NCBI GenBank assembly: GCA_900316015.1 | Contig: ONBG01000015.1 | Span: 1 to 63,126, forward strand | DNA: 63,126 nt | DNA from: an uncultured Prevotella sp. | GTDB taxonomy: Bacteria > Bacteroidota > Bacteroidia > Bacteroidales > Bacteroidaceae | Direction: 5' to 3' | Shown: one piece after another, positions 1 to 63,126 of the stretch | Numbering within the stretch: the stretch's first letter is position 1 | Layout of the letters: every line of letters starts with the position of its first letter | Notes under the pieces: generated by a model | Told to the model about the DNA's origin: nothing | The model's database searches: none | Seen by the model: only the letters and a program-made list of their open reading frames with translations | Position numbers and translations under genes: made by a program

Positions 1-131
1 GAAAGGACTGTAAACTTATCCGGAACGTAGCGAATAAACGTGACAACCCATTTAGTTATTAACATCAGAAGTTGTCAACTAAATCCAGTAAACTACACTG
101 TGTATTCGCGGTTTCTACAAGGCAAGAAGCT

Positions 132-241
132 GGAGATGGCCTTTTGGCACGCAGGAGATAATCTTTTGGCGCGTGAAAGATGACCTTTCGTAAGACGGGA
201 GATGACCTTTTGCAAAACGGATGATGACCCCTTACAAGGAG
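132..241. repeat. 22-bp-period intergenic repeat, locus 1 (five units)
   Basis: Five head-to-tail units of exactly 22 bp start at 132, 154, 176, 198 and 220. The first about 15 bases of each follow RRAGATGACCTTTTG and the last 7 vary. The same unit occurs at 16905-17014 and 53529-53572. Reading frames through the array give repetitive peptides that start and stop arbitrarily, so I call no gene here. The rest of 1-331 holds no convincing gene. Confidence 0.85.
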
Positions 242-331
242 AGTATTGTGCCTCACTATCCTGAGTTGTCCCGACACCGGCAACGACCCGGAAGCATTGC
301 CCCATCCTTGCATATGGGATCATACACAAAA

Positions 332-360
332 AGCAGCAATGAACAAGGCCCATTGCTGCT
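332..360 (-). terminator. Intrinsic terminator of rpmH
   Basis: A perfect 10-bp stem (332-341 with 351-360, AGCAGCAATG on the minus strand) with a 9-nt loop is followed on the minus strand by a T run. It lies 44 nt past the rpmH stop codon. Confidence 0.85.
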
Positions 361-403
361 TTATGCATCTTCTTTTATTCCGCGAAAAGAATTCTATTCA
401 GGA

Positions 404-559
404 TTACTTTCCGTGATTCTCATCAGAAACTGTTAACTTCTTGCGACCATGTGCACGGCGAGAAGCCAGCACACGACGACCATTCTTTGTTGCCATTCTC
501 TCGCGGAAACCATGTTTGTTCACGCGACGACGATTGTGGGGCTGAAATGTTCTTTTCAT
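404..559 (-). CDS. rpmH: 50S ribosomal protein L34
   Basis: This 51-residue, very basic protein is the L34 subunit of the large ribosomal subunit. Translation of the minus strand from the ATG at 559 gives a start of [12 protein letters not shown], then [20 protein letters not shown], which is the family signature, followed by the basic HGRKKL. The length is slightly above the usual 44-46 residues because of a short C-terminal tail (TVSDENHGK). It has its own promoter (-7 box at 603-610, -33 TTTG at 631-634) and terminator (332-360) and is divergent from efp. The gene is short enough to be missed by automatic calling. In many bacteria rpmH lies next to rnpA near the origin; that neighbour is not seen here. 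Confidence 0.95.
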
Positions 560-602
560 TTTAATTTATCTATTTTATTGTTATTATTCACGCTTTGGGC
601 TG

Positions 603-634
603 CAAAATTAGTCATTTCTTTTGGATTAACCAAA
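603..634 (-). promoter_or_regulatory. rpmH promoter
   Basis: On the minus strand the -7 box TAATTTTG (603-610) is preceded by the -33 box TTTG (631-634), exactly 20 bp apart. This is the Bacteroidota housekeeping arrangement. Confidence 0.75.
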
Positions 635-684
635 AAATATCCTATTTTTAGTCGCGAAACAGGTGCTTTTTTATATTTTCTTTG

Positions 685-692
685 TATCTTTG
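685..692 (+). promoter_or_regulatory. efp promoter -7 box
   Basis: TATCTTTG matches the Bacteroidota TAnnTTTG box and lies 42 nt before the efp start. No TTTG sits at the ideal -33 distance; the T-rich stretch at 667-673 is the closest match. Confidence 0.65.
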
Positions 693-734
693 CAGCCGCA
701 AATAGGACAATAACAATAAATTACACATATATTT

Positions 735-1304
735 ATGATTCAGTCACAAGACATTAAGAAAGGTGTTTGCGTCCGCATGGATGGCAAAGTTTGGGTATGT
801 ATCGACTTTCAGCACAGAAAGCCAGGCAAGGGTAACACGGTAATGAACACGAAATGGAAGAACGTTGCTGACGGTCGTGTATTGGACCGCACCTTCCAGA
901 TTGGCTTCAAGCTCGAGGACGTTCGCGTAGAGCGCCGCCCCTATCAGTATCTGTATGAAGACGCTACAGGTTGCATCTTCATGAACCAGGAGACCTTTGA
1001 GCAGATCCCTATTGCACGTGACATGGTTACCGGTCAGGAGTACATGAAGGAAGGCGACATCGTTGAGGTGGTAACAGACACCAGCGATGGCACGATCCTT
1101 TTGGCTGAAATGCCGGTCAAGACCAACCTGAAGGTAACACACAGCGACCCAGGACTGAAGGGGGATACCGCTACAAACGCCACAAAACCTGCTACACTGG
1201 AGACTGGCGCAGAGGTTCGCGTTCCATTGTTCATTAACGAAGGCGATACCATCACCATCGACACACGCGACGGTAGCTACCTGAGCCGTGCTTCTGAGGC
1301 ATAA
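735..1304 (+). CDS. efp: Elongation factor P
   Basis: EF-P enters stalled ribosomes at the E site and promotes peptide bond formation on polyproline stretches. The protein is 189 residues, the standard length, with the three beta-barrel layout: a KOW-like N-terminal domain (about 1-65), an OB domain (about 70-130) and a C-terminal domain (about 132-189) ending in a typical GDTITIDTRDGSYLSRA segment. The exposed loop residue that is modified in other bacteria corresponds to Lys32 in KPGKG. The start at 735 gives MIQSQDIKKG, as in other Bacteroidota. It is monocistronic, with an upstream -7 box and a strong downstream hairpin. No modification enzyme for the loop lysine is encoded nearby. Confidence 0.97.
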   Translation: MIQSQDIKKGVCVRMDGKVWVCIDFQHRKPGKGNTVMNTKWKNVADGRVLDRTFQIGFKLEDVRVERRPYQYLYEDATGCIFMNQETFEQIPIARDMVTGQEYMKEGDIVEVVTDTSDGTILLAEMPVKTNLKVTHSDPGLKGDTATNATKPATLETGAEVRVPLFINEGDTITIDTRDGSYLSRASEA

Positions 1305-1317
1305 AAAACACTCGGAG

Positions 1318-1380
1318 TGTGAAACGACAAGGACTGGAAGCCAAAGCCGACTTCTCCCTTGCGTTTCACATTCTCTTTTT
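1318..1380 (+). terminator. Intrinsic terminator of efp
   Basis: A 9-bp outer stem (TGTGAAACG 1318-1326 with CGTTTCACA 1362-1370) and an inner CAAGG/CCTTG stem (1328-1332 with 1357-1361) are followed by a T run at 1376-1380. Confidence 0.75.
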
Positions 1381-1421
1381 CATCCGCACCTAATTTTCCA
1401 CATCATATCACGAATCTCTCT

Positions 1422-2471
1422 ATGAAATACTCCTTGATCATTCCTGTTTACAATCGCCCAGATGAGGTGGATGAGTTGCTTGGCAGCTTGGTCACGCAAA
1501 CCTTGCGGGACTTTGAAGTCATCATCGTTGAGGATGGCTCTTCCGTTCCTTGCGAAACGGTATGCAAGAAATACGAGGGAAAACTGGACCTGAAGTATTT
1601 CAAGAAGCAAAACAGTGGACCGGGGCAAAGCAGGAATTACGGAGCTGAACGAGCCCAAGGGACATTCCTGATCATATTGGACTCTGACGTTGTCTTGCCA
1701 ACCGGATATCTGAAGGCTGTTGACGAAGAGCTGACAAGGGAACCGGCAGATGCTTTCGGTGGCCCTGACCGCGCACATGAATCTTTCAGCGACACGCAAA
1801 AGGCCATCTCCTACTCCATGACCTCATTTTTCACGACAGGAGGGATACGCGGCGGGAAGAAGAAACTGGACAAGTTCTATCCCCGGTCATTCAATATGGG
1901 TATCCGAAAGGATGTATATGTCCGGTTGGGCGGCTTCTCCAAGATGCGCTTCGGAGAAGATATCGACTTCTCCATCCGGATCTTCCAGGCAGGCTGCCGC
2001 TGCCGCCTGTTCCCTGAAGCATGGGTGTGGCACAAGCGGCGCACAGATTTCAGGAAGTTCTTCCGGCAAGTCTACAACAGTGGAATTGCGAGAATCAACC
2101 TCTACAAGAAATATCCTGAATCACTGAAGGTGGTCCATCTCCTTCCTATGGTCTTTACCGTAGGAGTCATCGCCCTCATCCTTCTCTTCCTCTTCGGTGC
2201 AGGTGTGACAGTCTTTGCCTCCGCTTCGCAGGCGAAAGACATGGGATGCGCCTGCATGGGGCTGTCGCTCCTTCCCCTGATTCTCTATTCCTTGCTGATC
2301 CTCGTCGACTCGTCCCACAAATACAAAAGCATAAAGATCGGGCTGCTCAGCATCCGAGCCGCTTTTACGCAGCTCATCGGCTACGGCCTGGGGTTCATCT
2401 CCGCCTGGTGGAAGCGCTGCATCCTGGGCAAGGATGAGTTCCATGCGTTCGACAAGACCTTTTACAAATAA
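1422..2471 (+). CDS. Membrane-associated family 2 glycosyltransferase
   Basis: The product is a GT-A fold glycosyltransferase of 349 residues. The N-terminal catalytic domain begins with SLIIPVYNRPDEVDELL and has the nucleotide-binding VEDGSS segment and a DSD metal-binding motif (ILDSDVVLP). Further on are an FGEDIDFS segment, which resembles the catalytic ED motif of GT2 enzymes, and the WHKRR region. Three hydrophobic segments lie in the last 110 residues (about 250-270, 285-305 and 320-340), so the enzyme should sit on the inner membrane. I start it at the ATG at 1422; an earlier in-frame ATG at 1359 lies inside the efp terminator and adds an unrelated N-terminus. The acceptor is unknown. 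It lies 19 nt upstream of radC. Confidence 0.85.
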   Translation: MKYSLIIPVYNRPDEVDELLGSLVTQTLRDFEVIIVEDGSSVPCETVCKKYEGKLDLKYFKKQNSGPGQSRNYGAERAQGTFLIILDSDVVLPTGYLKAVDEELTREPADAFGGPDRAHESFSDTQKAISYSMTSFFTTGGIRGGKKKLDKFYPRSFNMGIRKDVYVRLGGFSKMRFGEDIDFSIRIFQAGCRCRLFPEAWVWHKRRTDFRKFFRQVYNSGIARINLYKKYPESLKVVHLLPMVFTVGVIALILLFLFGAGVTVFASASQAKDMGCACMGLSLLPLILYSLLILVDSSHKYKSIKIGLLSIRAAFTQLIGYGLGFISAWWKRCILGKDEFHAFDKTFYK

Positions 2472-2490
2472 CAACCAAAACCTTTCTGTC

Positions 2491-3177
2491 ATGCAAAAAC
2501 TAAGTATTAACCAATGGGCAGAAGAAGACAGGCCCCGTGAAAAACTCTTAGCCATGGGAGCTGAGAACCTCACCAATGCAGAGCTCTTGGCCATCCTCAT
2601 TGGTTCTGGCTCTTCCGATGAAAGTGCCGTAGAGCTGATGAAACGTGTGCTCATCGACTACCATAATAACCTGAATGCGTTAGGGAAGGCGTCGGTATCC
2701 GAACTTCTATCCTACAAAGGACTCGGTCCCGCCAAGGCCGTGACCATCCTGGCCGCATGCGAGTTGGGAAAACGGCGGTCGAAGGAGAAAGCCATGGAGA
2801 GACAGAGCATGGGCTCTGCCATGGACATCTACAACTACATGCACCCCATCATGCAAGACTTGGACGTGGAAGAAGCGTGGATCCTAATGATGAACCAAAA
2901 CTACGGACTGATCAAAGCCGAGAGAATCAGCCATGGAGGTATTACGGAAACAGCCGTCGATGTCAGGGTGATCATGAAATCAGCCATCATGAATAATGCC
3001 ACCGTCCTGGCTCTCTGCCATAACCATCCGAGCAATAACGCACGCTCCAGTTCTGACGATGACCGACTGACACAACGCATAGAGAAAGCTTGCAATATCA
3101 TGAGAATCTATTTCCTCGACCACGTCATCATCACCGATGGGCGTTATTACAGTTATCGTGAACAGGGTCGCCTTTGA
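2491..3177 (+). CDS. radC: RadC-family JAB/MPN domain protein
   Basis: The protein is 228 residues, the normal RadC length. An N-terminal helix-hairpin-helix-like part (about 1-100, including GPAKAVTILAACELGKR) precedes a JAMM/MPN+ metal-binding domain with the motif HNHPS followed by S and D residues (CHNHPS...SSSDDD), which would bind zinc. RadC was once linked to DNA repair, but its biochemical role is unsettled; MPN+ domains are isopeptidase-like. The start at 2491 gives MQKLSINQWAEEDRPREKLL, the conserved N-terminus; an upstream in-frame ATG would overlap the glycosyltransferase. The gene follows the glycosyltransferase by 19 nt and is probably co-transcribed with it. Confidence 0.93.
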   Translation: MQKLSINQWAEEDRPREKLLAMGAENLTNAELLAILIGSGSSDESAVELMKRVLIDYHNNLNALGKASVSELLSYKGLGPAKAVTILAACELGKRRSKEKAMERQSMGSAMDIYNYMHPIMQDLDVEEAWILMMNQNYGLIKAERISHGGITETAVDVRVIMKSAIMNNATVLALCHNHPSNNARSSSDDDRLTQRIEKACNIMRIYFLDHVIITDGRYYSYREQGRL

Positions 3178-3196
3178 TCAGAAAATCCCCCAAAGA

Positions 3197-3228
3197 TTTG
3201 GAATTTACATCTTTTCCTCGTATCTTTG
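3197..3228 (+). promoter_or_regulatory. Promoter of the MIP18-type gene and lpxH
   Basis: TTTG (3197-3200) and TATCTTTG (3221-3228) are separated by 20 bp, 22 nt upstream of the chosen start codon. Confidence 0.75.
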
Positions 3229-3249
3229 CCCAAAGATATCATACGAATC

Positions 3250-3570
3250 ATGACACAAGAAGAAAAGACAAAGATAGAAGAGAGAATCGTAGACGTACTG
3301 AAAACGGTTTACGATCCTGAGATCCCTGTAGACATCTGGAACCTCGGCATGGTTTACAAGATAGACGTCCAAGACGACGGCACGGTAGACATGGACATGA
3401 CTTTTACTGCACCCTCTTGTCCTGCGGCAGACTTTATCTTAGAAGATGTCAGGACAAAGGTCGAAAGCGTTGAGGGAGTGAAGTCCGCGAATGTCAATTT
3501 GGTATTTGAACCCGCCTGGGACCAGAGTATGATGAGCGAAGAAGCCAAAGTGGAATTGGGTTTTGCATAA
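3250..3570 (+). CDS. MIP18/DUF59-family iron-sulfur assembly protein
   Basis: The product is a small MIP18 (DUF59) protein of 106 residues, related to SufT/PaaD-type factors that help place Fe-S clusters on target proteins. Family features are the TVYDPEIPVDIWNLGMVY segment, the TAPSCPAADFI loop with the conserved cysteine, and the C-terminal FEPAWDQSMMS. The first possible ATG at 3226 lies within the -7 box (3221-3228), so the true start is 3250. The stop codon overlaps the lpxH start (TAATG), so the two genes are translationally coupled. No suf genes are in the window; the role in Fe-S assembly is inferred from the family. Confidence 0.88.
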   Translation: MTQEEKTKIEERIVDVLKTVYDPEIPVDIWNLGMVYKIDVQDDGTVDMDMTFTAPSCPAADFILEDVRTKVESVEGVKSANVNLVFEPAWDQSMMSEEAKVELGFA

Positions 3571-4334
3571 TGAAGAACGTATATTTCCTTTCTGACGCCC
3601 ATCTGGGCTCATTAGCCATCGAGCATGGTCGCACGCAGGAAAGGCGACTGGTCAGGTTCCTCGACAGCATCAAGGAAAAAGCTGCCGCCATCTACTTGTT
3701 AGGAGACATGTTCGATTTCTGGTGTGAATACAAATACGTGGTTCCCAAAGGATATACCCGCTTCTTAGGCAAGCTATCCGAGCTCACGGACCGTGGCGTG
3801 GAGGTTCACTTCTTCACGGGCAACCATGACATATGGGTAGGTGACTATCTGGAAAAGGAATGCGGGGTGATCATCCACAAGCAACCCCTGACCACGGAGA
3901 TCTATGACAAGGTGTTCTATCTCGCCCATGGAGATGGCTTGGGTGACCCGAACAAGGACTTCAAGGTTCTCCGCTATGTTTTCCATAACCCTACCTGCCA
4001 AGCACTCTTGCGTTCTATTCACCCCAGATGGGGCATGTGGCTGGGACTGACCTGGGCGAAGCATAGTCGCATGAAGCATTCGGACGGCAAAGAGCCGCCT
4101 TACATGGGAGAAGAAAAGGAATATTTGGTCAGATGGACAAAGGAATACATGAAGAGTCATCCGAATGTTGACTTCTTTATGTACGGGCACCGGCATATTG
4201 AACTTGACCTGATGTTGTCGCACAAGACGCGGATGATGATCTTAGGCGACTGGATATGGCAGTTTACCTATGCGGTCTTTGATGGAGAGCACATGTTCTT
4301 GGAACAATATATAGAAGGTGAGAGCAAGCCATAG
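3570..4334 (+). CDS. lpxH: UDP-2,3-diacylglucosamine hydrolase
   Basis: LpxH is a peripheral inner-membrane calcineurin-like phosphoesterase. It cleaves UDP-2,3-diacylglucosamine to lipid X and UMP in lipid A synthesis. The 254-residue protein carries the metal-binding motif series: DAH (SDAHLG near residue 9), GDMFDFW, GNHDIW, a HGDGLG histidine and GHRH near residue 207. The sequence between the last two motifs has the basic, aromatic insert (LTWAKHSRMKHS) that in LpxH shapes the lipid-binding cap. The start codon overlaps the stop of the preceding MIP18-type gene by one base. A terminator hairpin spans the stop codon. No other lipid A gene is present in the window. Confidence 0.93.
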   Translation: MKNVYFLSDAHLGSLAIEHGRTQERRLVRFLDSIKEKAAAIYLLGDMFDFWCEYKYVVPKGYTRFLGKLSELTDRGVEVHFFTGNHDIWVGDYLEKECGVIIHKQPLTTEIYDKVFYLAHGDGLGDPNKDFKVLRYVFHNPTCQALLRSIHPRWGMWLGLTWAKHSRMKHSDGKEPPYMGEEKEYLVRWTKEYMKSHPNVDFFMYGHRHIELDLMLSHKTRMMILGDWIWQFTYAVFDGEHMFLEQYIEGESKP

Positions 4335-4346
4335 CCCTCACCTTTT
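4315..4346 (+). terminator. Intrinsic terminator after lpxH
   Basis: The stem AAGGTGAG (4315-4322) pairs with CTCACCTT (4337-4344), followed by TTTTAT. It includes the lpxH stop codon in its loop side and separates lpxH from the convergent gene at 4352. Confidence 0.7.
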
Positions 4347-4351
4347 ATCGT

Positions 4352-5401
4352 TTATTTCATTCGCTCAGTCCTGAAGAAGCCATAGCTGTCCAACAGGTAA
4401 CTTACCTTCCGGGCAGGCATCTCTACCTTTATATTATAGATCGAGGGAGACGCATCCAATGAGAGCCGTGCTCCTTTGGGCAACAAGGCAAGGTCATCAG
4501 CCGAGAGATGGAGATCGGAAACGGTCAAATCATAGCTCCCTTTCTTGGCAAGTTGGTCTGCTTGGGCATAGTACATGGCCCACATCAGCTTATAGATACC
4601 TTGATCGACAGGATATGAGAAATTCGTCTCATGGGGTACATCGGAGAAATAGACATATCCCCATCTTTCCGGCATGTGCATGTTAATGGCACCCGTAGCG
4701 CTCCATACCCAATTTTCTTCCGGGCCTCCCTTCTTGAGCCATTCGACTCGAGAGAAATCAATACGCCAGCACTTGCCGGCCTTCAACGGGTTATCGAAGC
4801 TCATGGAGACAGCCTGCCGGGGGATCGCGACCTCTACGGTCCACCCACGATCCTGATCCTTGCTATCATTCAATGTTCCCTTCAAGTGGACAGCAGATTT
4901 CATGCCTGGGCAATTCCATTGGGTAAAGAACTCCCCTCCCACCCGATACGGGCGATCAAGCATCAGGTCAAAGACCACATTCCTTGCATTCAACTCGATT
5001 TCAAAATAATCTTTCCCATCGCCTTCAGGATCGATAAAAATCTCAAAGTCATTGTCATGATAGATGATGGTGTCCCTTTGAGTCAGGTGCGCTTGGATAT
5101 CCGGCTCTTCAAGTTCCGCCCCAATGTACATGTAATCATCATCCCAAAGGATCTTGGCTGCGGTCTTGTATATAGGTGTGGCAAATCCTTTCCCACTGAT
5201 ATCCTCGAAAGGAGCTGTCCAAGAGGCATTCTCCCAATCCTTTTCATCCAACACACCATCAATTTGGATCGGTCCTGTCAACTTATGAGCGACGTAGGAA
5301 CGCGGTGTCGTGAGAAAGCGCTCGTATCTCTGCACGACAGACTGTGCCCAAACAGACAGGACACAGCACGAGATAATTGCTAATAAAAAATATTTCTTCA
5401 T
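4352..5401 (-). CDS. Secreted CBM9-like carbohydrate-binding protein
   Basis: The 349-residue protein starts with a typical signal peptide (MKKYFLLAIISCCVLSVWAQ). A family 9-like carbohydrate-binding domain fills about residues 38-245, seen in IQIDGVLDEKDWENA, ILWDDDYMYIGAELEEPD, the DNDFEIFIDPEGDGKDYFEIELNA block and the RVEW/MHMPERWGYVYF end of the sandwich. The C-terminal 100 residues have no domain I recognise. It has no lipobox, so it is probably periplasmic. It begins 21 nt after the kdgK-like gene on the same strand, so the two are likely one operon, hinting at a link to sugar or uronate use. No enzymatic motif is visible. Confidence 0.85.
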   Translation of the reverse strand: MKKYFLLAIISCCVLSVWAQSVVQRYERFLTTPRSYVAHKLTGPIQIDGVLDEKDWENASWTAPFEDISGKGFATPIYKTAAKILWDDDYMYIGAELEEPDIQAHLTQRDTIIYHDNDFEIFIDPEGDGKDYFEIELNARNVVFDLMLDRPYRVGGEFFTQWNCPGMKSAVHLKGTLNDSKDQDRGWTVEVAIPRQAVSMSFDNPLKAGKCWRIDFSRVEWLKKGGPEENWVWSATGAINMHMPERWGYVYFSDVPHETNFSYPVDQGIYKLMWAMYYAQADQLAKKGSYDLTVSDLHLSADDLALLPKGARLSLDASPSIYNIKVEMPARKVSYLLDSYGFFRTERMK

Positions 5402-5422
5402 ATACGATCAAGTATGACTGAT

Positions 5423-6469
5423 TTATCGTTCAATGCGACCGCTGCCGCCATTTTCTATGTTGGCGATGATCTCCTCTTCTGTGACGAGATTCTGGTCGCC
5501 AGGGATGGTATTCTTCAGTGCACTGGCAGACAAGGCAAAATCAAGGCAACGCTGGTCATCATCCTGCCATTTCTCACGAGCATGAATGAAGGCAGCCACG
5601 AAAGCATCTCCCACACCCATAGGATCGAGGACAGGACGGATATCGTAGATTCTTGTCTTGAACAGCCGCCCTTCTGAAAAGAGGATACCGCTCAACGTAT
5701 GATGCTCTGTGGTAATCTGATTCCGCAAAGCCATAAGCATACGCTTGCATTGAGGGAATTGTACCTGCAGCTCCTGGAAATAACGGAGGTAAGCCTCATC
5801 ATCTAAGTCATAGTCTGCATCCATCGCCTCGAAGGGGATATGGGGCAATCCGGAAGCTATCTCCCATTCGTTCTGGTCGCCGAAAATAAAACCACTATAC
5901 TCCATGAGCTTGTGCAGGGACTTTTGGGCATCTGCGCCTGGATAGTTCCACAGGTTCTTGCGATAATTGATATCACAGGTAACCTCCACGCCCATCTCGT
6001 CTGCTAACTTCACGGCATCCATCGTGGTGTCAAGCGCATCTTGACTGATGGCGCAAGTGATGCCAGAGCAATGGAAGATCTTGGCCTCCTCGAAAATTGG
6101 CTTCCAGTCTATATCCCCGTGACGAAGCGTGTAAAAAGAAGAATCCTTACGGTCGTAAGCGACAAGGGAATTGCGCATAGCTGCCGCAGACTCGAAATAA
6201 TAGGTACCCAAACGCTCACCGCCCCTCACGATATGCGAAGTATCCAAGCCAAATTCCCGAAGGTGCATCAAAGCAGCTTCACCGATGGCGTTATCCGGAA
6301 CGCGGGTCACATATTCTACCTGATCTCCCAGCGTAGCAAGAGAGACAGCCACATTAGCCTCCGATCCGCCATAATCGCCCCAAAAGACACGCCCTTGCGA
6401 CAGTCGGTTGTGCGAAGGTTTCGATAACCTTAGCATGATCTCTCCAAAAGTAATGATCTTATCTTTCAT
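5423..6469 (-). CDS. kdgK: PfkB-family sugar kinase, probable 2-dehydro-3-deoxygluconokinase
   Basis: This is a 348-residue ribokinase/PfkB-fold kinase. KdgK phosphorylates 2-keto-3-deoxygluconate in hexuronate breakdown. The N-terminal substrate region reads ITFGEIMLRLS and WGDYGGSEANVAVSLATLG, and the C-terminal PfkB signature is LDPMGVGDAFVAAFIHA, with the catalytic aspartate in GVGD (usually GAGD). I start it at the ATG at 6469; a longer frame to 6523 would run through the -7 box at 6493-6500. The substrate is inferred from overall resemblance to Bacteroidota KdgK. The usual partner eda (KDPG aldolase) is not next to it; instead a secreted CBM9-like gene follows. A fructokinase-type activity cannot be excluded. 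Confidence 0.8.
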   Translation of the reverse strand: MKDKIITFGEIMLRLSKPSHNRLSQGRVFWGDYGGSEANVAVSLATLGDQVEYVTRVPDNAIGEAALMHLREFGLDTSHIVRGGERLGTYYFESAAAMRNSLVAYDRKDSSFYTLRHGDIDWKPIFEEAKIFHCSGITCAISQDALDTTMDAVKLADEMGVEVTCDINYRKNLWNYPGADAQKSLHKLMEYSGFIFGDQNEWEIASGLPHIPFEAMDADYDLDDEAYLRYFQELQVQFPQCKRMLMALRNQITTEHHTLSGILFSEGRLFKTRIYDIRPVLDPMGVGDAFVAAFIHAREKWQDDDQRCLDFALSASALKNTIPGDQNLVTEEEIIANIENGGSGRIER

Positions 6470-6492
6470 GATGATACCTTTCCTAACAGATG

Positions 6493-6500
6493 CAAAGATA
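6493..6500 (-). promoter_or_regulatory. kdgK promoter -7 box
   Basis: TATCTTTG on the minus strand lies 23 nt before the kdgK start. A near-match to TTTG (CTTG, 6521-6524) lies 20 bp further upstream. Confidence 0.65.
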
Positions 6501-6561
6501 CTGCTTTCTTTCCAAAGAAGCAAGCATATCTTTTAAGAGTTTGTCTCATATTAGGCATAAA

Positions 6562-6685
6562 GTCAACTACTCGAGAAGCAAGAAGGTCAACATGTGCTTT
6601 CTGTCAACCTCGTGTCAACCTTTGACAACCTCAAAACAGGTTGCAAGCCCGATAAACACTGGGGTTTGACAACCTGTCAACCTTT
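6562..6685. repeat. Cluster of GTCAACC / TGACAACC motifs
   Basis: The region between ackA and kdgK is about 390 bp without a gene. In it GTCAAC occurs at 6562, 6586, 6603, 6614 and 6676. TTTGACAACCT occurs twice (6621-6631 and 6665-6675) and TGTCAACCTTT twice (6613-6623 and 6675-6685), in swapped order. Some copies are spaced 10-11 bp. The function is unknown; it could be a protein-binding array upstream of kdgK. Confidence 0.6.
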
Positions 6686-6787
6686 TCTCAAAAAAAATCA
6701 CTGTACACTATAAAATTGTTTAGGAAAAGAAAACAACATGGAACACCTTTGGTCTGTGTTAAGTAGCAGCCGTGCGATTCAATCATA

Positions 6788-6833
6788 CAAAAAAAGAGGA
6801 TGCATCATAAAACGTAATGATGATACACCCTCT
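6788..6833 (-). terminator. Intrinsic terminator of pta-ackA
   Basis: A 14-bp stem with two G-U pairs (6820-6833 with 6795-6808) is followed on the minus strand by seven Ts, 22 nt past the ackA stop codon. Confidence 0.9.
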
Positions 6834-6855
6834 TCACTATGATATAAATAATCCT

Positions 6856-8061
6856 TTATTTCTTGAGGCCTTGCACCAATTCCATGGTATCGCGTGCAAT
6901 GACGATCTCCTCGTCTGTCGGGATCATAACGACCTTAACCTTAGAATCATCAGCAGAAAGGATTTGTTCCTTGCTGCGGACATGGTTGCGTTCCCTGTCC
7001 ATCTTCACTCCTAAGTAGTCAAGTCCCTCGCAAGCATCCCAGCGGACACCTTCCTGGTTTTCACCGACTCCTGCCGTCCAAACGATAATATCAACGCCAT
7101 TCATCGCAGCAGCATACGCACCAATGTATTTTTTGATTCGATAGTTGTACATCTGCAGGGCGAGGTGAGCACGCTCATTACCCTCATTATCCGCATTTTC
7201 GATATCGCGCATATCAGAGCTCATTCCCGTAATGCCCAACACACCACTTTCCTTATTCAAGAAATCAGCCATCTCCTGGGGTGTCTTGTGCAACTTATCC
7301 ATGAGATAAGTAACAGCCGACGGATCGATATCTCCCGAGCGACTACCCATCATCAGACCTGCCAACGGAGTCAATCCCATGGACGTATCAATGACCTTAC
7401 CATATTTGACAGCAGCGACAGAGGCACCATTCCCGATATGACAGGTGATAATCTTCTGTGTTTTAATATCTACGCCCAAGAATTCGCATACACGTTGGGA
7501 AACATAACGATGGCTGGTCCCATGAAAGCCATACCGACGAACGTGGTACTTTTCATATAGCTCATAAGGAACAGCATAGAGATAAGCATAAGGAGGCATT
7601 GTACTGTGGAAGGCATTGTCAAAGACAGTTACCTGAGGTACATTTGGCATCAAGGCATCAACAGCACGGATACCACGCAGATGACCGGCATTATGGACTG
7701 GTGCAAGATCAATCAGGCTTTCAATGCCCTTTTCCACCTCTGGAGTCACAATGCAACTCTGCTCAAAGAGGTCACCACCCTGCACGATACGATGCCCAAC
7801 TGCATCAATCTCATCCAGGCTCTTGATGGCGCCAATCTCTGGATCCAAAAGGCATTTGAACACAAGAGCCACGCCCTCCTTATGGGTAGGAAGCGGAGAC
7901 TCTATTTTCTTTTTATCTCCATTGGGGAGCTTCACCTTAATGAACGAGCCATCAATGCCGATGCGTTCCACGCCACCTTGTGCCAGGACTTTCTCCCCAT
8001 CCATATCATATAACTTGTACTTAATGGATGAACTTCCGCAGTTTAAAACTAAGATCTTCAT
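6856..8061 (-). CDS. ackA: Acetate kinase
   Basis: AckA converts acetyl phosphate and ADP to acetate and ATP, the energy-yielding end of the Pta-AckA pathway, and it is reversible. The protein is 401 residues, the usual length. It shows the N-terminal phosphate-binding LNCGSSSIKYKLY, the HRIVQGG segment, the RRYGFHGTSHRYVS catalytic block, the HIGNGASVAAV adenosine motif and the MGLTPLAGLMMGSRSGDIDP signature. The ATG at 8061 gives the canonical MKILVLNCGSSS; an upstream in-frame start at 8142 would overlap pta. It follows pta by 34 nt and ends in a strong terminator. Confidence 0.98.
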   Translation of the reverse strand: MKILVLNCGSSSIKYKLYDMDGEKVLAQGGVERIGIDGSFIKVKLPNGDKKKIESPLPTHKEGVALVFKCLLDPEIGAIKSLDEIDAVGHRIVQGGDLFEQSCIVTPEVEKGIESLIDLAPVHNAGHLRGIRAVDALMPNVPQVTVFDNAFHSTMPPYAYLYAVPYELYEKYHVRRYGFHGTSHRYVSQRVCEFLGVDIKTQKIITCHIGNGASVAAVKYGKVIDTSMGLTPLAGLMMGSRSGDIDPSAVTYLMDKLHKTPQEMADFLNKESGVLGITGMSSDMRDIENADNEGNERAHLALQMYNYRIKKYIGAYAAAMNGVDIIVWTAGVGENQEGVRWDACEGLDYLGVKMDRERNHVRSKEQILSADDSKVKVVMIPTDEEIVIARDTMELVQGLKK

Positions 8062-8095
8062 TTCTTTTTCTACTGTTTTGGTGTTAATAATGTGG

Positions 8096-9145
8096 CTATT
8101 TATTCTTCTTTGCGTCCTGTGCCTGACAAGCTGTGATAGCAATCATATAATAGATGTCATCTACCGAGCATCCACGGCTCAGGTCGTTGACAGGACGTGC
8201 GATCCCCTGAAGGATAGGTCCGATGGCAATGGCACCTCCCAAGCGCTGAACCAACTTATAACCAATATTCCCGACCTCGAGGTTAGGTGCAATCAGCACG
8301 TTGGCATGCCCTGCGATAGCTGAGCCTGGAGCCTTACGCTCACCAACGGATGGAACCAAAGCTGCGTCAGCTTGAAGCTCTCCATCTACCTTCAAGTCAG
8401 GATATTTCTCATGTGCGATCTTGGTCGCATCCGTTACTTTGTCAATGATATAGACACTCTTGCCCGTTGCCTTGTCAATGGCATCCTTTGCGCTCCCCTT
8501 CGTAGAGAAGCTCAACATGGCTACACGAGGCTCTGCAAAACCAGCAACGCTCTTTGCTGTCTGTGCCGTAGCATAGGCGATCTGAGCCAATTGGTCAGCA
8601 GTTGGATTTGGGGTTACAGCTACGTCACCAATGACAACGACCCCATTCTCGCCCATCTCTTTTTGGTTGGTGATCAGGAGCAGGCCGCCACTGACACAAC
8701 TAATGCCAGGTGCGCACTTAATAATCTGCAATGCTGGACGCAAGGTATCTCCCGTAGTGCTTAACGCACCGGAGATTTGGCCATCTGCCCCTTCCGTCTT
8801 GATAATCATGCAACCCAAATAAAGATTGTTCTTGGTCACCAATTCACGAGCCTGATCAATCGTCATGCCCTTTTTCTTACGAAGTTCAGCCAACAGCTCT
8901 GCATACTCCTCACTCTTCGGATTGTTCTCCGGATCAATCAGGGTTGCCTTGTCAATATGGGTCAGTCCCCAATCTTCTGCATCCTTCTTGATTTCCGCTG
9001 GATTACCGATCAAGATAATATCGGCAAGATCATCTGCCAACGCCTTGTCGGCAGCTCTCAATGTACGCTCCTCAGTAGCTTCTGGGAGTACGATGCGCTG
9101 CTTGTCTGATTTCGCACGCGCAACAATCTGTTGTAATAAATCCAT
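8096..9145 (-). CDS. pta: Phosphate acetyltransferase
   Basis: Pta interconverts acetyl-CoA and phosphate with acetyl phosphate and CoA. The 349-residue protein is the short single-domain form, lacking the N-terminal DRTGG/BioD-like domains of the enterobacterial enzyme. Visible family features are RIVLPEATEERTLRAA at the start, the SGALSTTGDTLRPALQIIK and PGISCVSG region, SFSTKGSAKD, and the C-terminal GELQADAALVP and NVLIAPNLEVGNIGYKLVQRLGGA segments. It is the first gene of a two-gene operon with ackA and has a -7 box at 9220-9227 plus a leader hairpin. Together the two genes mark fermentative acetate production. Confidence 0.97.
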   Translation of the reverse strand: MDLLQQIVARAKSDKQRIVLPEATEERTLRAADKALADDLADIILIGNPAEIKKDAEDWGLTHIDKATLIDPENNPKSEEYAELLAELRKKKGMTIDQARELVTKNNLYLGCMIIKTEGADGQISGALSTTGDTLRPALQIIKCAPGISCVSGGLLLITNQKEMGENGVVVIGDVAVTPNPTADQLAQIAYATAQTAKSVAGFAEPRVAMLSFSTKGSAKDAIDKATGKSVYIIDKVTDATKIAHEKYPDLKVDGELQADAALVPSVGERKAPGSAIAGHANVLIAPNLEVGNIGYKLVQRLGGAIAIGPILQGIARPVNDLSRGCSVDDIYYMIAITACQAQDAKKNK

Positions 9146-9190
9146 AGTTTGTTATGATAATGTAAATTGTATTCAAACCATACGCTTGGC

Positions 9191-9227
9191 AAGTTGCCCC
9201 TTTTGCAACTTACAGATTGCAAAAATA
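9191..9227 (-). promoter_or_regulatory. pta-ackA promoter and leader hairpin
   Basis: The minus-strand -7 box TATTTTTG (9220-9227) is followed in the leader by a perfect 7-bp hairpin (9191-9197 with 9205-9211). The leader is about 70 nt long. Confidence 0.55.
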
Positions 9228-9271
9228 AGAAATTTAATCGAGATAAGTATTGATAATCAGATAAATTTTCA

Positions 9272-9279
9272 TAAATTTG
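9272..9279 (+). promoter_or_regulatory. -7 box for the DUF2156-GNAT gene
   Basis: TAAATTTG matches TAnnTTTG and lies 27 nt before the start codon. It is divergent from the pta promoter about 45 bp away. Confidence 0.55.
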
Positions 9280-9306
9280 CGCCATTAAATTATTGATACC
9301 CATTTT

Positions 9307-11061
9307 ATGGTTAGATTCAAAGACTTGACAACGGCCGACAAAGCTCTGATACAGAGTTTCACCTTAAGGGGAAACCGACAAAATTGCGATTTATCGTTTG
9401 CCAACCTGATCAGTTGGAGGTTTCTATATAATACCCAGTTTGCAATCATCAACGATTACCTTGTCTTCCGGTTCTATGCAGGCAAACATCTTGCCTACAT
9501 GGCACCTATCCCCAAACCGAGATTACAGGAGGACGGCACCGTAAAAGTTCGTCCGGAAGAAGAATGTTCGGCAGAAGTACTACGTATCATCCGTAATGAT
9601 TCCATTGCCTTAGGACATCCTTTTCTATTGTTAGGGGTCAGCGACTACATGGTAAAAATTATCCAAGACACCTTCCCCGACACCTTTGATATCAAGCCCG
9701 ATCGTGACTATGCAGACTATATCTATACACGGGAAAAGCTGATCAAGCTTACAGGAAAGCACTTGCAAAGCAAGCGCAACCATATCAATAAGTTCAAGAA
9801 TCTATATCCGCAATACGTTTACAAGCCCTTGACAGCAGCACTCATCCCAGAGTGCATGCGCTTGGAGCAAGAATGGCGGGGGATACAAGAAAGTTCTGAC
9901 TATGATGACAGCATGGTCGAAGAGCTGCGTTCCATGACTCGCGCCTTCGATAGATGGGATAGGCTGGGGCTGACAGGAGGGACAATCTGGGTAGATGGAA
10001 AGATGGTCGCCTTTACCTTTGGATGCCCGATTAACCATACGACATTCGATGTCTGTGTGGAAAAAGCAGATACGAACTATGAGGGTTCTTTCTCTATCAT
10101 CAACCAGGAGTTTGTCAAGCACCTGCCTGAACAGTATGTCTATATCAACCGGGAAGAGGACATGGGAGAGGAAGGCCTACGCCGTGCTAAGCTCTCCTAC
10201 AAGCCGGACATCTTACTTGAGAAACATGTGATCATGGAAAAGCGTCCATTAGCTGATTTCGAAGACCAGGACAGGATCACGAAAGAGACGCGGGAGCTTT
10301 GGAAATTAGTCTTCAACGACCCTGAACCTTTCATGGACCTTTACTTTTCCAAGGTTTACAAGAATGAATACAACTACACCTGCCAGATCGACCATCACGT
10401 TGTTGCCGCCTTGCAGGCACTCCCCTACCGGATGCTTTATCACGGTCAGGAACTCCCGACTGCGTATATGAGTGGGGTGAGCGTCCACCCCGACTTCCGC
10501 AAGCAAGATATCGGCAACAACCTTATGCATCAAGCCCATTTCGCGATCTACTATAAAGGGGCGGTTCTCGCCACCTTGATCCCTGCCGAGAAATGGCTCT
10601 ACGAATGGTATGGGAAATGTGGCTATGCGGAGAAAATCATTTGCACCCCTCCTCCTGTTGATGCCGGAACGATACCCTTTGAAGAGTTTGACAGGAAGCA
10701 ACGCGATAAGGATTGCACGATCCTCCATGACCAAGAAGGATGGGACGTGATCCAGGAAGACATCCGAATCGCCGGTCAGGACTACCAGCCAGCCACACAA
10801 CCTATCCAGGCGATGCTCCGAGTCATCAATGCCGCTAAGGCACTGCAGGCGTATGCCCAAGTACATCCTGATTTCACAGGGGTCATCCGCGTACAAGGTG
10901 ACAAGGATATTCCCATGAACAATGCCTATTATCGAATCACAAATGGCAAGGTGGACAAATCCGATGAGCCGGATGCAACGGCATGGAAGATGAACATCCG
11001 CCAATTGGCAGAATTCATCTTTGAGAAGGAGCATGCTGAAATGAACCTGATGCTGAACTAA
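9307..11061 (+). CDS. DUF2156 - GNAT - SCP2-like fusion protein
   Basis: The 584-residue protein is a fusion. Residues 1 to about 306 form a DUF2156 domain (the aminoacyl-tRNA-dependent lysyltransferase/GNAT-like fold) ending in the typical NREEDMGEEGLRRAKLSYKP. Residues about 325-445 are a GNAT acetyltransferase with the acetyl-CoA loop region VSVHPDFRKQDIGNNL and a W-Y-CGY end. Residues about 495-575 resemble the sterol-carrier-like domain that follows the GNAT domains in Eis-type N-acetyltransferases. No membrane segment is seen. The substrate is unknown. It is divergent from pta and its stop codon overlaps that of the convergent cdaA by 4 nt. I see no frameshift between the modules; the reading frame is continuous. 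Confidence 0.8.
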   Translation: MVRFKDLTTADKALIQSFTLRGNRQNCDLSFANLISWRFLYNTQFAIINDYLVFRFYAGKHLAYMAPIPKPRLQEDGTVKVRPEEECSAEVLRIIRNDSIALGHPFLLLGVSDYMVKIIQDTFPDTFDIKPDRDYADYIYTREKLIKLTGKHLQSKRNHINKFKNLYPQYVYKPLTAALIPECMRLEQEWRGIQESSDYDDSMVEELRSMTRAFDRWDRLGLTGGTIWVDGKMVAFTFGCPINHTTFDVCVEKADTNYEGSFSIINQEFVKHLPEQYVYINREEDMGEEGLRRAKLSYKPDILLEKHVIMEKRPLADFEDQDRITKETRELWKLVFNDPEPFMDLYFSKVYKNEYNYTCQIDHHVVAALQALPYRMLYHGQELPTAYMSGVSVHPDFRKQDIGNNLMHQAHFAIYYKGAVLATLIPAEKWLYEWYGKCGYAEKIICTPPPVDAGTIPFEEFDRKQRDKDCTILHDQEGWDVIQEDIRIAGQDYQPATQPIQAMLRVINAAKALQAYAQVHPDFTGVIRVQGDKDIPMNNAYYRITNGKVDKSDEPDATAWKMNIRQLAEFIFEKEHAEMNLMLN

Positions 11062-11828
11062 TCCGTCATCTCGCGCGTCAGGATACTTTCCAATTCCTCG
11101 GCAGATAACCGGAGATGGAAAGAGCCCTTGATGGCAACGCTGATGCGACCAGTTTCCTCGGAGACCACTACAGCGATGGCATCAGAACTTTGGGAAATGC
11201 CCATGGCTGCGCGATGTCGTAATCCCAGTTCCTTCGGGATATCTAAATTATGTGAGACGGGCAAGATACATCCAGCCGCCTTGATACGTTTTTTGGAGAT
11301 CACTAAAGCACCATCATGCAAAGGCGAGTTCTTGAAGAAGATGTTCTCTATTAAGCGTTGGTTGATCTTTGCATCAATCAGATCACCTGTCGCAACGATG
11401 TCATCCAAAGGGATACTGCGTTCGATCACGATTAAGGCACCCACCTTATCTTTCGCCATGCTCATACATGCCAAGACTATAGGCATGATAGTTTCCTTGT
11501 CTTCCTCACGCTTCTCATCCGAACGAAAGAGTCGCATCAGCTCTCTTACCCGTTGATGGGCGCCCAAAGAATAAAGGAACTTTCGGATTTCTTCCTGAAA
11601 CAGGACGATCAAACCAATGACACCCACACTGACCAACTTGTCCATGATGGCTCCCATCAGCCTCATCTCTAAGATCTGACTGACGAACAACCATACCAAC
11701 ACAAAGATCATGATACCGATGAAGACATTCAGCGATCGGCTCTCCTTCATCAACCGGTAGATATAATAGAGCATCAAAGCGACACATAGAATGTCGATGA
11801 TATCCTTGATTCCAAAATCCAGATACAT
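11058..11828 (-). CDS. cdaA: Diadenylate cyclase, CdaA type
   Basis: CdaA makes the second messenger c-di-AMP from two ATP. The 256-residue protein has three N-terminal hydrophobic segments (about 8-25, 34-52 and 64-78), a short coiled linker, and a DisA_N cyclase domain (about 95-245). The catalytic motifs are intact: DGA at 172-174 (HDGALVIS) and RHR at 204-206 (RHRAAMG). It starts 2 nt after the folP stop codon, so both form one operon, an arrangement seen in other Bacteroidota. No CdaR or GlmM gene is adjacent, unlike in Firmicutes. No c-di-AMP phosphodiesterase is in the window. Confidence 0.94.
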   Translation of the reverse strand: MYLDFGIKDIIDILCVALMLYYIYRLMKESRSLNVFIGIMIFVLVWLFVSQILEMRLMGAIMDKLVSVGVIGLIVLFQEEIRKFLYSLGAHQRVRELMRLFRSDEKREEDKETIMPIVLACMSMAKDKVGALIVIERSIPLDDIVATGDLIDAKINQRLIENIFFKNSPLHDGALVISKKRIKAAGCILPVSHNLDIPKELGLRHRAAMGISQSSDAIAVVVSEETGRISVAIKGSFHLRLSAEELESILTREMTD

Positions 11829-11830
11829 AC

Positions 11831-12679
11831 TTATAAATATAATTGCTTGCAGATCTTCACGACTTCCACAGCCTCTTTCACATCATGCACCCTTAGGATG
11901 TTAGCACCCTTCAACAGGGAAATCGTGTTCAAGATGGTTGTCCCATTGAGTGAGGAGGTCGGATCTCCACCTATCAACTTAAATATCATCGATTTGCGCG
12001 AGATTCCTACCAAGATCGGCAGCCGTAGGGCCTTGAGCTTCTCTGCCTCATTCATCAATTGGTAGTTCTGCTCTAAGGTCTTGCCAAATCCATAACCGGG
12101 ATCCAGGATAATGTCTTTCACGCCGAGTTCGTGCAATTGTTGCACCTCTTTTGAGAAAGCGATCATCATCTCTGATAAAGTAGGTTTCACCGACATCAGG
12201 ATGTAAGGAACCCTCAGTTGTGCCACCATCCTAAAGATAGCAGGATAATCGCTGTCCTCATGCGCCAAAGGCGTATTCACAACACCGGTGATTCCGCCCT
12301 CGGATACATCGTTGATGATATCCGCCCCAAATTCTTCCACGCTCATCTGCGCCACATCAGGACGGAAGGTATCCACGCTAATCACAGCATCCGGCTGCTC
12401 CCTTCGAACGATCTCTAATCCAAAACGCAACCTTCTCATCTCCTCCTCGTCGCTCACTTGCGGGGCACCCGGACGGGTGGAGAACGCACCGACATCAATC
12501 ATTGTCCCCCCTTCCTGGATGATCTGATTGGCTCTGTCTGCTATTTCTTTCTCTGTCTGCTTCCGGCTCCCAGCATAAAATGAATCTGGTGTAACGTTGA
12601 TAATCCCCATTACCTGGGGCTCGCCCAAGTTCATCAACCTGCCGCGTACATTCATTGTGCAATCGATTAGATTCTTCAT
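11831..12679 (-). CDS. folP: Dihydropteroate synthase
   Basis: FolP joins p-aminobenzoate to 6-hydroxymethyl-dihydropterin diphosphate in folate synthesis and is the sulfonamide target. The 282-residue TIM-barrel protein shows the signature VMGIINVTPDSFYAGS, the GGTMIDVGAFSTRPGAP loop, the DTFRPDVA and INDVSEGG strands, the ILDPGYGFGKTLEQNYQL segment and the GISRKSMI region. The ATG at 12679 gives MKNLIDCTMNVRGRLMNLG; frames extending to 12760 cross the -7 box (12687-12694) and are excluded. With this start the mRNA would be almost leaderless; a second ATG at 12655 is the alternative. cdaA follows after 2 nt. Confidence 0.95.
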   Translation of the reverse strand: MKNLIDCTMNVRGRLMNLGEPQVMGIINVTPDSFYAGSRKQTEKEIADRANQIIQEGGTMIDVGAFSTRPGAPQVSDEEEMRRLRFGLEIVRREQPDAVISVDTFRPDVAQMSVEEFGADIINDVSEGGITGVVNTPLAHEDSDYPAIFRMVAQLRVPYILMSVKPTLSEMMIAFSKEVQQLHELGVKDIILDPGYGFGKTLEQNYQLMNEAEKLKALRLPILVGISRKSMIFKLIGGDPTSSLNGTTILNTISLLKGANILRVHDVKEAVEVVKICKQLYL

Positions 12680-12686
12680 ATCTCTG

Positions 12687-12694
12687 CAAAAATA
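12687..12694 (-). promoter_or_regulatory. folP-cdaA promoter -7 box
   Basis: The minus-strand TATTTTTG lies only 7 nt from the ATG at 12679. A GTTG in place of TTTG lies 20 bp upstream (12715-12718). Confidence 0.6.
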
Positions 12695-12738
12695 AGAATA
12701 TAAATCGGAAAAATCAACTGATTTCTGCAAAAAACACT

Positions 12739-12746
12739 TATCTTTG
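12739..12746 (+). promoter_or_regulatory. murF promoter -7 box
   Basis: TATCTTTG lies 20 nt before the murF start and is divergent from the folP promoter. Confidence 0.65.
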
Positions 12747-12766
12747 CAATAATTTATCATTAGGAT

Positions 12767-14068
12767 ATGGAAATATCAGAATTATATCAGTTATACCTGC
12801 AACACCCTCAGATTACGACGGACTCTCGCGATTGCCCTGCCGGTTCCCTTTTCTTCGCCTTGAAGGGGACGTCTTTCGATGGGAACAAGTTTGCCGGAAT
12901 GGCTCTTGAAAAGGGTTGTTCCTTTGCCGTCATTGATGAACAAGAATATGCCAAGGAGGGAGACAGCCGATTCATCCTCGTCAAGGATGTGCTCACGACC
13001 TTCAAGGAGTTGGCGAGGGAACATCGCCGCCACTTTAATATCCCCGTGATTGGTATTACGGGCACGAATGGAAAGACGACGACCAAGGAGTTAGTCGCTG
13101 CTGTCCTTGCCGAGAAATACAAGGTAATGTTCACGCAAGGCAACTTCAACAATGACGTAGGCGTGCCCAAGACGTTGTTCACGCTCCACAAGGAGCACGA
13201 GATTGCTGTCGTGGAGATGGGTGCCAGTCACCCCGGAGATATCCAACGGCTGGTGGACTATGTGGAACCAACCTGTGGGCTGATTACTAATGTGGGGCGC
13301 GCCCACTTGCAAGGATTCGGTTCTTTCGAAGGAGTGAAGAAGACAAAAGGGGAGCTATATGACTTCCTGAAAGCCCATCACGGACTGGTATTCCTGAATG
13401 CTGACAACGAGCACTTGATGGAAATGGCTCAAGAGAGAGGACTGGAACGGGTCATCTGCTACGGACAAGATGTTCATAACGAGGTGTATGGAAGCGTCAT
13501 CAGTTGCGCGCCTTTCCTCAAGTTCTGCTGGCAAACGAACCAGCTGCAAACCCATGAGGTTCAGACTCATCTGATTGGAGCCTACAACATCGACAACATG
13601 TTAGCAGCGATCACCATTGGCCTCCATTTTGGTGTCACCCCACAGCAGATCGACCATGCCATCGAGCATTACATACCGACCAATAACAGGTCGCAATTGA
13701 CAACCACGGCGAAAAACCAACTGATCGTCGACGCCTATAATGCGAACCCAACGAGCATGCAAGCTGCACTTGATAACTTCAGTATCATGGAGGTTTCGCA
13801 CAAGATGGCCATCCTTGGGGATATGAAAGAGTTAGGCGAAGCGTCTTCCGAAGAACACCAAAAGATTGCAGATGAGCTTAAGAAGTATCACTTCGAGAAG
13901 GTCTGGCTGGTCGGGGAAGAGTTTGGCAAGACCCAGTCGGATTTCCGCAAGTTCAAGGACATAGAGGCCGTCAAGGAGGCTATCCGCAAAGAAAACCTGC
14001 AGGGATACCACATCCTGATCAAAGGCAGCAACAGCATCCGACTGTTCGAGTTGCCGGCATTGCTTTAA
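12767..14068 (+). CDS. murF: UDP-N-acetylmuramoyl-tripeptide--D-alanyl-D-alanine ligase
   Basis: MurF adds D-Ala-D-Ala to the UDP-MurNAc tripeptide, the last cytoplasmic step of the peptidoglycan precursor. The 433-residue protein has the Mur ligase order: a substrate-binding N-domain (TTDSRDCPAGSLFFALKG), an ATP-binding central domain with GTNGKTTTKELV, the NNDVGVPKTLF and EMGASHPGDI motifs, TNVGRAHL, and a C-terminal domain with VDAYNANPTSM and ILGDMKELG. It is alone here, 22 kb from the main dcw cluster that carries the other ligases, and has its own promoter. The start at 12767 is the first ATG after the -7 box. Confidence 0.96.
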   Translation: MEISELYQLYLQHPQITTDSRDCPAGSLFFALKGTSFDGNKFAGMALEKGCSFAVIDEQEYAKEGDSRFILVKDVLTTFKELAREHRRHFNIPVIGITGTNGKTTTKELVAAVLAEKYKVMFTQGNFNNDVGVPKTLFTLHKEHEIAVVEMGASHPGDIQRLVDYVEPTCGLITNVGRAHLQGFGSFEGVKKTKGELYDFLKAHHGLVFLNADNEHLMEMAQERGLERVICYGQDVHNEVYGSVISCAPFLKFCWQTNQLQTHEVQTHLIGAYNIDNMLAAITIGLHFGVTPQQIDHAIEHYIPTNNRSQLTTTAKNQLIVDAYNANPTSMQAALDNFSIMEVSHKMAILGDMKELGEASSEEHQKIADELKKYHFEKVWLVGEEFGKTQSDFRKFKDIEAVKEAIRKENLQGYHILIKGSNSIRLFELPALL

Positions 14069-14113
14069 GAGTCTATTCTTTTTTTACAATCAATTTAAAC
14101 ACAAAGATTTCGT

Positions 14114-16516
14114 ATGAAGAAACTATTGACGTTACTGATCCTGGCCTTATTTATCGGACTTCCGACAGAAGCCAAGAAGAAAAAGGACCAGAAGACCCCG
14201 CCAAAGAAAGAGGCACCTGTGAAAAGTGGACTGTTCAGTGTACAACACGATGGAGAAAAATGGTTCTTCCAGATTCCTGACTCCCTGTTGGGCAGACCCT
14301 TCCTGGCTACCACCCGTTATATTTCCACCCCTGTTAACGCAGGAGTTTATGGAGGGGAGGAAGTAAACGAGCAGACTTTTTATTGGGAGAAGGCAGACAA
14401 CAAACTATTATTGCGGTCGCTGATCTACGAATCCGTGGCTGACAGTTCCTCAGCTATCTTCCGCGCCGTGAAAGCCAGTACGCAGGATCCAATCGTAGAA
14501 TCGTTTAAGATAGAGGCGACCGTGCGTGACAGCGTTTCCCATGCCAAGCGATATAAGATAGAGATCGGCAAGCTATTCAGCAAGGAAAACCAAGCAGTCG
14601 GTCTAACTCCTGGTGGCAAGAAACGGTTCAACTTACTCTCCATGAATTCCGATCGGTCTTTCATCAAATCGATCAACACTTACCCGATCAACACGGAGAT
14701 CAAGACCGTACGCACATATAGTTGCAAGGATGACTCAAGACTGCCTTCAGCACTTGAGACTGGAGTGGCGACGTTTGAGATGAACACATCCTTTGTTATG
14801 CTGCCCAAGAATCCCATGCGGCGTCGACTGTTCGATCCCCGCGTCGGCTATTTCGCAGGGTCTTACACTCCATTTTCCGACGACCAGCAGGAAGTAAAGA
14901 CCAAATTGTTCATATCCCGCTGGCGATTAGAGCCGAAAGACGAGGATATCGAGAAGATGAAGCGCGGGGAACTCGTCGAGCCCAAGAAGCAGATTGTCTA
15001 TTACATCGACCCTGCAACGCCCAAGCAATGGCGCCCTTATCTGATCCAGGGCGTAAACGACTGGAACAAAGCCTTTGAGAAAGCAGGATTTAAGAATGCC
15101 ATTGTTGCCAAAGAATGGCCCAACGACTCTACGATGAGCATGGAAGATGCAAGGTTTTCTGTCATCCGCTACCTGGCCTCACCCATCAGCAATGCCTATG
15201 GACCTCATGTCAGCGACCCACGTACAGGGGAGATACTGGAAAGCCATGTAGGCTGGTACCATAATGTCATGAAGCTCGTCCACGACTGGTACATGATCCA
15301 AGCTGGCTGCGTTGACCCAGCAGCACGTAAGATGAAATTCGACGATGAACTCATGGGGCAACTCATTCGTTTCGTCAGTTCTCACGAGATAGGCCATACC
15401 TTAGGTCTGCGTCACAACATGGGAGCCAGCAGTGCCACTCCTGTTGACAGCCTGCGCAATAAGGCATGGGTTGAGAAATATGGCCATACGGCTTCTATCA
15501 TGGACTATGCGCGCTTCAATTATGTGGCACAACCGGAGGACAATATCTCACGGGCGGGCATCTTCCCACGCATCAACGACTACGATAAATGGGCTATCGA
15601 ATGGGGTTACAAGCCTATCTTCGACACAAAGGATGAGGAAGCTGACAAGCTCATACTCAACAAATGGATTGTCAAGCAGTTAGCAAAGAGCCCACGTTAT
15701 TGGTTCGGAGGCGAAGGCTATGACAACAACCCCAAAGCACAGACAGAGGACTTAGGCGACAACTCCATGAAGGCAAGCGAGTATGGGCTCAAGAACCTCA
15801 AACGCATTGTCAAGCTCCTGCCTCAATGGACTTACGAGGAAGGAGACATGGGCGATAACCTGAAAGGTGTCTATAGCAACCTGATTGGTCAGTTCATTCG
15901 CTATGAAGGTCATGTTCTCCGTAATATCGGAGGTGTCTATACACACTATAAGAGCGTCGAGGAGCCGGGAGCTATCTACACGCCTGAAACGAAAGCCAAG
16001 CAGCAGGAGGCACTGGCGTACCTGAACCGCAACGTCTTCACGGAACCGACTTGGCTGATCAGCGAGCCTTACATCAACCGTATCTCCCAAAGCCCACTGG
16101 ACATCCTCAAGCCCATTGCCAGCCGTGCTGCCAGCACATTGGTATCTGCCAGCATGTTCAACAACATCAGCAAGTATGCTTATGGTGCTGATCCTTATCA
16201 GCCCACCCAGTATATCAGCGATTTGGTTGCCTTGGTTTTCAAAGAGGCAGCTACAGGATCGAAAGTCAGCGCTTACCGCCGTTACCTGCAAAATGAGATG
16301 GTAAAGAACGCTACCACTGGCTATGCTTCCGCAAGTGGGGATGGACAGGTTTACCTCGCTAGTTTCCTTCGCGCCATAAGATCAAAGATCAGTGCGGCTC
16401 GCAGCACAGACAGTGCCACGCAAGCTCATTATGCAAATATGGTTCAAATGATCAAAGACGCTTTCGAGAGAAAGACTCCAACGAGTTCGCCAATGGGAAG
16501 TATCCTAAGAAGATAA
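14114..16516 (+). CDS. Secreted zinc-dependent metalloprotease (DUF5117/DUF5118 type)
   Basis: The 800-residue protein starts with a signal peptide (MKKLLTLLILALFIGLPTEA) and a short lysine-rich stretch. The N-terminal third resembles the DUF5118/DUF5117 domains found upstream of this peptidase class in Bacteroidota. The catalytic site is a metzincin motif HEIGHTLGLRH, with His424, Glu425, His428 and His434, and a probable Met-turn in SIMDYARFNY about 30 residues later. The final 250 residues are helical-looking, with no motif I can name. It is probably periplasmic or outer-membrane associated; substrates are unknown. It follows murF by 45 nt and ends before a bidirectional terminator. Confidence 0.88.
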   Translation: MKKLLTLLILALFIGLPTEAKKKKDQKTPPKKEAPVKSGLFSVQHDGEKWFFQIPDSLLGRPFLATTRYISTPVNAGVYGGEEVNEQTFYWEKADNKLLLRSLIYESVADSSSAIFRAVKASTQDPIVESFKIEATVRDSVSHAKRYKIEIGKLFSKENQAVGLTPGGKKRFNLLSMNSDRSFIKSINTYPINTEIKTVRTYSCKDDSRLPSALETGVATFEMNTSFVMLPKNPMRRRLFDPRVGYFAGSYTPFSDDQQEVKTKLFISRWRLEPKDEDIEKMKRGELVEPKKQIVYYIDPATPKQWRPYLIQGVNDWNKAFEKAGFKNAIVAKEWPNDSTMSMEDARFSVIRYLASPISNAYGPHVSDPRTGEILESHVGWYHNVMKLVHDWYMIQAGCVDPAARKMKFDDELMGQLIRFVSSHEIGHTLGLRHNMGASSATPVDSLRNKAWVEKYGHTASIMDYARFNYVAQPEDNISRAGIFPRINDYDKWAIEWGYKPIFDTKDEEADKLILNKWIVKQLAKSPRYWFGGEGYDNNPKAQTEDLGDNSMKASEYGLKNLKRIVKLLPQWTYEEGDMGDNLKGVYSNLIGQFIRYEGHVLRNIGGVYTHYKSVEEPGAIYTPETKAKQQEALAYLNRNVFTEPTWLISEPYINRISQSPLDILKPIASRAASTLVSASMFNNISKYAYGADPYQPTQYISDLVALVFKEAATGSKVSAYRRYLQNEMVKNATTGYASASGDGQVYLASFLRAIRSKISAARSTDSATQAHYANMVQMIKDAFERKTPTSSPMGSILRR

Positions 16517-16533
16517 GTAAAACCCATCATAAA

Positions 16534-16562
16534 AAAAGACCGTTCGTTGAACGGTCTTTTTT
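16534..16562. terminator. Bidirectional terminator
   Basis: A 12-bp stem (AAAAGACCGTTC 16534-16545 with GAACGGTCTTTT 16549-16560) is flanked by A and T runs. It serves the metalloprotease gene on the plus strand and tRNA-Phe on the minus strand. Confidence 0.9.
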
Positions 16563-16563
16563 G

Positions 16564-16636
16564 TGGTACCTCTTGGAGTTGAACCAAGGACACATGGATT
16601 TTCAGTCCATTGCTCTACCACCTGAGCTAAGGCACC
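16564..16636 (-). tRNA. tRNA-Phe (GAA)
   Basis: The minus strand folds into a 73-nt cloverleaf: acceptor GGTGCCT with AGGTACC (one G-U), D arm TTAGCTCAGGTGGTAGAGC, anticodon stem ATGGA/TCCAT around the loop CTGAAAA (anticodon GAA), and T arm around GGTTCAACTCC. The 3' CCA is not encoded. The promoter has TATCTTTG at 16653-16660 and TTTG at 16681-16684, 20 bp apart. Confidence 0.96.
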
Positions 16637-16652
16637 ATTGCAAAAGCGAGTG

Positions 16653-16684
16653 CAAAGATATTACTTTTCTACCATCCCTGCAAA
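16653..16684 (-). promoter_or_regulatory. tRNA-Phe promoter
   Basis: A textbook TTTG, 20-bp spacer and TATCTTTG on the minus strand, 16 nt from the tRNA. Confidence 0.75.
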
Positions 16685-16734
16685 TTTTTAGATACTTTTC
16701 TTAGGAAAAATGCACTCGTTTCAAAAATAAGTAC

Positions 16735-16742
16735 TATCTTTG
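16735..16742 (+). promoter_or_regulatory. tRNA-Pro promoter -7 box
   Basis: TATCTTTG lies 12 nt before the tRNA; there is no clear TTTG at the -33 position. Confidence 0.65.
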
Positions 16743-16754
16743 CAGTCGCAAAAT

Positions 16755-16827
16755 CGGGATTTAGCGCAGTTGGTAGCGCACTACGTTCGGGACGTAGGGG
16801 TCGGGCGTTCGAGTCGCCTAATCCCGA
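16755..16827 (+). tRNA. tRNA-Pro (CGG)
   Basis: A 73-nt cloverleaf: acceptor CGGGATT with AATCCCG, D arm GCGC/GCGC, anticodon stem CTACG/CGTAG around the loop TTCGGGA (anticodon CGG, reading CCG), variable GGGTC, and T arm GGGCG/CGCCT with one G-U pair. The C1-G72 pair fits proline tRNAs. The 3' CCA is not encoded. Confidence 0.95.
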
Positions 16828-16830
16828 CAG

Positions 16831-16870
16831 AGAGCGGCAAAAAGGGCATTCCTTTTTGCCGCTCTTTCTT
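16831..16870 (+). terminator. Intrinsic terminator of tRNA-Pro
   Basis: A perfect 15-bp stem (16831-16845 with 16851-16865) with a 5-nt loop is followed by TTCTTT. Confidence 0.9.
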
Positions 16871-16904
16871 TATTTGAAAAGACCCGATAAACTCGCTGTC
16901 GACA

Positions 16905-17014
16905 GGGGCTATCCTTTGGCTTTTCAGGAGATAACCTTTTAGGGCGCAGGAGATGGTCTTTCACGACGCAAAAGATTATCTATCAGGAGCCAAAAGGTTA
17001 CCTTTTGCCTTTTT
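16905..17014. repeat. 22-bp-period intergenic repeat, locus 2 (five units)
   Basis: Units start at 16905, 16927, 16949, 16971 and 16993, each exactly 22 bp, with the same RRAGATGACCTTTTG-like core as locus 1 but more divergence. The junction of the last two units (16991-17007) forms a near-palindrome, CAAAAGGTTACCTTTTG. The remaining 17015-17191 shows nothing I can assign. Confidence 0.75.
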
Positions 17015-17191
17015 ACAGGAAATCCACAGGAATTTCATTGGGAATCAGCAACATAACATGCTGATAATCAAGCAATTCAAACAAAAGAAAGCATATCCAT
17101 TCAAAAGATCTGTAGGAAAGGAATATGGGACAGGTCTTGGTGATCACTTAAGGAGAAGACGGGATAGGATACCATGACTATCCTCCTCTCT

Positions 17192-18172
17192 TCAGAACTC
17201 CACATAAGGTGCTAAGCGCTTGATGATATCCGGGGGGAACGACCGGAGGAGACGCAAGTCGTCCCAACCATGGATAGGACCTCTTAGGCGACGGTAGTCA
17301 ATGACATCCTTTGCCCGGTAAAAGCCCATATAGGGATGTACCCGAAGTTGGCTCAAGGTCATCGTATTGAAGTTGAGTTTCCTGATGTTCTCGTCTGAAA
17401 GAGAGAAGTAATGCTTGGCATCAGGAGGGAATCCCTCGATTTCATCCAACTGATCGATATGGCAATACCCGCCAAGCCGCTCACGATACCAGACAATCCG
17501 CCGTGCATAATAGCTCCCAATGCCGGGCACCCGCATGAGCAAAGTGGTGTCTGCCGTGTTCAAAGCCACCCGTTCCGTTGGTCGTAACTTCGGGGTATAA
17601 TGGAGAGAAGCCGTCCTGTCTGCTCCCGTTGAGGCCATCCCGGCCCCTCCAACATCTGTAGCGGGATAGGAATGATCACCTTCTCTACCGTCCCTGTAGG
17701 TTTCGCGACTGTATCCATACACTTCCGATGCCGGGCGATAATCCTCCCCGATCCGGATATAGGGTTCCAACTGCCGGTATTGCTTCACTGTCAGCCCATA
17801 CAAGCGAGCGAAATCAGTTGGCTTGCGATAGACACCGCCAGCCGCGCGATACCGATAGATAGTCCGGACTTGCCAAGGTTGAAGTCCCAAGCGTAAGAAT
17901 TGCGTGCTGTCTGCTGTGTTCGGGTCAAAAGGAAACAACTCATACCGTCTACCCTCAACCTGATAATAAGGCGGACGAGACCCTGTTTGCCCTCTTCCCC
18001 TCCCGCCTGCGGTCTGCCCATTCCATGGGGTATCTCCATACGGAGCGGACGCCTCGGGAGACGGATCCCGGACAACAAACACGAGTGTCAGCGAAGCGAC
18101 GGCCATCACCAACAACACAATCAAGACCGAACGGTCCGATTTCCTAATATAGAAAAACTCTCTCCAATCCAT
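17192..18172 (-). CDS. Membrane-anchored helix-hairpin-helix protein
   Basis: The 326-residue protein has one N-terminal transmembrane segment (about 16-35) and then ComEA-like helix-hairpin-helix modules. These are around FDPNTADSTQFLRLGLQPWQV (about 80-140), ALNTADTTLLMRVPGIGSYYARRIVWYRERLGGY (about 215-255) and the C-terminal FNTMTLSQLRVHPYMGFYRAKDVIDYRR (about 270-320). Such modules bind DNA without sequence preference, so a role in DNA uptake or in handling DNA outside the cytoplasm is possible but not shown. No competence pilus genes lie nearby. It sits downstream of two symporter genes on the same strand, after 141 nt that contain a long inverted repeat. Confidence 0.85.
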   Translation of the reverse strand: MDWREFFYIRKSDRSVLIVLLVMAVASLTLVFVVRDPSPEASAPYGDTPWNGQTAGGRGRGQTGSRPPYYQVEGRRYELFPFDPNTADSTQFLRLGLQPWQVRTIYRYRAAGGVYRKPTDFARLYGLTVKQYRQLEPYIRIGEDYRPASEVYGYSRETYRDGREGDHSYPATDVGGAGMASTGADRTASLHYTPKLRPTERVALNTADTTLLMRVPGIGSYYARRIVWYRERLGGYCHIDQLDEIEGFPPDAKHYFSLSDENIRKLNFNTMTLSQLRVHPYMGFYRAKDVIDYRRLRGPIHGWDDLRLLRSFPPDIIKRLAPYVEF

Positions 18173-18191
18173 AGGCAGCTAATTTAGTCGA

Positions 18192-18287
18192 TCCCATCTT
18201 GGATCATGAGTTCCACGAAGGGAGACATCAAAGACACAGACAAGAGACATTTCTTGCCTTTATTCGTCTAACGGTCCCAAGATGGGA
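18192..18287. repeat. Inverted repeat upstream of the HhH gene
   Basis: TCCCATCTTGG (18192-18202) and CCAAGATGGGA (18277-18287) form an 11-bp perfect inverted repeat 74 bp apart. Each arm can also fold on itself (GATCC/GGATC; TCCC/GGGA), so alternative structures are possible. It lies between the symporter stop and the HhH start. Confidence 0.5.
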
Positions 18288-18313
18288 ATATTATGTGAGT
18301 TCCCTACAAAAAC

Positions 18314-19675
18314 TTAAATCAGTCCAAATTGGTGCATAAAGATGGCAGCAATGCCGATGGGACAGACGAACCTCACCATGAAGATAAAGACAGGATACAA
18401 GTGACCGCTCACCGTTCCCCAGTTGGTAAACTCCGACTTTACTACTTTCTGGGGCAAGCGCCAGCCCACGAAGATACAAGTCAGGAACCCACCGATGGGC
18501 AAAAGATACTGAGCCGTGAGATAATCGCAGAAGTCGAGGAAGTCTTTCCCTAACACCTCTATATGCACGGCACCTTGTGAGAGGGAGCAGAAGACGCCAA
18601 TGACAATGGCGACGATGGTCACTACCCATGCACCCTTCTTTCTGGTCGTATGCAACTCCTCATAGAAGAAAGCCGTGCCAATTTCGTGCATGGAGATGGT
18701 GGAGGTCAGGGCAGCCAACACTAAGAGGGCATAGAAGAGGATAGAGATGACATATCCCAAGACGGGAACATTCCCAAAGGCTTGCTGGAACACATTGGGC
18801 AATGTGATGAAGATCAGGGATGGACCGCTATCGGGCTGCACGCCCACGGAAAAGGCTGCCGGGAAGATCATCAGTCCAGCAAGGATCGCGATCAAGGTGT
18901 CGATCAGTGCAATCTGCGTAGCAGAGATCCAAAGATTGGTCTGGCGACTGAAATAAGAAGCGTAGGTACAAAGGCATGCCGTGCCTAAAGACAGGGAGAA
19001 GAACGCCTGTCCCATGGCTTCGAGAAAAACCTTATTGTCCACCTTTGAGAAATCAGGCTTGAACAAGAAGGCAATGCCTTTTCCTGCATCTGGCAGCAGG
19101 CAACTGGCTACCACAATGACGATAAGCAGGATAAACAGGGTAGGCATGAGGAGATTGGATGCTTTCTCAATGCCGCCACGGATGCCATGGATCACCACAA
19201 AATGGGTGAGGAGGATGAAGGCAACTGTCCAGATAATGGGTTTGAGAGGATCACTGGAGAATGCCTTGAAGTAATGGAGCACGAACGCCGCATCACCATT
19301 TAGATGACCGAACACAGATGCGAAAAGATATTGCAAGCACCATCCTGCAACCACGGCATAGAAGCCTAAGATGATGGTAGAGGTGATAATGACCAAGATT
19401 CCAATGACTCCCCAGCCCTTGCCTTTGCCAAAGCTCTGGTAGGCACGTGCCGCATTGGAAGCACCATGGCGACCTACGATAAACTCGCTGATCATACCAG
19501 GGATCCCTAACATCAACACACAGACTATATAAATGATGATGAAGGCAGCTCCTCCATCCTGACCCGTCATGTACGGGAACCTCCAGATGTTCCCCAAGCC
19601 GACGGCCGACCCTGCCGTAGCAAGGATAATGCCGATCTTCGTACCAAAGTTTCCTCTATCTTGTGCCATCTTCAT
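18314..19675 (-). CDS. Neurotransmitter:sodium symporter family transporter (copy 2)
   Basis: This 453-residue inner-membrane protein belongs to the SLC6/LeuT-like family, which couples sodium to uptake of amino acids or amines. TM1 shows the sodium- and substrate-binding ATAGSAVGLGNIWRFPY with the unwound GLGN region; TM6 shows the AAFSVGVQPDSGPSLIFITLP stretch. About 11 hydrophobic segments are visible, as in many bacterial members. It aligns end to end with the upstream copy, roughly two thirds identical by eye. It begins 4 nt after that copy's stop codon, so both are co-transcribed. The start could also be the ATG two codons on (19669). The substrate is not predictable from the sequence. 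Confidence 0.93.
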   Translation of the reverse strand: MKMAQDRGNFGTKIGIILATAGSAVGLGNIWRFPYMTGQDGGAAFIIIYIVCVLMLGIPGMISEFIVGRHGASNAARAYQSFGKGKGWGVIGILVIITSTIILGFYAVVAGWCLQYLFASVFGHLNGDAAFVLHYFKAFSSDPLKPIIWTVAFILLTHFVVIHGIRGGIEKASNLLMPTLFILLIVIVVASCLLPDAGKGIAFLFKPDFSKVDNKVFLEAMGQAFFSLSLGTACLCTYASYFSRQTNLWISATQIALIDTLIAILAGLMIFPAAFSVGVQPDSGPSLIFITLPNVFQQAFGNVPVLGYVISILFYALLVLAALTSTISMHEIGTAFFYEELHTTRKKGAWVVTIVAIVIGVFCSLSQGAVHIEVLGKDFLDFCDYLTAQYLLPIGGFLTCIFVGWRLPQKVVKSEFTNWGTVSGHLYPVFIFMVRFVCPIGIAAIFMHQFGLI

Positions 19676-19679
19676 TCCT

Positions 19680-21038
19680 TTAAATCACACCAAACTGATG
19701 CAAGAAAATCGCGAGGATCATCACGGGGCAGACATATTTAACCAGAAAGAACCATACGCCAAAGAATTTACCCTTGAGCGTCCCCCAGTTCGTATACTCA
19801 TCCCGGATAATCTTCTTCGAGACATACCAACCCACAAACAGGCAGGTAAGGAAGCCACCAACTGGCAACATGATCTGTCCTGTCACGAAGTCGAAAGCAT
19901 CAAACAACGACTTGCCGCCCACAGAAAGAAAGTCCATCTTCCCTAAGGACAAGGAACAGAAGATGCCGATGAGAGCGGTGCTGACAGTCACGACGACGGC
20001 TCCCTTCTTCCGGGTGATATGCAGTTCCTCGTAGAAGAACGACGTGCTTACCTCGTGCAAGGACATCAGCGAAGTCAGGGCAGCCAATGACAAGAGAACA
20101 TAAAACAACAAGGAAATCATCCATCCGATGACCGGCATGTGGGCAAAGGCCTGATTAAAGACATTCGGCAACGTGATGAAAATCAGGGAAGGACCACTGT
20201 CTGGGTTCACGCCAACAGAAAAGGCTGCGGGGAAGATCATCAACCCTGCGAGGATCGCCACCATTGTATCGATGAGACTGATCTGAACCGCCGATTTCAT
20301 CAGGTTCGTCTGGCGAGTAAAGTAAGAGGCATAGGTGCAAATGCAGCCCATCGCGATGCTCAAAGAATAAAACGACTGTCCCAAGGCACCCAAGAACACG
20401 CCACTGTCCACCTTCGTAAAATCAGGCTTGAACAAGAAAGAAATACCCTTCCCAGCACCTGGCAACAAGCAACTGGCCACCACAATGACCAAAAGCAGGA
20501 CAAACAAGGTGGGCATCATTAACTTAGAAGCCTTCTCAATACCCCCGCGCACACCATGGATAATCACGAAATGGCAGATAAGCAGGATGACAACCGTCCA
20601 AAAGACCGGACGGACAGGATCCTGGGAGAATGCCGCAAAATAGCTTTTCACAAACTGCGGGTCGCCATGCAGTTCCCCCATGATGGAAGCATAGACATAT
20701 TGCAAGCACCATCCCGACACGACCGCATAATAGCCTGTGATCATAAAACCGGTCAATACGCCTAAGTAACCGACCCATTTCCATGGAGTTCCATGAGCAA
20801 GCTGCGTATAGGCGCGAGCCGTATTCGACGCACCATGGCGACCGATAATAAACTCAGAAACCATACAGGAAATCCCTAAGAAGAGGACGCACCCAATATA
20901 GATCAAGATAAAAGCAGCCCCTCCGTTCTGACCTGCCATATAAGGGAACCTCCAAACGTTACCCAAACCGACGGCACCACCAGCCGTCGCCAATATCATT
21001 CCAATCTTACTTCCAAAACTTGCTCTTTCTTCTGACAT
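19680..21038 (-). CDS. Neurotransmitter:sodium symporter family transporter (copy 1)
   Basis: This is a 452-residue SLC6/LeuT-like sodium symporter of the inner membrane and the first gene of a tandem pair. TM1 reads ATAGGAVGLGNVWRFPY, and later segments include GGIEKASKLMMPTLFVLL and SVGVNPDSGPSLIFITLPN. The two copies differ most in the loops around residues 75-90 and 385-400 and near the C-terminus, so they may take different substrates. A -7 box (TACTTTTG, 21065-21072, minus strand) lies 26 nt upstream. It probably arose by local duplication. Confidence 0.93.
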   Translation of the reverse strand: MSEERASFGSKIGMILATAGGAVGLGNVWRFPYMAGQNGGAAFILIYIGCVLFLGISCMVSEFIIGRHGASNTARAYTQLAHGTPWKWVGYLGVLTGFMITGYYAVVSGWCLQYVYASIMGELHGDPQFVKSYFAAFSQDPVRPVFWTVVILLICHFVIIHGVRGGIEKASKLMMPTLFVLLLVIVVASCLLPGAGKGISFLFKPDFTKVDSGVFLGALGQSFYSLSIAMGCICTYASYFTRQTNLMKSAVQISLIDTMVAILAGLMIFPAAFSVGVNPDSGPSLIFITLPNVFNQAFAHMPVIGWMISLLFYVLLSLAALTSLMSLHEVSTSFFYEELHITRKKGAVVVTVSTALIGIFCSLSLGKMDFLSVGGKSLFDAFDFVTGQIMLPVGGFLTCLFVGWYVSKKIIRDEYTNWGTLKGKFFGVWFFLVKYVCPVMILAIFLHQFGVI

Positions 21039-21064
21039 AGCGAAATCTCTCTCTTAAGACGCTG

Positions 21065-21072
21065 CAAAAGTA
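21065..21072 (-). promoter_or_regulatory. Promoter -7 box of the symporter operon
   Basis: TACTTTTG on the minus strand matches TAnnTTTG, upstream of the first symporter gene. Confidence 0.6.
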
Positions 21073-21165
21073 TAAAAAAATATCTACTTTTGTATAAAGA
21101 TTGAAAGCAAAGATTAAAAAAATATACTATTTAGTAACAAAATAGCCTGCACATTGCTATTCTTT

Positions 21166-21675
21166 TCAGTGCTGATAGTCATCTGGGACGTTTGTTTTCC
21201 AAAGCCGGTAAGGACAAGATAGCAAGTGAGAGTTCCTAAAATAGGCATTTCCCGTCACCTCCGGTCCTAAGAAATCCGGTCCCTGATACGCCTCATTCAC
21301 ATCGCCCAACTCGATCTCGGCGGCGACAAGTCCTTGGTTATCGCCATAGAACTCATCCACCTCACAGACATGTTTCCCGTCTGGGCACTTCACCAAGTAG
21401 CGAGTTTTGTCGATGACTCCACCCTCGCACAATTGCATCAGCTGGCGAGCATCCTCCATGGGGATTTCCTGTTCAAACTCATATCGCGACAATCCCCCGT
21501 CGAGCGAATGGCTTTTAATGGTAATATAGGCTTTTTCGTCGCGGATGCGGATACGCACCGTTGCTCCGCGCGTAGGCATATAGCCTTGCTGGATATGGCT
21601 ACTTGAAAAGGCGGCGCGTTTATATGCGTCGCCTTTCCTTACCAGAAATTTCCGTTCTATCTCCTGTCCACTCAT
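21166..21675 (-). CDS. CYTH domain protein, probable inorganic triphosphatase
   Basis: The 169-residue protein is a single CYTH domain, a triphosphate tunnel enzyme. It begins with the EIERKFLV form of the ExExK motif, then has RIRIRDEKAYITIKS with alternating charged tunnel residues, the RYEFEQEIP strand, KTRYLV, CEVDEFYGDNQGLVAAEIEL and a conserved aromatic end. Bacterial members mostly hydrolyse inorganic triphosphate; adenylate cyclase activity is rarer. The start codon overlaps the stop codon of a 46-residue membrane protein gene (TAATG), and prfB lies just upstream. Confidence 0.9.
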   Translation of the reverse strand: MSGQEIERKFLVRKGDAYKRAAFSSSHIQQGYMPTRGATVRIRIRDEKAYITIKSHSLDGGLSRYEFEQEIPMEDARQLMQLCEGGVIDKTRYLVKCPDGKHVCEVDEFYGDNQGLVAAEIELGDVNEAYQGPDFLGPEVTGNAYFRNSHLLSCPYRLWKTNVPDDYQH

Positions 21676-21815
21676 TACTGCATAGAGAAAGAGACGATCA
21701 TAAAGATAAGAGCCAATATGATCAAAGCGGCAAATATCCAGTTAATGACTTTCTTAGCTTGTTTTTCTTGCTTAGCGTCACGCTGAGCGCGGCGAATCTT
21801 ACTTCTTTCACTCAT
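21675..21815 (-). CDS. 46-residue membrane protein coupled to the CYTH gene
   Basis: The minus strand from the ATG at 21815 encodes 46 residues: a basic N-terminus (MSERSKIRRAQRDAKQEK), one hydrophobic helix (WIFAALIILALIFMIVSF) and a short end. Its TAA overlaps the CYTH gene's ATG (TAATG), which suggests translational coupling and argues that the frame is real. The positive-inside rule predicts a cytoplasmic N-terminus. I do not recognise a named family; its role is unknown. Confidence 0.75.
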   Translation of the reverse strand: MSERSKIRRAQRDAKQEKQAKKVINWIFAALIILALIFMIVSFSMQ

Positions 21816-21886
21816 AGTCGTAATATTTTATTTAGGTTATGTCTCTTGCACGGAAGATGGAGATCCTGCCCGGGACAGGGATCCGG

Positions 21887-23008
21887 TCAACTCTCTTCAT
21901 CTTCTGTAGGGAACTCCATCAGATAAGCCTTGATGAAGCCATCGATCTTTCCATTCATCACCCCTTCCACGTCCGAAGTCTGGTAATTGGTACGATGGTC
22001 TTTCACACGCTTGTCGTCAAAGACATAGCTTCGGATCTGACTGCCCCATTCTATCTTTTTCTTGCCTGCCTCGATCTTTGCCTTCTCTGCCAACCGTCGT
22101 TTCATCGCACGGTCATAGAGCTGTGATTTCAGCAGCAGCATTGCCTTCGCGCGGTTCTTAGGCTGGTCGCGCGTTTCCGTATTCTCAATGAGGATTTCCT
22201 CTTCCTCGCCCGTATCTGGGTCTTGGTACATATATCGCAGTCGCACGCCCGACTCCACCTTGTTCACGTTCTGCCCTCCTGCGCCGCCGCTCCGGAAGGT
22301 ATCCCAGGACACACGAGCCGGATCGACATACACCTCGATGGTATCATCGACAAGCGGAGATACGAAGACACTGGCGAAGCTGGTCATTCTCTTGCCCTGG
22401 GCATTATAGGGAGATACTCGGACGAGGCGGTGAACGCCATTCTCGCTCTTCAGGTATCCATAGGCATATTCTCCCATGATCTCCATGGTTACGCTCTTGA
22501 TGCCAGCCTCATCACCATCCTGCATATTAGAGATGGTCACCTTATAGCCGTGGGCTTCACACCAACGCATGTACATACGCATGAGCATCTGCGCCCAGTC
22601 CTGGCTTTCCGTGCCGCCAGCCCCAGAATTGATCTTCATCACTGCATCCATTGGGTCTTCCTTTTGGCGCAGCATATTCTTCAGTTCCAGGTCTTCTATG
22701 GCACTGATAGCCTTAGCATAGTCAGCATCCACTTCCTCCTCGCTCACCATATTCTCATGGTAGAAGTCGAAGGCAAGCTGAAGCTCATCTGCATATTGAC
22801 GCACTTCCTGGTACCCTTTGAGCCATTTCTCGATACCCTTCACCTTCTTCATTTGCTCCTGGGCACGCTGGGGATCTTCCCAAAAGTCAGGAGCCTGGGT
22901 ACGGAGTTGCTCTTCTTCAAATTCTATTTTCTTCTGGTCTATGTTCAGATAGCGATGCAACGCATCAGCACGCTCCATCACGTCTTTCAATTGATCGGCT
23001 GTTATCAT
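21887..23008 (-). CDS. prfB: Peptide chain release factor 2
   Basis: RF2 recognises UGA and UAA and triggers peptide release. The 373-residue protein shows the N-terminal coiled domain, the NSGAGGTESQDWAQMLMRMY segment and the universal GGQ loop (SGGAGGQNVNKVES) that enters the peptidyl transferase centre. Two things are notable: the reading frame is uninterrupted, so the autoregulatory frameshift at about codon 25 of many bacterial prfB genes is absent, and the stop-codon-reading tripeptide appears as SPY (VRVSPYNAQGKR) where E. coli has SPF. The ATG overlaps the TGA of the upstream acyl-CoA ligase gene by 4 nt (ATGA). Confidence 0.97.
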   Translation of the reverse strand: MITADQLKDVMERADALHRYLNIDQKKIEFEEEQLRTQAPDFWEDPQRAQEQMKKVKGIEKWLKGYQEVRQYADELQLAFDFYHENMVSEEEVDADYAKAISAIEDLELKNMLRQKEDPMDAVMKINSGAGGTESQDWAQMLMRMYMRWCEAHGYKVTISNMQDGDEAGIKSVTMEIMGEYAYGYLKSENGVHRLVRVSPYNAQGKRMTSFASVFVSPLVDDTIEVYVDPARVSWDTFRSGGAGGQNVNKVESGVRLRYMYQDPDTGEEEEILIENTETRDQPKNRAKAMLLLKSQLYDRAMKRRLAEKAKIEAGKKKIEWGSQIRSYVFDDKRVKDHRTNYQTSDVEGVMNGKIDGFIKAYLMEFPTEDEES

Positions 23009-24816
23009 TCTTCCTCGTACATTTTATCGATTACCTTCGCAAAGTTCTTATAGATAACCGGACGCTTTAACTTCAGCGTATTGGTCAGCTCTCCATTCTC
23101 CATAGAGAAATGGTGCGGGAGCAAGGTAATCCGTTTGATTTGTTCATAAGATGCCAATCCCTGTTGTAAGGTATTGATACGATCCATCATCATATTACGA
23201 ATCTGCTGATTGGCACACAGGTCATCCCGTGTCTCGAAAGGTATGTGATGGCTGCGCGCATAGTCTTCCACCAAGCGGAACTCTGGCACGACTAAGGCGG
23301 ACACAAACTTCCGTTGGTCCGCAATGACAGCCACTTGATCGACGAACTTATCCACCAACAGCAGTGCTTCAGTCATCTGCGGGGCGATATACTTCCCATT
23401 ACTGGTCTTAAACAGATCCTTGATACGTTCCGTTAGATATAGTTCCCCATCCTTTAGATAGCCCGCGTCACCGGTATGGAAATAGCCGTCTGCATCGAAC
23501 ACTTGCGCATTTAAGGACGGACGGTTATAATAACCCTTCGTAACGGTTGGACCTTTCAAGAGAATCTCATTGTTTTCGCCAATCTTGATGTCAATGGAAC
23601 TGATGGGGCGCCCCACGGAACCAATGGTATATCCTTCATTCAGATGGTCGCAAGTCACGGTGGCAAGTGTCTCCGTCATGCCATACCCTACAATCATGCC
23701 AATCCCAATGGAATGGACGAATTCCTCTACTTCTGGAGAGACCGTAGCCCCCGCAGTAGGGAAAATATGAGGATGTTCCAGTCCCAATTGCTTGCGCACC
23801 AAGCTCAAGATACTTTTGTTAATGACCTGATATTCGATGGCGAGTGTCAAAGGTGGACGCTTGCCCCGACCCTTATAGTCGACATTGTACTTCTTGCCCA
23901 CCGCCAAGGCATGCTGGAAGATCTTACGCTGCATGGGATTGGCTTCGTCGATCTTCTCTTTGACCTTAGCATACACCTTCTCCCAGAACCTGGGAACAGA
24001 AGACATACAGGTAGGATGAGTCTGGACCAAGGACTCTTGAATCTCTTTCGGATATGTGTTAATGATCAGTTGGGCCCCCTCTGTCAAGGCAAGGTATGCC
24101 CATCCCCGTTCAAAAATATGCGTAAAGGGAAGGAAGTCCATGACCTTGTCTTTCTCCCCGACCGGCACACATTTGTCATTGGCGATGAACGCAGCCTGGT
24201 ACTGACCATAAGTCAGGACGACGCCCTTACTCTCTCCAGTTGTCCCACTGGTATACAAAATATTGCAAATATCATCATCCTTTGTCGATTTCGACAAGTT
24301 GTCCACCTCAGATTGCCGCGGGAGTCCTTCTCCCATCTTGATAAAGTCCTCGAAATAGAGGGCATTGGGGTCATGGGTACTGATGCGAACACTACTGTCG
24401 AAAATAATGATCCGCTCCAAGGAAGGGCATAGGGCGAAGATGCGGTGGGCCTTATCATACTGTTCCTGCTCGCCCACGAAAAGAAAGCGAACCTGTGCAT
24501 CATTGACCATATATTGGATCTGCTGCTCGCTACTGGTAGCATAAAAGGGAATCGACACCACGTTCACGCCATAGGCTCCAAAGTCAGTGTACAAGTAATG
24601 GATACAATTCTGTGAGAACACGGCAATATTCTCCTGCGGCTTAATCCCTAAGTTTAACAAGGCATTGCTCACCTGCTTGACACGCAGGGAGAACTGATTC
24701 CAAGAGACATGGTTCCATTTCAGGCTCCCAAATAGACGGAAGGTAAGCGCAGGGCGGTTCCCATATTTCTTGGCTTGCTCATGAATAAGTACTGACAAGT
24801 AACATCTTGTTTGCAT
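23005..24816 (-). CDS. Long-chain fatty acid--CoA ligase (AMP-forming)
   Basis: This is an ANL-superfamily adenylating enzyme of 603 residues, typical of bacterial long-chain acyl-CoA synthetases; it activates fatty acids via an acyl-AMP. Motifs are the P-loop-like ILYTSGTTGESKGVVLTY (about 180-200), FLPFTHIFERGWAYL, the GYGMTETLATVT block, GSVGRPISSIDIKIGE and the C-terminal HTGDAGYLKDGELYLTERIKDLFKTSNGKYIAP, with the hinge aspartate and the catalytic lysine region. No membrane segment is visible. It is the first gene of a likely operon with prfB, the 46-aa protein and the CYTH gene, and it overlaps prfB by 4 nt. Confidence 0.92.
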   Translation of the reverse strand: MQTRCYLSVLIHEQAKKYGNRPALTFRLFGSLKWNHVSWNQFSLRVKQVSNALLNLGIKPQENIAVFSQNCIHYLYTDFGAYGVNVVSIPFYATSSEQQIQYMVNDAQVRFLFVGEQEQYDKAHRIFALCPSLERIIIFDSSVRISTHDPNALYFEDFIKMGEGLPRQSEVDNLSKSTKDDDICNILYTSGTTGESKGVVLTYGQYQAAFIANDKCVPVGEKDKVMDFLPFTHIFERGWAYLALTEGAQLIINTYPKEIQESLVQTHPTCMSSVPRFWEKVYAKVKEKIDEANPMQRKIFQHALAVGKKYNVDYKGRGKRPPLTLAIEYQVINKSILSLVRKQLGLEHPHIFPTAGATVSPEVEEFVHSIGIGMIVGYGMTETLATVTCDHLNEGYTIGSVGRPISSIDIKIGENNEILLKGPTVTKGYYNRPSLNAQVFDADGYFHTGDAGYLKDGELYLTERIKDLFKTSNGKYIAPQMTEALLLVDKFVDQVAVIADQRKFVSALVVPEFRLVEDYARSHHIPFETRDDLCANQQIRNMMMDRINTLQQGLASYEQIKRITLLPHHFSMENGELTNTLKLKRPVIYKNFAKVIDKMYEEE

Positions 24817-24838
24817 ATTCTCGTGTTTTTAATTGATG

Positions 24839-24869
24839 CAAAGATAGCATAAACCCTCCGAAAATCAAA
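24839..24869 (-). promoter_or_regulatory. Promoter of the acyl-CoA ligase-prfB operon
   Basis: On the minus strand TTTG (24866-24869) and TATCTTTG (24839-24846) are 19 bp apart; the -7 box is 22 nt from the start codon. Confidence 0.72.
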
Positions 24870-24885
24870 ATAAAATGAAAATTTA

Positions 24886-24917
24886 TTTCTGAAATTGAAC
24901 CCTTTCCACTAACTTTG
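24886..24917 (+). promoter_or_regulatory. Promoter of the M20 peptidase gene
   Basis: TAACTTTG (24910-24917) with TTTC (24886-24889) 20 bp upstream. The -7 box ends only 9 nt before the ATG, so the mRNA leader would be a few bases at most. Confidence 0.6.
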
Positions 24918-24926
24918 TATGCGATT

Positions 24927-25988
24927 ATGGTACGACGAGATTATGTGAATGAGGCTGTTGAGTTGCTGAAAGCACTCATTGCAACGCCATCGGTGAGTAG
25001 GAATGAGGAAAAAGCTGCCGATGTAATGGAAAAGTATCTCCGTGGATATGGACTGGACTATTATCGGGAGGGCAATAATATTTGGTGTATGGGTCCTCAT
25101 AGACAGGAAGGTCTCCCCACCCTTCTTCTCAATGCGCATATCGATACGGTCAAGCCCGTGGATAGCTGGAGTCGCCCGCCATTTGTCCCCACACAAGAAG
25201 GAGACATGATCTATGGCCTAGGCAGTAACGACTGTGGTGGAGGACTGGTCTCCTTATTGCAAGTTTTCCGCTATCTGATCACGCGACAACAGCCCTATCA
25301 GGTCATCTACCTGGCTTCTGCCGAGGAAGAGGTATCAGGCAAGGATGGCATCTCCCGTGTTCTTCCATTACTCCCCAAGATAGACGTAGCTGTGGTAGGA
25401 GAGCCAACAGGCATGCAACCCGCCATTGCAGAGAAAGGATTGATGGTGCTGGATGTGGTCGCCCATGGGAAAAGTGGGCACGCTGCCCGAAATGAAGGGG
25501 TCAATGCTATCTATCAAGCCTTGGAAGACATGCGCTGGTTCCGTGACTACCGGTTTAAGAAGGTGAGTGATTTCTTAGGTCCTACCCAAATGAACCTCAC
25601 GGTCGTTAAGGCTGGCACCCAACATAATGTCATTCCCGATCGATGCGAGATGGTTGTAGATGTAAGGACCAATGAGCTCTATACCAACCAAGAAGTATTA
25701 GACTTTATCAAGACACAGGTCAAGAGCGAGGTCACAGCAAGATCTACCAGACTCAGTTCGTCCCATATCAACCCACAGCATCCACTCATTAGGAGATGTA
25801 TAGCTATGGGGATGACGCCCTTCGGATCTCCCACACTCAGCGACCAAACACTCATGCCCTTTCCTTCGTTCAAGCTCGGTCCGGGGCAATCGTCAAGGTC
25901 GCATTCAGCCGATGAGTTCATCCGCATTTCTGAAATAGAGGATGCAATCTCTACATATCTCACCTTGCTTGACGGAACTGAACTGTAA
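24927..25988 (+). CDS. M20-family metallopeptidase, ArgE/DapE type
   Basis: The 353-residue protein is a dinuclear zinc amidohydrolase. Visible metal and catalytic sites are NAHIDTV (His71, Asp73), YGLGSNDCGGG (bridging Asp), SAEEEVSG (general-base Glu followed by a zinc-binding Glu), GEPTGMQPAIAEKG (zinc Asp replaced by Glu in GEP, as in many members) and the late HSADEFI histidine. ArgE, DapE and related enzymes remove acyl groups from ornithine, diaminopimelate or, in some Bacteroidota, N-acylcitrulline; the substrate here is not decided by sequence. The ATG at 24927 is chosen because the TTG eleven bases earlier lies in the -7 box. It is divergent from the acyl-CoA ligase. Confidence 0.9.
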   Translation: MVRRDYVNEAVELLKALIATPSVSRNEEKAADVMEKYLRGYGLDYYREGNNIWCMGPHRQEGLPTLLLNAHIDTVKPVDSWSRPPFVPTQEGDMIYGLGSNDCGGGLVSLLQVFRYLITRQQPYQVIYLASAEEEVSGKDGISRVLPLLPKIDVAVVGEPTGMQPAIAEKGLMVLDVVAHGKSGHAARNEGVNAIYQALEDMRWFRDYRFKKVSDFLGPTQMNLTVVKAGTQHNVIPDRCEMVVDVRTNELYTNQEVLDFIKTQVKSEVTARSTRLSSSHINPQHPLIRRCIAMGMTPFGSPTLSDQTLMPFPSFKLGPGQSSRSHSADEFIRISEIEDAISTYLTLLDGTEL

Positions 25989-26022
25989 TTGCACACTTTA
26001 TTTCGCGGGAGACAGAGGTGCC

Positions 26023-27774
26023 CTACCTTCCTAACCAGGACTCCGGATTTAGCTTTGCCGTTTCTTTCCGTAACTGGAATTGCAGGATATGATCCGGTCC
26101 TACAGTACCTAATGCCTGCCGGGCCGATACCCTCTGCCCCTGGCGGACACTTACAGACTTTAGATTGCAATAGACGCTGATATATACACCGTGGCGAACC
26201 ATGACATTCCATGAGCCTGCATAACCAAAGACAGCACTCACTTCGCCGTCATAGATACTTCTTGCCATACATCCCGCTTGCCCTAAGATATTAATACCCT
26301 TATTGTCCAAGGTCACACCTTTCAGTCCTTCTACATTATACTGTCCGAAATGACTGACAATCCGATAACTACCCGTGATCGGCATAGGCAACCGACCCTT
26401 ATTGGCTTCAAATCCTCCACTCATCATCCGGTCGACCGTGCTGACCGTCTTTGCCTCTTCCACGTCTTTCTTAGCTTCGGCAACAGCCCTTTCATTCCGC
26501 TCGGCATCCGCTTTTGCCTTGAGCTCAGCAGCCTGCCGAGCTGCCTCAGCCTCTCTTGCCTGCTGTTCCGCACGCACCTGCGCGGCCCTCGCTGCTGCTG
26601 CAGCCTCTGCAGCACGCTGTTGTTCTTTTTTCTTTGCATCTGCCGCAGCCTGTTCCTGTTGCGCCTTCTGGGCAGCGAGTGCAGCCTGCCGAGCTGCCTC
26701 AGCCTGAGCCTTCGCCTTTTCCTCTGCGGCCTTAGCCTCGGCTACACGTCGGGCATTCTCACGTGCAGCAGCCTCAGCAGCAGCCTTCTTCGCGGCTAAT
26801 TCCGCGGCTCTCTTCTTGGCTGCCGCTGCTGCAGCAGCCTTTCGTTGTGCCTCTGCCGCGGCACGAGCACGGGCTTTTGCCACCTCTTGGGCGACTAACC
26901 GATCAATTTGGGCATTCAAGGCAGCATCTTTCTGACGTTGCTGGGCAAGGATGCCCTGAATGGTTTTCTGCTGTTTCTGTAACCCCTGGACAACCTGTTG
27001 TTGCTCATTTTGCTTGTTCTGCAATTCGGCATGCGCCTTTTGGTTCTTATACAGCAAAGTATTCTTATGCCCCTTCACCGTTTCGAGTTGCCGATGTTTA
27101 TTGTTCACCTGGTTCTGTTTAGCCATTACCTGCTCACCCTGTGCACGCTGGAAGGCGGCATACTCTCGGACAAAGCGAAGACGACGATACATTTGAGTAA
27201 GACTTTTGGCTGAAAATATAAACATCAACCGATCCTGCACCGTGCGATGACGTGCCATATACCGCATTGACTTGATATATTTTGCCTTGCGATCATTCAA
27301 CTGCTGTTCCAATGTCTTCAATTGGGATTTCAGGATGCCAATATTCCCCTCAATATGATGGATATCGGACTGGATGCCATCAATAGATTTTTGACGGTCC
27401 TCTATCTCACTGTTGATAACCAACAAGTTTTGGAGACGCTGCTTGACATCTGCCTGATTATGCCGAAGTGCCTGTTCTTGTTCCCGTATCTTCTTCTGGA
27501 TCGCAGCACGCTGACTCTGCAGTCCTCGGATAGAAGAATTGGTGTAGATGGTGTTATTGGCATTCTTCGTCGTCTTCACCACCTTACCCCTGGCCCTATT
27601 CCTTGTGGTAGAGCCCTTGGCAGTTGTACTCAAAGCCTTCTTTGAGGAAGTTTTTTTGCGCCGATCCGTTGTCTGTGTGGTCTTTGCCTTCTTTGTAGTA
27701 GACCGCTTTTGCGTCTGAGCCCCCATCGAAAGTGTGACCGAGAGCAAAAGGATCATGATAGCTATTCGTCTCAT
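26023..27774 (-). CDS. EnvC-like murein hydrolase activator with degenerate LytM domain
   Basis: The 583-residue protein has a signal peptide (MRRIAIMILLLSVTLSMGAQ), a basic Ser/Thr/Lys stretch, a long coiled coil (about 80-280), an alanine- and charge-rich helical segment (about 285-430) and a C-terminal M23/LytM-like domain (about 455-583). In that domain the zinc and catalytic positions look lost: the HHGIDI-type motif reads NKGINI, the HxH motif region reads SVYCNL, and LHFEIR reads LQFQLR. EnvC-type proteins without a catalytic site activate cell-separation amidases, so that role is inferred here. It follows the DUF4292 gene with no gap (TAAATG) as the last gene of the dut operon. Confidence 0.88.
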   Translation of the reverse strand: MRRIAIMILLLSVTLSMGAQTQKRSTTKKAKTTQTTDRRKKTSSKKALSTTAKGSTTRNRARGKVVKTTKNANNTIYTNSSIRGLQSQRAAIQKKIREQEQALRHNQADVKQRLQNLLVINSEIEDRQKSIDGIQSDIHHIEGNIGILKSQLKTLEQQLNDRKAKYIKSMRYMARHRTVQDRLMFIFSAKSLTQMYRRLRFVREYAAFQRAQGEQVMAKQNQVNNKHRQLETVKGHKNTLLYKNQKAHAELQNKQNEQQQVVQGLQKQQKTIQGILAQQRQKDAALNAQIDRLVAQEVAKARARAAAEAQRKAAAAAAAKKRAAELAAKKAAAEAAARENARRVAEAKAAEEKAKAQAEAARQAALAAQKAQQEQAAADAKKKEQQRAAEAAAAARAAQVRAEQQAREAEAARQAAELKAKADAERNERAVAEAKKDVEEAKTVSTVDRMMSGGFEANKGRLPMPITGSYRIVSHFGQYNVEGLKGVTLDNKGINILGQAGCMARSIYDGEVSAVFGYAGSWNVMVRHGVYISVYCNLKSVSVRQGQRVSARQALGTVGPDHILQFQLRKETAKLNPESWLGR

Positions 27775-28668
27775 TTACATACTCAATAATTTACCTAAGA
27801 CATCCTTAGGCTCTACTTTCTTATACTTATTGGACACGGAAGTCTCTGGATCCCAGTCCGAGTCTGTTCTCACACCGTTCATCTCTATCGTCACTTCCAT
27901 CTTTTGTATTTTCTTCGAGGCAGTCGTCGTGAAATCAAAGGTCTGCGAAGCAGGAAACATCTTCGTACCCACTGCCTTGAAATCATTATATTTCCAGTTG
28001 AGGGTCGACACTCCATGATCCTTGCTCACATACTTGATAATGGCAGAAACAATACGACCAGTCGTACGATTGGCATCCCACTGGTAATGCATATTGTTAT
28101 GAGTAAGGGTCACGGGCAGCAAGTCTCCTCCCACATGCGCATTGACATCAAACTTCTCCAAATCCCCCTCAGAGACCTTTTGTGCGCCAGGCAGCAACAA
28201 CTGATTCCAAAAAAGAGCCTGCAGGCTATAGAAATTCAGCCCATTCTGCTGGAGGAAATCCAACTCATGATAGTCTGCCTTCACATATTGTTTATGGATA
28301 CGGTCGACGACGAGGACATAGGTCGGTGTAAACTCCAGTCGTCCTACCTCTGATCCAATAAGCGGCATTGACAGCTGCAATCGGATGACCACGTCCTTTC
28401 GCATGTGGATGGAACCAGGGACCGAGATATCATCTTTATTCCCAGCCTTCAAGGTAAAAGTCATATTGCCGACGATATTCTTGGCATAGACCTGATGGTC
28501 AGACACCTTCTGTAGAAAGGTTATCTTCTGCACGCCTGTTGTTGGTTGCTGGGCGCTTGCCTGATGGGTTATGGTACTGTCCTGTATTATAGCCCTTTTG
28601 CTTCCGCAAGAGGCCAATACTAATAGGGTTACACACAAGATGGTATTCTTGATGGTCGACTTTTTCAT
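27775..28668 (-). CDS. DUF4292 lipoprotein
   Basis: The 297-residue protein begins with a lipoprotein signal peptide ending in the lipobox LASC (cysteine about residue 21). The rest matches the DUF4292 family common in Bacteroidota, a LolA/LolB-like beta-rich fold, with segments such as NIVGNMTFTLKAG, IRLQLSMPLIGSEVGRLEFTP and RIHKQYVKADYHELDFLQQNG. It should be anchored in a membrane facing the periplasm. The TPR lipoprotein gene ends 1 nt before it and EnvC begins directly after its stop codon. A role in outer-membrane lipoprotein or lipid handling is only suggested by the fold. Confidence 0.85.
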   Translation of the reverse strand: MKKSTIKNTILCVTLLVLASCGSKRAIIQDSTITHQASAQQPTTGVQKITFLQKVSDHQVYAKNIVGNMTFTLKAGNKDDISVPGSIHMRKDVVIRLQLSMPLIGSEVGRLEFTPTYVLVVDRIHKQYVKADYHELDFLQQNGLNFYSLQALFWNQLLLPGAQKVSEGDLEKFDVNAHVGGDLLPVTLTHNNMHYQWDANRTTGRIVSAIIKYVSKDHGVSTLNWKYNDFKAVGTKMFPASQTFDFTTTASKKIQKMEVTIEMNGVRTDSDWDPETSVSNKYKKVEPKDVLGKLLSM

Positions 28669-28669
28669 A

Positions 28670-30481
28670 TTACTTGATATATTTCTTCAACTTAATTTTC
28701 CGCTCGAGTATTGCCTGGTTATCAACGCCACCGGCTCTCAATGCTTTTTTCCAAAAATCCAATGCTGCTGCCATGTCTCCCAACTTGGCATGTATATCCC
28801 CTGCGTGTTCAAGGACAACGCCACTCTGAACAGAATCCGTATCATTCAAGACAGCTTGATCAGCATAGATCTTCGCCTCGGCATAGCGTCCTTGCCTGAA
28901 AAGAATCCAAGCATAGGTATCCAGGAAAGTCGAGTTCCTTGGCTCTGCTTGCACGGTCTTATAGCTCATTTGTTCTGCCTTCTGCAATTCGCGGTTTTCC
29001 TGGCTCAGGAAATACGCATAATTATTCAGGCATTCCACGTTATCAACTTTCCATTGCAGGCAACTGTCATATGCGGCATAAGCTTCATCCGCTCTTCCTT
29101 TCTGGTGAAGGATATCACCCATGAACCCATAGAAATCAGATACGATATTAGGATCGCTTTGTGAGTTGATCTCACTTACTCCCTTCTGGAAGGTATTCAA
29201 TGCCATATCTGCATTGTTCTTCTGATAATAGGCGACACCAAGGAAATAATAGAAGGCCATCTCCTCTGGGTTATACTCCAAAGCAGGCTTGCTCAGGTCG
29301 ATCACCTTGTCCCAGTTCTTCTTTGCCCATTCTGCTTGGATCAACTGAAATCTCGCCGCAGCATTGTCCGGAGCAATATCGATGACATGTTGGTATGCTT
29401 TGAGAACAGAATCCTGAGGCATTTTCTTCAAGCTCATATACGCTGCGTTCAGACCCGCCACATCTGCATCTTTCGGATGGGCCGCCATCACGCGCTGGAA
29501 GAGACGGAGGATCTTCGTACTATCCCCACCCTGCTGCTGATTATCGCGGACAGCCTGTTGCAATAACGTGATCCGACTTTCAGAAGAAGTCTTAGGGCTC
29601 AAAAGCATTTGCACCTTCATCTGGTTTGCCAAGGAATCTTGCCCCATCGCCTGATAATAATCCGCCATAGAACTCTGCACATAGGCATTATCCGGTTCCT
29701 CCTTCAATGCCGCCGAAAAAATCTGGTAAGCTTCCTTCTCCCGCTTGTTTTGCATCAGCCAATTGCCCATCATCACCTTATAATTCAAGTCACTTGGATG
29801 GGCATCCGACAATTTCTTCAGGACGCCGAACGCAGATTTCTTGTCACCCTTAAGTTCATAGACCTGCATCTTCGACAGGATAATCCCCTCGCTTTCACCC
29901 TCGATCTGTTCAATCCTATTGATAGTCGAGAGCATCTTGTCATAATCTTTCTGCTGCTGATACAAGCGCAAGAGGATCTCAAGGACATCCTCACGGTCTC
30001 TGTTACGAGCATACAAATTCTCAAAGGACTCAATAGCCTTAGCATAGTCCTTGGCATTCGTATAATACTGTGCGACCCTTTCTATATAATAGCTGTTATC
30101 AGGGTTCAATGCTGCTGCCTTCTCAAGATGGTTCAAAGCCAAGGAGTCCTGCTTCAATTCTGAGAGGTAAACAGATTCAGCGAAGTAAGCCTCCGCAGCA
30201 TACGGATTGATTTTCAGGGCATGCTGCAATAAGTCATAAGCAGCTGCATAATGACCAGCATTTTCCTGACGTACCGACTCCAAGAAAAAATAGTCATAGC
30301 GCAGGCTATCCTCAGCACTCAATGCACTTTGGATTGAGACTCCATTAGCAGTACGTTCCATCAGACTCCCCTTCTTCTGAAGGGCAGCATTCCTCGTTGC
30401 GCAGGATCCCACCATCAAGGATAGACCGACGATACACACGAAAAATAGATTTCTATGTCTCACGATTGACTCCAAGATCAT
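28670..30481 (-). CDS. TPR-repeat lipoprotein
   Basis: The 603-residue protein has a signal peptide with lipobox VGSC (cysteine about residue 28) and tandem tetratricopeptide repeats over almost the whole length. The repeats are recognisable in AYDLLQHALKINPYAAEAYFAES, ALNHLEKAAALNPDNSYYIE, AIESFENLYARN and the final AYAAYDSCLQWK and AEAKIYADQAVLNDTD. TPR arrays bind partner proteins; this one would act at the periplasmic face of a membrane. The gene lies between dut and DUF4292 with spacers of 9 and 1 nt. Its partners are unknown, although the operon with EnvC suggests envelope work. Confidence 0.87.
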   Translation of the reverse strand: MILESIVRHRNLFFVCIVGLSLMVGSCATRNAALQKKGSLMERTANGVSIQSALSAEDSLRYDYFFLESVRQENAGHYAAAYDLLQHALKINPYAAEAYFAESVYLSELKQDSLALNHLEKAAALNPDNSYYIERVAQYYTNAKDYAKAIESFENLYARNRDREDVLEILLRLYQQQKDYDKMLSTINRIEQIEGESEGIILSKMQVYELKGDKKSAFGVLKKLSDAHPSDLNYKVMMGNWLMQNKREKEAYQIFSAALKEEPDNAYVQSSMADYYQAMGQDSLANQMKVQMLLSPKTSSESRITLLQQAVRDNQQQGGDSTKILRLFQRVMAAHPKDADVAGLNAAYMSLKKMPQDSVLKAYQHVIDIAPDNAAARFQLIQAEWAKKNWDKVIDLSKPALEYNPEEMAFYYFLGVAYYQKNNADMALNTFQKGVSEINSQSDPNIVSDFYGFMGDILHQKGRADEAYAAYDSCLQWKVDNVECLNNYAYFLSQENRELQKAEQMSYKTVQAEPRNSTFLDTYAWILFRQGRYAEAKIYADQAVLNDTDSVQSGVVLEHAGDIHAKLGDMAAALDFWKKALRAGGVDNQAILERKIKLKKYIK

Positions 30482-30490
30482 TAGATTGAA

Positions 30491-30928
30491 TTATTGAACA
30501 CCCGTATGGCCATATCCGCCCTCACCTCGCTCTGTCTCGTCAAGTTGCGTCACTTCCACGAACGAACCTTGCTCATGACGAGCGATAACCATTTGGGCAA
30601 TACGTTCCCCATCATGGATCACAAAATCCTCCTGACTGAGATTAATCAAGAGGACCCCAATCTCACCACGGTAGTCTGCATCGATGGTACCAGGGGAATT
30701 CAGAACCGTGATCCCATACTTCAAAGCCAAGCCGCTACGAGGACGTACCTGAGCTTCGAAACCTGCGGGAAGAGCAATATGCAGGCCTGTTTTGATAATG
30801 ACGCGCTCTAAAGGATGTAGGGTGATAGGAGCATCTAAATTAGCACGAAGATCCATCCCCGCACTCTGTTCCGTAGCATAAACCGGCAACGGCTGATGCC
30901 CTTTATTTACGACTTTTATTGTGACCAT
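30491..30928 (-). CDS. dut: Deoxyuridine triphosphatase
   Basis: dUTPase hydrolyses dUTP to dUMP and diphosphate, keeping uracil out of DNA and feeding thymidylate synthesis. The 145-residue homotrimer-type protein has the five motifs in order: [35 protein letters not shown] (the catalytic Asp is in this motif), GERIAQMVI and the C-terminal [10 protein letters not shown] arm. It is the first gene of the dut-TPR-DUF4292-envC operon; a -7 box lies 26 nt upstream. The window also holds ung, the other uracil-control gene, 28 kb away. Confidence 0.97.
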
Positions 30929-30954
30929 GATTGCAAAATACCTTATTTAAAATG

Positions 30955-30962
30955 CAAAAATA
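30955..30962 (-). promoter_or_regulatory. dut operon promoter -7 box
   Basis: TATTTTTG on the minus strand, 26 nt from the dut start; there is no clear -33 box. Confidence 0.55.
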
Positions 30963-31026
30963 CTGAATTCTATCCATATAGAGATATTTTTCGAAGCAAA
31001 AAGCAGGAAATTATCTAAAATTACAT

Positions 31027-31034
31027 TACTTTTG
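31027..31034 (+). promoter_or_regulatory. dgt promoter -7 box
   Basis: TACTTTTG lies 9 nt before the first ATG of dgt, leaving room for a leader of only a few bases. Confidence 0.55.
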
Positions 31035-31043
31035 CGAAAAGAA

Positions 31044-32387
31044 ATGATGATGAACTGGCAACAATTAATCTCCAACAAACGGCTGGGACAGGAGCACCGG
31101 CATGTTCTGAGACACGATGATCGATCGGAATTCAAAAGGGATTACGACCGGTTGATTTTCTCGGCTCCCTTCCGCAGGCTTCAGAACAAGACCCAAGTCT
31201 TTCCTCTGCCTGGTTCTGTTTTTGTCCATAATCGTTTGACACACAGCCTTGAAGTAGCATCGGTAGGCATGTCTTTAGGAAATGACATTGCCCGGCAGCT
31301 GAAAACCATACATCCAGAACTGGCAAACACCCTGTTTGAGGAGATAGGAACTATTGTTAGCGCAGCCTGTCTGGCACATGACATGGGGAATCCTCCCTTT
31401 GGACATAGCGGGGAAAAGGCCATCCAGACTTTTTTTACAGAAGGGAAGGGACAAGAATTGAAAGGGGAGATCAGCACGGGTTTTTGGGAAGACATCACGC
31501 ATTTCGAGGGAAACGCCAACGCTTTTCGCTTGCTCACACACCGCTTCAACGGAAGGCGTTCTGGAGGATTTGTCATGACTTATTCGTCTCTTGCCAGCAT
31601 TGTCAAGTATCCTTTTGCAAGTAGCTTAGCTGGGAAGCATGGAAAGTTTGGCTTTTTCTCTTCGGAATCAGAGACCTATCAGAAAATCGCCGATGAATTG
31701 GGCATTATTTGCAAAAACAAGCCTGGAGATCCGCTCTGTTATGCGCGCCATCCATTGGTTTATTTAGTCGAGGCAGCAGATGATATCTGCTATGAAATCA
31801 TGGATATCGAAGATGCCTATAAACTTAAACTTCTTTCATTATCAGAGACAGAAGCATTGCTCTTAGGATTCTTCAATGATGAGACACGGCAGAAAATCAG
31901 GGATAGAATCCGTGAAGAAGGCGTGACCGATGACAATGAAAAGGTAGTCTATATGAGAGCTTGCGCCATCAGTAGGCTGGAATCCGAATGTGTCAACATA
32001 TTTTTCCTTCATGAAAAAGAAATCCTCAATGGCGTCTTTGAAGGCAGCCTTATCGATCATCTCCCAACGCAGGAGCGAGAGGCTTACCGTCAATGCGCTC
32101 AAACATCCAAGCAGAAGATATACAAGAGCAAGTTAGTTTTAGACGTGGAGCTCAGTGGTTATAAGATCATGGAGACCTTGATGGAGACCCTAATTGATGC
32201 AGCCGTCAATCCAGAGCGTTTCCATTCCCGGCAACTGATTAGTCGGTTCAGTAGTCAATACGAGATCAATGACGAGAAATTGGAAACCAGGATTATGTCT
32301 GTCATTGACTATATCAGTGGAATGACAGATGTCTATGCCTTGGATATATACCAAAAGATTAACGGGATCTCTCTTCCTATTATCTAA
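31044..32387 (+). CDS. dgt: Deoxyguanosinetriphosphate triphosphohydrolase
   Basis: Dgt is an HD-domain enzyme that cuts dGTP (or dNTPs more generally) to the nucleoside and triphosphate. The 447-residue protein shows the metal ligands in RLTHSLEVA (His) and CLAHDMGNPPFGHSGE (His-Asp), a later EAADDICYEIMDIEDA segment with the last Asp, and the N-terminal FRRLQNKTQVFPL that lines the active site in this family. Three successive ATGs (31044, 31047, 31050) are possible starts; a TTG at 31032 is inside the -7 box and is excluded. It is divergent from dut, so two nucleotide-pool enzymes share one 120-bp intergenic region. Confidence 0.94.
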   Translation: MMMNWQQLISNKRLGQEHRHVLRHDDRSEFKRDYDRLIFSAPFRRLQNKTQVFPLPGSVFVHNRLTHSLEVASVGMSLGNDIARQLKTIHPELANTLFEEIGTIVSAACLAHDMGNPPFGHSGEKAIQTFFTEGKGQELKGEISTGFWEDITHFEGNANAFRLLTHRFNGRRSGGFVMTYSSLASIVKYPFASSLAGKHGKFGFFSSESETYQKIADELGIICKNKPGDPLCYARHPLVYLVEAADDICYEIMDIEDAYKLKLLSLSETEALLLGFFNDETRQKIRDRIREEGVTDDNEKVVYMRACAISRLESECVNIFFLHEKEILNGVFEGSLIDHLPTQEREAYRQCAQTSKQKIYKSKLVLDVELSGYKIMETLMETLIDAAVNPERFHSRQLISRFSSQYEINDEKLETRIMSVIDYISGMTDVYALDIYQKINGISLPII

Positions 32388-32452
32388 ATGACGTGATTTT
32401 ACGACCTTTTTCAAGGAAAAATCCGTTCACGGAAAGAATAATAGCATGAAAA

Positions 32453-32484
32453 TTTGATTGTCAGAAAGAAAACACCTATCTTTG
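32453..32484 (+). promoter_or_regulatory. Promoter of the 50-aa peptide gene
   Basis: TTTG (32453-32456), a 20-bp spacer and TATCTTTG (32477-32484), 31 nt before the ATG. This is one of the best promoter matches in the window. Confidence 0.72.
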
Positions 32485-32515
32485 CAAAACGTATCATGCT
32501 AAAAACCTTTCGCAA

Positions 32516-32668
32516 ATGAAGAAACTAAATTACGTAAAGCCGCAAATTCGAGTGTTAGCGATTGAATGTGAGCTATTAGCCGATTCTGAACCCCAGAATC
32601 CTCCAAAGAAGTTGTATATCCCTATCGAAGAAAATGGAGAACCAGATGAAAATTGGGTAGCCCAATAA
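32516..32668 (+). CDS. 50-residue peptide with Bacteroidales small-protein signature
   Basis: The frame encodes 50 residues beginning MKKLNYVKPQIRVLAIECE, then LLADS and an acidic, proline-containing tail ending in NWVAQ. The N-terminal pattern KK-Y-KP-I-V-E-E-LLA-S resembles many short, poorly described proteins of Prevotella and Bacteroides, in which a conserved first half is followed by a variable tail. It is not a typical Sec signal peptide (no long hydrophobic core). It has its own strong promoter and is followed by hairpins (32699-32731, 32739-32759). It stands alone between dgt and the convergent glsB-like gene. The function is unknown; a processed peptide is one possibility. Confidence 0.68.
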   Translation: MKKLNYVKPQIRVLAIECELLADSEPQNPPKKLYIPIEENGEPDENWVAQ

Positions 32669-32698
32669 AGAAGGGCATCTCGAAATCTGAAAAAAGTG

Positions 32699-32731
32699 GC
32701 ATCTCCTGAATGTCCTAAAATTCGGAGATGC
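32699..32731 (+). terminator. Hairpin downstream of the 50-aa peptide gene
   Basis: GCATCTCC (32699-32706) pairs with GGAGATGC (32724-32731), extended by GAAT/ATTC. A second hairpin (CACTGA 32739-32744 with TCAGTG 32754-32759) follows. There is no T run, so termination is less certain. Confidence 0.45.
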
Positions 32732-32790
32732 TAAGAGACACTGATGATAACCGTCAGTGCCTGTAAACATTCGTGTGCAAAGAAAAGAGT

Positions 32791-33783
32791 TTAATAGTCC
32801 TTTTTATAAATAATTTTGTTCGCGCCGCTCGTAATTTTTAACGCCTCCGGATGCTCCTTAATAAAGCTGTCGATATGGCGGATTCGCTTTTCTTCTAAGA
32901 TCTCGTCGACCGCAATCAAGATGCCTGTTTCCTCGACATCTCCAAAGCCATAATTGATGGCTGTACCGAAGAGCTTCATCGTTGGGCTTAACCCCATATA
33001 AGCATTTACTAAAGGAGGTATATTATAGCCAAGCTTACGGATTTCATGGTTCAGAATACGATAATCCTTCTTAAAATCATCTTCCTTGAAGATAGCAGCC
33101 AACTCTTGTTCAGGCGTCTCTATTCTCAAAGGCTTCAGAGGAACGATCAAATGCTCCTTATCATCGAAATGCTTTTTCAGGAAATAGAGAATCATATCGC
33201 GTCCACGACGGATATACGACGGATACATGGTCATCTTACCAAAGAAGTATTTTACCTTCGGATTAATAACCGTCAAGGCACCAAGACCATCCCAAAGATT
33301 ATCCAATGCGAAGATGCTTTTGGCGTTTTTACGAACATTCTGATATTCAAGGGAAACAAAAGAGCGCCCTAATTCAACGGTATAAGGAGCATATTCCTTC
33401 ATAAACTTATCAGAGAAATGAAACATATGACTAGTAGCCAAAATAGGTTGTCCGCCCTGGTCTATTTGCCAGTCCTCACCAAAAAGATAACGATACCCTC
33501 CAATAATTTCTTCCGCTTCAGGGTTCCAGACGATCAGTTGCCTACATCCATTCTCCATGGTATCAAATTCATCAATATCCATGGACTTTCCTGTTCCACC
33601 ACCAGCCGTACGGAAAGCGATTTCCCGTAGTCTTCCTATCTCTTCCATGACATGAGGAGCCTCACGAGCTGTTATCACATAGATTTCATTATGACTTTTA
33701 TTTGTCATACGAAGTTGTCTTTCAGGTGTCAACTCGCTTTTCAGCAAATCCTTGCTAATCGGTTGGATAATCTCTTCTTCCAT
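32791..33783 (-). CDS. glsB: N-acyltransferase of the GlsB/OlsB type
   Basis: The 330-residue protein is a GNAT-fold acyltransferase resembling GlsB of Bacteroides thetaiotaomicron, which N-acylates glycine with a 3-hydroxy fatty acid from ACP as the first step of glycine (and flavolipin-type) lipid synthesis. Recognisable segments are REIAFRTAGGGTGKSMDIDEFD, WNPEAEEIIGGYRYLFG, ELGRSFVSLEYQ and the LDNLWDGLGALTVINPKVKYFFGK core. The start at 33783 is the first ATG; an in-frame TTG lies upstream. The O-acyltransferase partner gene is 46 nt upstream on the same strand, supporting the assignment. The acceptor amino acid is inferred from the family. Confidence 0.85.
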   Translation of the reverse strand: MEEEIIQPISKDLLKSELTPERQLRMTNKSHNEIYVITAREAPHVMEEIGRLREIAFRTAGGGTGKSMDIDEFDTMENGCRQLIVWNPEAEEIIGGYRYLFGEDWQIDQGGQPILATSHMFHFSDKFMKEYAPYTVELGRSFVSLEYQNVRKNAKSIFALDNLWDGLGALTVINPKVKYFFGKMTMYPSYIRRGRDMILYFLKKHFDDKEHLIVPLKPLRIETPEQELAAIFKEDDFKKDYRILNHEIRKLGYNIPPLVNAYMGLSPTMKLFGTAINYGFGDVEETGILIAVDEILEEKRIRHIDSFIKEHPEALKITSGANKIIYKKDY

Positions 33784-33829
33784 TTCTCTATTTATTAAAA
33801 CGACCAAATCGTGTACGAGTCATTGGCAT

Positions 33830-34657
33830 TTATAGTTCGTAGACTTTATCTTCAACAAATTTTGCCCATTCCATCGGTGTTTTGCTTTTGTCAAACGTTT
33901 GCCAAGGAATCGGCTTTCCAATAGCAACTCTAAACGTCTTATGCACATTCTTATACATCTCATCCACCAAGAACAGCATAGCAACATTAAACTTAACATG
34001 AAGTGCCTTGCAGATATTCGCCAAGTGATAGAAAAAGTTTGAATTCTGTCCGCCAAAATGAATGGGCACAACATCACGATGTGTCTCGACGCTTTTGGTA
34101 ATAAACGTCTTTTTCCAAGGCAGATCATGGATCTGGCCATTTATCTTTCTGCTGCACAATCCTGCAGGAAACATCAAAATATGGTGTTCACTCTGGAAGC
34201 CCGCTTCAACCATCGCAGGGAAACTACGACTTTGGTTCCCGGTCTTGTTAATAGGGATACACAAAGGAGCCAGTCCAGGAAGCGTCATGAGAATATCATT
34301 GACTAAATAACGGAAATTACTATCATAATGCCGACCGATCATAGCACCTAATGCCACGCCATCGGCTCCCCCCAGGGGATGATTAGAGACAAACGTATAA
34401 AGTTTGCCATCATTCTTATCTGGCAAATTTTCCTGACCGACGACATCTAATGTCATGTCAAGGTAGCGCACGCACTCCTCAAGCCATGGTGTACCTATTT
34501 CGTGACGACTTTCCCAGAGATAACGGTTTACCTCATCCTGATGCACGATACGTTTCAGCCAGCTGACCACAAAACGAGGGACATACTTTTCAGTCCCTCC
34601 CATCTTACTCTTTAAAATATCGTCAACATCTACTGTCTTCTCTGTAATCTCATTCAT
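33830..34657 (-). CDS. glsA: Lyso-glycine-lipid O-acyltransferase, GlsA/PlsC type
   Basis: The 275-residue protein belongs to the 1-acylglycerol-3-phosphate acyltransferase (PlsC) superfamily. It shows the acyltransferase motif NHPLGGADG with catalytic His and Asp, the CIPINKTGNQSRSF stretch, and MFPAGLCSRK, the equivalent of the FPEGT motif. In the glycine lipid pathway GlsA adds a second fatty acid onto the hydroxyl of N-acyl glycine. It is placed immediately upstream of the GlsB-like gene, with a -7 box 23 nt before its start. A role in ordinary phosphatidic acid synthesis is possible but less likely given the pairing. Confidence 0.83.
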   Translation of the reverse strand: MNEITEKTVDVDDILKSKMGGTEKYVPRFVVSWLKRIVHQDEVNRYLWESRHEIGTPWLEECVRYLDMTLDVVGQENLPDKNDGKLYTFVSNHPLGGADGVALGAMIGRHYDSNFRYLVNDILMTLPGLAPLCIPINKTGNQSRSFPAMVEAGFQSEHHILMFPAGLCSRKINGQIHDLPWKKTFITKSVETHRDVVPIHFGGQNSNFFYHLANICKALHVKFNVAMLFLVDEMYKNVHKTFRVAIGKPIPWQTFDKSKTPMEWAKFVEDKVYEL

Positions 34658-34680
34658 GTTGCTCTAATACTAACACAATG

Positions 34681-34688
34681 CAAAAATA
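34681..34688 (-). promoter_or_regulatory. glsA-glsB promoter -7 box
   Basis: TATTTTTG on the minus strand, 23 nt upstream of the glsA-like start. Confidence 0.55.
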
Positions 34689-34836
34689 ACATAAGTTTTT
34701 CTAATACGTTACTTTTTTGCTCGAAAATGTTCAAAAATTCTTGATTCTGTAACAATGGTACAACTTTAAATTCTTCACATGTGGAAAATGCACGAATCTG
34801 TTCTCATAAAGAATTTAAGGGTAATTGACAAAATTT

Positions 34837-34862
34837 GTGGAGAAAGGTGGGGACATATGGGG
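34837..34862 (+). promoter_or_regulatory. MraZ-type operator: three 10-bp direct repeats
   Basis: GTGGAG (34837), GTGGGG (34847) and ATGGGG (34857) are spaced exactly 10 bp apart. They sit over the expected -33 region of the promoter of mraZ. MraZ proteins are known to bind such G-rich direct repeats upstream of their own operon, so this is the probable site of autoregulation of the whole dcw cluster. Confidence 0.8.
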
Positions 34863-34871
34863 AATTTTGTG

Positions 34872-34879
34872 TATCTTTG
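34872..34879 (+). promoter_or_regulatory. dcw cluster promoter -7 box
   Basis: TATCTTTG, 29 nt before mraZ and just after the G-rich repeats; the -33 position is occupied by the repeats, not TTTG. Confidence 0.65.
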
Positions 34880-34908
34880 GCACCAAATTCGTTATTAAAG
34901 ATGTATAG

Positions 34909-35370
34909 ATGCGATTGATCGGCAATATTGAGGCGAAGACTGATGCCAAGGGAAGGGCATTCCTACCGGCTGTGTTCCGTAAGGTTCTACAAGTAGCAGG
35001 AGAAGAGAGCTTGGTTCTCCGGAAGGATGTCTTCCAGCCTTGTCTCGTGCTCTATCCTGAATCTGTATGGAATGAGCAGATGGATTTGCTACGCTCCAGA
35101 CTCTCCAGATGGAATGCCCAGCATCAGCAGATCTTTCGGCAGTTCGTGTCCGATGTAGAATTAGTTACATTGGACGGAAACGGTCGTTTCCTGATTCCAA
35201 GGCGTTACCTCCAGATGGCACATATCGAGCAGTCAATTAAGTTTATCGGTATGGGAGACACGATAGAAATCTGGAGCCATTCAGAAAAGGACAAAGCGTT
35301 CATGGATGTGGAAGAATTTGGCAAAGCAATAGAAAGCATCATGCAAGAAAGAACGGAGGAAGATGATTAA
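34909..35370 (+). CDS. mraZ: Transcriptional regulator MraZ
   Basis: MraZ is a ring-forming AbrB-like DNA-binding protein that controls the division and cell wall cluster it leads. The 153-residue protein has two repeated MraZ domains: the first around NIEAKTDAKGRAFLPAVFRKVL and the second around VELVTLDGNGRFLIPRRYLQMAHI, both with the DxKGR/DGNGR-type turn. The start at 34909 gives MRLIGNIEAK. Its 3' end overlaps rsmH by 8 nt. The probable operator lies at 34837-34862. Confidence 0.96.
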   Translation: MRLIGNIEAKTDAKGRAFLPAVFRKVLQVAGEESLVLRKDVFQPCLVLYPESVWNEQMDLLRSRLSRWNAQHQQIFRQFVSDVELVTLDGNGRFLIPRRYLQMAHIEQSIKFIGMGDTIEIWSHSEKDKAFMDVEEFGKAIESIMQERTEEDD

Positions 35371-36277
35371 AACAGCAGAAACATACCACGTTCCTGTTCT
35401 CTTGAAAGAGAGCATTGACGGTTTGAACATACAACCGGGTGGCATTTATGTAGATGTTACCTTCGGAGGAGGTGGGCACTCACGGGAAATTCTCTCTCGC
35501 ATGGATACGCATGCCCACCTTTACAGTTTTGATCAGGATGCTGATGCAGAAAAGAATATAGTCGACGATCACCGATTTACGTTCGTCCGTTCTAATTTTC
35601 GGTACCTAAAGAACTGGATGCGCTATTATGGAGTCGATCACATAGACGGGTTATTAGCGGACTTAGGGGTTTCCTCGCATCATTTCGACGACGAGAGTCG
35701 AGGATTCTCCTTCCGATTTGACGCGCCCCTTGACATGAGGATGAATAAGAGAGCAGGAATCACCGCTGCCGACATTATCAACAACTATGAAGAGCGGAAA
35801 CTGGCTAATGTCTTCTATTTATATGGAGAGATGAAGAACTCAAGGACCATTGCTTCCGCTTTAGTCAAGGCAAGGGCTTCCCAACCGATCATGACTACAC
35901 AGGATTTTCTGACGATCATAGAGCCTTTGTTCAAGAGAGAAAGAGAGAAGAAAGAGATGGCAAGGTTATTTCAAGCCTTGAGGATCGAGGTCAACCACGA
36001 AATGACAGCCCTCAAGGAAATGCTATTAGCTGCTACTGACTTGATCAGACCAGGAGGAAGACTGTCTGTAATCACCTACCATTCCTTGGAAGATAGGATC
36101 GTAAAAAATGTCATGAGGGCTGGAAATGCAGAAGGAAAAATCAGCCAAGACTTCTTCGGGAAAATAGAGACTCCTTTTCTGTTAGTCAATAACAAAGTTA
36201 TTACCCCTAGTAAAGAAGAACAAGAAACTAATCCTAGGAGCCGTAGTGCGAAACTCAGAATTGCAGAAAAGAAATGA
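35363..36277 (+). CDS. rsmH: 16S rRNA (cytosine(1402)-N(4))-methyltransferase
   Basis: RsmH (MraW) N4-methylates C1402 of 16S rRNA in the decoding centre, using S-adenosylmethionine. The 304-residue protein shows HVPVLLKESIDGL at the start, the SAM-binding DVTFGGGGHSREIL, LLADLGVSSHHFDD, the RGFSFRFDAPLDMRM signature, and the C-terminal ITYHSLEDRIVKNVM and PRSRSAKLRIAEK. The start overlaps mraZ, and the TGA overlaps the ftsL ATG (ATGA), so translation is tightly coupled along the cluster. Confidence 0.97.
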   Translation: MIKTAETYHVPVLLKESIDGLNIQPGGIYVDVTFGGGGHSREILSRMDTHAHLYSFDQDADAEKNIVDDHRFTFVRSNFRYLKNWMRYYGVDHIDGLLADLGVSSHHFDDESRGFSFRFDAPLDMRMNKRAGITAADIINNYEERKLANVFYLYGEMKNSRTIASALVKARASQPIMTTQDFLTIIEPLFKREREKKEMARLFQALRIEVNHEMTALKEMLLAATDLIRPGGRLSVITYHSLEDRIVKNVMRAGNAEGKISQDFFGKIETPFLLVNNKVITPSKEEQETNPRSRSAKLRIAEKK

Positions 36278-36813
36278 AAGAAATTAATCAGACACATAAA
36301 TACGAAAAGGACAAGTCTACTGAGGGGACAGGTTCCACAAAAGAAAAGTCTGTTGAGGCAGAGGATCAGGCATCAATTCAATCAACAGATACGGGGGGAA
36401 AAGAGGCATCGATCACAGAAGATGTTCCTTCTTTGAAGGACGTTATCAAAGAACAAGCAACAGAGGATGAGCGATCTTTTTCTTCCAGTCTGACTTTGAG
36501 CAAGATTCTGGGAGGAGACATTCTCACGACCCGTACAATCCGCCATCAGATTTGGTTGATCCTTCTCATAGCGCTCTTCATTCTCATCTATATCGCCAAC
36601 GGCTATAGTTGCCGACAGGATCTTATACAGATAGACAAGTTGACCCAGGAGCTGCAGGATGCCAAGTTCAAGGCTTTATCTACCCACAGTCAGATCACGG
36701 AGAAAAGCAGAGAGAGCAATGTCCTTGAGATGCTGAAGGACAACAAAGACAGTGTCCTGCATATTGCCGACCAGCCTCCATACATCATCAATGTACCAGA
36801 TGATGACCAATAA
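36274..36813 (+). CDS. ftsL: FtsL-like cell division protein
   Basis: The product is a bitopic membrane protein in the position of FtsL, which links the FtsQ/FtsB level of the divisome to FtsW and its transpeptidase. The 179-residue protein has an unusually long, acidic and low-complexity cytoplasmic N-terminus (about 1-85), one transmembrane helix (IWLILLIALFILIYIANGY, about 92-110) and a short periplasmic coiled-coil region (about 114-150). Sequence conservation in FtsL is low, so the call depends on topology and position between rsmH and the division PBP. A separate FtsB gene is not seen in the window. Confidence 0.85.
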   Translation: MKEINQTHKYEKDKSTEGTGSTKEKSVEAEDQASIQSTDTGGKEASITEDVPSLKDVIKEQATEDERSFSSSLTLSKILGGDILTTRTIRHQIWLILLIALFILIYIANGYSCRQDLIQIDKLTQELQDAKFKALSTHSQITEKSRESNVLEMLKDNKDSVLHIADQPPYIINVPDDDQ

Positions 36814-36830
36814 CACAGGAATAATGAGAT

Positions 36831-38987
36831 ATGAGTAAGTTCGATTCAAAAAAGATAATGCCCCGCTACAGTTTCATCGCTATTCTGATGACGTTAGTGG
36901 CCGTGATGGTAATAGGGAAAAGCCTTTACATCATGACTGCTAAGCGCGACTATTGGATGAAAGTTGCCGATAGGGTTAAGCGTGACTCTGTCAAGGTCAC
37001 GCCGCAGCGAGGCAACATTCTGAGTTGTGACGGTCAGCTATTAGCATCATCTCTGCCGGAATTCAAGATATACATGGACTTCAACGCACTGCATCAGGCT
37101 AAGAATGACTCTCTTTGGGATGCGAAGATCGATTCGATCTGTCTGTGCCTGCATCACATTTTCCCAGAAGAAACTGCTGCACAGTTTAAAGCACACTTAG
37201 CAGAAGGTAAGAAAAAGAATAGCAAGCACTGGCCTATCTGGAACAAGCGGATTGACTACAATACTTATTCCGAAGTTCGCACACTGCCAGTCTTCCGCTT
37301 GGCAAAATATAAGAGCGGCTTCCATGAAGAAGAATTCAATGCCCGCACTCGTCCCTATTCTACACTTGCCGGGCGTACTATTGGAGATATGTACGGTGCT
37401 AAGGACATGGCACGCTGTGGTTTGGAGCTTTCTTATGATTCCATCTTGCGGGGAACTGTAGGGCGAGTCCACCGCCGCAAGGTACTCAATAAATTCTTAG
37501 ATATCGTCGACACCCCTGCTATTGACGGTGCAGACATCGTGACGACCATTGACGTGAACATGCAAGACTTGGCAGAGCGGTCTGTCATTGACCAATTGAA
37601 AAAGATCAATGGCAATGTCGGAGTCGCCATCGTAATGGAAGTCAAGACTGGTGATATCAAAGCTATTGTCAATATGGAGAAATGCTCGGATGGCGAATAT
37701 CGGGAGATCAAGAACCATGCTGTTACAGACCTAATGGAGCCCGGTTCTGTCTTCAAAACGGCATCTGTCATGACGGCACTGGAAGATGGAGTCTGCGACA
37801 CATCCTTTACCATACCGACCGGCAACGGAATCTGGCACGTCTATGGAAGGGATTTAAAGGACAGTCACTGGCGTACGGGTGGGTTCGGTACCATCAGCTT
37901 AGGAAAAGCCATGGAAGTAAGTTCCAACATTGGTATTGCATACATGGCGGATAAGTTCTATCATAATGATCCCGAAAAATTCGTGCGGGGCATTTACCGT
38001 ACAGGCATCAATAACAAGAACATTAGGATTCCCATCTCCGGGCATGCAAAACCGCATATCAGAATGCCGCAAAGATATCCCAACGGTCAATGGAAGGACT
38101 GGAGCAAGACTGCACTATTGTGGATGAGCTTCGGTTATGAAACACAGATTCCACCGATCTATACATTGGTCTTCTACAATGCCATTGCCAACAATGGTCA
38201 GATGATGCAGCCCAGATTCGTTAAGGAAGTCAGGAAAGATGGGCAAACATTAGCCACCTACCCACCAGAAGTCGTCAAGGGCAGCGAGCATATAGCATCA
38301 GACAAGACGATCAAAATCATTCAGGATCTGCTCAGGCGAGTCGTTGTAAACGGTACAGGAAAGAAGGCTTATACACCTAAGTTCTGGGTTTGCGGAAAAA
38401 CAGGTACTGCCATGATTGCCCACAACGGGAGCTATAGAGGAGTGGCAAACCATCTTTTGACCTTTGCAGGATGGTTCGGGCAGAAGGACAAGCCATATTA
38501 CAGTTGTATTGTCTGTATTCAGAAAACCGGTCTCCCCGCCTACGGTTGGATGAGCGGGGAAGTCTTTAAGACCATTGCGGAAGGGATCATGGCAAAGTAC
38601 GTAAAATACGACGTGAGAGATGCACGTGACCGTGCATCCATTTTGGTCCCAGACGTGAAAAGTGGAAATATCTTGGCGGCAGATTATGTTTTATCCCACT
38701 TGGGTATCGGAACGAATGTCAACTGGTCAGGAAGTTATGCCAATGGTAATCCCATCTGGGGGAAAGCGATAAGAAGCAAAAGTTCCGTATCTCTGAAACG
38801 AGAAAAGACCTACGGGAAGAAGTATATCCCAGACGTGATGGGTATGGGGGCGCGTGATGCGGTCTTCATGATGGAGAGCCGTGGCGTAAAGGTTAGGTTG
38901 ACCGGTAGAGGGAAGGTCGTCAAACAAAGTCCTGAGCCTGGTAGCCTCATCAAGAAGCACGGGATTTGTCAATTGACATTAGAATAA
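36831..38987 (+). CDS. ftsI: Division-specific penicillin-binding protein with PASTA domain
   Basis: This is a class B transpeptidase (FtsI/PBP3, SpoVD-like) that cross-links septal peptidoglycan together with FtsW. The 718-residue protein has a single N-terminal transmembrane anchor (about 14-34), a pedestal domain with [18 protein letters not shown], and a transpeptidase domain. The active-site motifs are intact: SxxK in [10 protein letters not shown] with Ser306, SSN in [11 protein letters not shown] and KTG in [10 protein letters not shown]-terminal PASTA domain (about 650-718) is seen in [20 protein letters not shown]...[13 protein letters not shown] domains on this protein are typical of Bacteroidota and Gram-positives. 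It lies 17 nt after ftsL. Confidence 0.95.
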
Positions 38988-39010
38988 AGAAACGAATAAA
39001 CTATATAGAA

Positions 39011-40468
39011 ATGAAATTAAACGAGTTGCTCAAAAACATCAAGCCAACCCATATCACAGGTGATACTGAGGTTGAGATCACGGGTGTGAACATAGATTCC
39101 CGCCGTATCAAAAACGGGCATCTGTTCGTAGCCATGAAAGGAACTCAGGTAGATGGACATCGATTCATCCCTAAGGCTATTGAGTCGGGTGCACATGCCA
39201 TCCTCTGCGAGGATCTTCCAGAAGAGTTGAAGGATGGGGTCACCTATGTACAAGTGGCATCCACCGAGGATGCTGTCGGGAAGGTGGCAACCTTATTCTA
39301 TGGGGATCCTTCCAAAAAACTAAAGCTGGTTGGTGTCACTGGGACTAATGGGAAGACTACTATCGCCACCTTATTATATAATATGTTCCGAAAAATGGGC
39401 CACAAATGCGGACTGATGTCTACTGTTTGCAACTATATTGATGGCGAGCCTATTCCTGCAGACCATACGACTCCTGATCCCATTGAATTGAATGAACTTC
39501 TTGGAAGAATGGTAGACGCAGGATGCGAATATGCATTCATGGAATGCTCATCACATGCTATCGCTCAAAAGCGTATTGGCGGACTGAAGTTCACAGGTGG
39601 CATCTTTACCAATCTCACCCGTGATCACTTGGACTATCACAAAACGTTTGAGAATTACAGGAATGCCAAGAAAGCATTCTTTGACGGTCTGCCCAAGACG
39701 GCCTTTGCCATCACCAATGCTGATGACAAGAACGGAATGGTCATGGTACAGAATACCAAGGCAACCGTGAAGACATACTCTGTCCGTGGCGTTGCCGATT
39801 TTAAAGCAAGGATCTTAGAATGTCATTTCGAAGGGATGTACTTGGAGATCGATGGACACGAAGTCGGAGTACAGTTCATTGGGAAGTTCAATGTCAGCAA
39901 CCTGCTCGCCGTTTATGGCGCAGCCGTGATGCTCGGAAAGAAGCCAGAAGATATCCTCGTCGTGATGAGCACACTGCATAGTGTCAGTGGGCGTCTGGAA
40001 CCTGTACGATCACCAGAGGGCTTCACTGCCATTGTCGATTATGCACACACACCAGATGCTTTGGAGAATGTGTTGAATGCCATTCATGAAGTGTTAAACG
40101 GGAAAGGAAGAGTAATCACCGTATGTGGCGCAGGTGGCAACCGGGATAAAGGGAAGCGGCCATTGATGGCACAAGAAGCTGTCAAGCAAAGCGATGTCGT
40201 TATCATAACAAGTGACAACCCACGATTTGAAGACCCGCAGGACATTATCAACGATATGGAAGCAGGTCTGAATACACAACAGATGAAGAAAGTAGTCACC
40301 ATCGTTGACCGAAAGGAAGCGATCAAAGCTGCTTGCCAAATGGCTAAGAAAGGGGATGTCATCCTCGTTGCCGGAAAAGGTCATGAAAACTATCAGGAGA
40401 TCAAGGGAGTCAAGCATCACTTCGATGACAAGGAAGTATTGCATGAGATCTTTGGGACTAAGGCTTAA
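39011..40468 (+). CDS. murE: UDP-MurNAc-L-Ala-D-Glu--meso-DAP ligase
   Basis: MurE adds the third stem-peptide residue. The 485-residue protein has the Mur ligase layout: the N-domain with [20 protein letters not shown], the ATP loop [19 protein letters not shown], the [20 protein letters not shown] and [15 protein letters not shown] blocks, [12 protein letters not shown], and in the C-domain [14 protein letters not shown] is the signature of enzymes that select meso-diaminopimelate, so the peptidoglycan is predicted to be mDAP type. The start at 39011 gives MKLNELLKN; an earlier in-frame ATG at 38966 overlaps the PBP gene and adds a non-homologous leader. Confidence 0.97.
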
Positions 40469-40501
40469 TGATGATCATCTAATATTTAAAGATTTGTAGA
40501 C

Positions 40502-41770
40502 ATGCTATACTACTTGTTTAGAGCACTTGAACAATATGGAATCTCTGGATCCAGGATGTGGGGATACATTTCCTTCCGTGCCTTATTGGCACTCATCCTT
40601 TCTTTGGTGATCTCGGCATGGTTCGGTGAGAAATTCATAAAATATCTGAAAAGCAAGCAGATCACGGAGACACAGCGGGATGCTTCCATCGATCCTTTTG
40701 GGGTACAGAAAATAGGCGTTCCTTCCATGGGAGGCGTGATCATCATCGTTGCCATCCTGATTCCAGTCTTACTTTTAGGACGTCTGCGCAATATCTATTT
40801 GCTTCTGATGATCATCACCACAGTATGGCTCGGATTCCTCGGTGGAATGGATGACTTCATCAAGATCTTCCATCGCAACAAGGAAGGTCTGAAAGGAAAA
40901 TACAAGATCATTGGGCAAGTCGGCATCGGACTTATCGTGGGACTGGTCCTATGGGCATCACCAGATGTAAAAATAAACGAGAACTTAGCCATTGAACGCC
41001 AAGGTCAGGAAATGGTGGTCAAACATCGGTCAGAAGCCAGAAAATCCTTAAAGACGACCATTCCCTTTGTCAAAGGACATAATCTTGATTATTCAAGGAT
41101 TATGGGCTTCTGTGGGAAATACAAGACTGCCGCTGGATGGATACTGTTTGTCATCATGACCATCCTGGTCGTGACTGCTGTCAGCAATGGCGCAAACCTC
41201 AACGATGGGATGGATGGAATGTGTGCGGGAAACTCTGCCATCATCGGGGTAGCCTTAGGTATTCTGGCATACGTCAGTTCCCACATTCAATTCGCAGCTT
41301 ACCTGAACATCATGTATATTCCTGGGTCGCAGGAATTAGTGGTATTCTTCTGCGCATTTATCGGGGCTCTCATCGGTTTCCTGTGGTATAATGCCTATCC
41401 CGCACAGGTTTTTATGGGAGATACAGGCTCCCTCACGATCGGAGGAATCATCGGCGTGGGAGCGATCATCATACACAAAGAATTATTGCTGCCGATCCTC
41501 TGCGGGATCTTTTTCGTTGAAAGCTTGAGCGTGATCATGCAAGTTTGGTACTATAAGATGGGGAAACGAAAGGGAATCAAACAGCGCATCTTCAAGCGAA
41601 CACCTATCCATGATGCTTTCCGCACACAAGATTCACAATTAGATCCTGAGTGCAAGTACCTGATGAAGTCGCCACGCTCACCGAAGCATGAGGCAAAGAT
41701 CACTGTACGCTTCTGGATTATGACCATTATCTTGGCAGCATTAACCATCATCACTTTGAAAATAAGGTAA
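40502..41770 (+). CDS. mraY: Phospho-N-acetylmuramoyl-pentapeptide-transferase
   Basis: MraY transfers phospho-MurNAc-pentapeptide to undecaprenyl phosphate, making lipid I at the inner membrane. The 422-residue polytopic protein shows the cytoplasmic-loop motifs GVPSMGGVIII, GFLGGMDDFIKI (the Asp-Asp pair that binds magnesium), SNGANLNDGMDGMCAG, and YPAQVFMGDTGSLTIGG. Compared with the E. coli enzyme (360 residues) it carries an insertion of some 60 residues after the fourth helix (about 160-215), as is usual in Bacteroidota. It follows murE by 33 nt. Confidence 0.97.
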   Translation: MLYYLFRALEQYGISGSRMWGYISFRALLALILSLVISAWFGEKFIKYLKSKQITETQRDASIDPFGVQKIGVPSMGGVIIIVAILIPVLLLGRLRNIYLLLMIITTVWLGFLGGMDDFIKIFHRNKEGLKGKYKIIGQVGIGLIVGLVLWASPDVKINENLAIERQGQEMVVKHRSEARKSLKTTIPFVKGHNLDYSRIMGFCGKYKTAAGWILFVIMTILVVTAVSNGANLNDGMDGMCAGNSAIIGVALGILAYVSSHIQFAAYLNIMYIPGSQELVVFFCAFIGALIGFLWYNAYPAQVFMGDTGSLTIGGIIGVGAIIIHKELLLPILCGIFFVESLSVIMQVWYYKMGKRKGIKQRIFKRTPIHDAFRTQDSQLDPECKYLMKSPRSPKHEAKITVRFWIMTIILAALTIITLKIR

Positions 41771-41785
41771 AGGAGAGGAAAGAAA

Positions 41786-43117
41786 ATGAAAAGAATCGTA
41801 GTATTAGGAGCCGGAGAAAGTGGAGCCGGAGCAGCCATATTGGCAAAGAAAGAGGGATTTGACGTATTCGTTTCAGATACATCCAATATCAAGGATAAAT
41901 ACAAAAAGATGCTCGATGACCATCACATTGAATGGGAAGAGGGACATCACACGGAAGAAAAAATCCTAAATGCCGACGAGATCATTAAGAGCCCCGGTAT
42001 CCCCAAGGAAGCTCCTATAATCCAAAAATTAGTTGCACAGGGTACCCATATCATCAGCGAGATCGAATTCGCTGGCAGATATACCCATTCCAAGATGATC
42101 TGTATCACTGGCAGTAATGGCAAGACAACAACGACATCGCTGATATACCATATCTTTAAGGCAGCCGGCTATGACGCAGGATTAGCAGGAAATATCGGCA
42201 GAAGCCTTGCCCTGCAAGTAGCGGAGGATCCACATGAACACTATATCATTGAGCTCAGCAGTTTCCAATTAGACAATATGTATGACTTTCGCGCCAACAT
42301 TGCCATTCTCCTCAATATCACGCCCGATCATCTCGACAGATATGACTTCAAGTTTGAAAACTATGCAGCTGCGAAGATGCGCATTACACAGAACCAGACT
42401 GCTGAGGACTCTTTCATCTACTGGAACGATGACCCTGTTATTAAAAAGGAACTGGAGAAATACGACATCAAGGCTATCCAATATCCGTTCTCAGAATTGA
42501 AGGAGAAAGGGAGTATTGGCTACATTGAAGAGGGACAGTATAAGTTAGAGAAGCCCACCCCCTTCAATATGGAGCAGGAGGAACTGAGCCTTACTGGGAA
42601 GCATAACATCTACAATTCCTTGGCAGCAGGTCTTGCCACGATCATTGCTGGCATTAAGAAAGACATTATCCGCAAGAGTCTCAGCGACTTCCCTGGGGTT
42701 GAACACAGACTGGAAAAGGTTTGTAAGGTTCGTGGAGTACAATACATCAATGACTCGAAGGCTACAAATGTCGATGCTTGCTGGTATGCATTAGAAAGTA
42801 TGAAGACTCCCACTATCCTGATCTTAGGTGGTAAGGACAAAGGAAACGACTATAACGAAATCAAGGATATGGTCAAGGAGAAATGTGTAGGACTGGTTTA
42901 TTTGGGCGCAGACAACACGAAACTTCATAACTTTTTCGACGGAATGGGCATCCCCGTGAGGGACACCCATAGCATGAAAGACTGCGTGGCAGCATGCTAT
43001 GAAATGGCAAAGCCTGGAGACACTGTCCTATTAAGTCCTTGCTGTGCCAGCTTCGACCTCTTCAAGAACATGGAAGATCGCGGCACACAGTTTAAGGAGC
43101 AAGTCCGAAACTTGTAA
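41786..43117 (+). CDS. murD: UDP-MurNAc-L-alanine--D-glutamate ligase
   Basis: MurD adds D-glutamate to UDP-MurNAc-L-Ala. The 443-residue protein has an N-terminal Rossmann-type domain (RIVVLGAGESGAGAAILA), IIKSPGIPKEAP, the ATP loop ITGSNGKTTTTSLIYHI, GNIGRSLA, ELSSFQLD, NITPDHLDRYD, and the C-domain motifs YINDSKATNVDACWYAL and LILGGKDKGNDY, ending in LSPCCASFDLFKNMEDRG. It follows mraY by 15 nt. Confidence 0.97.
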   Translation: MKRIVVLGAGESGAGAAILAKKEGFDVFVSDTSNIKDKYKKMLDDHHIEWEEGHHTEEKILNADEIIKSPGIPKEAPIIQKLVAQGTHIISEIEFAGRYTHSKMICITGSNGKTTTTSLIYHIFKAAGYDAGLAGNIGRSLALQVAEDPHEHYIIELSSFQLDNMYDFRANIAILLNITPDHLDRYDFKFENYAAAKMRITQNQTAEDSFIYWNDDPVIKKELEKYDIKAIQYPFSELKEKGSIGYIEEGQYKLEKPTPFNMEQEELSLTGKHNIYNSLAAGLATIIAGIKKDIIRKSLSDFPGVEHRLEKVCKVRGVQYINDSKATNVDACWYALESMKTPTILILGGKDKGNDYNEIKDMVKEKCVGLVYLGADNTKLHNFFDGMGIPVRDTHSMKDCVAACYEMAKPGDTVLLSPCCASFDLFKNMEDRGTQFKEQVRNL

Positions 43118-43145
43118 ACATCATGAGGGATAAATCATTAAAATC

Positions 43146-44417
43146 ATGATCAATAAGACCTTAGGAAATATATTCAAAGGTGATAAGGTGATATGGATGG
43201 TGTTTTTCTTCCTTTGCCTGATCAGTGTCGTTGAGGTATTCTCTGCCTCATCGGAACTGACTTACAAGGGAGGGAATTACTGGGCACCAGCCTTAAAGCA
43301 CATCGGTACCCTCATCTTCGGAATCTTCTGCATGGTGGTTACCGTGAACATCCCATGCCGGTTCTTCAAGATCGTTACGCCTTTTTTGTTGATCATCTCT
43401 GTCGTTACTTTACTATGGGTCGACTTCAACGGTCAGTCTACCAACGATGCGCAACGCTGGATCAAGGTTCTCTGGATACAGTTCCAACCCTCTGAGATAG
43501 CAAAGGGGGCGATGGTCCTTGCAACGGCCCAGATCTTAAGTGCTATGCAGACTGACCATGGCGCAGACAGGAATGCCTTCAAATATATCCTGGTTGTCTG
43601 CGCGCTCATCATTCCCTTGATCATGAAGGAAAATTTGTCCACTGCAGCCCTACTCTGCGTGGTCATCTTCATGATGATGATCTTAGGGAGAGTACCGGCC
43701 AGACAATTAGGGAAGCTGTTGGGCGTGATCGCACTATTGGGCGTAATCGTATTTTCCTTGATCATGGCTGTTGGACATGACTACACGAAAGAGGACAAAA
43801 AGGAAAATCTGACAGAGCAAATCAACCATAAAGAAGAAGAGAGCGGAATACAGGGAAAGCTCTTCCACCGTGCAGACACCTGGCGTTCCCGCATCGACAA
43901 GTTCTTTGATGGAAATGAAGTCCCGCCTGAGCAAGTTGATCTGGACAAGGATGCGCAGACCGCTCATGCTAACATTGCCATTGCATCGTGCAATATTATC
44001 GGCAAAGGACCAGGGAACTCAGTAGAGAGAGATTTCCTCTCTCAAGCTTTTTCTGACTTTATCTATGCCATTATCATTGAGGAAACCGGCATCGAAGGGG
44101 CTATCTTTGTTGCGATGCTCTATATTATCTTGCTTTTCCGAACAGGAAGAATCGCCAACAGATGCGCTCATACTTTCCCTGCTTTCCTAGCTATGGGACT
44201 ATCACTGCTTTTGGTAACACAAGCATTATTCAACATGTGCGTAGCCGTCGGCTTGGCTCCAGTAACAGGTCAGCCACTGCCTCTCATCAGCAAGGGAGGA
44301 ACATCTACCCTGATTAACTGCATCTATGTTGGGGTAATTCTCAGCATTAGCAAATCTGCTGCAAAAAAAGATTCCACAGCGGAGAATTTGCCCGAGCAAG
44401 TAGTAGATGCTGCCTGA
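43146..44417 (+). CDS. ftsW: Septal peptidoglycan polymerase FtsW
   Basis: FtsW is a SEDS-family glycosyltransferase that polymerises lipid II at the septum. The 423-residue protein has about ten transmembrane segments and the SEDS landmarks WIKVLWIQFQPSEIAKGAMV, a long periplasmic loop (about 215-275, here rich in charge) with the HADTWRSRIDKF segment, the catalytic-region Asp in LSQAFSDFIYAIIIEETG, and the terminal GLAPVTGQPLPLISKGGTSTLINC. It is downstream of murD by 28 nt and shares the cluster with its partner transpeptidase. Confidence 0.95.
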   Translation: MINKTLGNIFKGDKVIWMVFFFLCLISVVEVFSASSELTYKGGNYWAPALKHIGTLIFGIFCMVVTVNIPCRFFKIVTPFLLIISVVTLLWVDFNGQSTNDAQRWIKVLWIQFQPSEIAKGAMVLATAQILSAMQTDHGADRNAFKYILVVCALIIPLIMKENLSTAALLCVVIFMMMILGRVPARQLGKLLGVIALLGVIVFSLIMAVGHDYTKEDKKENLTEQINHKEEESGIQGKLFHRADTWRSRIDKFFDGNEVPPEQVDLDKDAQTAHANIAIASCNIIGKGPGNSVERDFLSQAFSDFIYAIIIEETGIEGAIFVAMLYIILLFRTGRIANRCAHTFPAFLAMGLSLLLVTQALFNMCVAVGLAPVTGQPLPLISKGGTSTLINCIYVGVILSISKSAAKKDSTAENLPEQVVDAA

Positions 44418-44462
44418 TAAAATAAAAGTTGCAGAAAATGATTAAATCAGAAATATTTTGAT

Positions 44463-44470
44463 TACTTTTG
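44463..44470 (+). promoter_or_regulatory. Possible internal promoter before murG
   Basis: TACTTTTG lies in the 88-bp ftsW-murG gap, the widest gap inside the cluster, 35 nt before murG. There is no good -33 box, so the call is tentative. Confidence 0.45.
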
Positions 44471-44505
44471 CAATATCGAGTAGGAACATATAGAAAAAAA
44501 GATAA

Positions 44506-45636
44506 ATGGACCAGGAAATAAGAATCATCATCAGTGGCGGTGGCACCGGAGGGCATATCTTTCCTGCAGTGTCGATTGCGAATGCCATCAAAGCCAAATG
44601 TCCCAAAGCAAAGATCCTGTTCATTGGTGCTTTAGGACGAATGGAAATGCAACGGGTACCAGCTGCAGGATACGAAATCAAAGGACTTCCCGTGAGGGGA
44701 TTGCTGCGTCCCATCTGGTCACCGAAGAACATCTCTGTGATTCTTGACTTCCTGAAAAGTAAGCGGATGGCAAGAAAGATCATCAGGGAGTTTAAGCCTC
44801 AGGTCGCAGTCGGTGTCGGAGGCTACGCCAGTGGTGCAGCCTTGGATGCGGCCTACGGGATGGGCATACCTTGCCTCATCCAGGAACAGAACTCGTATGC
44901 AGGAAAGACCAACAAGATGTTAGCAAGGAAAGCCAGTAAGATCTGTGTCGCTTACGAAGGAATGGAGCGTTTCTTCCCTGCTGATAAGATCATGATGACC
45001 GGCAATCCTGTCCGCCAGAACATCCTCAATACACAAGTAACCCCGGAAGAAGCACGCCTGCAGTTCGGACTGGATCCTAACAAGAAAACCATCCTCCTCG
45101 TTGGGGGTAGCTTGGGGGCACGTACCATCAATGAAAGTGTCTTACAGCATATAGACTTGGTCAAGGACAGCAATGTCCAATTCATATGGCAAACAGGTAA
45201 ATACTACCACCAAGAAATCTTGGAACGCATGAAGGACCATCAGGAACTGCCCATGCTGAAAATACTGGACTTTATCAGTGATATGGGTGCAGCTTATCAG
45301 GCGGCCGACTTAGTCATCAGCCGTGCAGGGGCAAGCTCTATCTCGGAGTTCTGTCTCATCGGAAAGCCTGTGATCCTTGTGCCAAGCCCGAATGTGGCAG
45401 AGGATCATCAGACAAAGAATGCCATGGCATTGGTCAACAAAGATGCTGCCATCTACGTCAAAGACGCAGATGCGCCTGACGTACTGTTGGAAATTGCCAT
45501 CAAGACCGTACAGGATGATAAAAAACTTGCTTCATTAAGTGAAAATATAAAGAAATTAGGATTAAAGAACTCGGCAGATGTCATTGCCGGGGAAGTGATA
45601 AAACTCGCACAAAAGAATGGAACTGAAAGATATTAA
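44506..45636 (+). CDS. murG: UDP-GlcNAc--lipid I N-acetylglucosaminyltransferase
   Basis: MurG converts lipid I to lipid II at the cytoplasmic face of the inner membrane. The 376-residue GT-B enzyme shows the N-terminal glycine-rich IISGGGTGGHIFPAVSIA, AVGVGGYASGAALDAA, IQEQNSYAGKTNKMLA, the inter-domain GGSLGARTINESV, and the UDP-GlcNAc site ADLVISRAGASSISEFCLIGKPVILVP. Its 3' end overlaps murC by 20 nt. Confidence 0.97.
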   Translation: MDQEIRIIISGGGTGGHIFPAVSIANAIKAKCPKAKILFIGALGRMEMQRVPAAGYEIKGLPVRGLLRPIWSPKNISVILDFLKSKRMARKIIREFKPQVAVGVGGYASGAALDAAYGMGIPCLIQEQNSYAGKTNKMLARKASKICVAYEGMERFFPADKIMMTGNPVRQNILNTQVTPEEARLQFGLDPNKKTILLVGGSLGARTINESVLQHIDLVKDSNVQFIWQTGKYYHQEILERMKDHQELPMLKILDFISDMGAAYQAADLVISRAGASSISEFCLIGKPVILVPSPNVAEDHQTKNAMALVNKDAAIYVKDADAPDVLLEIAIKTVQDDKKLASLSENIKKLGLKNSADVIAGEVIKLAQKNGTERY

Positions 45637-46999
45637 GGCAGTATACTTTATTGGCGCTGGGGGCATCGGAATGAGCGCCATCGCCAGATACTTCATCAAC
45701 AAGGGCTTAGTAGTAGCCGGATATGACAAGACTCCTTCCGACCTGACCCGTCAGTTGGAGAAGGAAGGCATGCTCATACACTATGAAGAGAATATCGAGG
45801 AAATACCGCATGCCTGCAGGGACCCCAAGTCATGTCTTGTCGTCTATACTCCCGCCATCCCAACAACACACCAAGAATTGCAATATTTCAGGGATGGAGG
45901 CTTCGAAGTGATGAAACGCGCTCAGGTATTGGGCATCCTTACCCGTACCCACAAAGGACTGTGCGTAGCTGGCACACATGGAAAAACAACGACATCGACG
46001 ATGTGCGCACATATCATGCACCAAAGCCATGTGGACTGCAACGCGTTCTTGGGAGGTATCTCCAAGAACTATGGTACCAACTACATTCTTTCCGACCACA
46101 GTGATTATGTGGTGATTGAAGCGGATGAATTCGACCGCAGCTTCCATTGGCTTCGCCCGTGGATGAGCGTTATCACGGCCACTGACCCCGACCACTTGGA
46201 TATCTATGGCACAAAAGAAGCCTATCTGGAAAGCTTCCGACACTATTCGGAGCTGATTCAGCCAGGCGGTGCCCTGATCATACATACGAACCTGGAGATG
46301 CAACCCCATGTCCAGGAAGGGGTCAAGACCTATACCTACAGCCGGGACAAAGGGGATTTCCATGCTGAGAACATCCAAATAGAGAATGGGGAGATCACTT
46401 TCGACTTCGTCTCTCCCATTGAGAACATCCCTGGCATACAATTAGGACAACCTATTCCCATTAACATTGAGAACGGGGTTGCTGCAATGGCACTGGCACA
46501 ATTGAACGGATGCACTTCCGAAGAGATCAAATATGGAATGAAGACATACCATGGAGTAGACAGGCGGTTTGACTTCAAGATCAAGAATGACAAGATCGTC
46601 TTTCTCTCTGATTATGCCCATCACCCCAAAGAGATCTATCAAAGTGCCAAGAGCATCCGTGAGTTGTATAAGGACCGCAAGATCACTGCGATCTTCCAAC
46701 CTCACCTGTATACAAGGACGAGAGACTTCTACAAGGACTTTGCAGATGCCTTAAGCCAGTTGGACGAGGTAATTCTCTGCGATATCTATCCAGCCCGCGA
46801 ACAACCGATCCCTGGAGTCACGAGCAAGCTCATCTATGACAACCTAAAGCCAAATGTCAAGAAAAGCATGATCCATAAGGAGGATGTGCTGGACCTGGTG
46901 AGGAACAGGGATTTTGACGTACTGATCGTTTTGGGCGCAGGCGATTTGGATAACTACGTTCCTCAGATCACCAAGATCTTGGAGGCTAAGTACAAATAA
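45617..46999 (+). CDS. murC: UDP-MurNAc--L-alanine ligase
   Basis: MurC adds the first stem residue, L-alanine. The 460-residue protein shows YFIGAGGIGMSAIARYFI, the ATP loop VAGTHGKTTTSTMCAHIM, NAFLGGISKNYGTN, the EADEFDRSFHWL and TDPDHLDIYG blocks, and the C-domain DYAHHPKEI, FQPHLYTRTRDF and IYPAREQPIPGVTS. The start inside the end of murG is supported by the fit of MELKDIKAVYFIGAGG to family N-termini. It precedes ftsQ by 22 nt. Confidence 0.97.
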   Translation: MELKDIKAVYFIGAGGIGMSAIARYFINKGLVVAGYDKTPSDLTRQLEKEGMLIHYEENIEEIPHACRDPKSCLVVYTPAIPTTHQELQYFRDGGFEVMKRAQVLGILTRTHKGLCVAGTHGKTTTSTMCAHIMHQSHVDCNAFLGGISKNYGTNYILSDHSDYVVIEADEFDRSFHWLRPWMSVITATDPDHLDIYGTKEAYLESFRHYSELIQPGGALIIHTNLEMQPHVQEGVKTYTYSRDKGDFHAENIQIENGEITFDFVSPIENIPGIQLGQPIPINIENGVAAMALAQLNGCTSEEIKYGMKTYHGVDRRFDFKIKNDKIVFLSDYAHHPKEIYQSAKSIRELYKDRKITAIFQPHLYTRTRDFYKDFADALSQLDEVILCDIYPAREQPIPGVTSKLIYDNLKPNVKKSMIHKEDVLDLVRNRDFDVLIVLGAGDLDNYVPQITKILEAKYK

Positions 47000-47021
47000 G
47001 ACATCGCTGAAGGACGGTTCT

Positions 47022-48137
47022 ATGAGCGCAAACTGGAAAAAGACCATGACGGTCGTACTGGACGTGGTACTTGCAGGGTACTTAGTAGTGGCTTTCACGG
47101 CTTTTAACAAGCCTGATGAGACCGCGAAGGTCTGCACGAAAGTGAGTATCAATATCCAGGATGAGACGACAAATGGCTTTATCAGTGCCGAAGAGATCAA
47201 GAACAGGTTGACAAGAGTTCGGCTCTATCCGCTGGGGAAACCGATGAGCAGCATTGACGCTCGCAGCATCGAGGAGACGCTGAAAATCAGTCCATTCGTA
47301 CAGACTGCTGAGTGCTATAAGACACAAGACGGGCATATCTGCATCACCATTACACAAAGGATGCCTATCGTAAGGATCAAGGCGAACAATGGGGACGACT
47401 ATTATATCGACGATAACGACCATATCATGCCGAATTCCCATTACACTTCCGACATGATTATCGCAACGGGGCATATCAACAAATGGTTCGCCCAAAATTA
47501 CATCTATTTCCTGAGCAAGGCTCTGATGGGGAACGACTTATGGAAAAACTTGGTGGAACAGATCAATGTCTTGCAGGACAAAAGCATAGAACTGGTACCA
47601 CGGGTGGGAAACCATATCATCTGCCTCGGTCCACTGCCCGAGAGTAAATACAGAAGTGAAAGGGAACAGATGATCAATGCGTTCACTCAGAAGAAGATGG
47701 ACCGCTTAGAGAAATTCTATAAATACGGGCTCTCACAAGCTGGATGGAATAAATATTCTTATATCGACTTGGAGTTTGACAACCAGATCATCTGCACGAA
47801 GAGCGAAGAATGCTTGGCAGAAGAGGGAAAGGAGGAGGCTGCCAATTCAACCCGCGAAGAAGATGAGATGGCAAGCGATGGACTGCAAGGGGACCAAAAG
47901 AAAGAACCAGCCGGACAAGTCGCATCTTCTACGACAGAGAAGGTGACGCCACAGAAAGTCGCAGAAGCACGCCAGGAGAAGTCCCATGATACTTCCACAA
48001 AAGAAGGGAAGACAACGTACAAGGGCAGCAAAAACGCCAAAAAGGATGCGAAGACGGAGAAAGCCAACACATGGCAAGCAGGACAGAAGGATACAAAGAA
48101 GACCGACTCCGCAAAAGACAACAAGAAAAAGAAATGA
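47022..48137 (+). CDS. ftsQ: FtsQ-like cell division protein with Lys-rich C-terminal tail
   Basis: FtsQ is a bitopic divisome scaffold. The 371-residue protein has a short cytoplasmic N-terminus, one transmembrane helix (VVLDVVLAGYLVVAFTAF, about 11-28), a POTRA-like region (about 45-115, including YPLGKPMSSIDARSIEETLKISPFVQTAECY) and a beta domain to about 260. From about residue 265 to the end is a low-complexity tail rich in Lys, Glu, Ser and Thr, absent from proteobacterial FtsQ; it would lie in the periplasm. The call depends on topology and position between murC and ftsA. Confidence 0.87.
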   Translation: MSANWKKTMTVVLDVVLAGYLVVAFTAFNKPDETAKVCTKVSINIQDETTNGFISAEEIKNRLTRVRLYPLGKPMSSIDARSIEETLKISPFVQTAECYKTQDGHICITITQRMPIVRIKANNGDDYYIDDNDHIMPNSHYTSDMIIATGHINKWFAQNYIYFLSKALMGNDLWKNLVEQINVLQDKSIELVPRVGNHIICLGPLPESKYRSEREQMINAFTQKKMDRLEKFYKYGLSQAGWNKYSYIDLEFDNQIICTKSEECLAEEGKEEAANSTREEDEMASDGLQGDQKKEPAGQVASSTTEKVTPQKVAEARQEKSHDTSTKEGKTTYKGSKNAKKDAKTEKANTWQAGQKDTKKTDSAKDNKKKK

Positions 48138-48157
48138 TTTGATAATAAAATAAACGT

Positions 48158-49606
48158 ATGGCAAAGGAATTTATCGTAGCAATAGAGCTCGGTTCATCAA
48201 AGATAACCGGCATCGCAGGGAAGAAGAACCCGGATGGCAGCATCATGGTGCTTGCTGTCGCCAAGGAGGATTCCACCTCATGCATACGCAAAGGCGTGGT
48301 GTACAACATCGACAAGACTGTACAGTGCCTAACGAATATTGTCAAGAAGTTAGAGACAATATTGAAGACGAAGATTGCACATGTCTACGTAGGAGTAGGC
48401 GGGCAGTCTATACGAAGCATCAGAAATGTCATCGTTAAAGAATTGCCCGAGGAAACCATTGTCACGCAAGACGTAATCAATGAGCTGATGGATGCCAATC
48501 GGAATATGAAATATCCCGAACAGGAAATATTGGATGCAGTGACCCAGGAATACAAGGTTGACAACCAGTTCCAAATCGATCCTGTGGGGATCCCATGCAC
48601 CCGGCTCGAAGGTAACTTCCTGAATATCCTATGGAGGAATACGTTCTACCGCAATCTAAACGACTGTTTTACCAAAGCGGGCATCGCCATCGCTGAAATG
48701 TACCTGGCTCCACTTGCCTTGGCAGACAGCATCTTGAGCGAGACAGAAAAGCGCAGTGGATGCCTTCTCGTCGACTTAGGGGCTGAAACGACTACGGTTT
48801 CGATTTATTATAAGAATATCCTACGCCATCTCTCTGTCATCCCTTTAGGAAGCAACAATATCACAAAGGATATTGCATCCCAGCAAATCGAGGAACAAGA
48901 CGCGGAAAAGATGAAGCTCAAATATGGCAGTGCATATACAGATAATAATGACATCGACAACACGTTGACCTACCCTATCGACCAAGAACGCCATCTCGAT
49001 TGCCGTAAATTCGTTGAGATCGTAGAGGCAAGGGTCAGCGAAATCATCGAAAACGTATGGTTCCAGGTCCCAAATGACTTCACTGATAAGCTAATGGGGG
49101 GAATCATCCTCACAGGTGGCGGTTCCAATATGAAGAATATCGAGCAGGCTTTCCGTAACCATACCCATATCCAGAAGATCAGGATCGCTCATTTTGTCTC
49201 ACAGGTAATCAACTCTAATAACCCTGATATCAATGCCAAAGACGGGACAATGAACACGGTTTTAGGGCTCTTAGCGAAGGGAGACATGAACTGTGCAGGA
49301 GAGGAAATCACGAACGACCTGTTCGGACAAAGCGGCGGGAAGACCGTTACGACCGCTGATCTGCACAAAAACCCACGATCCTTGAATGAAACCAGCGGAA
49401 GGGGTGTCGTCCAGACCGAAGCCGAAAAGCAAATGGCAGAGGAAGAGGCAAGGAAGAAGAAAGAGGAAGAAGAGGAAAAGGCACGCCGCGAAGCAGAACA
49501 AAAGGCCAAGGAGGAGGAAGAGCGGAAGAAAGAAAAAAGCTTCTGGCACAAGACCTTTAAGGGGCTCAAGGACTTCGGGAAGAAAATGATCCAAGAAGAG
49601 GAATAA
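48158..49606 (+). CDS. ftsA: Cell division protein FtsA
   Basis: FtsA is the actin-like protein that tethers FtsZ to the membrane. The 482-residue protein shows the phosphate-1 motif VAIELGSSKITGI, the SHS2/1C insert (about 85-165), the LLVDLGAETTTVSIY phosphate-2 segment and GGIILTGGGSNMKNI. After the actin core (about residue 400) comes a highly charged Glu/Lys/Arg helix and then an amphipathic end, FWHKTFKGLKDFGKKMI, which would be the membrane-targeting sequence. The charged spacer is longer than in E. coli FtsA (420 residues). It lies 25 nt upstream of ftsZ. Confidence 0.96.
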   Translation: MAKEFIVAIELGSSKITGIAGKKNPDGSIMVLAVAKEDSTSCIRKGVVYNIDKTVQCLTNIVKKLETILKTKIAHVYVGVGGQSIRSIRNVIVKELPEETIVTQDVINELMDANRNMKYPEQEILDAVTQEYKVDNQFQIDPVGIPCTRLEGNFLNILWRNTFYRNLNDCFTKAGIAIAEMYLAPLALADSILSETEKRSGCLLVDLGAETTTVSIYYKNILRHLSVIPLGSNNITKDIASQQIEEQDAEKMKLKYGSAYTDNNDIDNTLTYPIDQERHLDCRKFVEIVEARVSEIIENVWFQVPNDFTDKLMGGIILTGGGSNMKNIEQAFRNHTHIQKIRIAHFVSQVINSNNPDINAKDGTMNTVLGLLAKGDMNCAGEEITNDLFGQSGGKTVTTADLHKNPRSLNETSGRGVVQTEAEKQMAEEEARKKKEEEEEKARREAEQKAKEEEERKKEKSFWHKTFKGLKDFGKKMIQEEE

Positions 49607-49631
49607 GACAAATACTAATCATGAAGGAACT

Positions 49632-50957
49632 ATGGCAGACAATATCATAAAACCCAATATGGTCGACTTCGGGGAACCAGAGAAAGAAAGTAGTATCATT
49701 AAGGTGATCGGTGTAGGAGGTGGCGGTGGCAACGCCGTCAACCACATGTACCGCGAAGGTATCCACGATGTCTCTTTTGTGCTGTGCAACACAGATGCAC
49801 AGGCATTAAACGACTCTCCTGTCCCTGTCCACTTGCAATTAGGAAAGGAAGGACTGGGAGCAGGCAACAAACCGGAGAAAGCAAGGCAAGCCGCAGAAGA
49901 GAGCCTGGACGATATCAAGAACATGCTGAATGATGGGACGAAAATGGCCTTCATCACCGCTGGAATGGGCGGAGGAACAGGAACAGGTGCCGCCCCTGTC
50001 ATAGCAAAGGTATCGAAGGAAATGGGGATCCTCACCGTAGGCATCGTCACCATTCCCTTCCGGTTCGAAGGTCCGAAGAAGATCGATCAGGCACTGGATG
50101 GCGTGGAGGAGATGGCAAAACACGTCGATGCCTTGCTCGTCATCAATAACGAACGGCTCAGGAAAATCTATCCTGACCTGACCGTCCTTGAGGCTTTTGC
50201 CAAGGCCGACGACACCCTGAGCGTAGCTGCCAAGAGCATTGCGGAGATCATCACCATCCATGGACTGATCAACCTCGACTTCAACGACGTGAAGACAGTA
50301 CTGAAAGACGGTGGCGTTGCTATCATGAGCACAGGCTACGGAGAAGGTGACGGACGAGTGAAGAAAGCCATTGAGGACGCACTCAACTCTCCCCTATTGA
50401 ATGACAACGACGTGTTCAACTCCAAGAAAATATTGCTCAACATCGCGTTTGCAAGCGAGAAAGGCAACTCCGGATTGATGATGGAGGAGATGAACGATGT
50501 GAACGAATTCATGGAGAAATTCGGCAATGATTTCGAAATCAAATGGGGACTTGCACTTGACCCGGAATTGGAGGGCAAAATAAAGGTTACCATCCTTGCC
50601 ACAGGATTCGGCCTTGAGGATGTGGAAGGCATGAATAACCATCTGAAAAAGCATACGGAAGAAGAGGCAAACCAGATCGCCAAAGAAGAAGAGGAACGGG
50701 CAGAGCGCGTAGACCGCATGAACAGATACTATGGGAAAGACGCTAATCGTGCCCAGTATAAGCGCCGTCCCCATATCTTCTTGTTCCATCCCGAGGACCT
50801 TGACAATGACGACATTATCCTCGCCGTCGAGAATACGCCCACATACATGAGGACGCAAACGATGTTACAGAACATCCGCAACCAGAAAACAGGAAACATC
50901 AACAACAACGAGGAAGAGAAAAAGGAACCCATACAGGGCACCATCACTTTCTCCTAA
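49632..50957 (+). CDS. ftsZ: Cell division protein FtsZ
   Basis: FtsZ is the tubulin-like GTPase that forms the division ring. The 441-residue protein shows IKVIGVGGGGGNAVNHM, the tubulin signature ITAGMGGGTGTGAAPVIA, FRFEGPKK, and the T7-loop NLDFNDVKTVL that completes the GTPase site of the next subunit. The core ends near residue 335. The linker is Glu/Arg-rich and is followed by an atypical tail with HPEDLDNDDIILAVENTPTY, where the conserved C-terminal peptide that binds FtsA would be expected before a further 35 residues. It is the last division gene of the cluster. Confidence 0.97.
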   Translation: MADNIIKPNMVDFGEPEKESSIIKVIGVGGGGGNAVNHMYREGIHDVSFVLCNTDAQALNDSPVPVHLQLGKEGLGAGNKPEKARQAAEESLDDIKNMLNDGTKMAFITAGMGGGTGTGAAPVIAKVSKEMGILTVGIVTIPFRFEGPKKIDQALDGVEEMAKHVDALLVINNERLRKIYPDLTVLEAFAKADDTLSVAAKSIAEIITIHGLINLDFNDVKTVLKDGGVAIMSTGYGEGDGRVKKAIEDALNSPLLNDNDVFNSKKILLNIAFASEKGNSGLMMEEMNDVNEFMEKFGNDFEIKWGLALDPELEGKIKVTILATGFGLEDVEGMNNHLKKHTEEEANQIAKEEEERAERVDRMNRYYGKDANRAQYKRRPHIFLFHPEDLDNDDIILAVENTPTYMRTQTMLQNIRNQKTGNINNNEEEKKEPIQGTITFS

Positions 50958-50973
50958 TAAAACAAAATAACAA

Positions 50974-51423
50974 ATGGCACTTTTTGAACAAGTCAGCGAA
51001 GACATCAAAACGGCGATGAAAGCCCGTGACAAGGTTCGCTTGGAAACCTTGCGAAACATCAAGAAGGTATTCCTGGAAGCAAAGACTGCCCCTGGAGCCA
51101 ATGACACCTTAGAAGACGCTGCAGCATTGAAAATCCTGCAAAAATTAGCCAAGCAAGGCAAGGAAGCTGCAGAATTGTTCAACCAGCAAAACAGACCGGA
51201 CCTGGCGGAAGAGGAAATGGCACAGGTGAAGGTCATCGAGGAATATTTGCCCAAACAACTCTCTGAAGCTGAGATTGAAACTGCCGTGAAAGGCATTATC
51301 GCCCAGACAGGCGCAACCAGCATGAAGGAAATGGGAAAGGTGATGGGACTTGCCACCAAGCAGTTGGCGGGAAAGGCCGATGGGAAAATCATCTCGACCA
51401 TCGTCAAGAAGCTATTGGCATAA
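50974..51423 (+). CDS. GatB/YqeY domain protein
   Basis: The 149-residue protein is a stand-alone YqeY domain, related to the tRNA-binding tail of GatB. It shows the helical N-terminus (DIKTAMKARDKVRLETLRNIKKV), EEEMAQVKVIEEYLPKQLSEAEI and the C-terminal GKVMGLATKQLAGKADGKIISTIVKKLL. It may act on aminoacyl-tRNA, but no firm function is known. It is 16 nt after ftsZ and ahead of a strong hairpin, so it is probably the last gene of the dcw transcript. Confidence 0.93.
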   Translation: MALFEQVSEDIKTAMKARDKVRLETLRNIKKVFLEAKTAPGANDTLEDAAALKILQKLAKQGKEAAELFNQQNRPDLAEEEMAQVKVIEEYLPKQLSEAEIETAVKGIIAQTGATSMKEMGKVMGLATKQLAGKADGKIISTIVKKLLA

Positions 51424-51429
51424 GGATTT

Positions 51430-51472
51430 GACAAGAGCCCCACTTGGTTGAGCGTCCAGTGGGGCTCTTGTC
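51430..51472 (+). terminator. Hairpin ending the dcw cluster
   Basis: A 17-bp stem with one bulged T (51430-51447 with 51456-51472), GC-rich in the middle, begins 6 nt after yqeY. A T run is short or absent, but the stem is very stable and lies between convergent genes. Confidence 0.75.
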
Positions 51473-51505
51473 GATCAAGATGGAGTTAGCCGCTCGACAA
51501 AGTCT

Positions 51506-52231
51506 TCAAACAAACAGTTCCCGAAGGATATCAAATGACTTTAACTCCGGGAAATCCGGAATGTGGAGACGATAAAATTGGAGGATCAATGCCGTGCAAC
51601 GGTTCCTGTCTTCACGGGAAATCCTTAGCAAATGCATCGTCTCGTATTGAAGGCGCATCAAAAGCAGGATCCGGGCAGAATCAGCAGGAAGAAGGTAGTC
51701 CTTGTGCAAGGGAACAGTCCCAACAAAGCAACCACTGCGCAGATCGAAAAAGTCTCCAGGATGATAATCCTCCAAGTTGGGGAAGAATCCCAGGAAACGA
51801 GACAACCGCAACATAAACACCAAATGGAAGTTTGAAAAGGAACGCACGGCACTGTCCAACCAGAGGACACTCTTCTCCACATAATCATAAAGCAATGAAT
51901 TCTGTTGCTCATCACGGGTGGCGTAATAGAGGAACTCAGCGCAAAAAAGGGAAATGGACAACTTATAAGGATCAAAAGGGATCGCGGAGAACGGATCTGC
52001 AATCCGTATATCCTTGAAGCGTTGCAACTTCATCTTCTGCCGGTAATCATATTGTACGTCCAAGAGGGTTAACGGTTGGAAAAACTGTCGCTTGACCTTA
52101 CCCTTCGACGACTTAGGGATAGGACAAATAAAGGGCACCCTACCCGCTTGCTCGGTAAAGAGATCAACAATCATCTGAGACTCCCCGTATTTAATAGAAT
52201 GCAATACGATTGCCTTGGTATTTATCTGCAT
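51506..52231 (-). CDS. recO: DNA repair protein RecO
   Basis: RecO works with RecF and RecR to load RecA on SSB-coated single-stranded DNA. The 241-residue protein has the N-terminal OB fold (TKAIVLHSIKYGESQMIVDLFTEQAGRVPFICPIP, with the basic KSSKGKVKRQFFQPLT) and a helical C-terminal domain including CAEFLYYATRDEQQNSLLYDYV and FMLRLSRFLGFFPNLEDYHPGDFFDL. No zinc-finger cysteines are evident. The start at 52231 is the first ATG; a TTG seven codons earlier lies at the -7 box (52250-52257). It is convergent with yqeY. Confidence 0.93.
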   Translation of the reverse strand: MQINTKAIVLHSIKYGESQMIVDLFTEQAGRVPFICPIPKSSKGKVKRQFFQPLTLLDVQYDYRQKMKLQRFKDIRIADPFSAIPFDPYKLSISLFCAEFLYYATRDEQQNSLLYDYVEKSVLWLDSAVRSFSNFHLVFMLRLSRFLGFFPNLEDYHPGDFFDLRSGCFVGTVPLHKDYLLPADSARILLLMRLQYETMHLLRISREDRNRCTALILQFYRLHIPDFPELKSFDILRELFV

Positions 52232-52249
52232 AACATCCCTCCAACGCTC

Positions 52250-52257
52250 CAAAATTA
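52250..52257 (-). promoter_or_regulatory. recO promoter -7 box
   Basis: TAATTTTG on the minus strand, 18 nt from the recO ATG; no clear -33 box. Confidence 0.5.
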
Positions 52258-52296
52258 CTAAAAAACAAGCATTTAGAGAAAATTTTCACTCGAAAA

Positions 52297-52328
52297 TTTG
52301 CACAATTCAATAAAATAGACTAACTTTG
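52297..52328 (+). promoter_or_regulatory. tRNA-Glu-rpsT promoter
   Basis: TTTG (52297-52300), a 20-bp spacer and TAACTTTG (52321-52328), 20 nt before the tRNA. Confidence 0.75.
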
Positions 52329-52348
52329 CACCCGCAAAATCGGTCAAT

Positions 52349-52420
52349 GGTCCCTTCGTCTATCGGTTAGGACGAGAGATTTTCATTCTCTAAAGAGCAG
52401 TTCGATTCTGCTAGGGACTA
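52349..52420 (+). tRNA. tRNA-Glu (TTC)
   Basis: A 72-nt cloverleaf: acceptor GGTCCCT with AGGGACT (G1 opposite U72, as in other Bacteroidota tRNA-Glu), D arm CGTCTATCGGTTAGGACG, anticodon stem AGAGA/TCTCT around the loop TTTTCAT (anticodon TTC), and T arm GCAGTTCGATTCTGC. The CCA is not encoded. It shares its promoter with rpsT, 28 nt downstream. Confidence 0.96.
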
Positions 52421-52448
52421 CAAATAAATAAAAATAATTAATAATAAG

Positions 52449-52703
52449 ATGGCAAATCACAAATCATCAGTAAAGAGAATCCGTCAAACGAAGACAAGGA
52501 CTCTGCACAATAAATATTATGCAAAGACAATGCGTAATGCAGTTCGTAAGCTGCGTGCAACAACTGACAAGGACGAGGCAGCAAAGCTGTATCCAGCAGT
52601 TCAGAAGATGTTGGATAAGCTGGCTAAGACCAATATTATTCATAAGAACAAAGCTGCAAACTTGAAAGCAAGTTTGTGCCAGCATATCAACAAGTTGGGA
52701 TAA
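52449..52703 (+). CDS. rpsT: 30S ribosomal protein S20
   Basis: S20 is a primary binding protein of the small ribosomal subunit, contacting 16S rRNA helices. The 84-residue, basic, all-helical protein starts [21 protein letters not shown] and ends [19 protein letters not shown], matching the family. The gene lies 28 nt after tRNA-Glu with no promoter or terminator between, so the tRNA would be cut from a joint transcript. Its stop codon is in the loop of a perfect hairpin (52691-52713). Confidence 0.96.
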
Positions 52704-52713
52704 TCCCAACTTG
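52691..52713 (+). other. Hairpin enclosing the rpsT stop codon
   Basis: CAAGTTGGGA (52691-52700) and TCCCAACTTG (52704-52713) form a perfect 10-bp stem whose 3-nt loop is the stop codon TAA. Confidence 0.65.
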
Positions 52714-52727
52714 CTTGCAACGATTAT

Positions 52728-52756
52728 AAAGGTCGTATCCTCTGGATACGGCCTTT
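52728..52756 (+). terminator. Terminator-like hairpin after rpsT
   Basis: A 13-bp stem with one G-U pair (52728-52740 with 52744-52756) and a TCT loop, 11 nt before the end of the convergent gene. The T run is short (TTT). Confidence 0.6.
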
Positions 52757-52767
52757 AAACGTATAGC

Positions 52768-53454
52768 TCATCGATCAGAATAATAACGCCCGTTCTTGCC
52801 TAAGCGCAAGTAAGGTTCTATCTCAGGATAGCGCAAGCGGTATTCTGCACCCAGGCAATGGTCGGCAGGACCTATCACGATCACCCATCCGTCAATATAG
52901 CCTGCGTTCCCTATCACTAATTCCTCTGGTTTCTGGACGCCAGTCTGCAAATTTCCTTTATACCGCCACATCAACGACTTAATCTGTTGCTCATCACACT
53001 TGAAGATCTCTGCCACGGAAAGGCGATGCCCATCTTTCTTGCTGAACGTCGCACAATCGGCTGACGTCCATGTTTCCGTATCCTTATCCTTGACCATACT
53101 CTCGAAAGTCACGCAATCCTCATCCTCATACCCACGATAAATCTCAACAGATCGGGAACCGCTATTGCCATCGGAGAAATACTGCTCGCAGCTTAATTGC
53201 AGGAGACTGCCGAAATCAGTAACATCAAACCGGGCTGGGACATCAACGCCCAAGACATCGCAAATCCAATGCCTGGCACTGTCCACCGCTGCCGTACATC
53301 CCGACACAGGAAACTCGACTTTAGCCGTGAAAGCGCAATCTCCATGAATACGTTTCAGTGAAAATGACTGAGTATCGAAAAAGGTGACCACAGCTGAAGA
53401 CGGACAAACCCACCACAAGAACATGCAAAATAGAAAATAGCGAATCTTACCCAT
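52768..53454 (-). CDS. Secreted protein, DUF3298/RsiV-like
   Basis: The 228-residue protein has a signal peptide (MGKIRYFLFCMFLWWVCPSSA) and a body with six or more cysteines. The pattern of a strand-rich first half followed by GHRLSVAEIFKCDEQQIKSLMWRY and the late LVIGNAGYIDGWVIVIG recalls DUF3298/RsiV-type extracellular domains, but the match is weak. The start at 53454 is the first ATG; a frame seven codons longer lies in the -7 box. With this start the mRNA leader would be a few bases. It is convergent with rpsT and divergent from gyrB. Confidence 0.6.
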   Translation of the reverse strand: MGKIRYFLFCMFLWWVCPSSAVVTFFDTQSFSLKRIHGDCAFTAKVEFPVSGCTAAVDSARHWICDVLGVDVPARFDVTDFGSLLQLSCEQYFSDGNSGSRSVEIYRGYEDEDCVTFESMVKDKDTETWTSADCATFSKKDGHRLSVAEIFKCDEQQIKSLMWRYKGNLQTGVQKPEELVIGNAGYIDGWVIVIGPADHCLGAEYRLRYPEIEPYLRLGKNGRYYSDR

Positions 53455-53461
53455 ACTTCTG

Positions 53462-53492
53462 CAAAGGTAATGCAAACCAAGTGAAAAACAAA
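53462..53492 (-). promoter_or_regulatory. Promoter of the DUF3298-like gene
   Basis: On the minus strand TTTG (53489-53492) and TACCTTTG (53462-53469) are 19 bp apart. The -7 box ends 7 nt from the ATG. Confidence 0.68.
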
Positions 53493-53528
53493 ATAAATGC
53501 CCAAGAAATTCCTACCAAACAGGAGGCT

Positions 53529-53572
53529 GGAGATGACCTTTTGGAAAGCCGCAGATGACCTATTTGAAACAC
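53529..53572. repeat. 22-bp-period intergenic repeat, locus 3 (two units)
   Basis: Two consecutive 22-bp units (53529-53550, 53551-53572) share the core AGATGACCT with loci 1 and 2. They lie between divergent promoters, about 55 bp upstream of the gyrB -33 region. Confidence 0.75.
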
Positions 53573-53626
53573 AAGGCGCACGCCATTGCAAGCCAATCAG
53601 TTTTAGTCATTTTTAGGAAGGAATTC

Positions 53627-53658
53627 TTTCCTGATCTGCGGGATTTTTAGTATCTTTG
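53627..53658 (+). promoter_or_regulatory. gyrB promoter
   Basis: TTTC (53627-53630) in place of TTTG, a 20-bp spacer and TATCTTTG (53651-53658), 25 nt before gyrB. Confidence 0.7.
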
Positions 53659-53683
53659 CACGTTATTAAGACATAAATCAAAA

Positions 53684-55654
53684 ATGGCAGAAAATCAGAA
53701 CGTAGAAAATAACTATTCAGCCAAAAACATCCAGGTGCTCGAAGGGCTTGAAGCCGTCAGAAAGCGTCCGGCCATGTATATTGGTGACATCAGTGAGAAG
53801 GGACTTCATCATCTGATCAACGAGACCGTCGACAACTCTATTGACGAGGCAATGGCTGGTTTCTGTAAGAACATCGAGGTCACCATCAACGCAGATGGCT
53901 CCATTACCGTACAGGATGACGGTCGAGGCATCCCTGTCGACGAGCATAAGAAGCTGCATAAGTCGGCATTGGAAGTCGTCATGACGGTCCTGCACGCAGG
54001 AGGAAAGTTCGACAAAGGATCCTACAAGGTCAGCGGTGGTCTGCACGGAGTGGGTGTAAGCTGCGTTAACGCCCTGTCTTCTCACATGAAATCACAGGTA
54101 TTCCGGGATGGAAAGATCTACCAGCAGGAATATGAGAAGGGAAAGCCGCTCTACCCTGTGAAGGTCATCGGCACCACGGAGTTACGCGGTACGCGCCAGC
54201 AGTTCTGGCCAGATCCCACGATTTTCACGACAACGAACTTCAAATGGGATATAGTGGCCAGCCGTATGCGGGAGTTGGCATACCTGAACGCAGGCATCAA
54301 GATCACGTTAACCGACCTGCGTCCGGATGAAGATGGCAAGACACGACAGGAGGTCTTCCACGCCAAAGACGGACTGAAGGAGTTCGTCCGCTACGTAGAC
54401 CGCCATCGCACCCATCTCTTCGATGATGTCATCTACCTGAAAACAGAGAAACAGGGCATCCCTATCGAGGTGGCAATCATGTACAACACGGATTATTCGG
54501 AGAATATTCATTCCTACGTCAACAATATCAACACCATAGAAGGCGGTACTCATCTGACCGGTTTCCGCGCTGCCCTGACCCGCGTCCTCAAGAACTACGC
54601 GATAAATGACCCACAGATCTCCAAGCAAATCGAGAAATCGAAGATCGAGATTGCACCGGATGACTTCCGCGAGGGACTGACTGCCGTCATCTCAATCAAG
54701 GTGGCAGAGCCGCAGTTCGAAGGCCAGACGAAAACGAAATTAGGCAACAGTGAGGTTGCCGGTGCCGTACAGCAGGCTGTCGGCGAGGCCCTGACAAACT
54801 ACTTGGAGGAGCATCCGAAAGAGGCAAAGATGATCTGCGACAAGGTCGTCCTCGCGGCTACGGCTCGCATCGCGGCTCGCAAGGCCAGAGAAAGCGTGCA
54901 ACGCAAGAACCCGATGACTGGAGGAGGATTGCCGGGCAAGCTCGCCGACTGTTCAAACAAGGACCCCAAGGAATGCGAGATCTTCCTCGTCGAGGGTGAT
55001 TCCGCAGGTGGCTCAGCCAAGCAGGGGCGCGACCGTTACACACAAGCGATCCTTCCGCTCCGCGGTAAGATCCTGAATGTAGAGAAAGTGCCTTGGCATC
55101 GCGTCTTCGAGGCTGAGTCCGTGATGAACATTATCCAGAGCATTGGCGTCCGCTTCGGAGTGGACGGAGAAGGTGACAAGGAGGCGAACATCGACAAACT
55201 GCGGTATGACAAGATCATTATCATGACCGATGCCGATGTCGATGGTTCCCATATCGACACCCTGATCATGACATTGTTTTACCGCTTTATGCCCAAGGTC
55301 ATCCAGGAAGGTCATCTATATATCGCCATGGCTCCCCTGTATCGATGCACCTACAAGAAGGTATCAGAATACTGTTACACAGAACAGCAACGCCAGGCGT
55401 TCATCGACAAGTACGTCCAAGGCAACGATGACGATAAGGCTTTGCATACCCAGCGATACAAAGGATTGGGTGAGATGAACCCAGAACAGTTGTGGGAAAC
55501 GACCATGGATCCTAAGAACAGGATGCTGAAACAGGTCACCATCGAGAACGCAGCGGAAGCTGATGAGGTATTCTCCATGTTGATGGGTGACGACGTAGAG
55601 CCCCGACGGGAGTTCATTGAGCAGAATGCTACTTACGCAAATATCGACGCATAA
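53684..55654 (+). CDS. gyrB: DNA gyrase subunit B
   Basis: GyrB supplies the ATPase and TOPRIM parts of gyrase, which introduces negative supercoils. The 656-residue protein shows the GHKL ATPase motifs (ETVDNSIDEAMAG, DDGRGIPVD, SGGLHGVGVSCVNALS), the transducer lysine in the QTKTKLGN loop, the TOPRIM EGDSAGGSAKQGRDR and the acidic DADVDGSHI, and the terminal RYKGLGEMNPEQLWETTMDP. It has its own promoter and terminator. ParE is the alternative, but the sequence (QTKTKLGN, GRDR and tail) is that of GyrB. Confidence 0.97.
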   Translation: MAENQNVENNYSAKNIQVLEGLEAVRKRPAMYIGDISEKGLHHLINETVDNSIDEAMAGFCKNIEVTINADGSITVQDDGRGIPVDEHKKLHKSALEVVMTVLHAGGKFDKGSYKVSGGLHGVGVSCVNALSSHMKSQVFRDGKIYQQEYEKGKPLYPVKVIGTTELRGTRQQFWPDPTIFTTTNFKWDIVASRMRELAYLNAGIKITLTDLRPDEDGKTRQEVFHAKDGLKEFVRYVDRHRTHLFDDVIYLKTEKQGIPIEVAIMYNTDYSENIHSYVNNINTIEGGTHLTGFRAALTRVLKNYAINDPQISKQIEKSKIEIAPDDFREGLTAVISIKVAEPQFEGQTKTKLGNSEVAGAVQQAVGEALTNYLEEHPKEAKMICDKVVLAATARIAARKARESVQRKNPMTGGGLPGKLADCSNKDPKECEIFLVEGDSAGGSAKQGRDRYTQAILPLRGKILNVEKVPWHRVFEAESVMNIIQSIGVRFGVDGEGDKEANIDKLRYDKIIIMTDADVDGSHIDTLIMTLFYRFMPKVIQEGHLYIAMAPLYRCTYKKVSEYCYTEQQRQAFIDKYVQGNDDDKALHTQRYKGLGEMNPEQLWETTMDPKNRMLKQVTIENAAEADEVFSMLMGDDVEPRREFIEQNATYANIDA

Positions 55655-55672
55655 ACCAATACAAAAGATAGC

Positions 55673-55702
55673 GAGCGGACTGTTTTCCAGTCCGCTCTTT
55701 TT
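55673..55702 (+). terminator. Intrinsic terminator of gyrB
   Basis: A perfect 10-bp stem GAGCGGACTG (55673-55682) with CAGTCCGCTC (55688-55697) and a T run directly after. The T run ends only 14 nt before the next chosen start codon. Confidence 0.88.
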
Positions 55703-55715
55703 CATGCAACGTCTC

Positions 55716-56642
55716 ATGAGGCATACATTGTTGCTTTTCTTCATTCTCCTGAACCTTGCCCACAGCGCATACGGGCAAGGCAGATTCAGTCATTGGATAT
55801 CCTATCCGACGGTGGACAGCACCTCACAGATATGGTTCAGGCACACATACGTCACGCAGAAGGCACCGGAACAGGCAACGATAACACTTACTTCCACCGG
55901 GCATTTTGAGTTGTTTGTCAACGAAAGAAACGTGAGCAATGACGTGATGGTCCCGTATCGCCCTGCCCTGTCCGACCAACCTGTTGCCATCACCTATGAT
56001 GTCAGCCGCTTCCTACGTCCAGACAGCAATACTATCGCTGTCTGGTATGCCCCAGTATACCCTCATCTCAACGAACGGCAGGTATCCCTCTCCTATTACG
56101 GAAAGATGGAAGACGGACAGTCATTCTGCCATGTCTCAGACAGCGACTGGCTCTGCCATGTGGCAAATAGGTCGCTGTTGTCAGGAAATGGAGAATTGCA
56201 AAATGGAAAAGACTACCCTTTAAGATGGAATTCCAACGAGATTGACCCGGCTTGCTGGCTATCAGCGAAGGAACAGAAGGGAGACGACAGGGAGGAGATC
56301 CTACGCTTTTCTTCCTTCTACCCGGCAGAAAAAGTGAGCAAGATCTTACAAGGACAGCCAGTCACAGCAGGTCAAGACAGAGTCTACTATAACTTTCCTG
56401 TCACCACTCAGGGGTGGGTACGTGTGACGATACGCAACGCAAGACCTGGTGAGCGGATCCATATCGGAGGACTGGAATACATCTGCAACGGGAAAACGGA
56501 CGAACAAGCCTACCGGAAGTTTACCGCCTCCGACAACCAACAGGTCCTCATATACGGTGACAGATATTTCCAGAAAAGTCAGATTCAGAAAGTGGAAGCC
56601 TTAGAGATTGTCCCCTATTTCCACAGCAGTTATCTGTACTGA
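55716..56642 (+). CDS. Secreted protein with rhamnosidase N-terminal-like beta domains
   Basis: The 308-residue protein has a signal peptide (MRHTLLLFFILLNLAHSAYG) and then a beta-sandwich that resembles the N-terminal, substrate-sensing domain of family 78 alpha-L-rhamnosidases: IWFRHTYVTQKAPEQATITLTSTGHFELFVNERNV, ITYDVSRFLRPDSNTIAVWYAP and WVRVTIRNARPGERIHIGGLEYICNG. No catalytic (alpha/alpha)6 barrel follows, so this is a stand-alone accessory domain or a remnant. The start at 55716 gives a clean signal peptide; another ATG is at 55704. The gene has no visible promoter of its own, beginning right after the gyrB terminator. An AraC-type regulator follows. Confidence 0.7.
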   Translation: MRHTLLLFFILLNLAHSAYGQGRFSHWISYPTVDSTSQIWFRHTYVTQKAPEQATITLTSTGHFELFVNERNVSNDVMVPYRPALSDQPVAITYDVSRFLRPDSNTIAVWYAPVYPHLNERQVSLSYYGKMEDGQSFCHVSDSDWLCHVANRSLLSGNGELQNGKDYPLRWNSNEIDPACWLSAKEQKGDDREEILRFSSFYPAEKVSKILQGQPVTAGQDRVYYNFPVTTQGWVRVTIRNARPGERIHIGGLEYICNGKTDEQAYRKFTASDNQQVLIYGDRYFQKSQIQKVEALEIVPYFHSSYLY

Positions 56643-56689
56643 AGCCTATCTTTTTCGGAGAACACGACAAACTTTCCGTTTGAAATCCC

Positions 56690-56697
56690 TATCTTTG
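56690..56697 (+). promoter_or_regulatory. AraC-type gene promoter -7 box
   Basis: TATCTTTG lies 28 nt before the start codon at 56726; no clear TTTG at -33. Confidence 0.6.
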
Positions 56698-56725
56698 CAC
56701 CCAACATAGGAAACAAAAGCAAAAC

Positions 56726-57604
56726 ATGACGCGTTCCCCACTGAGCAAAATCACCATAGAGACTGCCAAGGAAGTTTATAAGGGCAGTTATATCGACGAT
56801 GAAATCATCCTTTTTGATGAATTCGCAGATGTTCCTCTACCGAGCGAGCCTCGGCGGATGGGATGCCTGCTCTTAGCCCTTTGCCTCAAGGGCAAAGCCC
56901 AATATACCGTGGATACGGAAATTCATCAAGTAAAAAGTGGGGATATCATCATCATCGGCGAAGGACAAGTCGTGGACAATTACTTGCTTAGCCGCGACTG
57001 CAGCGGCATCGCCTTCATGGTCTCCTACGACTTCTTCAACGAGGCTTTCCAGGGCGTGAGTGAACTGTCTGCGCTGTTCTTGTTTGCCAGGACTCATCCC
57101 GTATGCTCGCTCCTTCCACAAGAGGTGGGCACTTTTACATCGTATTTCAAGATCATCAAGGAAAAGGCGGACAACAAGGAGCACCATTTCCGCATTGAAC
57201 TTGCAAGGACGTTGTTCAAGGCGATGATCTACGACCTCAGTAATGGCATCTACAGGTTCCAGCAAATGGAAAGGAAGGATTGCAGCCGGGCTGAATCTAT
57301 CTTCCGCGACTTCATCCAACTCGTGGCTCGAAACTTCAAGGAGGAACGCCGCGTGGGATGGTATGCCCAGCAATTATGCATCACGCCGAAGTACCTTTCA
57401 GAAACTATCAAGCAAATGAGTCACCGCACTCCCAATGAATGGATCGACCATTACGTGCTGATAGAGATACGGGTCCTCCTCAAGAACACGACCAAGAGCA
57501 TCAAGGAAATTACCATGGAAATGAACTTCCCCACACAAAGTTTCTTAGGAAAGTTCTTCAGGGAACACATGGGAATGTCCCCATCAGATTACAGGAAGTC
57601 CTGA
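56726..57604 (+). CDS. AraC-family transcriptional regulator
   Basis: The 292-residue protein has an N-terminal cupin-like sensing domain (about 20-175, with LALCLKGKAQYTVDTEIHQVKSGDIIIIGEGQVV) and a C-terminal AraC double helix-turn-helix (about 190-292), seen in VGWYAQQLCITPKYLSETIKQMSHRTPNEWID and SIKEITMEMNFPTQSFLGKFFREHMGMSPSDYR. The domain order is that of regulators responding to small ligands. The target is not known; the adjacent secreted domain protein upstream is a candidate. It is convergent with the DUF3109 gene, 9 nt away. Confidence 0.93.
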   Translation: MTRSPLSKITIETAKEVYKGSYIDDEIILFDEFADVPLPSEPRRMGCLLLALCLKGKAQYTVDTEIHQVKSGDIIIIGEGQVVDNYLLSRDCSGIAFMVSYDFFNEAFQGVSELSALFLFARTHPVCSLLPQEVGTFTSYFKIIKEKADNKEHHFRIELARTLFKAMIYDLSNGIYRFQQMERKDCSRAESIFRDFIQLVARNFKEERRVGWYAQQLCITPKYLSETIKQMSHRTPNEWIDHYVLIEIRVLLKNTTKSIKEITMEMNFPTQSFLGKFFREHMGMSPSDYRKS

Positions 57605-57613
57605 CGATTCCTC

Positions 57614-58216
57614 TCAAAGGATGTCTTGCTTTAAGATATCGTCTGCTATTTCACAAAGCTCACGGTACCAGTCTTCACCGAAACGACGGGTCAGTGGGTC
57701 CTTGAGATAGCGATAAAGCGGCAGATTGAGCCGCTGTCCCTTGGCAACTGCTGCCTGGCAGATGGACCAACGATGATAGTTGAGCCCCACCAGTCCCCCT
57801 CCGAATTGTTTCTCACGCACAGGATAGAGGGCACAAGAGATAGGCTTGCAGAAACGGGAGCGATGGTTTCGGTAAGCCCTTTCCAAGGTACACCAACAGC
57901 AATCGTTCTCATGGCAAGTAAAAACACAGTCTCTGCCCTGCACGATACTGGTTACCAACTCACCCTCAGGATCCGTGTAAGCCACGCCTTGTTGATCGAT
58001 GACAGCCTGGGCACTTGCCGATAACTCGCTCCAAACGACATCCAAGGAGTCCTCAATTTCACCGATTTCATCGAGAGTAACCGGTGCTCCAGCATCTCCT
58101 TCCACGCAACATGCGCCGTGGCAGGCATCAAGGTCACAACAAAATTTCACTGTAAGAAGGTCGGCAGACACTAAGACATTGCCTACCTGGAAAATGGGAA
58201 GAATACGTTTTTCCAT
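57614..58216 (-). CDS. DUF3109 cysteine-rich protein
   Basis: The 200-residue protein belongs to DUF3109. It has many cysteines in clusters: FCCDLDACHGACC near residue 25, CVFTCHENDCCWC near 97-109, and CKPISCALYP and CQAA further on. This layout resembles iron-sulfur or zinc-binding proteins of the CxxxCxxCC type, but which metal is bound is not known. The gene is the third of a minus-strand row gpmI-ung-DUF3109 with short gaps, so it is probably co-transcribed with ung. Confidence 0.88.
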   Translation of the reverse strand: MEKRILPIFQVGNVLVSADLLTVKFCCDLDACHGACCVEGDAGAPVTLDEIGEIEDSLDVVWSELSASAQAVIDQQGVAYTDPEGELVTSIVQGRDCVFTCHENDCCWCTLERAYRNHRSRFCKPISCALYPVREKQFGGGLVGLNYHRWSICQAAVAKGQRLNLPLYRYLKDPLTRRFGEDWYRELCEIADDILKQDIL

Positions 58217-58245
58217 CGGAAGAAAGGTTCAAAATAAGCAGGCGA

Positions 58246-58911
58246 TCACCAGACGATAGGAGTCATTCCATGCTGCTTGAGATATTCGTTGCAACGGGAG
58301 AAATGATGATTGCCAAACCACCCGCCACGGTTGGCTGATAAGGGAGATGGATGAACGGACTGCAGGATCAAGTGCTTGTTAGGATCTATCAGATAAGCCT
58401 TGGAACGGGCATATCCTCCCCACAGGATAAAGACGAGATGCTCCCGGTCGGCATTCAATGCCTTGATAGCAGCATCCGTAAACTCCTCCCATCCCTTACG
58501 TTGATGGCTGGCAGCCTGGTGGGCTCGCACGGTCAAAGTGGCATTCAGGAGCAATACACCTTGCCGGGCCCAACGTGTCAGGTCACCAGATGAAGGCATC
58601 GGAGTACCTAAGTCCATCTCAATCTCCTTGAAAATGTTCACGAGGGATGGCGGGAAAGGCACGCCGTCGTTCACCGAGAAGCTCAGTCCATTGGCCTGTC
58701 CCAGCTCATGATAGGGGTCCTGACCGATGATCACGACTTTCACCTGGTCGAAAGGACAAAGATTGAAGGCATTGAAAATCAGCTTCCCGGGAGGGAAGCA
58801 CTGGTAATGCAAGTACTCCTCACGCACAAACTGTGTCAGGTTGAGGAAGTATTGCTTGTCAAACTCCGCCCCGATATGCTGTTTCCAACTGCCTTCAATC
58901 TTCACATCCAT
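58246..58911 (-). CDS. ung: Uracil-DNA glycosylase
   Basis: Ung removes uracil from DNA, starting base-excision repair. The 221-residue family 1 enzyme shows the water-activating loop VVIIGQDPYHELGQANGLSFSV (Asp65, His68), the PPSLVNIFKEIE loop, LLLNATLTVR and the Leu-intercalation loop SVHPSPLSANRG. The ATG at 58911 is chosen over a GTG one codon before. It starts 12 nt after the gpmI stop codon. dut, elsewhere in the window, limits the same lesion. Confidence 0.97.
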   Translation of the reverse strand: MDVKIEGSWKQHIGAEFDKQYFLNLTQFVREEYLHYQCFPPGKLIFNAFNLCPFDQVKVVIIGQDPYHELGQANGLSFSVNDGVPFPPSLVNIFKEIEMDLGTPMPSSGDLTRWARQGVLLLNATLTVRAHQAASHQRKGWEEFTDAAIKALNADREHLVFILWGGYARSKAYLIDPNKHLILQSVHPSPLSANRGGWFGNHHFSRCNEYLKQHGMTPIVW

Positions 58912-58922
58912 CACAGACGGTA

Positions 58923-60446
58923 TTACTTGTTATCAGAAATCAAGTTCTCGCCAGTCATGTCCGAAGGCTGCTCCAAGCCCATGATATGGAGGATGGAAGG
59001 AGCTACATCGGCAAGACGACCGTCCTTAACGGTAGCACTGTTATTGTTGGTCACGTAGATGAACGGAACTGGGTTCAAGGAATGTGCCGTATTAGGCGTT
59101 CCGTCATCGTTGATCGCATGGTCGGCATTGCCGTGATCGGCAATGATGATGGCCTCATAGTCTGCTGCCTTGGCGGTCTCAATCACTTCGCGCACGCATT
59201 GGTCAACCGCAACGACTGCTTTGGCGATGGCATTGTATACGCCCGTGTGACCTACCATGTCACCGTTGGCGAAGTTAACAACAATAAAATCATACTCCTG
59301 TGTCTTGATGGCACCCACCAACTTATCCTTCACCTCATAGACACTCATCTCCGGTTTCAGGTCATAGGTAGCAACCTTGGGAGACGGGACAAGGATACGG
59401 TCCTCGTTTTCGAACGGTGCCTCACGACCACCATTGAAGAAGAAGGTAACATGGGCATACTTTTCCGTCTCTGCGGTATGCAATTGCTTCTTCCCCAGCT
59501 TGCTCAAATACTCTCCTAAAGTATCCACAACGTTTTCCTTCGGGAAGAGAATATGGACATTCTTGAAGTTGGCATCATAAGGAGTCATGCAATAATACTG
59601 CAGGTCCTTGATCGTATGCATGCCTTCCTCGGGCATATCCTGCTGAGTGAGGACTGTCGTCAGCTCCTTCGCACGGTCGTTGCGGAAATTGATGAAGATG
59701 ATCACATCCCCTTCTTGGATCGTGCCATCAACGGTCGAATGATGGATCGGCTTGATGAATTCATCGGTTACGCCCTCATCATAGCTTTCCTGCATGGCCT
59801 GTACCATATCGGTAGCCTGCTTTCCCTTGCCCTCCACGAGCAGGTCGTAAGCCTCTTTTACGCGATTCCATCGCTTGTCACGGTCCATCGCATAGAAACG
59901 ACCGATGATGCTGGCGATATGGGCATCATTCTCTTCACATACCTTCGTCAGTTCGCTGATGAAGCCCTTGCCGCTCTTCGGGTCGGTATCACGACCGTCC
60001 ATGAAGCAGTGGACGTAGGTGTTCTTCAGTCCATATTGCTTGGAAATCTCCACGAGCTTGAAGAGATGAGCCAAGGAAGAATGGACGCCACCTGTTGAGG
60101 TCAAGCCCATCAGATGCAACTTCTTGCCCGTCTTCTGGGCGTAGCTATAGGCAGAAACGATCTCCGGATTCTTCAGGATAGACCCATCCTTACAAGCGCG
60201 GTTGATCTTCACGAGGTCCTGATAGACGATTCGCCCTGCACCAATGTTCAGGTGACCAACCTCAGAGTTACCCATCTGACCGTCAGGTAAACCTACATCC
60301 TCGCCAGAAGCCTGAAGCTGAGAATGTGCAGACACTGCGTTCAGATAATCCAGATAAGGAGTCGGCGTGTTATAGATCACGTCACCCCGGTCATGCTTGC
60401 CGATACCCCAACCATCGAGTATCATCAATAAAGCTTTCTTTGCCAT
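58923..60446 (-). CDS. gpmI: 2,3-bisphosphoglycerate-independent phosphoglycerate mutase
   Basis: GpmI interconverts 3- and 2-phosphoglycerate in glycolysis using two manganese ions. The 507-residue protein, of standard length, is an alkaline phosphatase-fold enzyme: [11 protein letters not shown] (metal-binding Asp), the phosphorylated serine in [16 protein letters not shown] (Ser61), [40 protein letters not shown] and [14 protein letters not shown]. It is the first gene of the gpmI-ung-DUF3109 row. Confidence 0.97.
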
Positions 60447-60493
60447 AACTTTTATGATTAATTATTCTACTTTTTACCTAAAATTCCAAGATG

Positions 60494-60524
60494 CAAAGGT
60501 ACGATAATTTAGGTAATCCCCAAA
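60494..60524 (-). promoter_or_regulatory. gpmI promoter
   Basis: On the minus strand TTTG (60521-60524) and TACCTTTG (60494-60501) are 19 bp apart, 47 nt before gpmI. Confidence 0.7.
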
Positions 60525-60552
60525 AAGAAAAGAGATAAAAGCTATTAAATCC

Positions 60553-60583
60553 TTTCGTTTTCCAAGATAAATCATTACTTTTG
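60553..60583 (+). promoter_or_regulatory. Promoter of the GH3 gene
   Basis: TTTC (60553-60556) and TACTTTTG (60576-60583) are 19 bp apart. The predicted leader is about 90 nt and holds two overlapping short frames (60600-60623 and 60620-60673). Confidence 0.62.
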
Positions 60584-60679
60584 CAAAGTCCATATACCCA
60601 TGGAAGATAATGATAGTAGATGAGAATGAACCTACCACTAACCAGGACATCACAACCGAAACGTAATAACTAAGAAAAT

Positions 60680-63028
60680 ATGAGGAAAGGAAAGAAGTTA
60701 CTTTTTATGGTAGCAATGATGGTTTCTGTATCGGCTTCGGCTCAGCATGCTCCTCAGCTGAATGCCCATAACATTGACGAAGTAATGAACGCCATGACGT
60801 TAGAGGAAAAGGCTCAGCTCTTGGCAGGTGCTGGTAACGACGGATTCGTTGGAAGTGGCTCCATGATGGGCCACCAGAAGAAATTGGTGGCGGGTGCGGC
60901 TGGCACAACTGCAGTGATCCCCAGGCTTGGCATTCCAGCAACAGTGCTCACGGACGGACCTGCTGGTGTCCATATCGACCCAACCCGAGAGGGGACATCC
61001 GCGACTTTCTATGCCACAGGATTCCCTATTGGTACTTGCTTGGCATCGACTTGGAACACGGAATTAGTGAAAGAAGTAGGCAAGGCGATGGGTAATGAAG
61101 CTTTGGAATATGGATGTGATGTAATCTTAGGCCCAGGCATGAACCTCCATCGCAACCCGCTGTGCGGACGCAATTTCGAATACTATAGCGAAGATCCGGT
61201 GGTCACAGGCTGGATAGGAACAGCCATGATCAATGGCATCCAAAGCCAGGGTGTGGGGGTGAGTGCCAAGCACTTCGCCGGCAACTCCCAGGAAACGAAC
61301 CGCACCGGGCTCGATGAAAGGATCAGCCAAAGGGCTCTCCGGGAACTTTACCTCAAGGGATTTGAGATCGCCGTGAGAAATGCAAAGCCATGGACGGTGA
61401 TGTCATCGTATAATAAGATCAACGGGGTATACTCACAAAACAACAAGGAAATGCTCACCGACATTCTCCGCAAGGAATGGGGATTCAAGGGAATCGTGAT
61501 GACCGACTGGATCGGGAAGCGAAAAGACCTGCCGACTTTCACGGAGATCCAAGCACAGAATGACTTGCTCATGCCTGGATATCCTGCACAAGTAAAGGAC
61601 ATCATCGAGGCTGTGCAAAACGGGAAGCTGGATATCAAGGACGTGAATCGCTGCGTGAGGAACATGCTGGAATATATCGTGAAAACACCTCATTTCAAGG
61701 GATATGCGTTCAGTAACAAACCAGACCTGAAGGCGCATGCCGCCATTACACGGCAAAGTAGCACCGAAGGGATGGTCCTTTTGAAGAACAGCGACCACAC
61801 ATTGCCCATCCACAACCTGAAGGCAGTGGCCTTGTTCGGGGTCAGCTCATACGATTTCATGAGCGGAGGCTTAGGATCTGGCTGCGTAAACGTTCCTTAT
61901 GTCGTCGACATGGTGACAGGACTGAAGAATGTTGGGGTCAACACAACGCCACAACTCACGGAGATCTATCAGGCGTATGTGAAATACGCATCTGCAAAAC
62001 TCAAGGCAGACAAGAACCCGATGATGTGGTTCTTAAACCAAGGGCAACCGAAACTCGATGAAATCGAGATTACGGAACGATGCGTCCAGCATGAACTGCC
62101 TTTAGCTGATGCTGCCATCATCACGATCGGCAGACAGGCAGGAGAGGGAATGGATCGTCAGATAGAAGGGGAGTTCAACCTCACCGACACAGAGACAAAG
62201 ATGATCCAACGGGTATCGAATGCTTTCCATGCTGCGGGAAAGAAGGTGATCGTGATCCTCAACTCTGGGTCTGTCATGGAAACAGCAAGCTGGCGTGATT
62301 ATGCGGATGCCATTCTCGTGGCTTGGCAACCCGGGGAGGAAGGTGGAAATGCCGTAGCCGACGTGCTCACGGGAAAGGCTAACCCTTCTGGGAAACTGAC
62401 GATGACTTGGCCGATTGCAGCAACCGACGTACCCTCCACGAAGAACTTTGCCAAGGATTATGACAGCTATACTTTTACCAACATGTTAAGCTATGGCGCA
62501 CAGATTCCTGGATATCATTATAATAACCATGAGGAGGACATCTATGTGGGCTATCGCTACTTCGATACCTTCCATCAGAAGGTGGCATACCCCTTCGGGT
62601 ACGGTTTGAGCTATACAACGTTCCAGTACGCAAAGCCAACGATCAAGCAAGATGGAGACAGGATCGAGGTGAGCGTCAGCATCAAGAATACCGGAAGCAT
62701 CGCAGGAAAGGAAGTCGCAGAAGTGTATGTCGCTGCCCCGAAAGGCAACCTGCAGAAGCCTGCGAAGGAATTGAAAGCCTTTGGCAAGACAAGGATCCTG
62801 AAACCCGGAGAGAGCGAAACGCTGAGGATGTCATTTGCAAGGACCGACCTGGCGTCATTCGACGAATCCCAAAGCGCATGGGTTGTTGACCCGGGCACCT
62901 ATACCGTGAAGGTGGGAGCCAACGTCGAGGATATCCGCGGCACCGCTACCATCAAGGTGAAAGGATCCATCGAACCCGTGAACAACGTCATGGCTCCCCA
63001 GGAAAAATTCAATCTTTTACATCAATAA
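60680..63028 (+). CDS. Secreted family 3 glycoside hydrolase (beta-glucosidase type)
   Basis: The 782-residue protein has a signal peptide (MRKGKKLLFMVAMMVSVSASAQ) and the three-domain GH3 layout. The N-terminal TIM barrel (about 30-330) has LTDGPAGVHIDPTR, GPGMNLHRNPLCGRNFEYYSEDP, GVSAKHFAGNSQETNR and the nucleophile aspartate in GIVMTDWIG. The alpha/beta sandwich (about 370-590) follows, with IGRQAGEGMDRQIEGEFNLT likely holding the acid/base. A C-terminal fibronectin III-like domain (about 670-760) has IKNTGSIAGKEVAEVYVAAP. It would cut beta-glucosides or related oligosaccharides in the periplasm; the exact linkage is not predictable. Confidence 0.94.
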   Translation: MRKGKKLLFMVAMMVSVSASAQHAPQLNAHNIDEVMNAMTLEEKAQLLAGAGNDGFVGSGSMMGHQKKLVAGAAGTTAVIPRLGIPATVLTDGPAGVHIDPTREGTSATFYATGFPIGTCLASTWNTELVKEVGKAMGNEALEYGCDVILGPGMNLHRNPLCGRNFEYYSEDPVVTGWIGTAMINGIQSQGVGVSAKHFAGNSQETNRTGLDERISQRALRELYLKGFEIAVRNAKPWTVMSSYNKINGVYSQNNKEMLTDILRKEWGFKGIVMTDWIGKRKDLPTFTEIQAQNDLLMPGYPAQVKDIIEAVQNGKLDIKDVNRCVRNMLEYIVKTPHFKGYAFSNKPDLKAHAAITRQSSTEGMVLLKNSDHTLPIHNLKAVALFGVSSYDFMSGGLGSGCVNVPYVVDMVTGLKNVGVNTTPQLTEIYQAYVKYASAKLKADKNPMMWFLNQGQPKLDEIEITERCVQHELPLADAAIITIGRQAGEGMDRQIEGEFNLTDTETKMIQRVSNAFHAAGKKVIVILNSGSVMETASWRDYADAILVAWQPGEEGGNAVADVLTGKANPSGKLTMTWPIAATDVPSTKNFAKDYDSYTFTNMLSYGAQIPGYHYNNHEEDIYVGYRYFDTFHQKVAYPFGYGLSYTTFQYAKPTIKQDGDRIEVSVSIKNTGSIAGKEVAEVYVAAPKGNLQKPAKELKAFGKTRILKPGESETLRMSFARTDLASFDESQSAWVVDPGTYTVKVGANVEDIRGTATIKVKGSIEPVNNVMAPQEKFNLLHQ

Positions 63029-63082
63029 TATATGAAACGTACATGATCGGCTTTCGCCAAAGGGAATGAAAAGGGAATTTTG

Positions 63083-63090
63083 TACCTTTG
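63083..63090 (+). promoter_or_regulatory. -7 box for the gene entering at the window end
   Basis: TACCTTTG lies 31 nt before an ATG at 63122. Confidence 0.55.
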
Positions 63091-63121
63091 CCACCGTATT
63101 AACCCTTTAACCCCTACAGAT

Positions 63122-63126
63122 ATGGC
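63122..63126 (+). CDS. Start of a gene cut by the window end
   Basis: Only ATG and two further bases are present. The preceding -7 box at 63083-63090 makes this a plausible start codon; nothing can be said about the product. Confidence 0.35.

Follow-up and report, generated by a model that had tools for sequence, protein, structure and literature searches.

The window (the whole stretch of DNA that was analysed, 63,126 nt from an uncultured Prevotella sp.) carries close to its first letter a tandem repeat with a 22-bp period, and the same repeat is found at two further loci. This raises the question of whether the three loci belong to a true repeat family and, if so, what such a family may be for. 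The original prediction was that of arrays bound by a protein, with their spacing kept by selection.

The 22-bp unit in the window and in its own genome

Each array unit consists of a near-palindrome of 17 bp, YR-AAAG-N5-CTTT-YR, and a linker of 5 bp, which together make up the 22-bp pitch. The predicted period is thus retained, and this description fits better than the proposed 15-bp core with a 7-bp variable end. A position matrix detects three arrays of at least two units within the window (Table 1), against one two-unit chance match in 30 Markov-simulated windows, and the repeat family is therefore real. A plain consensus scan of the window is far weaker evidence (15 matches with up to three mismatches vs. 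7.7 expected). Five units had been proposed at each of the first two loci. The first locus has them and the second has four; a first unit at position 16905 has no support from the position matrix.

Table 1. Coordinates of the repeat arrays and associated features (window positions, except for the last line).
Feature	Position	Strand	Remarks
IS3-family insertion sequence (IS), right end (IRR)	1..97	-	one of 22 copies of the 97-bp end; contig breaks here
Gap between IS end and first unit of array 1	98..129	.	32 bp, about three helical turns (locus L040)
Array 1	130..234	+	five 17-bp units at 130, 152, 174, 196 and 218 (position matrix; fifth weak, 8.5 bits)
tRNA-Pro	16755..16828	+	upstream of array 2
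Array 2	16925..17007	+	four 17-bp units at 16925, 16947, 16969 and 16991 (position matrix)
Array 3	53527..53565	+	two-unit remnant (position matrix; second unit weak, 6.5 bits)
Five-unit array in genome G012	L254 1145-1245		lies past an IS3-type transposase open reading frame, about 250 bp from its 3′ end; IS end not located

The neighbour gene of array 1, at 449..559 (-) with approximate bounds set by eye, is presumably rpmH (ribosomal protein L34). Array 2 sits between the tRNA-Pro gene and the 3′ end of an open reading frame at 17192-18172 (-). Array 3 lies ~120 bp upstream of an open reading frame that starts at 53684, which from its translation we take to be gyrB-like. A gyrB-like gene with an upstream array is also found in Palleniella intestinalis (L206). 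The arrays had been predicted to lie only between genes; this is so for all three window copies and, in relatives, for 58 of 76 arrays among the loci listed.

In the genome to which the window belongs, an exact 12-mer of the unit gives 33 matches and its reversed control none. At least one of these (L029) is a lone unit with no array. Fourteen matches are forward and 19 reverse. Since arrays point both ways genome-wide, the constant orientation that had been noted holds for the three window copies only and is a small-sample effect. The two-unit pattern (up to three mismatches) gives 376 matches vs. 2 in the control. With this excess, and with the 22-bp pitch kept at other loci, the predicted family stands.

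The array set collected from this genome consists of 52 sequences from 51 loci (L130 is the same as L023), includes three near-copies and is enriched for IS-bearing arrays. Thirty-two arrays have four units, 16 have five, two have two and two have six. Units within one array are co-oriented (concordance 140 vs. a null mean of 69 and a null maximum of 96). When the arrays are compared with each other, core identity is 0.70 and linker identity is 0.35, vs. 0.33 expected from composition. It should be noted that the core value is partly built in, most arrays having been located by their cores; the 22 arrays that were located only through an adjoining IS display the same core identity (0.70) and a linker identity of 0.36, vs. 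0.34 expected. Linker identity of 80% or more is found in none of the 231 pairs among these 22 arrays, and in 10 of 1225 pairs in the full set; the near-copies L023, L070 and L079 account for three of these. Conserved cores together with near-random linkers are the pattern given by selection on putative binding sites. The arrays in this genome look old.

Arrays in related genomes

The sequence AAAG-N5-CTTT at 22-bp pitch (up to one mismatch) has at least one match in 201 of 398 sampled genomes of the genus. Arrays are present in bulk, i.e. with 20 or more forward matches and a threefold or higher ratio to the control, in 61 of the 398 by a hand count from which G402, G419 and G018 were dropped. 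Of the 398, 197 genomes display no match to these arms at this pitch, a search that other arms would escape. Elsewhere in the order, a three-unit pattern gave a single match, in one of 158 other sampled genomes. Named carriers include Prevotella bivia, P. corporis, Palleniella muris, Palleniella intestinalis and Xylanibacter caecicola; one carrier is a metagenome-assembled genome labelled Bacillota.

The central 5-mer of the unit is genome-specific. It is of the ATNAC type in the genome of the window, CGGCT/AGCCG in G084, CTTAC in G376, TTGAA together with TGCCA in G409 and ATGCC in G437. At the level of sequence, the preferred 5-bp centre varies between species and the arms and pitch are constant. 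A few genomes (G402, G421, G368, G389 and G299) have many matches to the reversed control TTTC-N5-GAAA at 22 bp, and dialects may therefore differ in their arms too.

Four is also the usual number of units in relatives. The 80 named loci listed gave at least 76 array calls (L208 accounts for two of these, being a single array called in two registers), with four units in 54 of 76, three in 14 and five in 8; Markov-shuffled loci gave none. The arrays had been seeded with exact 22-bp pairs, so only further units bear on the pitch. On the 152 sides of 76 such seed pairs, the unique best further unit is at 22 bp in 59 cases, at 21 bp in 7 and at 23 bp in 2; there were 17 best units elsewhere and 12 ties, and the remaining sides have no unit. 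An ordinary minisatellite formed by slippage would likewise have its units in tandem, but the range of unit numbers is narrow, units differ inside an array and a dialect is common to many loci, and the probability of this origin is close to negligible.

Gene context was determined with gene calls from a simple longest-ORF script. The 76 named arrays listed fall into 34 tandem, 14 convergent and 10 divergent gaps, which is near background, with 12 over short open reading frames and 6 at locus edges. By eye, 28 of the 34 tandem-gap arrays are closer to the 3′ end of the upstream gene, and flanking genes present their 3′ end to the array in 162 of 292 cases. Inspection by eye of cluster listings of the flanking genes revealed no recurrent DNA-binding gene family beside the arrays. 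Two pairs of loci, each pair from two species, display closer relationships: L192 and L203 have both flanking genes in common, and L133 and L154 have an exact array stretch in common, apparently at the same place. A conserved array position near efp was considered and rejected. Three clear five-unit arrays (L263, L265 and L284) are found among 28 loci around this gene, with different places in L263 and L284, and places differ between species where they can be determined. Along the chromosome, the arrays of G409 are spaced more evenly than random (at least 56 arrays up to 1.337 Mb, CV 0.73, p 0.007) and those of G084 are not (31 arrays, p 0.36); the positions in both genomes were transcribed by hand.

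The position of arrays near 3′ ends, together with the palindromic units and a fold energy z of about -2 to -2.5 on either strand, would fit an RNA element, in which the units act as hairpins in transcripts (terminator or stabiliser). Within units and between them, however, the paired fraction is no higher than in shuffled sequence, the bias to convergent genes is not strong, and Rfam gave no match in the window beyond tRNAs. Binding at the DNA level is preferred to RNA folding because base-pair covariation is absent both within and between units; an RNA element appears very unlikely.

Sites outside the arrays were also found. The motif TGATNATCA (up to one mismatch) occurs near the 76 named arrays listed with 13 matches at 21-22 bp and 7 at 33 bp from the centre of the outermost unit, and in 30 arrays of G409 a TGATNATCA-like site (up to two mismatches) gives 24 matches at 33 bp. 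Such sites are rare at greater distances from arrays. The longer stretch around TGATNATCA fits the IHF consensus. In the genome of the window, just 3 of 50 arrays have an IHF-like site at 22-33 bp. The G409 arrays (L290-L319) are in addition flanked by TGCATAAATATACA-like palindromes (27 near arrays and 27 in all, at 30 loci), which we take to resemble ARG boxes; none of these is found near the 76 named arrays listed.

Copies in G409 and G084 have arms and linkers in common as well as cores, as in a spreading repeat, and array positions around efp vary between species. Because copies have these linkers and arms in common, the element appears to have spread in both genomes as a unit of ~200 bp, with two different arms in G409. 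The arrays might accordingly be seen as non-autonomous mobile repeats, whose palindromes would bind a transposase or recombinase in trans and which would have no host role. Against this are the conserved cores and near-random linkers in the genome of the window, which plain decay would not give. Membership in the MITEs by terminal inverted repeats was rejected: the two arms of G409 are inverted copies of each other over the innermost 7 bp only (identity 0.83, then 0.32), i.e. there are no terminal inverted repeats, and in the genome of the window the flanks are conserved over a few bases only. By eye, a target-site duplication was not recognised in G409. An autonomous parent element was not encountered among the sequences examined. 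The PINSR repeat of P. intermedia (see below) is also reported to be without terminal inverted repeats, and about three quarters of its copies are described at the same places in two strains (PMC4755523). Mobile repeats without a host role are a rather unlikely explanation. A phage origin was rejected as well, there being no array (strict exact 2.5-unit pattern) and no IS end in viral contigs; one G084 element compared with phages gave no match.

An IS3-family insertion sequence in helical phase beside the arrays

The window opens with the right end of an insertion sequence. This 97-bp end is found in 22 copies in the same genome with 99-100% identity, each at a contig end, and in all 22 an array lies directly outside it; insertion is beside, and never inside, a detected array. 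By a rough estimate, arrays together with 60 bp of surroundings cover less than 1% of the genome, so the presence of arrays at 22 of 22 ends is far beyond chance.

The distances between the IRR end and the array are 8, 9 (four times), 10 (twice), 22, 23, 30 (twice), 31, 32 (five times), 33 (three times), 43 and 54 bp. They cluster near 9, 22, 32, 43 and 54 bp, i.e. in helical steps of 11 bp. The resultant of the gap phases is 0.84 at a period of 11 bp and 0.85 at 11.25 bp, and no value above 0.75 was obtained from 5000 random sets when the same periods were scanned. All 22 gaps fall in five of the eleven phases and 19 of 22 fall at 8-11 mod 22 (classes chosen post hoc). A cryptic further unit accounts for only some of the gaps above 28 bp. 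The IHF-like site and the IS insertions, as read from their positions in the sequences, follow one 11-bp grid, though in different genomes.

The association is one-ended. At none of seven left (IRL) ends does the available ~200 bp contain an array, and the highest-scoring lone unit in these stretches reaches 7.5 bits. There is a weak signal for a 3-bp target duplication, in that a matching IRR end exists for 5 of 7 IRL ends, vs. 2.1 by chance. The element is assigned to the IS3 family through a related element in G076 that has HTH_Tnp_1 (below cut-off) and rve open reading frames, and also by the start of its own OrfA; its interior is unassembled. The end of a different repeated element (contig C16, locus L111) lies ~50 bp from an array in the same genome and recurs at the start of two other contigs; this second repeated contig end is near an array at one of three places.

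Helical phasing beside arrays is known for one IS in one genome. The IRR end has weak partial matches only, in 2 of 148 other genomes, and relatives of the IS3 OrfB are found in 8 of 28 array-rich genomes, where ten of the 11 loci examined are without a full array, L254 being the exception (Table 1). These numbers bear on the explanation that the IS transposase alone reads the array, so that phased insertion would reflect its own DNA binding with no host protein. IS3-family elements that target REP sequences are indeed thought to select their target through their own transposase, according to the text available of PMC1525189. Arrays, however, are present in bulk in dozens of genomes and are thus far more widespread than this IS, which therefore cannot explain why they are retained; the transposase as sole reader seems rather improbable.

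Putative docking modules and known repeat systems

The arrays are interpreted, with moderate confidence, as intergenic protein-docking modules of a Prevotella-wide family, phased IS targeting included, with a putative role in architecture. What has been observed comprises the arrays with their pitch and usual number of units, the dialects, IS insertions that are in phase and one-ended, and a second site on the helical grid. The originally predicted protein-bound array with selected spacing gains indirect support from the 11-bp-phased insertions, from the conserved cores with near-random linkers and from the gridded IHF-like site in relatives; the binding itself we infer.

The body of the module would typically be four dimer-sized palindromic sites with their centres 22 bp, or two helical turns, apart, on which a sequence-specific putative protein would line up along one face of the DNA and bind cooperatively. 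In many relatives an IHF-like bend site, recognised by its sequence and presumably bound, would lie on the same helical grid. In the genome of the window the IS3-family transposase may be positioned, with the right end facing the array, by the nucleoprotein complex or directly by the array DNA, and the putative protein would recruit the transposase. Insertion would then take place at a distance of about 1, 2, 3, 4 or 5 turns, counted from the last site, a step in which the phasing is observed and the mechanism is proposed. The most likely host role, and the weakest step of this scheme, would be that of a chromosome-architecture node functionally comparable to the BIMEs of E. coli, which bind gyrase and IHF. 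In a more far-reaching form, offered tentatively, the arrays would be genus-wide four-site operators in species dialects for one fast-evolving putative protein, which would assemble, at anything from tens to over 100 places on the chromosome, into a complex with helical order and steer transposons to fixed helical steps beside it.

The insertions are a naturally preserved record of a transposon targeted, in helical phase, to the flank of a repeated site, and the dialects point to a putative DNA-binding protein whose specificity would differ between species. Recognition of the arrays would also help to remove doubtful small genes from annotations. A P. nigrescens hypothetical protein, K8O81_RS09665, overlaps a three-unit array (L336 37509-37565) and may be spurious. 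That repeats of this kind are annotated as small genes had been predicted, and agrees with this overlap and with P. intermedia, where such genes were judged to be non-coding in the portion of the report available (PMC4755523).

Two known systems serve as comparisons for the arrays and not as memberships. REP/BIME sequences are likewise high-copy intergenic palindromes that are targeted by IS3-family elements (IS1397, ISKpn1 and ISPsy8), and the available text describes insertion into the REP (PMC1525189). The IS of the present genome, by contrast, sits alongside an array, with its right end only, and at distances in helical steps. Spread of REP/REPIN elements through a RAYT (Y1) transposase would likewise fit repeats of high copy number that are intergenic, palindromic and an IS target. 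Y1_Tnp is however absent from the genome of the window, G409 and G437, and is found in 9 of 20 other array-rich vs. 11 of 21 array-poor genomes, i.e. RAYT has no association with arrays, and spread by RAYT is extremely unlikely. The BrickBuilt MITE of Porphyromonas gingivalis, as far as the consulted part of its description goes, is similar in having intergenic direct repeats (23 nt) with a conserved and a variable half; its elements hold between 1 and 22.8 repeats and carry a leader, a tail and IS5-like terminal repeats (GAGACC..) (PMC4596501). Membership in BrickBuilt was rejected, the arrays having a 22-bp unit, mostly 4-5 units, and no GAGACC repeat in their flanks by eye.

The closest known repeat is PINSR (Naito et al. 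2015, PMC4755523). The available text describes it as a 188-bp intergenic repeat that occurs 177 times in one P. intermedia strain and 184 times in another, with no known function and no terminal inverted repeats, detected by PCR in four related species and reported absent by PCR from other Prevotella clades. It resembles the arrays in being intergenic, of high copy number, judged non-coding and overlaid by annotated small genes. The G084 element was compared with P. nigrescens, a PINSR species, and was found in two plasmid-collection records, with 10 places in one record of 568 kb. The best of these (81% identity over 231 bp) has four units at 22-bp pitch and an IHF-like site, the latter ~21 bp from the first unit by manual measurement. 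The G084 and P. nigrescens elements share arms, in contrast to the arrays in the genome of the window, which have few conserved flanking bases. From these sequences, PINSR is very probably the P. intermedia-group form of the arrays and one dialect of the family. The part of its description consulted mentions no internal 22-bp array, IS phasing or mechanism, and among the other papers listed on Prevotella repeats, judged by title and start of the abstract, none describes the array, dialects or IS phasing. The clade limit of PINSR (P. intermedia/nigrescens) does not hold for the array architecture, which is present in the 61 of 398 genomes of the genus and in P. bivia, P. corporis, Palleniella and Xylanibacter. 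The arrays are a wider variant of an already known kind of repeat, and what was an unexplained repeat in the P. intermedia group becomes a defined and much wider architecture with a testable mechanism.
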